This document shows, piece by piece, positions 1 through 35,583 of a stretch of 35,583 nucleotides of DNA (position 1 is the first letter of the stretch; each line of letters starts with the position of its first letter). Origin of the DNA: a virus; IMG/VR virus record IMGVR_UViG_3300044655_000284, positions 1 to 35,583 of that record. One strand, 5' to 3'. The position numbers and the translations under genes are program-made. The notes beneath the pieces were generated by a model, which was not told the DNA's origin, did no database searches, and saw nothing but the letters and a program-made list of their open reading frames with translations.

Positions 1-912
1 TCCTGTATCGGGAATGTTAGCGTAACCAATAAGCACCTTCGTTGGGTATGGTGCAAACGACAGGTTAGCAGAGCCTTTATCGTTGGCTTTAGCGACATTC
101 AGATAGCGGAAATAGTCTTGTTGTAATGAGGTTGTATCAAATCCCTTGATTTGGAAATACTTAAGTTTTGTACCTAAAACCATAACTGTATCGTCAAATA
201 TGGTTGTATCGGTGTCAGCCGTAAAGCTGTTTTTGACTGCACCAGTAGAACTTCTAGCCCAACCTTTTGAGCGGTATTCAAAACCTAAATACTCTTGTGT
301 GTTATATGGTGGCCAAATTTGGAACTTATCGCCTAGAATACGCCACCTAATGCGTGGGCCTGTGGAGATATAACCCGACTTTAGCCATTGCCATTGTTGG
401 GCATCTTCAGGGCCAAGCATCTGCCAATGTTTCGTTTTGTCCCAATGCGTATTGTCCGTAATGGTTTCAAAGTCATTAGGTAATGGGTATTTGGTCTGTG
501 AAAAGGTAAAAGTCACGCCTGCGTATGTACCGCTAGCTAACTGGCTCATCACAATAGTGGATAAGCCTGTGCCTGAGTTGTAAGTTACGCTTGACACATA
601 GGTATCTTGATTGATGCCTGTGCCTGTAATCGAATAATTGCCGTTTAGGGCGGTAGCGTCACCAGTAACAATAATGTTATAGCTTTGGTCGCTAACTGTA
701 GCACCTACAAAAGTAACTGCATCGGTGTAAAACCGATACTCCAACTGTAAGCCTTGCCAATCATATTCCTTAACCAAGTCATAGCCAGTACGATTCATAA
801 GGGCTAAAACCTGTTGGACATCTTGGCTAGTATTACCAGCAACATAGGTAGGAATAGCAAGGTTTAACTCGCTAGTAGTCTGTTGCACAAGTTGGAGCAT
901 CGTTGATGACAT
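1..912 (-). CDS. Tail-tube/adaptor protein (T7 gp11-like), cut by left window edge
   Basis: The frame opens with ATG at 912 and reads 304 codons without a stop to the window edge. The other copy of its 3' end (35229-35583) ends three residues later, so the full protein is about 307 aa. The N-terminus (LVQQTTSELNLAIP, then a helical stretch with LMNRTGYDLVKEYDW) is typical of podoviral head-to-tail adaptor/tubular-A proteins. A beta-rich insert (about residues 70-135, with VTGDATALNGNYSITGTG) precedes the C-terminal domain. It lies downstream of the capsid genes and, after circle closure, immediately upstream of the nozzle-like protein. That order (capsid, gp11, gp12) supports the role. The function is inferred from position and general look; I see no catalytic motif. 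Confidence 0.6.
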   Translation of the reverse strand, partial: MSSTMLQLVQQTTSELNLAIPTYVAGNTSQDVQQVLALMNRTGYDLVKEYDWQGLQLEYRFYTDAVTFVGATVSDQSYNIIVTGDATALNGNYSITGTGINQDTYVSSVTYNSGTGLSTIVMSQLASGTYAGVTFTFSQTKYPLPNDFETITDNTHWDKTKHWQMLGPEDAQQWQWLKSGYISTGPRIRWRILGDKFQIWPPYNTQEYLGFEYRSKGWARSSTGAVKNSFTADTDTTIFDDTVMVLGTKLKYFQIKGFDTTSLQQDYFRYLNVAKANDKGSANLSFAPYPTKVLIGYANIPDTG

Positions 913-913
913 A

Positions 914-1561
914 TTAGACTTCCTCTACGACTTTTGGTTTACGAGTTCGGGTTTTCTTTTCACCAACTGCCGCAAGTACAGCCGCCATTTGTTCTTGCAT
1001 TAAGGCGAGCTTCGCATCAGTTTCAGCCTTGATTTTAGCAGTTTCTTCGTCTTTTTTGGCAAGTTCTTGCTTTAGCTGATTAATTTCTTCATCACGCTTG
1101 GATGCTTCAGCCGACTCGCTTGCAAGGTTTAGAAACGATTTAGCCTTATCCCGAAAGGCGTGGGGTGACATTCCTGCAATCATTCCAATGCGTTGTAGCT
1201 GTAAATCTGACGCATTAGCGATGGATTCTACAGTCATAAACTTTACGCCCTTAAGTTCTTGGGCTTGGGATTGGCTAATTAATGGCCATTGTTCGACAGG
1301 CGTCCCAATTATTTCATTGCTGTAATCTTGGGTAGCTTGATATTGAAGCCATTGGCGGGGAAAACGCTGTTTGTGGCTTTCCTGTGCGTAGGTATCAATT
1401 TCCGTCAGGTTATCCCCAGCGACCATGATTCGTACAAAATCAAAGTCTTTAAATATGGGTCTGCCTGCTTCGTTAGATTCATGTTCTAACTTCATTGCTC
1501 GCTTATAAAACTTAACTGCTAAACGAGAATCTGCGTTTTGCTCATCGCTTTCTATTGCCAT
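914..1561 (-). CDS. Hypothetical virion-region protein with C-terminal coiled coil
   Basis: This 215-aa protein has a helical N-terminal half containing a conserved-looking WLQYQATQDYSNEIIGTPVE region. A long charged coiled coil follows (about residues 150-200, repeated EEINQLKQELAKKDEE-type heptads), then a basic tail (KKTRTRKPK) ending in acidic residues. It sits between the decoration-like gene and the tail-tube gene, downstream of a predicted terminator, so it is probably expressed less than the capsid gene. It could be a head-completion or minor head protein. I do not recognise the family; the role rests on context only. Confidence 0.7.
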   Translation of the reverse strand: MAIESDEQNADSRLAVKFYKRAMKLEHESNEAGRPIFKDFDFVRIMVAGDNLTEIDTYAQESHKQRFPRQWLQYQATQDYSNEIIGTPVEQWPLISQSQAQELKGVKFMTVESIANASDLQLQRIGMIAGMSPHAFRDKAKSFLNLASESAEASKRDEEINQLKQELAKKDEETAKIKAETDAKLALMQEQMAAVLAAVGEKKTRTRKPKVVEEV

Positions 1562-1596
1562 TTGTAAAACTCCTTAAGTGGTTAAGGTACTGCGGT

Positions 1597-1637
1597 TGAA
1601 AAGAAAAAGGGCTACCCCAATTACGAGATAGCCCCTT
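1597..1637 (-). terminator. Intrinsic terminator after the capsid/decoration genes
   Basis: On the minus strand a stem AGGG-GCTA / TAGCCCT (7 bp with one bulged G, loop of about 14 nt) is followed at once by TTTTTCTTTT. It lies in the 96-bp gap between the genes at 1658-1966 and 914-1561. It would let the capsid and decoration mRNAs accumulate above downstream tail-gene messages. Confidence 0.7.
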
Positions 1638-1657
1638 GTTTTTACTACAATTTCTGA

Positions 1658-1966
1658 TTAAACGCTAGTTTTTCCAAACCAACCATAATCACCTGATACC
1701 ATCGACTCTGCTGGTGCAATATAAGTGCCACCAGTAGCAGTTGCGGCAAAGGTTGAAGCATTAACAGTTACATCGGTTGCACCTGCGGCAATCGTGCCAC
1801 CTGCTTTAGCAAATACATAACGCAAACCATCAGAACCAAAAGTTTGTGAGCCGAGTGGGCCAAAACTAGGGATTCCAATAACAGTCGTGCCGTTAGTGTA
1901 TTCAAACGATTCAGGCGTGATTGTTTCTAAGTCAACGCCTGCAATGGGGAGTACTGAGTAAGCCAT
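1658..1966 (-). CDS. Small head-decoration-like protein
   Basis: A 102-aa protein rich in Gly, Ala, Thr and Ser with predicted beta strands (for example GTIAAGATDVTVNASTF). It has no cysteine and no catalytic motif. It directly follows the major capsid gene, with its own Shine-Dalgarno (AAGGAAA before ATG), and is followed by a terminator. Small beta-rich proteins at this spot are commonly capsid decoration/stabilisation proteins or head fibres. That role is inferred from position and composition, not from a recognised family. Confidence 0.65.
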   Translation of the reverse strand: MAYSVLPIAGVDLETITPESFEYTNGTTVIGIPSFGPLGSQTFGSDGLRYVFAKAGGTIAAGATDVTVNASTFAATATGGTYIAPAESMVSGDYGWFGKTSV

Positions 1967-1985
1967 GATTGTTTTCCTTTACAAA

Positions 1986-2960
1986 TTAGGTGGTCAAAAT
2001 ACCCTGCAACTGAGCGTTGCTGGTGGTTAAATTGCCTGCCCATCCGTAGAGCTTAACAATCGCATCTTGGTTAATGGCTTGACGCTCACCACCGATAGGT
2101 ACGAAATTACGCTCTTTGTGTGGGCGGAAGAAAATGTAATTGGTGTTCAAGAGATACATATAAGTTGCAGTTTCTTGTGCTCCAATACCACCACCGAGTA
2201 CTACATCAGCAGATGTACCGCCACCATAGAACTTGAGGGATGCGAAACCTGCTGCACCCGATTCTTCAGTAGTAATACGCTGAATTGCTTGTAATGCACC
2301 AACAAAATACTGATATGTGGTGTTACCAGCGATGTACAAGTCAGCCTTGTCTGTGCCACGAACCTGCTTGATGGCTGCTTCAGTCATCTTAGCAAGGGTG
2401 TTGGTAGAGGTTAGACCAGTAGTTGCTTGGTTCTGCCAGAAAGACCAGTTTGCACGATTGATACCACCATAAGTACCTGTGGTTGGAGTTGTAGAAACTG
2501 CGGCAGCTAAGCCGTCAATGTTCTTACCACCATTACCAGTACCATCACCATACAAATCGCCTGAAATGCGGTTCAAAAGACGAGCTTCAGAAACTTGCAT
2601 ACGACCATCTAACAGGTCAATGATTGCTTCTTTGCTTGAGTTTTGGAGCATTTCTAGACCGCTCATTGTTACAGCAGCAGCGTATTGAGCAATTTTGAAC
2701 TGAGCAGCCGAGATTGGGCTATCAGGAGCAATGTTCAATACTTCATATCCGCTATACGAATTAGCGTTGTTGGTATTTGGGTCGTTGTACATGATTTCTT
2801 CCAAAATCACATTACCACCCGAAAATGGGCGTACATTGCCCTTTGAGTTAAGTCTTTGCAGAATCGCATTGTTCTGCGTTAAGTTATCAGCCAATTCACC
2901 GCTACGACTTTGAATGGTTGTAGCGATAATATCGGTGATTGCTGAGTTAGCAAATGCCAT
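1986..2960 (-). CDS. Major capsid protein
   Basis: A 324-aa protein immediately downstream of the scaffold-like gene and preceded by AAAGGAAATATC-ATG. The N-terminal helix region (AITDIIATTIQSRSGELAD), the central segment with LLDGRMQVSEARLLNRISGD, and the C-terminal YIFFRPHKERNFVPIGG block resemble the HK97-fold coat proteins of podoviruses, where the last block corresponds to the A-domain/P-loop end. Length fits a capsid protein without an obvious N-terminal delta domain. It would assemble the procapsid with the scaffold and portal. The assignment rests on sequence look plus the portal-scaffold-capsid gene order. Confidence 0.85.
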   Translation of the reverse strand: MAFANSAITDIIATTIQSRSGELADNLTQNNAILQRLNSKGNVRPFSGGNVILEEIMYNDPNTNNANSYSGYEVLNIAPDSPISAAQFKIAQYAAAVTMSGLEMLQNSSKEAIIDLLDGRMQVSEARLLNRISGDLYGDGTGNGGKNIDGLAAAVSTTPTTGTYGGINRANWSFWQNQATTGLTSTNTLAKMTEAAIKQVRGTDKADLYIAGNTTYQYFVGALQAIQRITTEESGAAGFASLKFYGGGTSADVVLGGGIGAQETATYMYLLNTNYIFFRPHKERNFVPIGGERQAINQDAIVKLYGWAGNLTTSNAQLQGILTT

Positions 2961-2981
2961 GATATTTCCTTTTTAAGTTGA

Positions 2982-4052
2982 TTAAAGCCTACCGCTCTCT
3001 GCTTCAGCCATTTGGGCCATTAGTAGAGAACGCCTGTCCTTTGCTTCGACTTTCGCTTGTGTTCCGTTAGGAGTAACGGATTTTGGGCTAACAGCCGTTG
3101 CTTTAGCTCTTGCTACTTGTGATGCCTTAGATGCTTGCGTGGTAGCTTGTTTTAGGAGTTTTTCCTGTTCAAACTTCCATGCTTCATCGTTCATACGCAC
3201 CGCTTTGGCGTAAGCCGTTTCAAGGTCTTGGGCCTTACCTAGCTCAAGTAGTTGAGCCATTTCTTCCCTAACCATATCAAAGTGCGGAAACCGCTCCTTG
3301 TTGCTTCTAACCCGTTCAATTTCATTACTTAAACGAGCTTGTTCCTCTTGCTCAAACCGCCCTTTTATCGTGCTAACCTCTTGATTAACTTGATAAAGTT
3401 GTTGCATTAACTGTTGAGTATATGCGTCAACTGGTTGTTGCGGTTCGGTACTTTGATTTAAGTTTACTCCATAATCTTGTGCAAGTCTATGAAACATCTG
3501 TACTTTTTGTTCATAGGGTGCTTTGGTCAATACCATGTGGGCACGACCCAAGTTGTTTATCCATGCGGCAGGGTGTATTCCTTGTGATTGGAGTTCGGGG
3601 ATAAACGGGTTAATTGCTTCCTCAAGAGCCTTTGCTCGTTCCGCTTCCGCTTTATATACGCTAACGCCCTTTTTAAATTCGTTCTCTCTTTGGTTGAGGT
3701 ATTCAAGATGTTTTTTGCTTTCTTCTTTTGTTAATGTTTCGCCTTTGGCTATCTTATCCCAAAGAGGTAAAAGGTCTTTCTTCCAAGTTGTAGGCTTTGG
3801 TATATCGCCAATCTCAGGCTGTTCTTCGGGCTGTTCGGGTTCAGCCGTATCTTCTGCAATATCCGTAGAGCTTTCTTCCTCTGCCACCGCTTCATCTTTA
3901 GCGACAAACTGTCCCTTCTCATTGCGAGCAGGTTCGTCTTGAGGTACTTCCTCTTGCACTTCCTCATGTTCTTCCTCTACGGGTTTACCCTCATCTTGTG
4001 GCTCTAAGACTTCCTCTAATGCGGATTCCAACATCTCTCTGCGGTCTGCCAT
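2982..4052 (-). CDS. Scaffolding protein
   Basis: A 356-aa protein with a very acidic, low-complexity N-terminal third (residues 1-85, dense in Glu, Asp and Pro). A central helical part follows (about 90-270), with heptads such as LMQQLYQVNQEVSTIKGRFEQEEQ, and then a basic Ala/Lys C-terminus. This composition and the place directly before the capsid gene are those of capsid scaffolds, which fill the procapsid and leave or are cut before DNA packaging. A clear Shine-Dalgarno (TAAGGAGCAATC-ATG) precedes it. No protease gene is seen, so release without proteolysis is likely (inference). Confidence 0.8.
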   Translation of the reverse strand: MADRREMLESALEEVLEPQDEGKPVEEEHEEVQEEVPQDEPARNEKGQFVAKDEAVAEEESSTDIAEDTAEPEQPEEQPEIGDIPKPTTWKKDLLPLWDKIAKGETLTKEESKKHLEYLNQRENEFKKGVSVYKAEAERAKALEEAINPFIPELQSQGIHPAAWINNLGRAHMVLTKAPYEQKVQMFHRLAQDYGVNLNQSTEPQQPVDAYTQQLMQQLYQVNQEVSTIKGRFEQEEQARLSNEIERVRSNKERFPHFDMVREEMAQLLELGKAQDLETAYAKAVRMNDEAWKFEQEKLLKQATTQASKASQVARAKATAVSPKSVTPNGTQAKVEAKDRRSLLMAQMAEAESGRL

Positions 4053-4061
4053 GATTGCTCC

Positions 4062-4439
4062 TTAACGATAGTTTAGTTTGGCGTAAGCAAGCTCGGCAAT
4101 CTTGCGTTTACGGGTTTCTTGCTCTTTACGACTAAGCTCTACAGGCTTGTGTTGCTTGGGTACATCGTTACCTAACTCAATCATTCGGTGCTGTTTAAGA
4201 TGTTCTCTGTGATGACTTCGGCTTTTAATCCATGTGCCATCAACCTGAGATACATAGCCATCAATGTCAGACATAACCATTGGGGATTCTTTGGCGACCA
4301 TTTCTTGCTTTTGTTTCCATGCTTCTTCAGCTTCGGGTGTACCTATCTGAAACCCCCAAAAGTCTAGGTATTTCTCTTTGTCAGACTTGGTTTCTACATG
4401 GTTACTTTCGGTATATCCGCACTTAGGGCAAATACTCAT
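4062..4439 (-). CDS. Zinc-ribbon phage head-module protein
   Basis: I chose the ATG at 4439 because it overlaps the stop of the upstream glycosyltransferase as ATGA; a longer in-frame start at 4472 would overlap that gene by 37 nt. The 125-aa product opens with a half zinc ribbon (CPKCGY, residues 4-9). It then has a block DIDGYVSQVDGTWIKSRSHH and REHLKQHRMIELGND, a motif often seen in small proteins encoded between portal and capsid genes of tailed phages. The C-terminus is basic and helical. A regulatory or assembly role is possible; no activity is established. Confidence 0.7.
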   Translation of the reverse strand: MSICPKCGYTESNHVETKSDKEKYLDFWGFQIGTPEAEEAWKQKQEMVAKESPMVMSDIDGYVSQVDGTWIKSRSHHREHLKQHRMIELGNDVPKQHKPVELSRKEQETRKRKIAELAYAKLNYR

Positions 4440-5329
4440 AGTTTCTCCAGTAAATGTGGTAATTTGTGCCAATCGTGTTTTTTTAGCGGTACAACAGAGT
4501 CATACCATGTTGCATTTTTCCAACGCCAACAGATATAGTCATCTTCAGGCAATAGTAGGAAACATTTAACCCCCAATGCACCAGCAAGGTGAGCCGTAGC
4601 GGTATCGGGTGCAATCACCGCTTTCATAGACTTCATGTGGCAAGCAGTCTTAAAGAAGTTTTCTTTCCACCCGTCAGGGGGTAAGGGTTGAAATATATCG
4701 TCTGTAGCTAGATTTAAGGAATAGACATCGTTACCTAGCATTTCACGCAATATGGTGACATCAATAGATTTAATGTAATGGAGTGGCCCTGTACTGGCGT
4801 GCCAGTTAACCCCTACCTTACGCTCAATATCGCTAGGAATGGCGTTTAAATAGCCCTCAGAGCCTACAATCTTCTCTCGGCTAATAGGGAATGACTGACG
4901 CACATACATAGGGGCGTGTAAGGCGAAATGGGGCAAGCTCATGCTACCTACCCAATAATCGGCTTCTAGTGGTCTGCCTTCATCTCTAACGCAAGAAATG
5001 GTGTCTATACAGTCCATCTGCCCTAAAAGCTGCATGACGGACTTATGGCACATGACTGATACTTCTTTAGCCCCCCAAGCTTTGAGCATTGGTAGGAATC
5101 GGGAGAACTGAATAATGTCCCCAAAACCTTGTTCCATCTGCACAGTAATGTGTTTGCCGTACAGTCGTTCACCATTCCATTTGGGAGCTTTTACCCATTT
5201 GTCCCATTTTTCACCCGATGCTTCTCTGGTCTTGGGATGCCATCGAAACTCATAGAGCCGAAACCCTGATTGGTAATGCCCCATGTGGAGCAAGTCTAGT
5301 CCTTTTTTATATTGCCCGAAAGGTGTCAT
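4436..5329 (-). CDS. GT9-like glycosyltransferase (TPR-associated type)
   Basis: A 297-aa protein. Residues 66-71 (EQGFGD) and following IIQFSRFLPML match the start of the glycosyltransferase region found in TPR-containing GT9/GT41-related enzymes. Residues 241-253 (PDTATAHLAGALG), followed by a WRW...TWYDSV segment, match their nucleotide-sugar-binding C-terminal lobe. The N-terminal 30 residues resemble a remnant of a TPR (YKKGLDLLHMGHYQSGFRLYEFRW). It is coupled by ATGA overlaps to both neighbours and lies between the fibre-like and scaffold genes. Possible substrates are a virion protein or a host surface glycan; neither is shown by the sequence. Confidence 0.85.
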   Translation of the reverse strand: MTPFGQYKKGLDLLHMGHYQSGFRLYEFRWHPKTREASGEKWDKWVKAPKWNGERLYGKHITVQMEQGFGDIIQFSRFLPMLKAWGAKEVSVMCHKSVMQLLGQMDCIDTISCVRDEGRPLEADYWVGSMSLPHFALHAPMYVRQSFPISREKIVGSEGYLNAIPSDIERKVGVNWHASTGPLHYIKSIDVTILREMLGNDVYSLNLATDDIFQPLPPDGWKENFFKTACHMKSMKAVIAPDTATAHLAGALGVKCFLLLPEDDYICWRWKNATWYDSVVPLKKHDWHKLPHLLEKL

Positions 5330-5805
5330 AAAAGCATCAGTAAGGATTCTTCATCATCCAACTCAGCTTGTCGCTGGGCTTCGAGAATCGCTAACTGTGC
5401 CGATATATTGGCTTGTTGCTTTCTGAGTTCTACCGCCCTAGACAACTTACTGCGTTGGTTCTCAAGGTAGGCAATAGACTGCTCTAGTTCTGTAGTATCA
5501 ACTGGCGGTGTACCAGCCTTAACCTCTTGAATAGATTGTAGTTTATTTTGTTTCTGTTTAGCAACAATTTTTGGTGGGTCAACCAAATCTTTAATCTGTT
5601 GTTTTCTGCGTATCTTAGACTCTTGTTGGGCTTTGTATATTGCAAGCTGTCTAGCCCTAATCTTGGCATCAATTCTCTTAGCTCTGCGGATTTCTTCAGG
5701 TGTAAAGCCATCATGGGTGTCCATTAATGATGGCGTTGGAGGTACTCCGCTTATCTGGAAAGCGTTGTTTTGGAACGCATTAGCCTGAAAAGCAGTTTGA
5801 AACAT
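5326..5805 (-). CDS. Hypothetical helical, glutamine-rich protein
   Basis: A 159-aa protein opening with a repeat of F-Q/N-A-F-Q-N-N-A-F-Q type residues, followed by long basic and Gln-rich helices with coiled-coil potential (about residues 35-150). It starts by TAATG overlap with the fibre-like gene upstream and is coupled to the glycosyltransferase downstream by ATGA. I do not recognise the family. Its place between a fibre-like protein and a glycosyltransferase suggests a minor virion or chaperone role, but this is only context. Confidence 0.65.
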   Translation of the reverse strand: MFQTAFQANAFQNNAFQISGVPPTPSLMDTHDGFTPEEIRRAKRIDAKIRARQLAIYKAQQESKIRRKQQIKDLVDPPKIVAKQKQNKLQSIQEVKAGTPPVDTTELEQSIAYLENQRSKLSRAVELRKQQANISAQLAILEAQRQAELDDEESLLMLL

Positions 5806-7490
5806 TAGAATGTCCCGCCTGATACCCCTACAAAAGTAGTCGCAGTAATGGTTGTTCCAGTAATCGCTGCTGGTGCTGTATTCCCAATTACAGGGGGGCT
5901 AGATAAATCAAGCGTTCCACCAAGCGTTAAACTTCCAGTAGTGGTGACTGTGCCAGTTAAAGTCAATCCATTAACTGTGCCTGCACCGCTTACGCTAGTG
6001 ACACCTGTATTACTTATGGTGATTGACCCTGCACCCTCAGTAATGCTGATACCTGTGCCATCGGTTAGATTGGCGTTCTTCCATACTCCAACAGGGCTGG
6101 TAGTAGCGTCATAAATTAAGACATTACCGCTTTGGGGCGAGGTTATCCGTACATCGTGTAGTTCGTCTAGTTCGTAGCCGTTGTCAATCTTGACATAGAT
6201 AGAACCGACAATGTTATCTACACGCTCTACCCATCCAATAACAACTAATTGGTCGGGGGCTTGGGGTTTTGTGGTTGTTACCGCACCCGCAGTTGTAGGC
6301 GATAGATAAACTGTAGCACCTGCGGTTAAGCCTGTAGTGTTTAGCTTATACAAAGCACCCGATACGATAATGAAGCCTTCAGCACCGCTAGTCATGGTTT
6401 CAGCTACAAGACCAATCGTGCCAAATGATGTGGCTTCTACATCTGCCCTAGCTAGTTTGACAGCGACTCGGTTGCCTTGAGCACCTGAAATATAGACCGC
6501 TTGACCTTTAGTTAAAGTCGTACCGCTATCGTTGTAAACCCTAGCTAGTTCTTGAGTTCCTACCTGTAAGTTAACATTACCGCCTTTTAAGGCAACAATC
6601 GGTACTCCATCGCCATCATCCCAAGACATTGTGCCGACTGTGGTAGGTACTGTGGCAGGTGTGGTATCTAGTCCAATAGAATTAGCGTTAATCACATTGC
6701 CGTTATCGTCAAGTGTGACTGTGCTGTTTTGGATTAACTTGCCAGTTGTTAGGTCAAAACGAGTAATGGCGTTATCGGTAGCAGAAGCAGGGCCAACCAC
6801 ATCTCCACCTGCTGATGGGCTAGTGTTGGTTACAGTAAAGTTAGGATAAGTGCCACTTACAGAAATTCCTGTACCACTAGCAATAGCTACAGTTTGGTCA
6901 GGGGCAGTATTGGTTACAGTAACCGCACCAGTTCCGCTTGATACCGATATTCCTGTACCAGCCACCGCAGAAGTAACGCCTGTATTGGTAACAGTAAATG
7001 CAGGGTATGTGCCTGATGTTGATATACCAGTTCCACTAGCAATACTAACTGTTTGGTCGGGTGCTGTATTAGTAACTGTAAAGTTAGGGTATGTACCGCT
7101 AGTCGATATACCTGTACCTGAGTTCAATACAACTGTTTGGTCGGGGGCGGTGTTCGTAACAGTAATTGAGCCTGAAGTGGTAATTGGGCCACCCGATACA
7201 CTTATTCCTGTACTTGCGGTTAAATTTACGCTTGTGACTGTCCCTAATGGGTTTGTAGCCCATGAAGTATCTGTTCCGTCAGTAGTTAGGTATTTGCCTG
7301 TATTGCCTGTCTGTGATGGGACTAAAGCATTAAACGCAGCATTAGCTGTAGTTTGCCCTGTACCGCCATTAGCTATATCAATCGTACCTGTTAGGGTATG
7401 GTCAGCGTTCCAATCACTAGGGCGTACAAGACTTGTATCCGCTTCGTCAGGGATTGTGCTGACTTTGCTATGTTTGACTGTAATAGCCAT
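5805..7490 (-). CDS. Fibre-like structural protein with 28-residue repeats
   Basis: A 561-aa protein. The first 60 residues (including PDEADTSLVRPSDWNADH and NGGTGQTTANAAFNAL) are typical of phage tail-fibre or head-fibre N-termini. NTAPDQTV recurs at about residues 113, 141 and 194, and SGTYP-x-FTVTNT at about 131, 159 and 212, giving a 28-residue beta repeat. A second half (about 255-450) looks like a globular beta domain, and the C-terminus returns to GTV/GTG repeats. It overlaps the portal stop by TAATG. Its place between portal and capsid, far from the fibre cluster at 25-29 kb, suggests a head fibre or second receptor-binding protein. Confidence 0.75.
   Translation of the reverse strand: MAITVKHSKVSTIPDEADTSLVRPSDWNADHTLTGTIDIANGGTGQTTANAAFNALVPSQTGNTGKYLTTDGTDTSWATNPLGTVTSVNLTASTGISVSGGPITTSGSITVTNTAPDQTVVLNSGTGISTSGTYPNFTVTNTAPDQTVSIASGTGISTSGTYPAFTVTNTGVTSAVAGTGISVSSGTGAVTVTNTAPDQTVAIASGTGISVSGTYPNFTVTNTSPSAGGDVVGPASATDNAITRFDLTTGKLIQNSTVTLDDNGNVINANSIGLDTTPATVPTTVGTMSWDDGDGVPIVALKGGNVNLQVGTQELARVYNDSGTTLTKGQAVYISGAQGNRVAVKLARADVEATSFGTIGLVAETMTSGAEGFIIVSGALYKLNTTGLTAGATVYLSPTTAGAVTTTKPQAPDQLVVIGWVERVDNIVGSIYVKIDNGYELDELHDVRITSPQSGNVLIYDATTSPVGVWKNANLTDGTGISITEGAGSITISNTGVTSVSGAGTVNGLTLTGTVTTTGSLTLGGTLDLSSPPVIGNTAPAAITGTTITATTFVGVSGGTF
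6850..7180 (-). repeat. Tandem coding repeats in the fibre-like gene
   Basis: The repeat units of the fibre-like protein are visible in DNA. The segments encoding NTAPDQTV and SGTYPxFTVTNT recur with about 84-bp spacing, plus one variant unit. Their reverse reading stays open for 247 codons (6850-7593), an artefact of the repeated composition. Confidence 0.6.
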
Positions 7491-9790
7491 TATTGAACCC
7501 CTACAATTTTGCCGTTCTCATCTCGTACTACTTGCTTGGGTTGGCTTAACTTATCAATCAAAGCGGCTAATACTTGTGCCATCTGATTATTAGAGTTTTG
7601 CATATTCTCTATAACGGGTTGTAAAGGATGGTTTGCCATGTCGTGATACCCCATTGTGTCTTGCATAATCTTAGCCTGCTCAACTGCTTCGGTATATGCT
7701 TCAGTCCCGTCAGTAAAGCCTGCACTAATTCTAGCGGTTTCAATTTTAGTGCTGTTATCAAGGTAAGCCAACAGAATGTCTTTATTGTTTTCCATCTCGG
7801 CTTTCATCTTATCCAACTGTGCTTGCATCTCAAGTTCACGCTGATTGCGTTGGTCTTCTAACTGGAACTTAAGCTGATTCTCTTGGGCTTGGAATTCCTG
7901 TTTAGCCTTCTCAGCTTCGGTTTGAGCCTGAAGCTTTTGTACCTCAAGCTGAGATTGAACCTGCATTTCAGCCTGTTTGGCCTGCATCTGCATCTGCAAC
8001 TTCTGAATTTCAACAGGCGGTGGTTTAGGCTGTCCTTCCATCGCCTTAGCTTTATTTCTAAATTGGTCGGCAGTTTCATCAATTAGCCCTTCCATGCCTT
8101 TACCAGCCTTAAATGCCGTTACTCCAAACTTTAACATTTCCATCAGCAATGGGGTTAGTTCGGGGGCTTGGGTAGCAACTGGCAACGCTTGGTTCATAAA
8201 CTGGCTTAACGCACCTAAGAACTCAATTCTGTCGGCTTTTTCTTGTTGCTCGTCTTGGTAAATCATCGAATCGCTAGTAACTTCAATACGGAAGTTCTTA
8301 GCTGGTTCGTCTTTTAGGAGCTGTAAGGCTTGCGGTACTAACTGTTGGTCTTGTGGGCTTAGTTGCATTGCACCACTAATCTTAACAATCGTATCGTCAG
8401 TAAAGTGTTTGCAAATAATCTGAGCCTTGATACTTAGGAGTTCCGTAGCAAAGTCCACTACTGCGTGTTGCATGGTCTTAAGTCTGCCTGCTGCATTATT
8501 AGACTTAATTATCTGTGCCCCTAGTGTTTCATTGGGGTCGGTCTGCCCACGCTGAATGTCGGCAATACCCATAATCTCGTAAATCTGACTCTTAACTTGC
8601 TCCATTGCTTGATAGCACATAGTCAAGGCTTGGGCGATTGGGGTTATATCTACAAGGTCAATAGCCCCTTTCATGCCTTGTTTTTCAGCAAAAGCAGCCC
8701 AGTTCTTAACTGGAATCAGGGTATTGTTCTCACCTTCAGAGAATAGTCGGGCAAGGCTAGGTTCGGAAGCATCATAGACACCCCGTACTTTTAATGCGTT
8801 AATAAAGCCATCTATGCGGTCAGCAAGCGTGTCTAATTGCTTGGCTTGGTCTTGGTATAGAACAAAGTCAGGAATCGGCTCTAGGCTGTCTGTAGTCAAT
8901 GTAGCGTACATTGGTTTTGGACATGGAAAGAATCCCTCTAATTGTAATGGGTCATCCTTTTCATCAAGGATTTCACCCATAGACTTGCTAACCCAAAAGA
9001 CTTTGCCTTGTTCTTTATCCCAAATCTCATAAATACAGGCTTGGAAATGCTCGGCAGTCATCTGTTTGGTAGCCCATTTATCGCTATCAGGCTTGGTATC
9101 TAGGGGGATTTTGCTACCAACTTCTTCGCCAAAGCGGTCAATCAGAGCTTGTCTGCTCATATAGACTTTACGCCATACGGCTGTTACTTCTTCCCAAGTC
9201 CTGCCAACAGTATGGCCAAAATCACGCCAATGGACATAATCAACAGGGGCACACTCATATTCAATGCGTTCTTCCGACTCCACCAGTTCAGCGTTTTCCG
9301 TTTCTGCTTCATCGGCATCCTCTGTTATTTGTAATCCGTTACCTTCATCTTGACCTGCTAGACCATCTCTTGTGGCACTTTGCTCTGCAACAATGTGTGG
9401 TTCGTAGCGTACCCATGCCGTTCCACGACCACCTAATAAGCGGTCAAGAACTGAGTTATCCATAGCGGAACGATAGTCATGGTAATGCTCAACCTCGTAC
9501 TCTAAAGCCCGTTCTAGCATCATAGAAGCGACTCGACCAATAGGGTCGTTATCTCTAAATCTACGGCTTACATCGGGGCGAGGAAGTCTAGCAAAGATGG
9601 CAGGCTTGATAACCTGAACATTTGACCAAAGAATATTAAAGCGAGCATTGGGGTTATTACGGGTACGGCTGTCATCACGATAACGCTTAATGATTCGGGG
9701 AACTCTAGCTTCCCATTCCCTAAATGACTTGTCGTATTGGGCTATACAGTTATACCAGTCCTCATAAGTCTTGTTAAGCGTATCTTGCAT
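7490..9790 (-). CDS. Portal protein (P22-like podoviral type)
   Basis: A 766-aa protein directly after terL, which is the usual portal location. The N-terminus (WEARVPRIIKRYRDD, then NILWSNVQVIKPAIFARLPRP) and the region GIADIQRGQTDPNETLGAQI match large podoviral portals that form the dodecameric DNA-entry ring. Residues of about 590-690 form a very Gln/Glu/Lys-rich coiled coil (KLQMQMQAKQAEMQVQSQLE and similar), plausibly the C-terminal barrel or helical extension. Start ATG at 9790 has AAAGG upstream, and the stop overlaps the next ATG as TAATG. Confidence 0.9.
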   Translation of the reverse strand: MQDTLNKTYEDWYNCIAQYDKSFREWEARVPRIIKRYRDDSRTRNNPNARFNILWSNVQVIKPAIFARLPRPDVSRRFRDNDPIGRVASMMLERALEYEVEHYHDYRSAMDNSVLDRLLGGRGTAWVRYEPHIVAEQSATRDGLAGQDEGNGLQITEDADEAETENAELVESEERIEYECAPVDYVHWRDFGHTVGRTWEEVTAVWRKVYMSRQALIDRFGEEVGSKIPLDTKPDSDKWATKQMTAEHFQACIYEIWDKEQGKVFWVSKSMGEILDEKDDPLQLEGFFPCPKPMYATLTTDSLEPIPDFVLYQDQAKQLDTLADRIDGFINALKVRGVYDASEPSLARLFSEGENNTLIPVKNWAAFAEKQGMKGAIDLVDITPIAQALTMCYQAMEQVKSQIYEIMGIADIQRGQTDPNETLGAQIIKSNNAAGRLKTMQHAVVDFATELLSIKAQIICKHFTDDTIVKISGAMQLSPQDQQLVPQALQLLKDEPAKNFRIEVTSDSMIYQDEQQEKADRIEFLGALSQFMNQALPVATQAPELTPLLMEMLKFGVTAFKAGKGMEGLIDETADQFRNKAKAMEGQPKPPPVEIQKLQMQMQAKQAEMQVQSQLEVQKLQAQTEAEKAKQEFQAQENQLKFQLEDQRNQRELEMQAQLDKMKAEMENNKDILLAYLDNSTKIETARISAGFTDGTEAYTEAVEQAKIMQDTMGYHDMANHPLQPVIENMQNSNNQMAQVLAALIDKLSQPKQVVRDENGKIVGVQ

Positions 9791-9792
9791 GG

Positions 9793-11157
9793 TTAGTACC
9801 TTTGATTAGTAATGCGTGGCGTAGATTTCCACATTTCTTCTAATGTCACTTCATTCTGTCCAACAGTAATGCCACGAATCGGTGCGTTTTGTCTTGCAAT
9901 TTCTGATTCGTCTTGCCAAGCCACAGAAAGCATCCTAAAAGCATCCGCTCCATGACTTGTCCAATCATGTCTAGGCTTATCTCGAAATACTTTCTTATCT
10001 TCATCGTATTCCCTTTGGTACTGTCGCAAACATTCAATGCCTTCTTGACACTTCATTCCATCAAACCAAGTCCTAGCTAATGCCATTCGTGTAGCTTGTA
10101 TGCCGTCTTGAAGTCCAAGATTAGGTACTATTTTAAACAAATTACCACTTTTTTGGGGTAATTTATCAATTAATTGTTCGATTATGCTCTTTCCACCGCT
10201 TGCCAAAGTCTTGGCTCGTGCATCGTGAGGTAGCCAATGTGTGCCATATTCGTATGGTCGTTCTTTAATTTGGTTAGCGTAATAGACAATCGGTTGCCCA
10301 TGTGCTTCGTGGTAATCCAATACCCGTATCTCTCCATGTACGACTTGATACCACCATATAGCCGTAGCATCGTTATAGCCTAAGTCCCAAGCAGTATGGA
10401 CAGGGAATAGGGTATCGCACTCAACTTTGGTGATTCTGTCAGCATCGGTAAGTAATCGCATTTCAACGCCATATATAGCACCCAGTATGGCAGCTTCAAA
10501 ACTACATTCAAACTCTTGTTGGTACTGGTCAATAGTCATCAGCTTTAATGCGTCATCCAGTTCTTCTTGGTCAATGATGTTGGTTTGGCTTGCCCGTAAT
10601 ACTTTGGAATACCACTCATTAGGGTTTAGGGTGGCGTACTGGTATATGTCGTAAAAGGTATTGTGACCCTTTGGTGTACCAATAAACACAGCCCAACCCC
10701 GTCTATCGGATAGCAATGGGCGAATGACCTCACCCCATAGACTAGGCTTTGTGTCGGCCATTTCGTCAATAATTACGCCGTCGAGGTAGTTTCCACGCAA
10801 GCTGTCAGGAGAATCGCCACCAAATAGCCTTATGCGTGAGCCATTCATAAGCTCTACCCATAGTTCTGAAATGTTATGGTTGACCCGTACAGGCTCGGAA
10901 TACCGCATCAAATAATCCCAAGCAATAGACTTAGCCTGAGCGTAGTACGGGGCTATATAAGCGTACCTAGCGTTATCTTTGCCCTCGTTAATAGCTCGTA
11001 GCAATAAGTCGTTAATACACGCAACAGTCTTACCACAGCGTCTATGAGCAACAATCACAGCCCAACGCTGTTGTCTAGTGTGGAAATCCCAAAATACCTT
11101 GCGTGGCCAGTAATCTATTTCATGCTCTAGCTCGTCAGAGCAGATGGCATTTTCCAT
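9793..11157 (-). CDS. terL: Terminase large subunit
   Basis: A 454-aa DNA-packaging motor. The N-terminal ATPase has Walker A AHRRCGKT (residues 37-44), Walker B GVIIDE (127-132) and the coupling motif FIGTPKG (158-164). The C-terminal RNase H-like nuclease shows HTAWDLGYND with Asp258, and a late acidic pair around Asp398/Asp405 (HDWTSHGADAF). All hallmark parts are intact. The ATG at 11157 overlaps the terS end by 31 nt, a usual arrangement. TerL docks on the portal encoded next and cuts and translocates genome concatemers. The packaging type cannot be decided from sequence alone; circular permutation would fit headful packaging. Confidence 0.95.
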   Translation of the reverse strand: MENAICSDELEHEIDYWPRKVFWDFHTRQQRWAVIVAHRRCGKTVACINDLLLRAINEGKDNARYAYIAPYYAQAKSIAWDYLMRYSEPVRVNHNISELWVELMNGSRIRLFGGDSPDSLRGNYLDGVIIDEMADTKPSLWGEVIRPLLSDRRGWAVFIGTPKGHNTFYDIYQYATLNPNEWYSKVLRASQTNIIDQEELDDALKLMTIDQYQQEFECSFEAAILGAIYGVEMRLLTDADRITKVECDTLFPVHTAWDLGYNDATAIWWYQVVHGEIRVLDYHEAHGQPIVYYANQIKERPYEYGTHWLPHDARAKTLASGGKSIIEQLIDKLPQKSGNLFKIVPNLGLQDGIQATRMALARTWFDGMKCQEGIECLRQYQREYDEDKKVFRDKPRHDWTSHGADAFRMLSVAWQDESEIARQNAPIRGITVGQNEVTLEEMWKSTPRITNQRY

Positions 11158-11432
11158 GTAACTGTGTGCTTAATAGGTTGTTTTTGGTCGCCTGCCACTT
11201 CAGTACGGGCAAGTTTAGGCATTGTGTATTCAAGGGCTTTGAAATAAAGGTCTAACCGCTTGGCGGGGTCGTCTATCTCATTTAGCCATGAATCAAGCTT
11301 ATCTGCGTTAGCAGAGGTAAAGGCTGCAATGGCTTGTTTCACCTCAATGGTGACCTTATTAGACGCTCCTGTGGGCCTTCCAGCCCCTTCACGCCTACCG
11401 CCTTTGATAGATTTTGATTTTTTATCATCCAT
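11127..11432 (-). CDS. terS: Terminase small subunit-like DNA-binding protein
   Basis: A 101-aa protein beginning with a Lys/Gly-rich arm and the motif GGRREGAGRPTGASNKVT, shared by many phage terminase small subunits and related DNA-binding proteins (the GRP-K type). A helical remainder (LDLYFKALEYTMPKLA) could form the oligomerisation region. It lies directly before terL and overlaps it. It would recognise the packaging site and load TerL. The exact family is uncertain, but position and motif together make the call likely. Confidence 0.8.
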   Translation of the reverse strand: MDDKKSKSIKGGRREGAGRPTGASNKVTIEVKQAIAAFTSANADKLDSWLNEIDDPAKRLDLYFKALEYTMPKLARTEVAGDQKQPIKHTVTWKMPSALTS

Positions 11433-11471
11433 ACTTATCCAAGTGATTGATTAAGTTAGGGTAATTCTATA

Positions 11472-11606
11472 TTACTTTTGTTTCTTTTGTAACTGTTCTT
11501 TAATTATTTCTTTGCGGGTTGGTTTGGCTTGTGCGAACTTAGCGTTGAGATTATCAACGAGTTCTTGTGCCCAATGTGGCTCAGTAGGTTTATTTGCTTG
11601 CTTCAT
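11472..11606 (-). CDS. Small basic protein between the zeta-like gene and terS
   Basis: A 44-aa open frame that starts with ATG at 11606, overlapping the zeta-like gene's stop by 17 nt. The product begins MKQANKPTEPHWAQELVDN and ends in a Lys/Gln-rich helix. Its length, helical content and tight overlap suggest a real small gene, but I do not recognise it. A 39-bp gap follows before terS. Confidence 0.5.
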   Translation of the reverse strand: MKQANKPTEPHWAQELVDNLNAKFAQAKPTRKEIIKEQLQKKQK

Positions 11607-12648
11607 ACACTTCCTTAGTTATTTTACCAGCTTTAAATTCTTCTTCCAAAGCGTTACGCAGTTGTTTTTCAAGGGATTTTGTATCAAGTTTTGGCAACCC
11701 TTCTAATGTTGATATGCGGGCCTGCCCTTTACCTAATGAGTTATCTACTACTGCCATACGCACATTAGGATTGTCTTTATAAATATCCATTAATTGCGGC
11801 ATAACTTCTTTGCTTCCAGTATGGGTACGAATATGCTCTTTTAATGGTACTGTGCGGCCTGTGCCAAAATCAGCAATTTGACGCATAGCCCTACTAAGTG
11901 AGCCAAGTCTTAAAGATTCTACAGGGTCACGATAGGTATAAACCAAATCTACTTTGCGGCCAGCTTCTAAAGCTTGGTCAATCTTTTTGCGGGCAGATTC
12001 CAGTTTGTTCATGTTAGTGTCATAGACTATTTCAGCTTGTCTAGCAACATTTGGTAGAGTTTCGCCTAATGATGAAGTCTTACCTGCACCTGTACCACCG
12101 CCAGTAAACAACACGCTTGCGTTTGGTTGGGCGGGTTTTGCTAATAAATCAGCATAGTAGCGTTTAATAAAGGCACTAGCAGGTTCGTGTACATTTGCCG
12201 ACAATGTGCGGTTTTTTAGGTAATCTTCGCTAAGTTCTCTAGCAATGTCAGTATTTAATACTTTACCGCCTTGTGAGTCTTTCAAGGCTTTGTATTGTTC
12301 TACAAGGCTTGGGTAGTCTTTATCTAGCCTAGTTTGTAATCTCATGCCAATTTCATCTAATGCAGGAGCTACAGTTTTTGGTGTTCTTCTAAGGGTATTT
12401 GCTAGTATTGCGGCAGGTGCAGCCATAGCAGCAATGTTTACTGGTTCGCCAGCTTGGCGGCCTTCAAGGTATGCGGCTGCGTTAGGGTCTAGCACCGACA
12501 TATTAGGCTGTTGGGGAAAACCTGCGGCAGATGATAAAAAGCCTTCTGCGTACCCGCCCTGTGGTTGTGGCACAGTTTTATTGGGCATTTGAGGGTAGCC
12601 TACAAAAGCACCACCCTGAAGCCTTAAAAGCTCTGCCATCTTAGACAT
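11590..12648 (-). CDS. Zeta-toxin-like P-loop kinase domain protein
   Basis: A 352-aa protein. The C-terminal half carries a Walker A GGGTGAGKTS (residues 183-192) followed by a zeta/PezT-like layout: VYDTNM after strand 2, YRDPVESL, then R-rich helices and a late VDNS. This suggests a nucleotide-dependent kinase related to zeta toxins, which phosphorylate UDP-N-acetylglucosamine. The N-terminal 90 residues are Gly/Pro/Ala-rich and look like virion proteins of this phage rather than an antitoxin. No epsilon-like antitoxin precedes it. Its start directly follows the preceding stop. It could be a virion-associated effector or a cell-wall/nucleotide modifier; activity is not proven. Confidence 0.7.
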   Translation of the reverse strand: MSKMAELLRLQGGAFVGYPQMPNKTVPQPQGGYAEGFLSSAAGFPQQPNMSVLDPNAAAYLEGRQAGEPVNIAAMAAPAAILANTLRRTPKTVAPALDEIGMRLQTRLDKDYPSLVEQYKALKDSQGGKVLNTDIARELSEDYLKNRTLSANVHEPASAFIKRYYADLLAKPAQPNASVLFTGGGTGAGKTSSLGETLPNVARQAEIVYDTNMNKLESARKKIDQALEAGRKVDLVYTYRDPVESLRLGSLSRAMRQIADFGTGRTVPLKEHIRTHTGSKEVMPQLMDIYKDNPNVRMAVVDNSLGKGQARISTLEGLPKLDTKSLEKQLRNALEEEFKAGKITKEVYEASK

Positions 12649-12795
12649 TTAAGCAATGTCCTTTTGGAACTTATTAAAGTGGGATAGTAGTGCAGCTTTA
12701 CGCTTTTCCCGTTTAGATTGGTTCTTTTCTAAGGTTGTTTCTTTGTGCGGTTGCAACAAAGAGTTCTCAGGTTTAATCTTTTCTTTTTTAAACAT
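12649..12795 (-). CDS. Small basic protein
   Basis: A 48-aa Lys-rich, probably helical protein (starts MFKKEKIKPENSLLQPHKET). Its ATG overlaps the stop of the preceding gene as TAATG, and its own stop abuts the zeta-like gene's ATG, so all three are translationally linked. The high charge suggests nucleic-acid or virion-core binding. Family unknown. Confidence 0.6.
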   Translation of the reverse strand: MFKKEKIKPENSLLQPHKETTLEKNQSKREKRKAALLSHFNKFQKDIA

Positions 12796-12974
12796 TACAT
12801 ATCCTTCATAGCGTCAGCAATCATTTGCCTGCGGGGTTTAGCGGTCTTGGCGGATTCTTTAAAGTCTTTAGCGGATGGTCTGCCTTCCTCGCCAGCTTTC
12901 TTCATCTTTTCGCCTGAGCCAGCCTTAATCCTAGCCCTCTTGCGGTGAATATTGGCATAGAGTCCGTCTTTCAT
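12795..12974 (-). CDS. Small conserved phage protein (KDGLYANIH type)
   Basis: A 59-aa protein beginning MKDGLYANIHRKRARIKAGS, a motif I recognise as recurring in small basic proteins of many tailed phages, usually near packaging genes. The rest is Lys/Arg-rich and ends MIADAMKDM. Its start overlaps the preceding stop as ATGA and its stop overlaps the next ATG as TAATG. No function is established. Confidence 0.7.
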   Translation of the reverse strand: MKDGLYANIHRKRARIKAGSGEKMKKAGEEGRPSAKDFKESAKTAKPRRQMIADAMKDM

Positions 12975-13156
12975 GCTTTCTCCTCAATATAACGAGCATA
13001 AGCATCTTCTAGCTTAGATTTGCGGTTGCCTTTGGCGTTTTCCCGTTGTACTGACAATGCAATCGCTACGGCTTGTTTCTTAGGTTTGCCAGCTTTCATC
13101 TCAGCTTTGATGTTCTTGCCGACTGCTTCCTTACTGCCTGATTTCATTAATGGCAT
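12971..13156 (-). CDS. Small conserved phage protein (KPKKQAVAIA type)
   Basis: A 61-aa protein (MPLMKSGSKEAVGKNIKAEM, then AGKPKKQAVAIALSV). The combination of an initial MPLxKSxS and a GKPxKQAVAIA motif is common in small proteins of unknown function in environmental phages, often next to the previous family, as here. It has a clean AAAGGA Shine-Dalgarno and overlaps the next start by ATGA. Confidence 0.75.
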   Translation of the reverse strand: MPLMKSGSKEAVGKNIKAEMKAGKPKKQAVAIALSVQRENAKGNRKSKLEDAYARYIEEKA

Positions 13157-13167
13157 AAAATATCCTT

Positions 13168-13524
13168 TTATTTCAAAAACTTAAGTTTATAAGTCGTGGT
13201 GTTAATCAGGTCAGCGATTTCATCAATCAAGTTCTGTAGTTCAGAATCTTGCGGTAAATCTTGGCGGGCATCGGCAACAAAGTTTTGTAGGGATTCTAGG
13301 TATTTGAGCGGGTCTTTGGGTTGGTGGTACACGCTTGGGAATGTCGTGAACTTGCCGTATTTGCCCATGTAGGCTTCAGCAAACGCATCGGTTACTTCTA
13401 CAATGCCATCGTAATACTCGCCCAAAGCGATGTGCTTGGAATAGGAATCGGTGTTCCAATGAAAAAAATGCGTATTAGTCGCAGAATGTAGTAATGTAGC
13501 TACAAATAATGCACAGTTTTCCAT
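13168..13524 (-). CDS. Ferritin/Dps-like four-helix protein (DUF5856-like)
   Basis: A 118-aa protein. The early pattern LLHSATNTHFFHWNTDSYSKH, followed by ALGEYYDGI, is the His/Trp-rich first helix pair of Dps-like and DUF5856-like proteins of phages. Dps proteins bind DNA and oxidise iron; the His and acidic residues could form a metal site, but I cannot confirm a ferroxidase centre. Start ATG at 13524 has AGGAG upstream. It may protect or compact DNA, or simply be structural. Family call moderate, function inferred. Confidence 0.7.
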   Translation of the reverse strand: MENCALFVATLLHSATNTHFFHWNTDSYSKHIALGEYYDGIVEVTDAFAEAYMGKYGKFTTFPSVYHQPKDPLKYLESLQNFVADARQDLPQDSELQNLIDEIADLINTTTYKLKFLK

Positions 13525-13552
13525 TGAAATCTCCTGTATTTACCCAATTATA

Positions 13553-14233
13553 TTAGGTTTTCTGCAAAATCCATACACTCCAATACGGATATTCATTAAA
13601 AAAGTTAGTGTCTTTATCGGCTGTTGGTTTGTATTTAGACCTAACAAATTTGTTATAAGCTTCTACATCAAACATAAATCCATGCTTGGCAAACAGTCTA
13701 TACCAGTATTCAATCGGCTGAATATTCACATGGGTCGGGTCACCCATGTACATCTCTTTGGTTTCCCCATCTTTTACTGCGTCTAAACAAATAAACACAC
13801 GCCCTGTTTTCTTGATAATTCTTGAAAATTCTTGAAGTATGGCATCCATGTGTTTTTCAGGGATATGTTCTAAGACTTGGGCGGTATGCACCAAATCAAC
13901 GCTTTCAGTTAAGGCGGGGGTGTCAGAGATTGAGCCACAATGCAATTCGTTGACATAGAACCCAAAGTGGGTACGACCATGCCCAATCATGTATTCATTT
14001 AAATCTACCCCTAAAACACGCATATTGAGCTTTTGAAAGCCTTTTAGGATAGAACCACACGCACACCCAGCATCTACTACAAAGCCTTCTCGTGGCGTTT
14101 TACAGGCTTCTGTGACCATTTTGGCGTATTCCTCTTGCCAATAGCCATGCCCAAGATAATCTAAACCAGCATCTTTATGCTCGTCATAGTAGTCTTTGGT
14201 GTACTCCGTAACTTTAAGATTGTTCACTAACAC
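13553..14233 (-). CDS. SAM-dependent methyltransferase (class I)
   Basis: A 226-aa Rossmann-fold methyltransferase. Motif I is VVDAGCACGS (residues 52-61), the acidic end of strand 2 is GVDLNE (75-80), and the post-I region VDLVHTAQVLEHI is the usual motif of methyltransferase type 11/12 enzymes. The target could be a small molecule, a sugar or a protein; no DNA-methylase signature such as DPPY is present. The start is GTG at 14233 with TAGGA seven bases upstream; it overlaps the VRR-NUC gene by 20 nt. Confidence 0.85.
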   Translation of the reverse strand: MLVNNLKVTEYTKDYYDEHKDAGLDYLGHGYWQEEYAKMVTEACKTPREGFVVDAGCACGSILKGFQKLNMRVLGVDLNEYMIGHGRTHFGFYVNELHCGSISDTPALTESVDLVHTAQVLEHIPEKHMDAILQEFSRIIKKTGRVFICLDAVKDGETKEMYMGDPTHVNIQPIEYWYRLFAKHGFMFDVEAYNKFVRSKYKPTADKDTNFFNEYPYWSVWILQKT

Positions 14234-14507
14234 GAATTAGTCCTATGGTTCTAAGTGCAGCTTCAGGTGAATCAACCCGACTTAGTGGGCCACCCTTCCA
14301 GTTCGCAATAAACTTTAATTGGTCTGCGGTGAATTTGGCTTTGGCATCCCGTTTTACTTCCATCAAGATTGTTTCTCCGTTAAAGCACACCATTAAATCG
14401 GGGATTCCTCGACCAACCATAGATAAAATATAGACATCAGCACCCGCATCTCTTAGGGTTTTTACTATTTCGGTTTGATTTATGTCAGTTCTTTTAGCGT
14501 ATGCCAT
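14214..14507 (-). CDS. VRR-NUC domain nuclease
   Basis: A 97-aa stand-alone PD-(D/E)XK nuclease. It shows GIPDL (residues 34-38, catalytic Asp37), the E-x-K pair MEVKRD (Glu50, Lys52) and downstream Gln63, in the VRR-NUC order. Phage proteins of this size resemble Holliday-junction or replication-repair nucleases that often pair with a helicase; no helicase is visible here. It is the first gene of the leftward late unit, divergent from the phosphoesterase across a 57-bp gap. It may process branched DNA before packaging (inference). Confidence 0.85.
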   Translation of the reverse strand: MAYAKRTDINQTEIVKTLRDAGADVYILSMVGRGIPDLMVCFNGETILMEVKRDAKAKFTADQLKFIANWKGGPLSRVDSPEAALRTIGLIRVSEQS

Positions 14508-14534
14508 TGTTTATTAACAATATTCGGTTAATAT
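14507..14534 (+). promoter_or_regulatory. Sigma70-type promoter with dyad for the rightward phosphoesterase pair
   Basis: TTGTTT (14507-14512), a 16-nt spacer, and TAATAT (14529-14534). An inverted repeat ATTAAC/GTTAAT (14513-14518 and 14527-14532, 8-nt gap) overlaps it. The -10 matches the early promoters exactly, but the dyad has different spacing, so it may be bound by another regulator. Transcription would begin near 14541, before the ATG at 14565. Confidence 0.55.
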
Positions 14535-14564
14535 ATGCTAACTTTATCACGATTAGGGTCGTAT

Positions 14565-15596
14565 ATGGCTAAAAATCAGTATGGTGATTACATTAGTGAT
14601 GACATATTTATAGAGAAATGGCAAGAATATCCTAGCCCTACGGCATTGGCAGAACACTTAGGCATAGGTGTTCGGGCAGTTATGAATCGTAGGCGGTCAG
14701 TTGAGATAAGACACAACATAACGCTAGCAACCGACATTAGTTACAAAGTAGAAAAAAGCAAAGAATATATTGAAAGAGCTAGAGCAGAAAAGGCAAAACG
14801 CCAAGAATTGTTACAAGAACGATTAGATGCCACTACCCATAGCGTTAGACGGGGTATGGAGCTAGAAAAGGGTCGGGTCATCATATTTTCCGATGCCCAC
14901 TTTACCGATTGCACTACTACAGGGTTTAAAGCCTTAATCAAGTTTATAGAGCATTTCAAGCCCAAAGCCATTATCTGTAACGGAGATGCATTTGATGGGG
15001 CTGTATTGAGTCGTTTTCCAAAGATTAACTATGACCGCCAACCTAGCGTTTTAGACGAACTGAACTACTGTAAAACGCATTTAGACGCTATTGAAAAGGT
15101 AAGACCATCGGGCTGTCGGCTGATTTGGACACTAGGTAATCACGATATGCGTTATGAGTCAGCTTTGGTGGCTCGTGCCCCTGAGTTTTCGGGGGTGGAT
15201 GGCTTTAACCTAAAGTACCATTTCCCTCATTGGGAAACTTGTTGGTCGTTTTGGGTCAATGAGGATACTGTAATTAAACACAGGCATAAAGGCGGTAGAT
15301 ACGCAGGCTATAACAATGTCCAAGCCAGTTTTAGTAATATCTTTACTGGGCATACCCATGTCTTGACTCTCAGTCCAATATCAACTTTTGACCAAAAGAC
15401 TTACTGGGGTGTGCAAACAGGTACTTTAGCGGATGTCAACGCAGATAGCTTTAGCTACACAGAGGACAATGCAAAAGATTGGCGACAAGGGTTTGTGATG
15501 GCTTCGTGGGAGCGTGGTCGCTTGCTAATGCCTGAGATGATTCAGGTATGTGGGGAAAACGAGGTAGAGTTTCGTGGTGAGATATTAGAAGTATGA
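14565..15596 (+). CDS. Calcineurin-like metallophosphoesterase with N-terminal HTH-like region
   Basis: I chose ATG 14565 because AGGG lies six bases upstream and an earlier ATG (14535) lies at or before the predicted transcription start. The 343-aa protein has metallophosphoesterase motifs in order: SDAHF (D110, H112), NGDAFDG (G140, D141), LGNHD (191-194), a His pair in IKHRHKGG, and TGHTHV (262-265). Residues 18-45 (PSPTALAEHLGIGVRAVMNR) look like a helix-turn-helix. The reaction is probably hydrolysis of a phosphodiester or phosphomonoester at a two-metal site; the substrate is unknown. It is coupled by ATGA to the SprT-like gene. Confidence 0.9.
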   Translation: MAKNQYGDYISDDIFIEKWQEYPSPTALAEHLGIGVRAVMNRRRSVEIRHNITLATDISYKVEKSKEYIERARAEKAKRQELLQERLDATTHSVRRGMELEKGRVIIFSDAHFTDCTTTGFKALIKFIEHFKPKAIICNGDAFDGAVLSRFPKINYDRQPSVLDELNYCKTHLDAIEKVRPSGCRLIWTLGNHDMRYESALVARAPEFSGVDGFNLKYHFPHWETCWSFWVNEDTVIKHRHKGGRYAGYNNVQASFSNIFTGHTHVLTLSPISTFDQKTYWGVQTGTLADVNADSFSYTEDNAKDWRQGFVMASWERGRLLMPEMIQVCGENEVEFRGEILEV

Positions 15597-15946
15597 AAAT
15601 AACGCCCAAGATTATCGAAAACATTTATGCAATGCTGTATTGCTGCGAGCCGTTTGCGTCTTGGGATTTGCCCCTACCTGAAGAATGTAAGTTTATTGTG
15701 GATAGCGACTTTGACGCTATGGGCACATATTTGTATGACGATGGGGAGTCCCACGCCCATACGATTACTATATCTGACGCTAGGTGTGGGCATTTAGACA
15801 CAGTAATTAGGACTATGGCCCATGAGATGATTCACGCTAGTCGGTGGAATACTGCCACCCAAGCATGGACTAAGCACGATAAGACTTTCAGGAATCGGGC
15901 TAAAGCGGTGGCTACCGAGCTTGGCTTTGACCCATTAGAGCTTTGA
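15593..15946 (+). CDS. SprT-like zinc metallopeptidase
   Basis: A 117-aa protein with the zincin motif AHEMIH (HExxH, residues 77-81) and a later His95 in KHDKTFR that could be the third ligand, as in SprT/Spartan-like domains. Such domains digest proteins crosslinked to DNA in cells; small phage versions are common but their target is not known. It starts inside the phosphoesterase stop (ATGA) and its 3' end overlaps the convergent Ref-like gene by 35 nt. Confidence 0.85.
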   Translation: MKITPKIIENIYAMLYCCEPFASWDLPLPEECKFIVDSDFDAMGTYLYDDGESHAHTITISDARCGHLDTVIRTMAHEMIHASRWNTATQAWTKHDKTFRNRAKAVATELGFDPLEL

Positions 15947-16196
15947 CTATACCTAGTAAGGTATCGAACTCAACTTCGTGGTATCGCTCAAATCCCTTTG
16001 CTCCGAGTCCATGCACACCTGTAGCACCTCGATGATGTTCGGGACATAAGGGGAGAATTGGTGCTTCTGACCGCTTTCCACCGAATCGTCTGACATGGTG
16101 AAGCTCTGCGGGGGTGTCATTGAAGCCCAAGTGGTAGCATAAGACGCAACCAAGTTTTGCAATATCGTCATGGCGTTTTTTATCCTTTTTGTTCAT
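15912..16196 (-). CDS. Ref/DUF968-like HNH nuclease
   Basis: The start at 16196 is set by an ATGA overlap with the newly recognised gene at 16193-16360; a longer frame to 16259 is possible but would overlap it. The 94-aa product has Cys17-x2-Cys20, AELHHVRR (His33, His34), LPLCPEHHRGATGVHG (Cys51, His54, His55) and a conserved GxKxFERYH. This is the zinc-supported HNH layout of phage P1 Ref and DUF968-like proteins. P1 Ref is a RecA-dependent nuclease; here a recombination or host-DNA role is inferred. Confidence 0.8.
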   Translation of the reverse strand: MNKKDKKRHDDIAKLGCVLCYHLGFNDTPAELHHVRRFGGKRSEAPILPLCPEHHRGATGVHGLGAKGFERYHEVEFDTLLGIVKALMGQSQAR

Positions 16197-16360
16197 TGAA
16201 TGTTTGCATCTTTTTGCAATATATCTTCTAATTCTTGAGCGTAATCTGTTATGTCGCAACTTAACAAATAGGCTTCAGTAGAGTCATTTTTAAGTTTTAA
16301 TTCATGCACCCGTTTAATAGTACGGGTTAGGTCTAAGAATATTTCAGCAAATTCTCTCAT
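16193..16360 (-). CDS. Small hypothetical protein of the early leftward operon
   Basis: A 55-aa frame (starts MREFAEIFLDLTRTIKRVHE, ends KDANIQ). Its ATG at 16360 overlaps the preceding gene's stop as ATGA, and its stop overlaps the Ref-like ATG the same way. It has a helical, mixed-charge composition. These two four-base couplings are the main evidence that it is a real gene. Function unknown. Confidence 0.65.
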   Translation of the reverse strand: MREFAEIFLDLTRTIKRVHELKLKNDSTEAYLLSCDITDYAQELEDILQKDANIQ

Positions 16361-16683
16361 CGGGTTACTCTTTCAATGTTGCGGTTAGTGGCTTGTTCGC
16401 TTCTCCATGCTTCAAACTTCATTTGTGCAATAGAGATTTCTAACTTTAGCAAGGCTTCTTTGGCGGTAAATTCGTCAATTAAATCACAATGGTCTTGGTA
16501 TTCTTGAGATGCGTAGGCTTCCCGCTCCTGACCGCCAAGCGATTGCTCTGAGCTTTTTTTCATCATAATTGATTTAACGCTGCTTTTTGATGATTCTAAG
16601 CCAGCAAGCCTGCCTTTGGCCCAACTGTATTCTTCTTTAATACTGTCAAGTTTATTAAAAACTTCTTGAATATCTATTTCCAT
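16357..16683 (-). CDS. Hypothetical coiled-coil protein
   Basis: The start at 16683 is preceded by GGGGGAAAT, the ribosome-binding box shared by this operon; the longer frame to 16704 would overlap the upstream stop region. The 108-aa product (MEIDIQEVFNKLDSIKEEYS onward) is mostly helical with coiled-coil heptads in both halves and a Ser/Lys-rich middle. Its stop is coupled to the next gene by ATGA. I do not recognise the family. Confidence 0.7.
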   Translation of the reverse strand: MEIDIQEVFNKLDSIKEEYSWAKGRLAGLESSKSSVKSIMMKKSSEQSLGGQEREAYASQEYQDHCDLIDEFTAKEALLKLEISIAQMKFEAWRSEQATNRNIERVTR

Positions 16684-16691
16684 ATTTCCCC

Positions 16692-17192
16692 CTAAAAAGT
16701 GCATTTAACAATGTATTCAGCGTCATCCAATTCCTGAATTTTTAAGTTGTAGCAATTATCTTTAATTTCAAAACGATTATCCCCGTCAATACTACCTTTA
16801 GGTACATAATTCGCCATTTTGTAAAACCTATCTTTTTCTACCATTCCTAAAACCCAAGCCTTGTCGTATTCATTTGTTACCCTTACAAAACAATAAAAAT
16901 CACATTTTTGTTTAATGTTGTAAGCTGCTACCGAACACTCGTAATACGGCAAAGGTACAACTTTGGCCCTTTTACTTTTGACATCAACAGTTCTACTATC
17001 TTTTAAAACAATGTCATAGTCATAGGTGTTTGCTAGTTTGCCGCCAATAATAGACCACGCAGCAAGTTCTCCTAAAAAACCAATAACATTGCCATCTCCG
17101 TTAGAAATGCTATTGCGTAAAGTGCCCATTTCTTTAGCTTTTTTGTGAGCTATTTCACGCATTTGGTCAGTTATTAAAACTTGCCTAATCAA
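16692..17192 (-). CDS. PD-(D/E)XK-like endonuclease (putative)
   Basis: An ATG at 17246 gives 184 aa but overlaps the upstream small gene by 62 nt. A TTG at 17192 with GGGGGGAG just upstream fits better (166 aa), so the start is uncertain. In the shorter numbering, GFLGELAAW gives Glu42, YDYDIVL gives Asp60, and TVDVKSKR gives Asp70 and Lys72, the order of a restriction-endonuclease-like core. The fold is probable from this pattern, but no family is recognised. A role in recombination, repair or host DNA attack is possible. Confidence 0.65.
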   Translation of the reverse strand: MIRQVLITDQMREIAHKKAKEMGTLRNSISNGDGNVIGFLGELAAWSIIGGKLANTYDYDIVLKDSRTVDVKSKRAKVVPLPYYECSVAAYNIKQKCDFYCFVRVTNEYDKAWVLGMVEKDRFYKMANYVPKGSIDGDNRFEIKDNCYNLKIQELDDAEYIVKCTF

Positions 17193-17358
17193 ACCACTCC
17201 CCCCAGTTTCCTTTGTTATTGCGTTTCCATTGTTCAACAAAGCCATTTAGTAAATCACTATCAATTTGGTATTTTGATAGATATTCTCTAAACTTTGCTA
17301 ACCCCCATTGATGTCGCCACTTGCATAGTTGTCTGACACCGCATTGGTATTTATTCAA
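17185..17358 (-). CDS. Small conserved-looking protein, TTG start
   Basis: A 57-aa frame (LNKYQCGVRQLCKWRHQWGL at the start, ending NWGEWFD). It opens with TTG at 17358, eight bases inside the stop region of the replication-associated gene, and runs across the long-frame start of the next gene. The dense Trp/Arg/Tyr pattern is protein-like and resembles small proteins I associate with phage replication clusters. The start codon is inferred, as no ATG is available. Confidence 0.55.
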   Translation of the reverse strand: MNKYQCGVRQLCKWRHQWGLAKFREYLSKYQIDSDLLNGFVEQWKRNNKGNWGEWFD

Positions 17359-17725
17359 TCTCCATACCCATACGCATCATACATTTCTTCTTTAAGGTTT
17401 CGTAGCTGTCATACCCGTTACCTAGTATTCCTAGTTCTCTAGCCTTGTTCTCAATACCTTGTTGGCTAAACATCCATGACCTATCAACCTTTGGCTTTGG
17501 CGGGGTCATATCCAAAACATCCTGAAATCTAAGCCCGTTAATCCACGATGCGGGGTACGGGATATAGTCTATTTCGGTTTGTTTAATCTGCCAGTATCTT
17601 AGGTGTTTGGGCAAGGCTTCTAAGGCTTCACGCTTTTCAAGTTGCGTGAGCTTAGACCAAGCGTGTTCAGCTTTCTTTTTAGCCACTTTTTTGGGCCAAT
17701 ACATCCAAAATTTCTCAAACTCCAC
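17351..17725 (-). CDS. Replication-associated protein (DnaT/O-like C-terminal domain type)
   Basis: A 124-aa protein starting with GTG at 17725 behind GGGGGA. The pattern FEKFWMYWPKKVAKKKAEHA, then AWSKL, then DYIPYPASWINGLRFQDVL is the block found at the C-terminus of many phage replication-initiation or primosomal (O/DnaT-like) proteins, which bind ssDNA or help load the host helicase. Here it stands almost alone, without the N-terminal winged helix of the longer proteins. With no polymerase or helicase in the genome, it is the best candidate for recruiting the host replisome (inference). Confidence 0.7.
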   Translation of the reverse strand: MEFEKFWMYWPKKVAKKKAEHAWSKLTQLEKREALEALPKHLRYWQIKQTEIDYIPYPASWINGLRFQDVLDMTPPKPKVDRSWMFSQQGIENKARELGILGNGYDSYETLKKKCMMRMGMEIE

Positions 17726-17733
17726 ACATCCCC

Positions 17734-17880
17734 CTATTTTGTTGCAAGTATATAAAGTCCAATATTACTAAATGCGTAACCGCTATATACAACTGCCATA
17801 GCTGTATTACCTTTAAAGCCCTGTTCTATACCTATATAGGCATAAATAAGCCCCGTCACAATAATTAGCCAAGCACTCAT
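17734..17880 (-). CDS. Small membrane protein
   Basis: A 48-aa frame (starts MSAWLIIVTGLIYAYIGIEQ, ends GLYILATK) with two hydrophobic segments (about residues 3-17 and 28-46). Its ATG overlaps the preceding stop as TAATG. The length, hydrophobic pattern and coupling support a real inner-membrane protein of unknown function. Confidence 0.7.
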   Translation of the reverse strand: MSAWLIIVTGLIYAYIGIEQGFKGNTAMAVVYSGYAFSNIGLYILATK

Positions 17881-18068
17881 TAGAAAGGTGCGTCAGGTAA
17901 ATCAAGTTTTTGGGCTTTTACAAACTGGTATGACCAATCGGTATAAGTCTGAGTAAGGTGTACAGCTTCGTGCTTAGTCTTAACTGTACGCATTAATTCG
18001 CCATTTTCGTCATAAATCTTGTAATGACTATAAGCATTAAGTCTGTCTTCAGTTGTAAATGTAGTCAT
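17880..18068 (-). CDS. Small hypothetical protein
   Basis: A 62-aa soluble protein (SHYKIYDENGELMRTVKTKH then EAVHLTQTYTDWSYQFVK). The strand-turn-strand-helix order looks like a small compact domain that could hold a regulatory or inhibitory role. It is coupled to both neighbours by ATGA and TAATG overlaps. Not recognised. Confidence 0.7.
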   Translation of the reverse strand: MTTFTTEDRLNAYSHYKIYDENGELMRTVKTKHEAVHLTQTYTDWSYQFVKAQKLDLPDAPF

Positions 18069-18328
18069 TGCAAAACTCTTGGGCTAGGTGGGCTTGGTGG
18101 ATTCATCGGTACTGTATAGCTAGGAATACCAATAGCATAACCTTGCGGTGTAACAGCCTGATTTGGGTAAATGGTCAAATTTTGCACCACATTACCTTGA
18201 CTATTTAAGACTTGAGCTTGATTGCCCTGTATTTGTACATAGTTAGCAACATTACCTTGTGGCGTAGTAATGACATAGGTTTGGGCCTGAACCGACCCAA
18301 CCATTAAAAAAAGCAATAAATATTTCAT
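18065..18328 (-). CDS. Exported small protein with signal peptide and Gln/Asn-rich repeats
   Basis: I chose ATG 18328, three bases after the previous stop, because it begins a clean signal peptide (MKYLLLFLMVGSVQA, cleavage likely after AQA); the longer frame to 18370 would bury it. The mature part has repeated QGNV/QGNQ units (TPQGNVANYVQIQGNQAQVL then NSQGNVVQNL) and a Pro-rich tail. It is probably periplasmic, made early, and might alter the host envelope. 87 aa; no family recognised. Confidence 0.7.
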   Translation of the reverse strand: MKYLLLFLMVGSVQAQTYVITTPQGNVANYVQIQGNQAQVLNSQGNVVQNLTIYPNQAVTPQGYAIGIPSYTVPMNPPSPPSPRVLQ

Positions 18329-18330
18329 GG

Positions 18331-18606
18331 TTATTGCTTTACAAACACAATGCAAGCAGGGTTTTCCCATTCAAAATACCCTTTGTTTTTTTCTGCAAAC
18401 TTTAACAACTCAGGGTTTATGTACGGGTCGCCACCTCTGTATTCACCATAATAGTCAGCAGCATCATCGCCATTTTCAGCACTAATATACAACTGACCAT
18501 CCCGTATAAACGACTTTGGTTCTTTGTAAACCTCAACCAAATTAGCACCAGCAAACTCAAAAGTCATAAGTTTTGGCAGCTTTTTTTGTAATAATTCAGC
18601 GTTCAT
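18331..18606 (-). CDS. Hypothetical protein
   Basis: A 91-aa protein with mixed strands and helices (FEFAGANLVEVYKEPKSFI, then an acidic ENGDDAADYYGEYRGGDPYI). Its ATG overlaps the previous stop as ATGA. The acidic middle and small size are reminiscent of DNA-mimic or inhibitor proteins, but this is only composition. Not recognised. Confidence 0.7.
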   Translation of the reverse strand: MNAELLQKKLPKLMTFEFAGANLVEVYKEPKSFIRDGQLYISAENGDDAADYYGEYRGGDPYINPELLKFAEKNKGYFEWENPACIVFVKQ

Positions 18607-18806
18607 TTTAATTTAATCTCCATCAAAGCATTACAAGCACTTTTTAACTGTTTTCTTAACGCAATGTTTTCGTTTTGCAAATCAAGTAATTGTTTTTCTA
18701 ATACTTCAATTCTTGACTTGACCCTAGCTTTTTGAACTGGGTCACGACTTTGATTAAATACTAACTTTTGTGCGGCTAAACTTTTTTCTAAAATATTGCT
18801 ATTCAT
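18603..18806 (-). CDS. Small coiled-coil protein
   Basis: A 67-aa protein, nearly all helical, with a leucine heptad run (IEVLEKQLLDLQNENIALRK) that should form a coiled-coil dimer. It is preceded by GGGGGATAT-ATG. It resembles a bare leucine zipper, so it may work by pairing with another protein. Family unknown. Confidence 0.7.
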   Translation of the reverse strand: MNSNILEKSLAAQKLVFNQSRDPVQKARVKSRIEVLEKQLLDLQNENIALRKQLKSACNALMEIKLK

Positions 18807-18815
18807 ATATCCCCC

Positions 18816-19397
18816 TTAAGCTGCTAATTTACCAACACAACCATACCCATAGCCGTCATCACCCATGCTATAGACCCGACCTGCTGTCTTACTAACTGCT
18901 GTATCACATAAACTTGTTTCTGCAACTTTGTTACTAATTATTCTTTGAATATCATAAGGAGCAAAACCTCTTTTTAAACTATCTGCGTTTTCAGAAACTT
19001 TGCTAATACTAGCTGCATTGTCGTAACTACTGACATAAACAGTTACTTCGTTGTCTAAGCCATATTCATTACACACATCAACAATTACGCCAGTTAAAAA
19101 CACACTTGTCAATTTTCTGTTAACAAACACAAAGTCAGCACCAAATTTAACTTCTTCACCATCAAGATTTGCGTAATTTTGACCTTTGTAATCTTGCATA
19201 CCATCAAAATAAGAACCTTCAAACACGCTAATTACATCTTCGACTTGTTTAGAAGTTGGGCCGTCAACATACGAAATGTTTATTGAAGCACCGCCAGCAT
19301 AACTACTGCTTTTGACACTAAACTTTACGCCAGCAAACGATTCTTTTAAAGCTGCTCTAATCAACTTTGCTGTATCTACTACGCTAATGTATTTCAT
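18816..19397 (-). CDS. LPD29-like domain protein
   Basis: A 193-aa protein, first gene of the early leftward operon. The N-terminal part has the pattern of the large polyvalent protein-associated domain 29 family: AKLIRAALKESFAGVKFSV, a Ser/Tyr/Gly loop (residues 29-37), SINISYVDGPT and FEGSYFDGMQDY (59-70). These domains occur in polyvalent proteins of mobile elements and phages and are suspected of helping incoming DNA establish itself; no biochemistry is known to me. The second half (about 100-193) is not recognised. GGGGGAAC lies before the ATG, and an operator-bearing promoter lies 34-62 bp upstream. Confidence 0.75.
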   Translation of the reverse strand: MKYISVVDTAKLIRAALKESFAGVKFSVKSSSYAGGASINISYVDGPTSKQVEDVISVFEGSYFDGMQDYKGQNYANLDGEEVKFGADFVFVNRKLTSVFLTGVIVDVCNEYGLDNEVTVYVSSYDNAASISKVSENADSLKRGFAPYDIQRIISNKVAETSLCDTAVSKTAGRVYSMGDDGYGYGCVGKLAA

Positions 19398-19430
19398 TTT
19401 GTTCCCCCGAAAAAATTAATCAACATACAT

Positions 19431-19459
19431 AGGTTAAGCCAACTTAACATTTATTGCAA
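19431..19459 (-). promoter_or_regulatory. Early leftward promoter with TTAAG-N4-CTTAA operator
   Basis: On the minus strand: TTGCAA (19459-19454), a 17-nt spacer, then TAACCT (19436-19431). A perfect dyad GTTAAG-CCAA-CTTAAC occupies 19433-19448. The architecture is the same as at 20310 and 22520. It drives the LPD29-like operon. Confidence 0.7.
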
Positions 19460-19503
19460 GCGTTTTATGCTGTGTAGCAAAAATACAACAAAGGTTTTTA
19501 TGA

Positions 19504-19580
19504 GTTATATTTTGTACAAAACTTATACCTTATGGGTTATATATGTTACATAAAGTCGGTTTATATAACATTTATATAAC
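19504..19580. repeat. AT-rich cluster of four GTTATAT heptamers and a 12-bp palindrome
   Basis: GTTATAT occurs at 19504-19510 and 19536-19542 on the plus strand and inverted (ATATAAC) at 19563-19569 and 19574-19580; the last two lie in an 11-bp direct repeat. TTTTGTACAAAA (19510-19521) is a perfect palindrome. The cluster lies 45-120 bp upstream of the leftward promoter, so it may be activator sites or origin iterons. Confidence 0.5.
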
Positions 19581-19623
19581 TTTTCGTATGCGAATCGGTT
19601 TGTGAGGATTAAGGGCGTAATAC

Positions 19624-19641
19624 TCCTATCCGTAGATAGGA
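19624..19641. other. Perfect 7-bp hairpin
   Basis: TCCTATC, loop CGTA, GATAGGA. It lies just after the small frame at 19646-19783 in the leftward direction. There is no U-tract, so it is not a classic terminator; it may stabilise an mRNA end or be a protein site. Confidence 0.45.
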
Positions 19642-19645
19642 TGAA

Positions 19646-19783
19646 TTATGCGACTTCGGATGTTTCGGACATCAGTCGTAAATAAATGATGGGTTCTTTT
19701 GCTTGTTCAGGTCTATGTATTACCAAGACTACCCAGTTTCCCCTGTCGTTAGACAATAGGACAGTTCCATAATTTTTGCTCAT
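19646..19783 (-). CDS. Possible 45-aa protein in the control region
   Basis: A frame of 45 codons starts with ATG at 19783 and ends TAA at 19646. The product (MSKNYGTVLLSNDRGNWVVL, then VIHRPEQAKEPIIYLRLMSE) has an amphipathic strand/helix pattern that looks protein-like. The ribosome-binding site is weak (GCGGATAA). It is the only credible frame in the 630-bp gap between the LPD29-like and repressor genes. No family recognised. A near-match to a DnaA box (TTATCCGCA, 19784-19792) abuts its start. Confidence 0.4.
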   Translation of the reverse strand: MSKNYGTVLLSNDRGNWVVLVIHRPEQAKEPIIYLRLMSETSEVA

Positions 19784-19869
19784 TTATCCGCAAAATATGG
19801 GGCATTGCTGCCGTTTCGCTTCTGAAGTATTTACGGCCTTTACCGCATCATCACGCCTGTGTGCGGGCT

Positions 19870-19903
19870 AGACAGAAAGAGAAAACCCCTTTGGGTTGCT
19901 CTA
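19870..19903 (-). terminator. Intrinsic terminator of the small-RNA or repressor transcript
   Basis: On the minus strand: GAG-C-AACCC, loop AAAG, GGGTT-TT-CTC, then TTTCTG. The local stem competes with a longer 18-bp pairing to 19951-19968. Either form ends at the same U-rich tract. Confidence 0.6.
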
Positions 19904-20012
19904 AGTTAGACCCGCTTAATAAATGACTCGAAAACATTTAGTAAACGCTCAGAACAACCCAAAAGGGTCTTATGGCTTCGAGTTAAATACTAAACAGGGT
20001 CTAATCTGCATA
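19873..20012 (-). ncRNA. Candidate structured small RNA or attenuator downstream of the repressor gene
   Basis: A minus-strand extended -10 box (TGT-TATACT, 20024-20016) predicts a transcript starting near 20010 and ending at the terminator at about 19873. Segments 19951-19968 and 19885-19902 pair over 18 bp; both deviations from Watson-Crick are G-U pairs only if the RNA is read from the minus strand. Alternative helices exist: 19997-20004 with 19906-19913 (8 bp), 19977-19983 with 19926-19932 (7 bp) and 19988-19994 with 19937-19943 (7 bp). They cross the 18-bp helix, so the RNA can form a pseudoknot or switch between two folds. No known family is recognised. Confidence 0.55.
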
Positions 20013-20015
20013 CAC

Positions 20016-20024
20016 AGTATAACA
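20016..20024 (-). promoter_or_regulatory. Extended -10 promoter for the candidate small RNA
   Basis: On the minus strand, TGT followed by TATACT lies in the bases just after the repressor stop codon. No good -35 is seen at 16-18 bp, which is tolerable for an extended -10 promoter. Predicted start near 20010. Confidence 0.4.
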
Positions 20025-20029
20025 TCAAA

Positions 20030-20269
20030 TCAACGCAACTCAGGCCATATCAACTGGTAACTTTCAGGAAATAAGTCCTTACGGCTTACCAAACCCTTAG
20101 ATTCCTGTTCTAGCAACGCCCCCAAATAAACCATTTTATCGGCTGGAATCCCTGTGTTTTTCCACATGGACACCGCAGGTACGCTAATTTTGCAGATTTT
20201 GGCTATTTTGGTAGGGCCACCCAGTAACTCGATAATTTGGCTATCGGTAAACACTTTTTTCTTACGCAT
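20030..20269 (-). CDS. Cro/YdaS-like helix-turn-helix repressor
   Basis: A 79-aa protein with a basic N-terminus (MRKKK) and a helix-turn-helix at about residues 18-42 (GGPTKIAKICKISVPAVSMW). The signature end, VSRKDLFPESYQLIWPEL, is typical of Cro/CI-like YdaS proteins. It lacks the dimerisation/peptidase domain of full CI repressors. A TTAAG-type operator copy overlaps its start codon, and other copies lie at the three early promoters, so I infer it represses all early transcription and itself. Its ATG coincides with the predicted transcription start, as in leaderless lambda cI mRNA. No integrase accompanies it. Confidence 0.85.
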   Translation of the reverse strand: MRKKKVFTDSQIIELLGGPTKIAKICKISVPAVSMWKNTGIPADKMVYLGALLEQESKGLVSRKDLFPESYQLIWPELR

Positions 20270-20304
20270 TAAGCAAGTTTAACAAATAAACAACGCACAT
20301 TCAA
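20269..20304 (-). promoter_or_regulatory. Repressor promoter and overlapping operator
   Basis: On the minus strand: TTGAAT (20304-20299), a 17-nt spacer, TAAACT (20281-20276). The operator variant TTAAACTTGCTTAA covers 20282-20269, overlapping the -10 and the ATG. Predicted transcription start is at or within two bases of the start codon. Confidence 0.55.
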
Positions 20305-20309
20305 ATAGT

Positions 20310-20338
20310 TTGCACATTTATTTAATTTGGCTTAATAT
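20310..20338 (+). promoter_or_regulatory. Early rightward promoter with TTAAT-N4-CTTAA operator
   Basis: TTGCAC (20310-20315), a 17-nt spacer, TAATAT (20333-20338). The operator TTAATTTGGCTTAA lies at 20322-20335, overlapping the -10. It is back-to-back with the repressor promoter, like lambda PR/PRM, and drives the early rightward operon. Confidence 0.8.
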
Positions 20339-20376
20339 ATCAGTACAGCATAAGCTGTTTACTTTTGGAGATGATT

Positions 20377-20589
20377 ATGGATGATATGCAAGAACTTTAT
20401 AACGAACAGTTACAAGAGCAAGAACGCCTAAACATAGCTTTAGACAAGGCAGAGGATGGCGATATGTTGACTTTGGCAGAGATAGACCTAATCAGGTTTC
20501 ATTGTGGCTTACCCAATAAGCGTAGGATTAGCCCCATTTTGGGTACGATTTTTGACGATTTTTCTAATATTTTTGGGGGGAAACAATGA
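20377..20589 (+). CDS. Small acidic early protein
   Basis: ATG 20377 is chosen because GGAG lies seven bases upstream; two earlier start-like codons are too close to or inside that site. The 70-aa product begins MDDMQELYNEQLQEQERLNI and is acidic and helical in its first half, then has a short basic segment (PNKRRIS) and a hydrophobic end. It is the first gene of the early rightward operon and overlaps the SSB-like start by ATGA. Function unknown; an SSB partner is conceivable. Confidence 0.75.
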   Translation: MDDMQELYNEQLQEQERLNIALDKAEDGDMLTLAEIDLIRFHCGLPNKRRISPILGTIFDDFSNIFGGKQ

Positions 20590-21203
20590 TTGTGACAGGC
20601 ACAACTACAGAAAAAAAAGAGTTTAAGGTAGCCCCCGTAGGGTCGCATTTAGCTCGTTTATACCGAATTATTGACTTAGGTACACAGAAATCTGAGTACA
20701 TGGGTCAAGTCAAGATGCTACGCAAAGTGAAGTTCTTTTGGGAGCTTCATGGCGATGACTTAAAGATTGAGGGCAAACCCCTTATCCAAACACGCAACTA
20801 CACGCTGTCGCTAGGCGATAAGGCTTCGTTACGGAAGGACTTGGAATCTTGGCGTGGCAAATCATTTACCGATGATGAGTTGCGTGGTTTTGACCTACGC
20901 AATTTGTTAGATAAATGGTGCATGGTTACTGTTCAGCATAGAACCGCTAATAACGGCAATACCTACGCTGATGCGGTGGCTATTACTCCAGTTCCCGCAA
21001 TCGTACAAAAAGCAGGTGTACCACAGGGCGTAAACCCTTGCATATTGTTTGACTTGCAGAAGTTTGACCAAGAAGTATTTGACAGCTTATCGCAAGGTCT
21101 AAAAGACCAAATCATGCTGTCAGCCGAGTACCGCAACACCTTTACCGATGTAAATAAGAAGTTGCAAGACGCAGCAATTATTGATGACGATGTTCCATTT
21201 TAA
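20586..21203 (+). CDS. Single-stranded DNA-binding protein-like
   Basis: A 205-aa protein with a long beta-rich core (for example FKVAPVGSHLARLYRIIDLG and KPLIQTRNYTLSLGDKASL) resembling the DUF669-like/phage SSB group. It ends in the acidic tail DDDVPF (residues 200-205), the form bacterial SSBs use to hold partner proteins. GGGGGGAAACA precedes the ATG. It would coat ssDNA during replication or recombination and may bring host SSB-interacting proteins. The SSB role is inferred from the tail, fold look and the neighbouring nuclease. Confidence 0.75.
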   Translation: MIVTGTTTEKKEFKVAPVGSHLARLYRIIDLGTQKSEYMGQVKMLRKVKFFWELHGDDLKIEGKPLIQTRNYTLSLGDKASLRKDLESWRGKSFTDDELRGFDLRNLLDKWCMVTVQHRTANNGNTYADAVAITPVPAIVQKAGVPQGVNPCILFDLQKFDQEVFDSLSQGLKDQIMLSAEYRNTFTDVNKKLQDAAIIDDDVPF

Positions 21204-21215
21204 AAGGGGAAATGT

Positions 21216-21344
21216 ATGAAAAAAGCACTCGCAATATTCGCAACATTTTTTGTAGTTGGTTTTGCAGTAGCCCAACAAGCAAATTGCTGGCAACAGTATG
21301 TTTGCGGTGGGGGCGGTTGCCAATGGGTAACAATTTGTCGCTAA
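21216..21344 (+). CDS. Secreted cysteine-rich miniprotein
   Basis: A 42-aa frame with a strong Shine-Dalgarno (AAAAGGGGAAATGT-ATG). Residues 1-19 are a signal peptide (MKKALAIFATFFVVGFAVA), then QQANCWQQYVCGGGGCQW and VTICR follow. The four Cys of the mature peptide (about 24 residues) could make two disulfides in the periplasm. The Trp/Cys spacing is regular: CW at the start, VC, GC, IC. It is made with the early replication genes. No toxin or inhibitor family is recognised; an envelope target is possible. Confidence 0.65.
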   Translation: MKKALAIFATFFVVGFAVAQQANCWQQYVCGGGGCQWVTICR

Positions 21345-21373
21345 CTGGGGGAATTAACCTTTAGGAGTAAGCC

Positions 21374-21571
21374 ATGAACCACATGATTAAAGACTTTATT
21401 GACCAAAAATATACAGTCAAGACCTTTCAAGAACGGGGCTACGATGAAGAAGTACCCATCATCGGATTTGCCCAAGATGACTTGGAAACTGTCATTAAGA
21501 CTGTGGTTCAGGCTTGTGCCGACAGGGTTAAAAACTCAGACGATAGAATGGCTGTGCTACAGTTAATGTAA
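21374..21571 (+). CDS. Small hypothetical early protein
   Basis: A 65-aa protein (MNHMIKDFIDQKYTVKTFQE, then EVPIIGFAQDDLETVIKTVVQ) with alternating helices and one strand. Shine-Dalgarno AGGAG lies six bases before the ATG, and an extra GGGGGAA box stands 20 bp upstream. It lies between the secreted miniprotein and the RecB-like nuclease. Not recognised. Confidence 0.7.
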   Translation: MNHMIKDFIDQKYTVKTFQERGYDEEVPIIGFAQDDLETVIKTVVQACADRVKNSDDRMAVLQLM

Positions 21572-21589
21572 TGTTTAACAGGGGGAATT

Positions 21590-22333
21590 ATGTTAGTGAA
21601 AGAGAATACAAGTGAGAGCGGTCATTGGTACTTACCCGATGGCAGTCCAGCCTATCGCATCGTTGGCAAGAACGGCAAAGAAAGAAACTCAACTGTCAAA
21701 GACGCAAGAGAACATGGCTTACTGCCCTCAGTTACCACAATTATTGGTTGTGCGTCAAAACCCGCATTGGATGTATGGAAACAACAACAAGCCATATTGT
21801 CCGCTCTTACATTACCTCGTTTAGAGGGTGAATCTGAGGAAGATTGGCTAAGTCGAGTAGTTGCTGATAGCAAGGAAACTGCCAAGCAAGCTGCGGAACG
21901 GGGAACGCAGATACATGGGGTCATAGAAGCCTTCTACGAGGGCATTTACATACCTGAGCTACCACCCTATGTCCGAGCCGTAGAAAACGCCATAAACGAG
22001 CATTTTGGCTCACAGCTATGGATTTCTGAGAAGTCCTTTGCTTATGGTGGGTTTGGCGGTAAATGCGACCTAGTTGCCAAGTCAGGCTTTGTGGTTGACT
22101 TTAAAACAACTGAGAAAGACTTAGACAAGCTCGATTACTTCTTTGACCACCAAATGCAATTATCAGCCTACCGACAAGGGTTTGAGATGCCTAAAGCTCG
22201 GTGTGCGATTGTTTATGTCAACGCCCTACAAAATAAAGCTAAACTAGTAGAGATACCTGAAGATGACCTGAGAATTGGGTGGGAATGTTTTACCCATTTA
22301 TTAGCGTTTTATAGGGCTAAAAACAAACTATAA
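21590..22333 (+). CDS. RecB/Cas4-like PD-(D/E)XK exonuclease
   Basis: A 247-aa protein with the RecB-family motif order: GTQIHG (His109), Glu147 before FAYGGFGGKCD (Asp160), VVDFKTT (Asp170, Lys172) and HQMQLSAYR (Gln188, Tyr194). These give a metal-dependent DNA exonuclease similar to those paired with phage SSB/annealing proteins. No iron-sulfur cysteine cluster as in Cas4 is apparent. It follows the SSB-like gene in one operon, so a recombination-dependent replication or end-processing role is plausible. GGGGGAATT lies before the ATG. Confidence 0.85.
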   Translation: MLVKENTSESGHWYLPDGSPAYRIVGKNGKERNSTVKDAREHGLLPSVTTIIGCASKPALDVWKQQQAILSALTLPRLEGESEEDWLSRVVADSKETAKQAAERGTQIHGVIEAFYEGIYIPELPPYVRAVENAINEHFGSQLWISEKSFAYGGFGGKCDLVAKSGFVVDFKTTEKDLDKLDYFFDHQMQLSAYRQGFEMPKARCAIVYVNALQNKAKLVEIPEDDLRIGWECFTHLLAFYRAKNKL

Positions 22334-22340
22334 TGATTAC

Positions 22341-22500
22341 GGGGTGGCGGCAATCCCCCTGCCACAATCTCCTTCACACTGAGGGCCACCCCACCTTTTC
22401 GCAGGGCGTTAAGCCATCGCAAGAGGATGTAGCAAGTAACGAATTTTGTGGCTTTCTGCGTTACATGAAACAGCTACCAAATCTGCCCTGTTGCTTTTTA
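22341..22500 (+). ncRNA. Candidate pseudoknotted structured RNA after the nuclease gene
   Basis: Two structured blocks fill the gap. Block 1: GGGGTGGC (22341-22348) pairs with GCCACCCC (22385-22392), followed by ACCTTTTC; an alternative GTGGC/GCCAC pairing (22344-22348 with 22361-22365) competes. Block 2: an outer helix CAGGGC/GCCCTG (22402-22407, 22485-22490), then GTAGC/GCTAC (22429-22433, 22473-22477) and GTAACG/CGTTAC (22436-22441, 22459-22464). The loop of the last contains TGGCTT (22449-22454), complementary to AAGCCA (22411-22416), giving a pseudoknot. TTGCTTTTT follows. No family recognised; it could be a terminator complex, a 3'-UTR element or a small RNA. Confidence 0.6.
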
Positions 22501-22519
22501 GCCACACTATAAATAATTC

Positions 22520-22548
22520 TTGCACAAATAGTTAAGTTAGCTTAATAT
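22520..22548 (+). promoter_or_regulatory. Second early rightward promoter with TTAAG-N4-CTTAA operator
   Basis: TTGCAC (22520-22525), a 17-nt spacer, TAATAT (22543-22548). The perfect palindrome TTAAGTTAGCTTAA is at 22532-22545. It is a near copy of the 20310 promoter, placed after the structured RNA, and drives the last small-protein block. Confidence 0.8.
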
Positions 22549-22575
22549 GGAGTCATTAACACAGGGGGAATTAAA

Positions 22576-22767
22576 ATGAATACATTAGCAATAACACAAA
22601 TAGGCGACAAAAAAGACCGCAAATATTTTGTTAAACAAGCATGTACTGATTTAAAAGCTTTTGTTGTTCAAGGTGTTGGTACAAATTTTTTAATTTTTGA
22701 TAACGATAAACAAGTTGCAAAATTTAAAACATTTACAAATTGCAAAAATTACATTGCAAATTTATAA
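22576..22767 (+). CDS. Small hypothetical protein
   Basis: A 63-aa protein (MNTLAITQIGDKKDRKYFVK, then VQGVGTNFLIFDNDKQVAKF) with a compact beta-rich pattern and two Cys in FTNCKNYI and QACTD. It is the first gene after the 22520 promoter, with GGGGGAATTAAA before the ATG. Not recognised; its leading position suggests high early expression. Confidence 0.7.
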   Translation: MNTLAITQIGDKKDRKYFVKQACTDLKAFVVQGVGTNFLIFDNDKQVAKFKTFTNCKNYIANL

Positions 22768-22781
22768 ATAAGGGGGAAACT

Positions 22782-22874
22782 ATGAAAGACTTTTTATTAG
22801 GTATGGTTGCAGGTGTGTTGGCATTTGGCATACCTGCTATTGTTTATGTAATAAGAACTGGGGGAATATCATGA
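22782..22874 (+). CDS. Single-pass membrane microprotein
   Basis: A 30-aa frame with GGGGGAAACT before the ATG (MKDFLLGMVAGVLAFGIPAI, then VYVIRTGGIS). One hydrophobic helix spans about residues 4-24. Its stop overlaps the next ATG (ATGA), and the bases encoding its last residues also form the next gene's GGGGGAA box. These features support a real gene. Confidence 0.65.
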   Translation: MKDFLLGMVAGVLAFGIPAIVYVIRTGGIS

Positions 22875-23074
22875 TTGGTACTGTAACGCTTGGCGATACA
22901 CCTATTGATGTGTATGGCACAGAATTGCCTAGTGAGCCTGCTGTTGGCATCATGGGCAGCTATGTAGAGATTGAGGACTTAGAGGTGGGTGGCATTAGCA
23001 TTTATGAGATGGTCGCTAATAACCCAATATTTGAACAAATCCAAGAAGCAATTAACGATATGGTGAACTCATGA
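22871..23074 (+). CDS. Small acidic hypothetical protein
   Basis: A 67-aa acidic protein (MIGTVTLGDTPIDVYGTELP onward) with beta strands first and a C-terminal helix (NPIFEQIQEAINDMVNS). GGGGGAATATC precedes the ATG, and overlaps of ATGA type link it to both neighbours. Not recognised. Confidence 0.7.
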   Translation: MIGTVTLGDTPIDVYGTELPSEPAVGIMGSYVEIEDLEVGGISIYEMVANNPIFEQIQEAINDMVNS

Positions 23075-23157
23075 ACCCATTTGTAGCTACAATTTTATTT
23101 GTGTTATTTGCAGTAGTTTGTACAACTCTAGGTTATGGATTAGCGAGTTATCTATGA
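23071..23157 (+). CDS. Single-pass membrane microprotein
   Basis: A 28-aa frame (MNPFVATILFVLFAVVCTTL, then GYGLASYL) that is almost all one transmembrane helix. The start overlaps the preceding stop as ATGA and the stop overlaps the following ATG the same way. Coupling on both sides supports expression; function unknown. Confidence 0.6.
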   Translation: MNPFVATILFVLFAVVCTTLGYGLASYL

Positions 23158-23357
23158 ACATTCCATACAACAACGGCAAAGTACAAATCGGTAAATATTA
23201 TGTGCCACCTAAGTACATTGAAACCGACTCCGATATGCTAGAGCTTCAGTCTTATTTAATTTACGACCCTGCCCGTCTAAATAGGGCGTATTGGACAGAA
23301 AAAGGCTTGTTATTACTAGGACTCTTTATTGTCTTGATTATTTTCCTCAAGAGCTAG
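23154..23357 (+). CDS. Small tail-anchored membrane protein
   Basis: ATG 23154 is chosen for its ATGA overlap with the previous gene; an earlier in-frame ATG (23118) lies inside that gene. The 67-aa protein has a soluble N-terminus (NIPYNNGKVQIGKYYVPPKY) and a C-terminal hydrophobic helix (LLLLGLFIVLIIFL). It ends the early rightward operon and converges on the endolysin gene with a 42-nt overlap. Function unknown. Confidence 0.7.
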   Translation: MNIPYNNGKVQIGKYYVPPKYIETDSDMLELQSYLIYDPARLNRAYWTEKGLLLLGLFIVLIIFLKS

Positions 23358-23852
23358 TTTTCTAGCATCCTCAACCCGATTAAGCCATCCTTTAATAAAG
23401 CGAGCTTGGTCGGGTTTTCTTGCAACTATGCCTTGATAGAAGTCTGCCCTAGCGTCTGAAAACTTTGCAATAAGGTCTTTAGGGTTTGCATCGTTAATTG
23501 CTGCCATAGTCTTTGGCCCGATAACTCCATCAGCCACGCATCCAATCGCTTGTTGTAAAGTCTTAACGCTTCGCCCTGTCCCTGCATTAACGGCAAAATC
23601 AAATACCACATAATCAAGTCCTTTCGGTAAGACTTCACAGTAGCTAGGATTCCAATACTTTAATTTGTACATTGGGGCTATTTTTTCGGGGGTTAGAGCC
23701 TTCATATCGGCTTCGGTGACAGGATGCCCTACGAATTCTTCCCAAACCCTCTGTGTGACCCCTAAATTGGTTCTACCACCTGAGTCCAACGGGTCGTTAC
23801 TGTAACCACCTTCGTGCTTCAATATACGGGCTAAACAGTCCTCAAATCTCAT
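23316..23852 (-). CDS. Endolysin, GH108 family muramidase with PG-binding domain
   Basis: A 178-aa protein. Residues 14-31 (EGGYSNDPLDSGGRTNLG) contain the GH108 catalytic Glu14 and signature loop. The second half, LQQAIGCVADGVIGPKTMAA, is the peptidoglycan-binding_3 repeat of the same family. It cleaves the glycan strand at lysis. No signal peptide is present, so it needs the holin encoded just upstream, with which it overlaps by ATGA. It is the last gene of the late operon. Confidence 0.92.
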   Translation of the reverse strand: MRFEDCLARILKHEGGYSNDPLDSGGRTNLGVTQRVWEEFVGHPVTEADMKALTPEKIAPMYKLKYWNPSYCEVLPKGLDYVVFDFAVNAGTGRSVKTLQQAIGCVADGVIGPKTMAAINDANPKDLIAKFSDARADFYQGIVARKPDQARFIKGWLNRVEDARKLALEENNQDNKES

Positions 23853-24247
23853 TTCTTCGCTTTCATTTCAATAATCTTTTCAGCCGTTCTACCACCAAAA
23901 TAAGCTAAGAATACAATTTGACCCCATTGACCAAGCAACTGGACATAGTTTTGGTTAGCATCGTAGCCAAAGGCAGACATCATAGCGAATAGGAAATAAG
24001 CCCCAAATATAGCGATTAAAGCCATTGGGCGGATGTTTTTGGATAACCAACTGTCACTAGACATATCGGCTTCCCAACGCTTTGTAACTTCTTGGGCTTC
24101 GGCTATATCGGCTTGCATCTTAGCCAGTTCGCCTTCTTGTTGGAGTTTTACCAGTTCTAACTGAGCTTTAGCCTTTGCTTCGGGGTCAGGAATAAGCTTG
24201 TCGATGAGCTTTGTGCCAATATCAAGAATTGCTGTCAATGGAAACAT
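23849..24247 (-). CDS. Holin (3TM-superfamily-like)
   Basis: A 132-aa protein. A charged coiled coil (about residues 18-62, KAKAQLELVKLQQEGELAKM) is followed by WLSKNIRPMALIAIFGAYFLF and then GQWGQIVFLAYFGGRTAEKI. This gives two or three membrane segments and a Lys-rich tail. The N-IRP-x-x motif and layout match the 3TM holin group (Holin_3TMs). It permits endolysin release. TAATG and ATGA overlaps link it to the upstream gene and to the endolysin. Confidence 0.85.
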   Translation of the reverse strand: MFPLTAILDIGTKLIDKLIPDPEAKAKAQLELVKLQQEGELAKMQADIAEAQEVTKRWEADMSSDSWLSKNIRPMALIAIFGAYFLFAMMSAFGYDANQNYVQLLGQWGQIVFLAYFGGRTAEKIIEMKAKK

Positions 24248-24681
24248 TATTTATAACCCCATACTAAAAAGTAAGCTATTACGCCAGCTACCGCAAAACA
24301 CCAAAACTGTGCAACTTTAGCTTTGTTTAAATCTTTGTTAAATTCTTTCTGAAACTCTTTTTCTTGCTTCTCTAACTTAGCTTTTAACGCTTCGACTTCT
24401 GCCCATCGTTTGCCGTATTTCTTAAGAAAGTCGGCTCTAATTTGTGCTTCTTCTCGCCTAACCCGTTCTTCGTGTTCCCATTGAATTAGGACTCGTTTTA
24501 AGAACAGCTCTTTGCGTACTTCGTTTTCTCGTAACTCTCTGCGTCTATCTATGTTCCTTTGTACTGCAACATCGGTAGCTTCTTTTTGTACATTCTCAAT
24601 ACTTTTAGACAGTTCTTTAGCCGATTGACGGCTTGTATCAAGGTTACTGGTTAGGGTTTTAATCCCTTCGTGAAGTTCCAT
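24247..24681 (-). CDS. Coiled-coil protein with C-terminal membrane anchor in the lysis cassette
   Basis: I chose ATG 24681, just after the previous stop; a longer frame to 24726 overlaps that gene by 41 nt. The 144-aa protein is a long charged coiled coil (ESIENVQKEATDVAV-like heptads through LKAKLEKQEKEFQKEFNKDL) ending in one hydrophobic helix (FWCFAVAGVIAYFLVW). The topology is the reverse of a standard i-spanin and there is no lipobox. It may assist lysis or be a superinfection factor. Not recognised. Confidence 0.7.
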   Translation of the reverse strand: MELHEGIKTLTSNLDTSRQSAKELSKSIENVQKEATDVAVQRNIDRRRELRENEVRKELFLKRVLIQWEHEERVRREEAQIRADFLKKYGKRWAEVEALKAKLEKQEKEFQKEFNKDLNKAKVAQFWCFAVAGVIAYFLVWGYK

Positions 24682-24685
24682 AGTT

Positions 24686-24853
24686 TCATTTTGGCAAAGA
24701 CCACCCATGCGTAGATAGGTAGGCATAACCTAAACCGCCTACAAAGACATAAAAAATAGTACGGATAGAGAACCAACCAAACTGGGTTACTTTCTCGTTT
24801 AACCATTCTTTAATGGCTTCCTTAACGATTTCTTTTTCAATCTGGTTAGCCAT
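24686..24853 (-). CDS. Small membrane protein of the lysis cassette
   Basis: A 55-aa frame (MANQIEKEIVKEAIKEWLNE, then KVTQFGWFSIRTIFYVFVGG) with an amphipathic N-terminal helix and a hydrophobic segment (about 28-47). Its start lies inside the last codons of the gene before it. The position beside the holin suggests an antiholin or lysis accessory, but this is context only. Confidence 0.65.
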   Translation of the reverse strand: MANQIEKEIVKEAIKEWLNEKVTQFGWFSIRTIFYVFVGGLGYAYLSTHGWSLPK

Positions 24854-25016
24854 TTTTCTTCCTGACAGTCTTAGTAGGAGTCTTTTTGACCGCAGGTTTT
24901 CTAACTGTTTTCTTAGGCGTGGCCTTTATTGTGCCTTCCCAATCATTGAGTAAAGTTAGCCAATGCACCTTTTTGGTGTAGCCCATCTTATCAAAAACCC
25001 AGTCAATTATGAACAT
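24846..25016 (-). CDS. Small Lys-rich-tailed protein
   Basis: ATG 25016 is chosen because AGGTG lies five bases upstream. The 56-aa protein has a hydrophobic start (MFIIDWVFDKMGYTKKVHWL) and a Lys/Thr/Pro-rich tail of repeats like KKTPTKTVRKK. Similar short proteins with histone-like tails sit near lysis genes in other phages. DNA binding or membrane association is possible; function unknown. Confidence 0.65.
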   Translation of the reverse strand: MFIIDWVFDKMGYTKKVHWLTLLNDWEGTIKATPKKTVRKPAVKKTPTKTVRKKNG

Positions 25017-25024
25017 AATGTCAC

Positions 25025-25381
25025 CTATGCAAGTTCTACCCAAGAGGTTGTAGCTTCATCCCAATTATATCGCTTAGGATTCTCTGCTGTGCCTACATCG
25101 GTAGGATAAGGTACTGGAGCACTCCATAAACAGGTTTCTTCACTCATTACCCAACTTGGGAATGGCTGTGGTGGAATAAAGGCATCTCGTTGGCTATCGT
25201 ATGTGTAGCCGATACCAGCGTAGTTTTTTCGCAAAGGTCTGCCTTCAGGATGTTGTCCACCATGAGTATTGTAAGAAGTCTGTACCCATCCATGACCAAA
25301 GATGCCACTATCAATGACATCTTGTTCCGCTACGATGACTTGGACTACTACTCCGTTTTCTACTTTTGCAAAATGCGACAT
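25025..25381 (-). CDS. Conserved phage structural-type protein (MSHFAKVENG family)
   Basis: A 118-aa protein starting MSHFAKVENGVVVQVIVAEQ and containing YNTHGGQHPEGRPLRKNYAG then IGYTYDSQRDAFIPPQPFPS. This family is widespread next to tail-fibre genes in marine and freshwater phages and is usually thought to be a minor tail or fibre-associated protein. It follows the glycine-rich adhesin directly, with AAAAGGAGCAATC-ATG. Its exact role is not established. Confidence 0.75.
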   Translation of the reverse strand: MSHFAKVENGVVVQVIVAEQDVIDSGIFGHGWVQTSYNTHGGQHPEGRPLRKNYAGIGYTYDSQRDAFIPPQPFPSWVMSEETCLWSAPVPYPTDVGTAENPKRYNWDEATTSWVELA

Positions 25382-25392
25382 GATTGCTCCTT

Positions 25393-27822
25393 TTAAGCTG
25401 TATATGAACCTGATGCTGTGTATTTAAGAATGGTATTGCTACCAGATGTGGTTACTGTTGGGTTGCCTGTGGTTGTGCCTGAGTATCTTGATGTTGGTAT
25501 AGATAGGATAACAACACCAGAGCCACCAGCACCAGCAGTTGTGTATAAGCCACCTCCACCGCCACCTGTATTAACTGTTCCAGCAGTTGCTGTACCAGAA
25601 CCTCCATCACTACCACCACCATTACCGCCACCGCCTGTTCCACCAGCACCACCAGTTCTTCCACTTCCATAAACTCCACCACCACCACCTCCAGCATAAG
25701 TAACAGAAGAGCCAGTAATAGAAGATGCAGTTCCGTTTCCTCCTACTCCTCCAACAGTACTAGACGCAGCACCGCCAACTGCACTAGCACCGCCACCGCC
25801 ACCGCCTGAAAAATTACTGCCATCTGTGGTTTGTGAAGCTCCACCATTATTACCTTGAGATGGAGAAGCTGTTGGTGTGTTTCCATTGCCAGCTCCAGTA
25901 GTGTATCCACCACCTCCACCAGAACCTCCGTTACTTCCTCCAGTTGAGTTTCCTCCTCCACCACCTCCACCAGCAGCCGTATATGATGAAAATACTGAAT
26001 TAGAACCACTATTACCAGTATTTCCACCACCAGAATTAACAGTTCCGCCAGCACCGATTGTAATTGTGTAGCTTGTTCCTACGCTAAGTGATTCTGTTCC
26101 AGTTCTAAATCCACCAGCACCACCACCGCCTGTTCCACCAGCACCACCACCGCCAACAACTAAAAAAGATATTGGCACTAATGGTATTAACGAGCCACTA
26201 CTATTAAAGGTATGGATAGTATTACCGCCAGAGGTTGTTACTGTTCCACCGCCAAATGCTTGTGAGCCAGCGTAAGAGATGATTACTACACCGCTACCGC
26301 CTGAACCAGAAGCACTAGAGCCACGCCTTCCACCGCCACCGCCACCAGTATTAGCAGTTCCATTACCAGCAGGGTCAACTCCAGCTCCACCAGCTCCTCC
26401 ACCTCCAGAACCACCCGTACCGCCAGATGATGAACCAGCACCACCTCCACCACCAGCATAGGTTACAGAAGAACCGCTTATTGACGATGCAGTGCCATTT
26501 CCGCCATTTCCACCAACAGTAGAGGTTGCATTACCACCAGTAGCACTAGCTCCTCCACCTCCACCACCAGAACCGCCATTTCCAGCTCCACCATTATTGC
26601 CTTGCCCAGAAGTTCCTGTTCCGCCATTTGCATTCCCAGCACCACCACCGCCAGAACCACCATTACCACCAGTTCTATCTGATAATTGACCACCAGCACC
26701 ATAACCACCAGCCGTTGATGTTATCGATAAAAATACAGAATCGCTACCAGAGCCACCATCACCATTTCCACCACCACTAGAGGAAGTTCCAGAAGCTCCA
26801 CCAGCACCAACAGTTACTAGATAAATAGAGTTGGTATCAATTGTTATTCCAGAGCCAGTTCTAAAACCTCCAGCACCACCGCCACCTCCAGAACCTACAC
26901 CGCCTCCAGAGCCACCAGCCACGACTAAGCAACTTGCTGTCAATGATGACAATGGGTTTAATGCACCAGAAGAAGTAAAGGTATGGATATATTTACCGCC
27001 TGATACAGTAACAGTTCCACCGCCAAATAATTGAGTTGCAGATGTGTAGGAAACAATGACGATTCCTGAACCGCCTGATGCACCAGCAGAACTACTATAT
27101 TCAGCACCACCACCTCCACCGCCTGTGTTTGCCGTTCCGCTAACACCATTAGCACTAGTTGTACCGCCACCTAAACCACCACCACCTAGTCCTCCAGCAC
27201 CGCCTACACCGCCACCAGCAGCATATGTACCACCTCCACCGCCACCAGCGTAATATGTTGATGTTCCAGAGATAGATGAAGTTAAACCAATACCGCCAGC
27301 ACCTGCTGGGTTGTTACTTAAAGAACCTGCTGCACCTGCTCCACCACCGCCACCGCAACCATAAGGCTGACCGCTAACATTTGAACCAGCAGCACCATTG
27401 TTACCTTGCCCAGCAGTTCCTGTGCCACCTGCTGTGCTTCCAGAACCAGATTGGCTTGGACCACCGCCACCTGAACCGCCATTTTGACCAACAACAGAAG
27501 ATGCACCATCTTGTGAACCGCCAGCACCACCGCCTACTGAAGCAGTAACAGATATTCCTGTACCAGTAATTGTTGAATTGTTACCATTTGCAAATGGAGT
27601 TCCACCAGCACCAACAACTACTGTATAAGAATTGGTAAGAGTAAGAGAAACTGTGCCTGTTAAAAAACCACCAGCACCACCACCAGCACCACGATTACCA
27701 CCAGTAATAAAACCACCTCCACCACCTCCAGCTACTTGCAGATAATCAGCAGTAACAGTCTGTAGTCCTGTCCATCCAAACGCTGCTAGTGCTGCTGCAC
27801 CAATTTTAGATAAGCGTGGCAT
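25393..27822 (-). CDS. Large glycine-rich tail adhesin/fibre with three tandem modules
   Basis: An 809-aa protein, extremely Gly/Ser/Ala-rich. Three modules repeat the order: LVV(A/G)GG strand, poly-Gly run, GAGGF(L/R)TG, a short beta pair (for example SYTVVVGAGG), a long Gly-rich stretch, YAGGGGGG, and SGVVIISY. Two of the modules are separated by the linker GGGTVTxSGG-x-x-IHTF-x-SSG. Such poly-Gly layers pack as polyglycine-II helices in known phage adhesins (gp38 of phage S16). It lies after two fibre-type genes, so it probably forms the distal receptor-binding tip. The receptor is unknown. Confidence 0.8.
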   Translation of the reverse strand: MPRLSKIGAAALAAFGWTGLQTVTADYLQVAGGGGGGFITGGNRGAGGGAGGFLTGTVSLTLTNSYTVVVGAGGTPFANGNNSTITGTGISVTASVGGGAGGSQDGASSVVGQNGGSGGGGPSQSGSGSTAGGTGTAGQGNNGAAGSNVSGQPYGCGGGGGAGAAGSLSNNPAGAGGIGLTSSISGTSTYYAGGGGGGTYAAGGGVGGAGGLGGGGLGGGTTSANGVSGTANTGGGGGGAEYSSSAGASGGSGIVIVSYTSATQLFGGGTVTVSGGKYIHTFTSSGALNPLSSLTASCLVVAGGSGGGVGSGGGGGAGGFRTGSGITIDTNSIYLVTVGAGGASGTSSSGGGNGDGGSGSDSVFLSITSTAGGYGAGGQLSDRTGGNGGSGGGGAGNANGGTGTSGQGNNGGAGNGGSGGGGGGASATGGNATSTVGGNGGNGTASSISGSSVTYAGGGGGAGSSSGGTGGSGGGGAGGAGVDPAGNGTANTGGGGGGRRGSSASGSGGSGVVIISYAGSQAFGGGTVTTSGGNTIHTFNSSGSLIPLVPISFLVVGGGGAGGTGGGGAGGFRTGTESLSVGTSYTITIGAGGTVNSGGGNTGNSGSNSVFSSYTAAGGGGGGGNSTGGSNGGSGGGGGYTTGAGNGNTPTASPSQGNNGGASQTTDGSNFSGGGGGGASAVGGAASSTVGGVGGNGTASSITGSSVTYAGGGGGGVYGSGRTGGAGGTGGGGNGGGSDGGSGTATAGTVNTGGGGGGLYTTAGAGGSGVVILSIPTSRYSGTTTGNPTVTTSGSNTILKYTASGSYTA
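25393..27822 (-). repeat. Three-fold internal duplication in the adhesin gene
   Basis: The DNA repeats GGTGGT-like codon runs over three modules of about 750-800 bp. The linkers recur near 27000-27050 and 26200-26260; the C-terminal end near 25440-25500 carries a related variant. High internal similarity gives scope for recombination that changes module number. Confidence 0.6.
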
Positions 27823-27830
27823 TGTTTACC

Positions 27831-28538
27831 TTATGCGAATTTAGTTACAGAAGCAAACACAGTAAAGGTTGCACTTCCTGTTTTGATAATCACATAAGTA
27901 TAACTGTCTATTGAACTAGCATTACCGCTAGTCGGGGCAGAACCACCTTGCCATTTAGGAGTAACAGAAGAACCATCTATTTGCACAGCAGAATTATAAT
28001 ATGCTGTAGAGCCATTTGTAACTAAGAAAGTGGCAGACAAAGACTCGCCTGTAGACATAAGAGTGTCTAAAGAAGTTCCGCTAGAACCCCTAAAATTGAC
28101 TGTAAAGTTACCACTAGCATCGGTTGTGTAGTACAAGACCGATTGAGTAGTTACATCATAGTTAATTGTTCCTGTAGCTGCCGTTGCGGAAACTGTGGCA
28201 ACTTCTTTAATATTGGTAAATTTAGATGCTGCAACACTTGTAGAACCAGAAAATGTTTGTAAGGCTGTAAATGAGTTTGCCACATTGGTTACAGGAATAT
28301 TTGCAGCAGCTAGGCTAGTTGCCCCAGTTCCACCATTGGCTGTACTTACAGGTAATGTAAGGGCTGCCACAGATGCACTTGCCAATAAAGTAACCACATT
28401 AGAACTATTTTTATAATATAGTTTTCCATCGGCAGTATTTATGGCCAATTCACCAGCAACTAGATTGCCAGCAGTCGGTATATTAGAAGCCGTAGTTGAG
28501 TAATAAAGTGAAATTGGGGTGTAGCCTGTTTGTGCCAT
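27831..28538 (-). CDS. Tail-fibre-like protein
   Basis: A 235-aa protein. The N-terminus (TPISLYYSTTASNIPTAGNL, then VAGELAINTADGKLYYKNSS) is a very common phage fibre/tail-tip module, followed by VSTANGGTGATSLAAANI, a classic fibre repeat motif. The C-terminal half is beta-rich (SVLYYTTDASGNFTVNFRGS). It precedes the glycine-rich adhesin and may form the fibre shaft that carries it. Call from motifs plus context. Confidence 0.8.
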   Translation of the reverse strand: MAQTGYTPISLYYSTTASNIPTAGNLVAGELAINTADGKLYYKNSSNVVTLLASASVAALTLPVSTANGGTGATSLAAANIPVTNVANSFTALQTFSGSTSVAASKFTNIKEVATVSATAATGTINYDVTTQSVLYYTTDASGNFTVNFRGSSGTSLDTLMSTGESLSATFLVTNGSTAYYNSAVQIDGSSVTPKWQGGSAPTSGNASSIDSYTYVIIKTGSATFTVFASVTKFA

Positions 28539-28547
28539 GATTTTTCC

Positions 28548-28787
28548 TTAAAATATACCGCCAAATATACCAGTTACAGCCGTTACTGTACCCGCATTTT
28601 GTATGTCATTACCGCCCATTTTTAATGCTCCAGTAGCGGTAGTTTGACCATCTGCTGCCAAAGAATCCGTAAGAGCAGAAGCTATGTCTGCTAATGTGTT
28701 ATTAGCCCATGTACTTGCAATGGTTGTGCCTGTTACTACGGGATTACCCGCAGGTAGGGAATATGTGCCTGACCCGTTTCTACTCAT
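28548..28787 (-). CDS. Short fibre N-terminal-type protein
   Basis: A 79-aa protein (NGSGTYSLPAGNPVVTGTTI, then ASTWANNTLADIASALTDSL, and GALKMGGNDIQNAGTVTA). These motifs usually begin long tail fibres, including the GxLxMGGxxIxNxG pattern, but here the frame stops after 79 residues and the next gene has its own fibre module. It may be a fibre split into separate subunits or an adaptor. Coupled to the preceding gene by ATGA. Confidence 0.75.
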   Translation of the reverse strand: MSRNGSGTYSLPAGNPVVTGTTIASTWANNTLADIASALTDSLAADGQTTATGALKMGGNDIQNAGTVTAVTGIFGGIF

Positions 28788-30241
28788 TTCTGCTCCTCTT
28801 GTTTTTTGCCTGCTCGCATTAATGCGGCTAATTTATTAACATCGGACTTTCTCATTTTAGTGGCAGCAGCCCTAGCACCATAAGCACCAGCAGTTAACCC
28901 TAACCCTAATGGGCCACTAACGGCAGTCGTTAATATAGATGGCAATATGCTACTAACTGAGCTTGTCGGGGCGAATTTACCAAAAATACGAACCACATTC
29001 TGCATATTAGAGCCACGAACTGCTTGTTTAATTGCTTCTTGTTCTTCAAGCGTAAACAAACGCATACGCTTCTCGTTGGTTGCTAGTTTTTTAAGCTCGT
29101 TATATAAAGCGTTTTCTAAGCCTGATTGAGAAAACTTGCCTTTCGTTAATTCGGCAGTTTCTAGCATATCGTCAAAAATTTCAGCCTTACTCATGCGACC
29201 ATAAACATCCCTAGCTTCTTTCCAAGCCTGTAAACCTTGTTTATCGCCAGCTTTAATAGAAGTTTCAGGAATATTTAGCACATAGTCATCAAACTTGTCT
29301 TTAAGAATGGTTGCCAAGCGTTTTTCTTCAAGGTCAGGACTTTTTTGTGCCCCTTGAATAAACTTACGCAAAGTCTTTAATTCATTAAAATCTTTAGGAA
29401 TTTTGGCGTTTTGAAGTTCGCTAAATGCTACTTCTAATTTAGAATATGAGCGTGGGTCGTAACCTTCTTCACGCAAATCTTTGCTAAAAGTTTTCATGGT
29501 ATTTGAAAAGTCTTTAGCGTTTAACTCAACATTAGATTCTTTGGCTTGCTTAAATAATTGGCTAGACCTTGTTGCTAATTCTTCAGCAGATGGGGCTGTA
29601 GCAATACGCATTTCTACCTCAGATGGCTCTCTACGCAATAAATCAGCTACTTTTTGAGGTGCAGTTTTTACTACCTGTGGGACTGCTTGTACCGCTTGGC
29701 TTACAGGTTGCACTACATTTTGTCTAACTGTGGGTACGCCAGTTGAAGCCATACGAGCATAGCTAGGCAACATACCTGTAGGCAATACTGGTGGCAATTT
29801 AGACGCTTCAAACGCACTACCAATGCTTTGCAATATGTCTTGGCTTACGGGGCTTGTAGGCTGATAAGTAAATTGTTGGGCTAATTCAGGTCTATCTACA
29901 CGCTGATTTGTGCCTTGTTGGATGTTTTGAACAATACCTTTACCAACGCCTAAAAATGGTGCAACAGCCCCAGTAACCATAGTTGCAGGCACTTCATACA
30001 AAGCTTTAACTTTGTCAGCCATTGTGCGTTTTGGTTCGGGTCTTACTTCAGGTTGTGGGGTTTGAGAAACAAGAGTTGGCACATCAGTATTAATGATGTT
30101 TGAACCCAATTTTTGCTTTGGTTGGGCGTTATATAGCTTTTTTGCTTGAGCAATAACATCTTCTTGACTAGCCCCAACAGGGCCAATCAATGTTATTTCC
30201 TTACCATCAGGAGCAACGACTGTATATTCTTTTTCAGCCAT
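28784..30241 (-). CDS. Internal virion/ejection-type protein
   Basis: A 485-aa protein. The N-terminus (EYTVVAPDGKEITLIGPVGA, then SQEDVIAQAKKLYNAQPK) is a module seen at the start of large phage virion proteins. The middle (about 190-400) is helical with coiled-coil potential, and near the C-terminus a Gly/Ala-rich hydrophobic stretch (AVSGPLGLGLTAGAYGA) could insert in membrane. It follows the gp13/14-like block, so it may correspond to T7 gp15/16-type ejected proteins, though it is shorter and no transglycosylase motif is visible. Confidence 0.65.
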   Translation of the reverse strand: MAEKEYTVVAPDGKEITLIGPVGASQEDVIAQAKKLYNAQPKQKLGSNIINTDVPTLVSQTPQPEVRPEPKRTMADKVKALYEVPATMVTGAVAPFLGVGKGIVQNIQQGTNQRVDRPELAQQFTYQPTSPVSQDILQSIGSAFEASKLPPVLPTGMLPSYARMASTGVPTVRQNVVQPVSQAVQAVPQVVKTAPQKVADLLRREPSEVEMRIATAPSAEELATRSSQLFKQAKESNVELNAKDFSNTMKTFSKDLREEGYDPRSYSKLEVAFSELQNAKIPKDFNELKTLRKFIQGAQKSPDLEEKRLATILKDKFDDYVLNIPETSIKAGDKQGLQAWKEARDVYGRMSKAEIFDDMLETAELTKGKFSQSGLENALYNELKKLATNEKRMRLFTLEEQEAIKQAVRGSNMQNVVRIFGKFAPTSSVSSILPSILTTAVSGPLGLGLTAGAYGARAAATKMRKSDVNKLAALMRAGKKQEEQK

Positions 30242-31605
30242 TATTTAACTCTCCAACCGCCTTGTTGGCTTGGTGGCATACCAGCCCGTTTACGAGCCAA
30301 TTCCATGCCTTTTGTGACATTTTCTTCAAATTCTCTTGCAGCTTTAACAAATTCAACCTCTGACTGAGCCAAACTCATTCTGTTTAAGGCGGCTGTTGCT
30401 TTAGCACCTTCTTGCTCAGTAATTTGACCTGAACCTCTTAAATTTTCGTAAGCAGTCAAGAATGTTTGACCGCCAATTTGTTTTAAGCGTTCTTTAAAGT
30501 CAGTTGTATCGGTTGCTGGCAAGAATCCAGCTAAACCAAATCCACCAGTAATACCGCTTACACCAACAGCAGTATTAAATCCAGCATGGGGAGCTATTTT
30601 GCCGTATTGGATGCTTTCTTTACCTGTTTTGGGGTCTTTAACAACTTTTGCATCACCAATTAATGCATTAACATTATTGATAGTGTCTTGCATGAAACTG
30701 ATTGCGGCAGGTGCTTTTTCAGCATATTCAGCTTGGCGTTTTTGAGTATCAACAAAAAGCTGTTTATTGGCTTCATTTCTTGCTTGTGGTGACATATTTG
30801 GGCCACCCGTATAAGACGCTTGTGTCATAGTTGGTTGATTGCCAACAGTAGGTTGACCTACAGTTTGACTTACAGGTTGACCTTGACCACCACCTACAAC
30901 TTGGTTAGGCATAAATTGGACATTCCCACCATAACCGCCTGTTTGTGGTCTTGCACCGCCTGATGGCAAAGCCATTCCAGTTTCGTATTGGAATTTTCGA
31001 CCTTCTAATTCAGTAAATGCAGGTTTTGTGCCACCTTCAATAAAGGTAGATAACGGATTGGCAGCGTTGTAGTCAACCCAACCTTTTCTGACAGAACCAT
31101 CAGGATTTGGCAATTCTGCTTTTTCCCATTTTGGCCCTTCAGTCAATTTCTTCATAGCAAGTTGCTGTAAAGCAGGGTTGTAAGCAGTAGAACCAAACAA
31201 GTAAGCTGCTTGAGGGTCGCCACCAGCACGATAGGTCTGAGTAGGAATGTTGCCACCAGTTTGAGTTGGCCCAGCTTGCTCAAATGTTTGTTCTTTGCCA
31301 CGCAAAATATCACGATATTGATTCATTTCACTAGCGTACTGTTGACGCAATGCTTTAGCCAAATCAGCACTAGCTTTTTCACCTTTTTCGGCAAGTTTAG
31401 TACCTGCATAAGTTTGAAACATTGGTGCGGCATATTGAAAGAAGCTAGGTGCAACATAACGCCCACTAACCATTTGTCCTGACGGCATAGCCTGACCCTG
31501 TTGCATCAGCATTTGAGCCATCTGCTGTTGGCGGTTTAACGCTTGTTGTTGCTGTAGAATTTCGGGTGGTAAATTACCGCCTACATTAATCATGGGTTGT
31601 GCCAT
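30241..31605 (-). CDS. Internal virion-type structural protein
   Basis: A 454-aa protein with a Gln-rich N-terminus (residues 13-36), a helical segment (KLAEKGEKASADLAKALRQQ), a Gly/Pro/Gln-rich low-complexity middle (about 225-275) and a helical C-terminal third. No enzyme motif is present. It lies in the internal-virion block between the S74-bearing protein and the ejection-type protein and is coupled to the latter. A virion ejection component is likely from position; the family is not recognised. Confidence 0.65.
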   Translation of the reverse strand: MAQPMINVGGNLPPEILQQQQALNRQQQMAQMLMQQGQAMPSGQMVSGRYVAPSFFQYAAPMFQTYAGTKLAEKGEKASADLAKALRQQYASEMNQYRDILRGKEQTFEQAGPTQTGGNIPTQTYRAGGDPQAAYLFGSTAYNPALQQLAMKKLTEGPKWEKAELPNPDGSVRKGWVDYNAANPLSTFIEGGTKPAFTELEGRKFQYETGMALPSGGARPQTGGYGGNVQFMPNQVVGGGQGQPVSQTVGQPTVGNQPTMTQASYTGGPNMSPQARNEANKQLFVDTQKRQAEYAEKAPAAISFMQDTINNVNALIGDAKVVKDPKTGKESIQYGKIAPHAGFNTAVGVSGITGGFGLAGFLPATDTTDFKERLKQIGGQTFLTAYENLRGSGQITEQEGAKATAALNRMSLAQSEVEFVKAAREFEENVTKGMELARKRAGMPPSQQGGWRVK

Positions 31606-31606
31606 A

Positions 31607-31972
31607 TTAGAACTCCTGTGCCGCTAACATTCTGCTTTGTTGCGAATATGGGTCTGTGCCATATTGCTGAGAAACATTGTATTGGGTATATGGGTTATAA
31701 GTCCCCATACCACCCATTTGTACATCTAGTGCGTTTATTTGCTCTTGTGTCTGTGGCTTGCGTAAGGCATTTGCCATAGCTAATTGGTTGTAACCAGCCC
31801 CTACTTGCTTACCATCAACAGTCATTCCCGCTTGATTAGTCAAGTTCATACCTTGTTGCAAAGCCGCTTGTTGCATAGCTTGTTGTGCCCCAATGTTTTG
31901 ATAAACAGGATTTAACCCACCTAAATCTTGGGTTTGTGGCATTTGTTGAATGTAGGGGTTGTACATATTCAT
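31607..31972 (-). CDS. Small Gln/Asn/Tyr-rich virion protein
   Basis: A 121-aa protein of low complexity (MNMYNPYIQQMPQTQDLGGL, then QNIGAQQAMQQAALQQGMNL). It is rich in Gln, Met, Tyr and Asn, with a NALRKPQTQEQINALDVQMG region. It is probably a disordered minor virion protein. The ATG overlaps the previous stop as ATGA. Not recognised. Confidence 0.65.
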   Translation of the reverse strand: MNMYNPYIQQMPQTQDLGGLNPVYQNIGAQQAMQQAALQQGMNLTNQAGMTVDGKQVGAGYNQLAMANALRKPQTQEQINALDVQMGGMGTYNPYTQYNVSQQYGTDPYSQQSRMLAAQEF

Positions 31973-33024
31973 GGTAATAGTCCGTAATCTACGACTTTAT
32001 AGCCGTCATCGAGGGTTTTAACTGCATAAGGGAATACTTGCTCTACTTCTTGTGCCATTACACCAACATGGATACCTTCACCTGCTAATGGGTGCGATTT
32101 CACTTCGTCTATGTATTCAAAGCTATAAAGAGTCAAGCCGTTATCCATTACACCGATTGCTTTAATGTTTTCTTTAAGTCTGACATCTGACATCATCATT
32201 GCAGAACTGCCTAAACTAAATAAACCTTGATTGAGGTTAGCTTGGGCGGCTTGTTTGGCGTTAAAGTCACCCATTTGGGCGTTGTAACCCATCTGTGCAG
32301 CACCTAATATGTCAGGGCCAGCAGTCGTAGCTTGTTGGGCAGAATTAACGAATTGTGGGCCTTGCACCTGTGCACCTGTGCGAACCGCAGATAGGGTGTT
32401 TAGTGGCTCGTTTCTAAGGTAGGCTTGCTCTTGCAATGCAGACTGACGGGCTTGCTGACCAACACCAAAACCTTGAGTTGTAGCAGCAGCTAATAAATCA
32501 TTCTCACGCTGTCCTTGCATACGCATAGCGTTTTCATACGCCTTAGAGCCAATATCAATGCCTTTGTTGGCTAAGTCTTGTGCTAATTGCTCACGACCCA
32601 TTTGTAATTGGGGGGCAAGGCGTTGCATATAAGCTTCTTGGTAAGTCTGACTAGGATTAAACCCTGTGCTTGGTAATTGGCTTACATCAAACGGGGTGTT
32701 GAGCATATTCTCAACATAACCCAATCCTTGACCAGCAAGTCTGCCTAATCCAAGACTTGTTTGGTTTTGATAATCAAGAAGTTGTTGTTGTTCAGGGCTT
32801 AAGGTTTGAGTAGCAGTCCAAGTAGGATTGCCATAAGGGTCAGCACCAGTAACAGCGTAGTTAAGATTGCCATAAGGCGTTACTTGGTTTACTCGGTTAG
32901 CCGCAGTTGCTAGTCTAGCCGCATCAATATTACCTGCAGCCGTTTCTTGTGCAGCAGCCCTGTAATCAGGAGCAGCAGGGGCACTTGGAGCAGGCCCTAA
33001 TCCTAAAAATCCACCACCACCCAT
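31969..33024 (-). CDS. Virion protein with C-terminal peptidase S74/chaperone domain
   Basis: A 351-aa protein. Residues 1-275 are Ala/Gln/Gly-rich and helical (like T7 gp14-type core proteins), with a Gly-rich start. From residue 279 it carries SDVRLKENI, then YSFEYID and GVMAQEVEQVFPYAV, the Ser-Lys catalytic motif and core of the intramolecular chaperone auto-processing domain (Peptidase_S74). The domain is about 73 residues and ends the protein. It normally folds and cuts itself off beta-helical fibre trimers; its fusion here is unusual. Overlaps the next gene by ATGA. Confidence 0.75.
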   Translation of the reverse strand: MGGGGFLGLGPAPSAPAAPDYRAAAQETAAGNIDAARLATAANRVNQVTPYGNLNYAVTGADPYGNPTWTATQTLSPEQQQLLDYQNQTSLGLGRLAGQGLGYVENMLNTPFDVSQLPSTGFNPSQTYQEAYMQRLAPQLQMGREQLAQDLANKGIDIGSKAYENAMRMQGQRENDLLAAATTQGFGVGQQARQSALQEQAYLRNEPLNTLSAVRTGAQVQGPQFVNSAQQATTAGPDILGAAQMGYNAQMGDFNAKQAAQANLNQGLFSLGSSAMMMSDVRLKENIKAIGVMDNGLTLYSFEYIDEVKSHPLAGEGIHVGVMAQEVEQVFPYAVKTLDDGYKVVDYGLLP

Positions 33025-33025
33025 A

Positions 33026-33460
33026 CTATTCTCCCTTGTTTAAAGAGCATCGGATGTTAAGAAACCGACACTCCTCTTTTCTCATAGCCATAATCACTAA
33101 ATCACCACTCATGTGGGCATCAGGTATTTCAGCTACAACCTTAAAGCCCAAATGTCGGTTTAACTTTAGGGCATCTGTGTTATCAGCACAAATTTGCCCT
33201 AGTATAACGCTAACTCCAAGTTTATTAAAGGGGTAATCAAATACCGCCCATATAAAATCTTTACTAGCCCAATGCTCACCAACACTACCAATATGAATCT
33301 CACACGCCTTTGGCATAAAGTTGGTATATCCTGCCACCGCTACCAAATTGCCGTCTTTTAACTGCCCAATACATTGGGTGGTTTCAGGTAGGGGAAAGTT
33401 AAGTATCCGAACCAGCCATTCCCCCAAATATCGCTGGTTTTCAGTAGTAACAGTCCTCAC
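33026..33460 (-). CDS. GNAT-like acetyltransferase in the gp13 position
   Basis: A 144-aa protein with a GNAT layout: a strand pair (GNLVAVAGYTNF), a beta strand ACEIHIGSV, then the acceptor/CoA part with GQICADNTDALKLNRHLGFK (Asn94, conserved N-x-x-ALKLNR-LGF). T7-like phages often encode a GNAT-fold protein between tail tube B and internal core proteins (T7 gp13), where it assists virion assembly. The order here is the same. The start is GTG at 33460, overlapping the previous stop as GTGA. Catalysis is uncertain, as a clear Q/R-x-x-G-x-G/A loop is not evident. Confidence 0.75.
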   Translation of the reverse strand: MRTVTTENQRYLGEWLVRILNFPLPETTQCIGQLKDGNLVAVAGYTNFMPKACEIHIGSVGEHWASKDFIWAVFDYPFNKLGVSVILGQICADNTDALKLNRHLGFKVVAEIPDAHMSGDLVIMAMRKEECRFLNIRCSLNKGE

Positions 33461-35226
33461 AGTACCCCGCCACGCTCCATTACATAGTCAGTTGATGCCC
33501 AATGAAAGTCAATATTTTGCGATGCCACATTCAGGCTAATTGAGCCTGCGTAGCCTATTCCTGTCACGCCTTGCCATATCTTTGTTGTAATTAATGCACC
33601 GCCCCAGTTAGCGTTATCCCACAAAGCTGTGTCCCAAACCCCAACATCAAGAACACTAGGGTTAAAAGAGATTTGGTTGGTTAAAGGTACTGTTTCATAA
33701 TCGGTGCTTAGACCGCATAAAACAGTCGGTAAGCCATTATCGGACTGTAGGATAGGGCGTACCATAGTAAAGCGTTTTTGTTGCCCTCTGGAGTCAAAAT
33801 ACGAGTAAGCTTGCTGTACAAAAGCGGTTATGTTTGTGCCTGCATCAGAAAATGAGTCATAAAAACGGGCTACATAGCCATTTCCACCAAAATACATATC
33901 TTCATCACTCATTTCCCAACAATTTGCACCAATATTGGTAAATCTACACCAAGACTTTGTAATGTTGTGCATTACATATTGCTCAGAACCGCCTGTTACG
34001 GGGATATTGAGAATAAGCATATTATATTTAGCTAAGTAGTTTATCTGCCAACCAAAATTAGCGGAATAAGCGTCTGCCGCTTGGCTTATCGCAAAGAAAA
34101 TCTTGTCGGTAATGTTAACTCGTGGGTCTAAACGGGTGGATTGTAGTCCTGCGGATAGGGGTACTAAGCCTTGTTGGGTCAATAATAGGATGTCACCACC
34201 ATATTTAAAGACGCATTTACGGGCAAAAGTCTGTCCAATGTTCCAAATACCAATTAAAGCCCAATCTGCGGGGTTTGATGGGTCTGAACCCTTGTAAACA
34301 GCCACTTCTCCGTTACTTGTAACGAATACAGCTAGGTCATCGACCCCGTATCCAGCGTCAATAGTCCAAGTTCCCATTGCTTGTAAGTAGCCACCATTTT
34401 TAAAGATGCCACCAAGAGGAAACTCGCTTACTGCCCCGTTAATTGAATCTACAGGCAAATACCAAAAACTAAGGGAGTTTTTTTCTACAAAGTACAGACG
34501 CTCTTTAAACAAGTTTACATATGCAAATGTATTAGAGTTTTTACCTGTAATGTAATAATCAATTGTATAAGTACCTACAGTTGTGGCATCACCGCTTGGG
34601 GCAGTCGCCATCGTATAAGTGAGGGTCGTACCACCCGTTACAGTAATGCGATAAGTTCCATTAAATTCAGCAGGTATAGCTCCTGCTACTGTTATGGTGT
34701 TGCCTGTAACCAATCCATGAGCTACAGCAGTTGTTAGGGTAGCGGTTAGGTTGCCTGTGCCACCCCTAGTAATTGTGCTAATGGTTTGGGCGGTGCTTGT
34801 CGTAGCACTTCTTGACCATCTTGTACCATCATAGACCACCATTGGGTCAACCCCGTTAACGGCTGGCATAAACGAACCACCAGCAGTTGTAATCATGGAA
34901 TGAACCCACTTGCCATCGGTGTTACCTGTAAGACTAACAGTAGCCGTAGAGGTGCTGGTATCGTAAATAGTTGTTGTATTAGTAGCAAAGAGCTTAGTAA
35001 CTGATGGGCTACTATAACTCATTAAAGACAAGACTTGCCCTGTAATACCTGTAGAAATCTTGGTGTAACCTTTTCTGAGGGTCACATCCGTAGGCGTAGG
35101 AAAGAAGTTGACCATCTGAACCGCATCCAATGGGTTCATTTCTGCCAAAGAATCCCTTGCGTTCCAACCACCAATAGGGGCTGGTAAGGAAGCTGTAACT
35201 GCCCGTCTTTGTTGAGCTACAGCCAT
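33457..35226 (-). CDS. Tail nozzle/tubular B-like protein (T7 gp12 / P22 gp10 type)
   Basis: A 589-aa protein. The N-terminus (PAPIGGWNARDSLAEMNPLD, then AVQMVNFFPTPTDVTLRKGY) is the standard start of podoviral tail tube/stabilisation proteins, followed by a beta-propeller-like body and repeated FGGxx/WxRFTN-type strands. Residues of about 145-225 are an inserted beta domain (VAHGLVTGNTITVAGAI, then FNGTYRITVTGGTTLTYTM), similar to domains inserted in other virion proteins. The ATG is two bases after the previous gene's stop, linking it to the tail-tube gene. Confidence 0.8.
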   Translation of the reverse strand: MAVAQQRRAVTASLPAPIGGWNARDSLAEMNPLDAVQMVNFFPTPTDVTLRKGYTKISTGITGQVLSLMSYSSPSVTKLFATNTTTIYDTSTSTATVSLTGNTDGKWVHSMITTAGGSFMPAVNGVDPMVVYDGTRWSRSATTSTAQTISTITRGGTGNLTATLTTAVAHGLVTGNTITVAGAIPAEFNGTYRITVTGGTTLTYTMATAPSGDATTVGTYTIDYYITGKNSNTFAYVNLFKERLYFVEKNSLSFWYLPVDSINGAVSEFPLGGIFKNGGYLQAMGTWTIDAGYGVDDLAVFVTSNGEVAVYKGSDPSNPADWALIGIWNIGQTFARKCVFKYGGDILLLTQQGLVPLSAGLQSTRLDPRVNITDKIFFAISQAADAYSANFGWQINYLAKYNMLILNIPVTGGSEQYVMHNITKSWCRFTNIGANCWEMSDEDMYFGGNGYVARFYDSFSDAGTNITAFVQQAYSYFDSRGQQKRFTMVRPILQSDNGLPTVLCGLSTDYETVPLTNQISFNPSVLDVGVWDTALWDNANWGGALITTKIWQGVTGIGYAGSISLNVASQNIDFHWASTDYVMERGGVL

Positions 35227-35228
35227 GT

Positions 35229-35583
35229 TTAAGTCCCGTAGCCAGTATCAGGAATGTTAGCGTAACCGATAAGCACCTTCGTTGGGTAGGGTGCAAACGA
35301 CAGATTGGCAGAGCCTTTATCGTTGGCTTTAGCGACATTCAGATAGCGGAAATAGTCTTGTTGCAATGAAGTAGTATCAAAGCCTTTAATTTGGAAATAT
35401 TTAAGTTTTGTACCTAAAACCATGACTGTATCGTCAAATATGGTCGTGTCGGTATCAGCCGTAAAGCTGTTCTTTACTTGGTCGGTAGAACTTCTAGCCC
35501 AACCTTTTGAGCGGTATTCAAAACCTAAATACTCTTGTGTGTTATATGGTGGCCAAATTTGGAACTTATCGCCTAGAATACGC
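35229..35583 (-). CDS. 3' end of the tail-tube/adaptor gene (second copy, cut by right edge)
   Basis: Encodes 118 residues ending YANIPDTGYGT. It aligns base for base with window positions 1-343 (offset 35,240) at about 93% identity. All but two of its codon differences are silent (TGAVKN in the left copy, TDQVKN here). It joins the gene from the left edge in frame and continues into the nozzle-like gene. It is best read as the same locus seen twice through circular overlap, not a paralogue. Confidence 0.75.
   Translation of the reverse strand, partial: RILGDKFQIWPPYNTQEYLGFEYRSKGWARSSTDQVKNSFTADTDTTIFDDTVMVLGTKLKYFQIKGFDTTSLQQDYFRYLNVAKANDKGSANLSFAPYPTKVLIGYANIPDTGYGT
35241..35583. repeat. 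Imperfect terminal direct repeat (partner: 1-343)
   Basis: 343 bp at each end of the window align without gaps and with about 25 substitutions. The 97 bases at the inner side (positions 247-343) are identical. It closes the map into a circle of about 35,240 bp. Confidence 0.85.

Follow-up and report, generated by a model that had tools for sequence, protein, structure and literature searches.

The window analysed here, a whole viral stretch of 35,583 nt (IMG/VR record IMGVR_UViG_3300044655_000284), encodes on its minus strand a structured RNA of a class that is absent from Rfam. Its four-helix architecture is well supported by sequence comparison, and the helices make up two competing folds, as a preliminary description of this DNA had proposed; all four covary among relatives. 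This is a rare case in which each of two mutually exclusive folds has strong covariation behind it, so that a refolding pathway may be read from sequence alone. We tentatively propose that the RNA refolds while it is being transcribed and that it may serve as a conformation-gated terminator ahead of the left early operon. The comparison supports the architecture; this mechanism we infer from it.

Layout and strand of the RNA unit

The unit, a predicted transcript of 139 bases, extends from 5' GCAGA to 3' UCUGUC (19871..20009, minus strand), its boundaries being placed where conservation among relatives stops. Directly past the stop of the repressor gene we indeed observed the extended -10 box that had been described there, TG-T-TATACT (20016-20024, minus), in which TATACT (20016..20021) is extended by TG at 20023-20024 and lies 6 nt ahead of GCAGA. 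Transcription, which we infer, should start at GCAGA. The U-rich end that had been reported after about 140 nt corresponds to the terminator-like tail UUUUCUCUUUCUGU (19872..19885, minus), which shares 19882-19885 with one of the helices (H3, below) and is kept in relatives.

Read 5' to 3' (20009 to 19871, minus strand), GCAGA is followed by segments 1, 2, 3, 4, 2', 4', 1' and 3' and then by the U-rich tail. GCAGA itself (20005..20009) forms the 5' strand of a closing stem, P0, with UCUGU near the 3' end as its partner. Helix H1 joins segment 1 (UUAGACCC, 19997..20004) to segment 1' (GGGUCUAA, 19906..19913), a bulge of the H3/H4 rod, by 8 bp. Helix H2 joins segment 2 (UAACUCGA, 19978..19985), which is hypervariable among relatives, to segment 2' (UCGAGU, 19926..19931) and its neighbours; segment 2' caps H4 as its apical loop and abuts 4'. 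The 18 continuous pairs noticed earlier proved to be the core of a 24-pair helix, H3, formed by segment 3 (19948..19971) and segment 3' (19882..19905), with four G-U pairs; its 3' arm holds a small terminator-like hairpin of its own (19884-19897). H4 is formed by segment 4 (19935..19946) and segment 4' (19914..19925). Three helices had been thought to cross the long one. This is the case for the 8-bp H1, which crosses H3, and for 2/2', which crosses both H3 and H4, but 4/4' is nested within H3.

Folded with its flanks, the minus strand has a predicted energy of -54.1 kcal/mol (z -5.6; none of 200 shuffles equalled it), as compared with a z of -4.1 for the plus strand, and no minus-strand reading frame inside the unit reached 40 aa. 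Over all relatives, G-U pairs outnumber A-C mismatches 198:7 in H3 and 62:5 in H4, a bias first noticed on 42 units, whereas H1 (6:11) and H2 (47:41) have no such excess; the register search behind these counts treats both pair types equally. Because G-U exceeds A-C in H3 and H4, these counts indicate that the RNA is the minus strand. The earlier argument for this strand, drawn from G-U pairs, therefore stands for H3 and H4 and fails for H1 and H2, where nearly all pairs are Watson-Crick. This avoidance of G-U in H1 and H2 is nearly complete in all units of the window's sequence group (group 1), unlike in H3 and H4.

Relatives, covariation and predicted folding order

With the repressor and its 205-aa neighbour as queries, dozens of viral contigs were retrieved for each. 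Blastn with the RNA region found the unit in more than 100 such loci, of which many are paired views of a single contig, and a pattern search built from the 3' arm found it in at least 119 stretches of viral contigs. The 107 distinct group 1 units that were parsed form the set for the permutation and folding statistics below. The unit was present 3' of the repressor in all 58 loci with enough downstream DNA (53 with group 1 units and 5 with units of a second group), three of the 61 repressor loci ending too soon to tell, and apparently all members of a freshwater phage group with an HTVC010P-like terminase have the RNA. It lies about 120 nt past the repressor in many loci, and 300 to 1100 nt intervene in others; despite insertions between the repressor and the RNA, the unit is intact and has its own -10 box. 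Loci L005, L024 and about a dozen similar ones have extra genes at this place, some of which look PAPS reductase-like by eye. The covariance model R1 scored the window unit, which is identical to one of the model-building sequences, at 124 bits (E 1.5e-29).

The promoter-like box is kept across 133 distinct upstream flanks, among which no -35 consensus was found. Its distance to the first G of the unit is 6 nt in 76 and 7 nt in 15 of the 107 distinct units (91 of 107 in all), and this constant spacing across many different flanks supports the -10 box named in the preliminary description.

Scanning 84,980 genomes (species) with the pattern gave one genuine match, on 3.5 kb of DNA assigned to a Bacteroidota MAG, possibly a phage contig that was misbinned; three further matches were rejected as being without the structure. 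The DNA of the region had no match among 50,697 phage records, and the RNA model had none in the searched part of HTVC010P (L264). A plus-strand match of the model (42 bits) reflects the self-complementarity of the unit and is not a separate feature. Rfam 15 gave no match on the window at the gathering threshold and, with relaxed thresholds on the RNA region, only chance-level matches below threshold; no tRNA or tmRNA was found. The view that the RNA was undescribed is in line with the Rfam scan, and no description of such an RNA was found in the open-licence literature.

We assessed covariation by re-dealing the arms among alleles in 5000 permutations, each helix being scored by its best register in the same way for real and permuted pairs. 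The permutation z among the 107 distinct units was 12.8 for H1, 21.4 for H2, 10.5 for H3 and 11.9 for H4, values never reached by permuted pairs, although the permutations take no account of relatedness and z is therefore not a probability. In an alignment of 28 sequences, 19 pairs of H1, H3 and H4 are changed on both sides: seven of eight in H1, seven of twelve in H4 and five of the 24 in H3, in which 97.6% of cells are paired. Together they give 126 double-change cells, as against 38 in shuffles (0 of 500 as high) and at most 16 in register-slid controls that preserve relatedness. For H2, 56 distinct loop alleles were counted among the 107 units, nearly all of them matching their own partner. 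Homologous loci, to which the preliminary description had tied its reading, thus contain compensatory changes in all four helices. The closing stem P0 covaries weakly in group 1 (z 1.6), with a GCGGA/UCCGC variant in L199 and L224. A third conserved alternative helix, 4*/4', was considered and rejected as weak (z 2.1).

The geometry of the unit suggests how the two folds exclude each other. Segment 2 sits 0-8 nt (once 12) ahead of the GACCC of segment 3, and its partner 2' is the apical loop, about 36 bp away. Because of this separation, and by standard A-form dimensions, H2 and a complete H3 should be unable to coexist within one molecule, and likewise neither H1 nor H2 should fit into a molecule whose H3/H4 rod is complete. 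In group 1, none of segments 1 to 4 or their partners overlaps another, such that the competing helices share no strand; exclusion would operate through topology and distance and not through a shared strand, and this topology together with the allele diversity is unusual. The linker from 2' to 4' is 0 nt in 72 of 103 units and -1 in 22 (0 or -1 in 94 of 103), the gap between 4 and 2' is 1-2 nt in 85 of 103, H2 is mostly 7-8 bp long, and 1' comes after 4' without a linker. The arrangement would fit H2 stacked on H4, and H4 on H1, along the uninterrupted strand 2'-4'-1', the short linker spanning the deep groove as in a pseudoknot, and the early fold is probably an H1-H4-H2 pseudoknot or else a pairing between molecules.

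Partition functions of growing chains, calculated for nested structures only with programs that cannot score pseudoknots, predict an order of folding. For chains ending 4 nt into 3', P(H1) exceeds 0.5 in 102 of 107 units and P(H2) in 91 of 107; with the whole 3' arm present, P(H3) exceeds 0.5 in 102 of 107. H4 is predicted in the nascent chain in 15 of 107. In the window unit, the predicted change from H1/H2 to H3 falls between 120 and 124 nt. The energy gap between the two folds of the finished unit ranges from 0 to about 18 kcal/mol across alleles, and we therefore rejected a strictly tuned thermodynamic bistability; it is the folding order, not equal stability, that the alleles have in common.

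Possible functions and known systems

In the refolding model, the phage would carry the unit as a non-coding RNA gene in its own right, transcribed from the conserved -10 box with its start at GCAGA. During synthesis, segments 1 and 2 would first find their partners 1' and 2', and the early structure would probably be a pseudoknot with H1, H4 and H2 stacked on the unbroken strand 2'-4'-1'. Once the polymerase has completed the 3' arm, this arm would pair with segment 3 as the 24-pair H3, ejecting H1 and H2, and the H3/H4 rod with the U-tract would then terminate transcription. By delaying or blocking H3, the early fold could allow a fraction of polymerases to continue into the left early operon, which is co-directional, in a ratio that may be set by a signal, from the cell or from the phage, that acts on this fold. 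The sequence features at hand are a terminator-like hairpin and a U-tract in a leader-like position.

The same covarying pairs could alternatively form between molecules, a self-recognition that we regard as rather improbable. The free 5' arm of one RNA (segments 1 and 2) would bind the 2' loop and the 1' bulge of a second RNA whose H3/H4 rod has already formed. Allele-specific dimers or chains would result, or else accumulated RNA would act on nascent copies. It is consistent with such pairing that the covarying H2 cannot coexist in cis with a complete H3, that the loop geometry is constant, as if a strand bound the loop with H4 intact, that H1 and H2 are so nearly pure in Watson-Crick pairs and that the 56 loop alleles fit their own partners; intermolecular pairs in ROOL, GOLLD and OLE, some of which covariation shows to be conserved, offer a precedent (PMC12286853). 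As an explanation of why the strands are disjoint and H1 and H2 so strictly Watson-Crick, intermolecular pairing is at least as good as refolding. However, the same pairs are possible in one molecule, where energy models favour them in nascent chains, and refolding can also explain the covariation of H2. More doubtful still is the further idea that the hypervariable complementary segments 1/1' and 2/2' let the RNA discriminate its own allele and act as a copy-number or superinfection sensor beside the repressor. If true, a widespread phage group would sense copy number or superinfection with a specificity carried by RNA alone, and the allele diversity makes self-recognition directly testable.

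Other readings give refolding a lesser part or none. A stand-alone small RNA that acts in trans on a host or phage RNA or protein, with refolding needed only for stability or maturation, would suit a unit that has a promoter-like box of its own, ends that may pair, a strong terminator-like structure and a position independent of the adjoining genes. It is nevertheless unlikely, given that the single-stranded segments of the final fold vary most, that the second sequence group has no sequence in common with the first, and that no allele-specific complementarity was found elsewhere in the phage DNA searched; in an antisense target search of the locus flanks, segments 1, 2, 1' and 2' found matches no longer than other phages' alleles did. 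That the unit is no more than an intrinsic terminator belonging to the repressor gene, its extra helices being due to chance or common descent, is very improbable: a terminator-like hairpin and U-tract do lie directly past the repressor, but H1 and H2 are unneeded for termination, yet H2 covaries most, and the unit with its own -10 box persists despite an insert of about 700 nt after the repressor. An element that acts as DNA (a cruciform, a replication origin or a recombination site) is scarcely to be expected. The large inverted repeats, the variable flanks on both sides and the absence of strand bias in H1 and H2 would be compatible with it, whereas the strong one-strand excess of G-U over A-C in H3 and H4, the fixed spacing of the promoter box and the absence of a global GC-skew extreme at the RNA site argue against it.

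Among known systems, the closest kind is a conserved metastable or attenuator RNA, although the phage RNA is a member of no family tested. In hok mRNA, conserved covarying helices that exclude the final fold form first during transcription, and conserved transient and alternative helices are known from hok and the trp attenuator, among others (PMC2891591). The phage RNA likewise has conserved transient helices followed by refolding (predicted, 102 of 107 units), which would take place on synthesis of the 3' arm; unlike hok, it has no reading frame or toxin, and its sequence is unrelated. Like trp-type attenuators, it follows a -10 box as a leader would, and it has helices that exclude one another, one of them terminator-like and with a U-tract. 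It differs in having no leader peptide and, in group 1, competing helices on disjoint strands rather than on one shared strand; read-through in the phage RNA is a proposal.

RNAs of the phi29 pRNA type combine little sequence conservation with a conserved structure and loop pairing between molecules. Low sequence conservation and conserved structure are also features of the phage RNA, whose loops may pair between molecules as well, but location and fold differ, and the phage has an HTVC010P-type terminase and not the phi29-type gp16 ATPase system. The c4 antisense RNA also lies near immunity genes. It is a phage RNA as well (RF01695, P1/P7; PMC2864571), whereas our RNA has no Rfam match and no complementary target in the locus searched. 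GOLLD and ROOL are, like it, phage-borne and without an assigned function, with covariation that includes possibly intermolecular pairs (PMC12286853), but they are far larger (GOLLD often exceeds 800 nt), and oligomers of the RNA described here are hypothetical.

Genomic setting and further sequence groups

The repressor ORF (20030-20269) is YdaS/Cro-like, just under the Pfam cut-off, and matches phrog_35 ('transcriptional repressor'). Left of the unit, on the same strand, are LPD29 and a replication-initiation-like protein (17351-17725, minus; phrog_270, E 8.4e-14). In all eight loci examined the downstream genes are co-directional with the unit, though the gene differs between relatives, and the first of them begins about 90 to 450 nt from the unit; the flanks on both sides vary among relatives. 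With HTVC010P-type pelagiphages, the terminase large subunit shares 43-45% identity. Because the window has a G+C content of about 43%, as compared with about 32% in a freshwater SAR11 phage related to HTVC010P (PMC6811365), the host is probably not SAR11. At the two ends of the window, 1-912 and 35229-35582 encode a nearly identical protein stretch (RILGDKFQIWPPYNTQ...) that differs slightly between them (GAVKNS versus DQVKNS), a repeat that resembles a circularly permuted or redundant assembly.

The second group of units (L003, L004, L006, L018 and L026) is unrelated to group 1 in sequence and has the same kinds of helices. Its site is that of group 1: the promoter-like box on one side and the downstream flank on the other are the same. 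A pattern scan for this group gave 24 distinct regions, 18 of which were parsed; further loci of its RNA are L123, L128, L137 and L266-L296. Covariation among the 18 is weaker than in group 1 (H1 z 2.9, H2 z 4.1), H3, with only three allele pairs, is not significant alone (z 1.4), and P0 gave no covariation (z -0.6). Group 2 also has the layout of H3 and a U-tract, and 2' and 4' partly overlap in it, which makes the layout similar but not identical. One contig, IMGVR_UViG_3300047557_000594 (L176 and L186), carries two different RNA units and is 44,384 bases long, the usual length being 35 kb. What look like further divergent units lie in L129, L122 and L297-L299, the last three judged by eye; L122 has little or no H2. 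These five loci probably represent a third sequence group.
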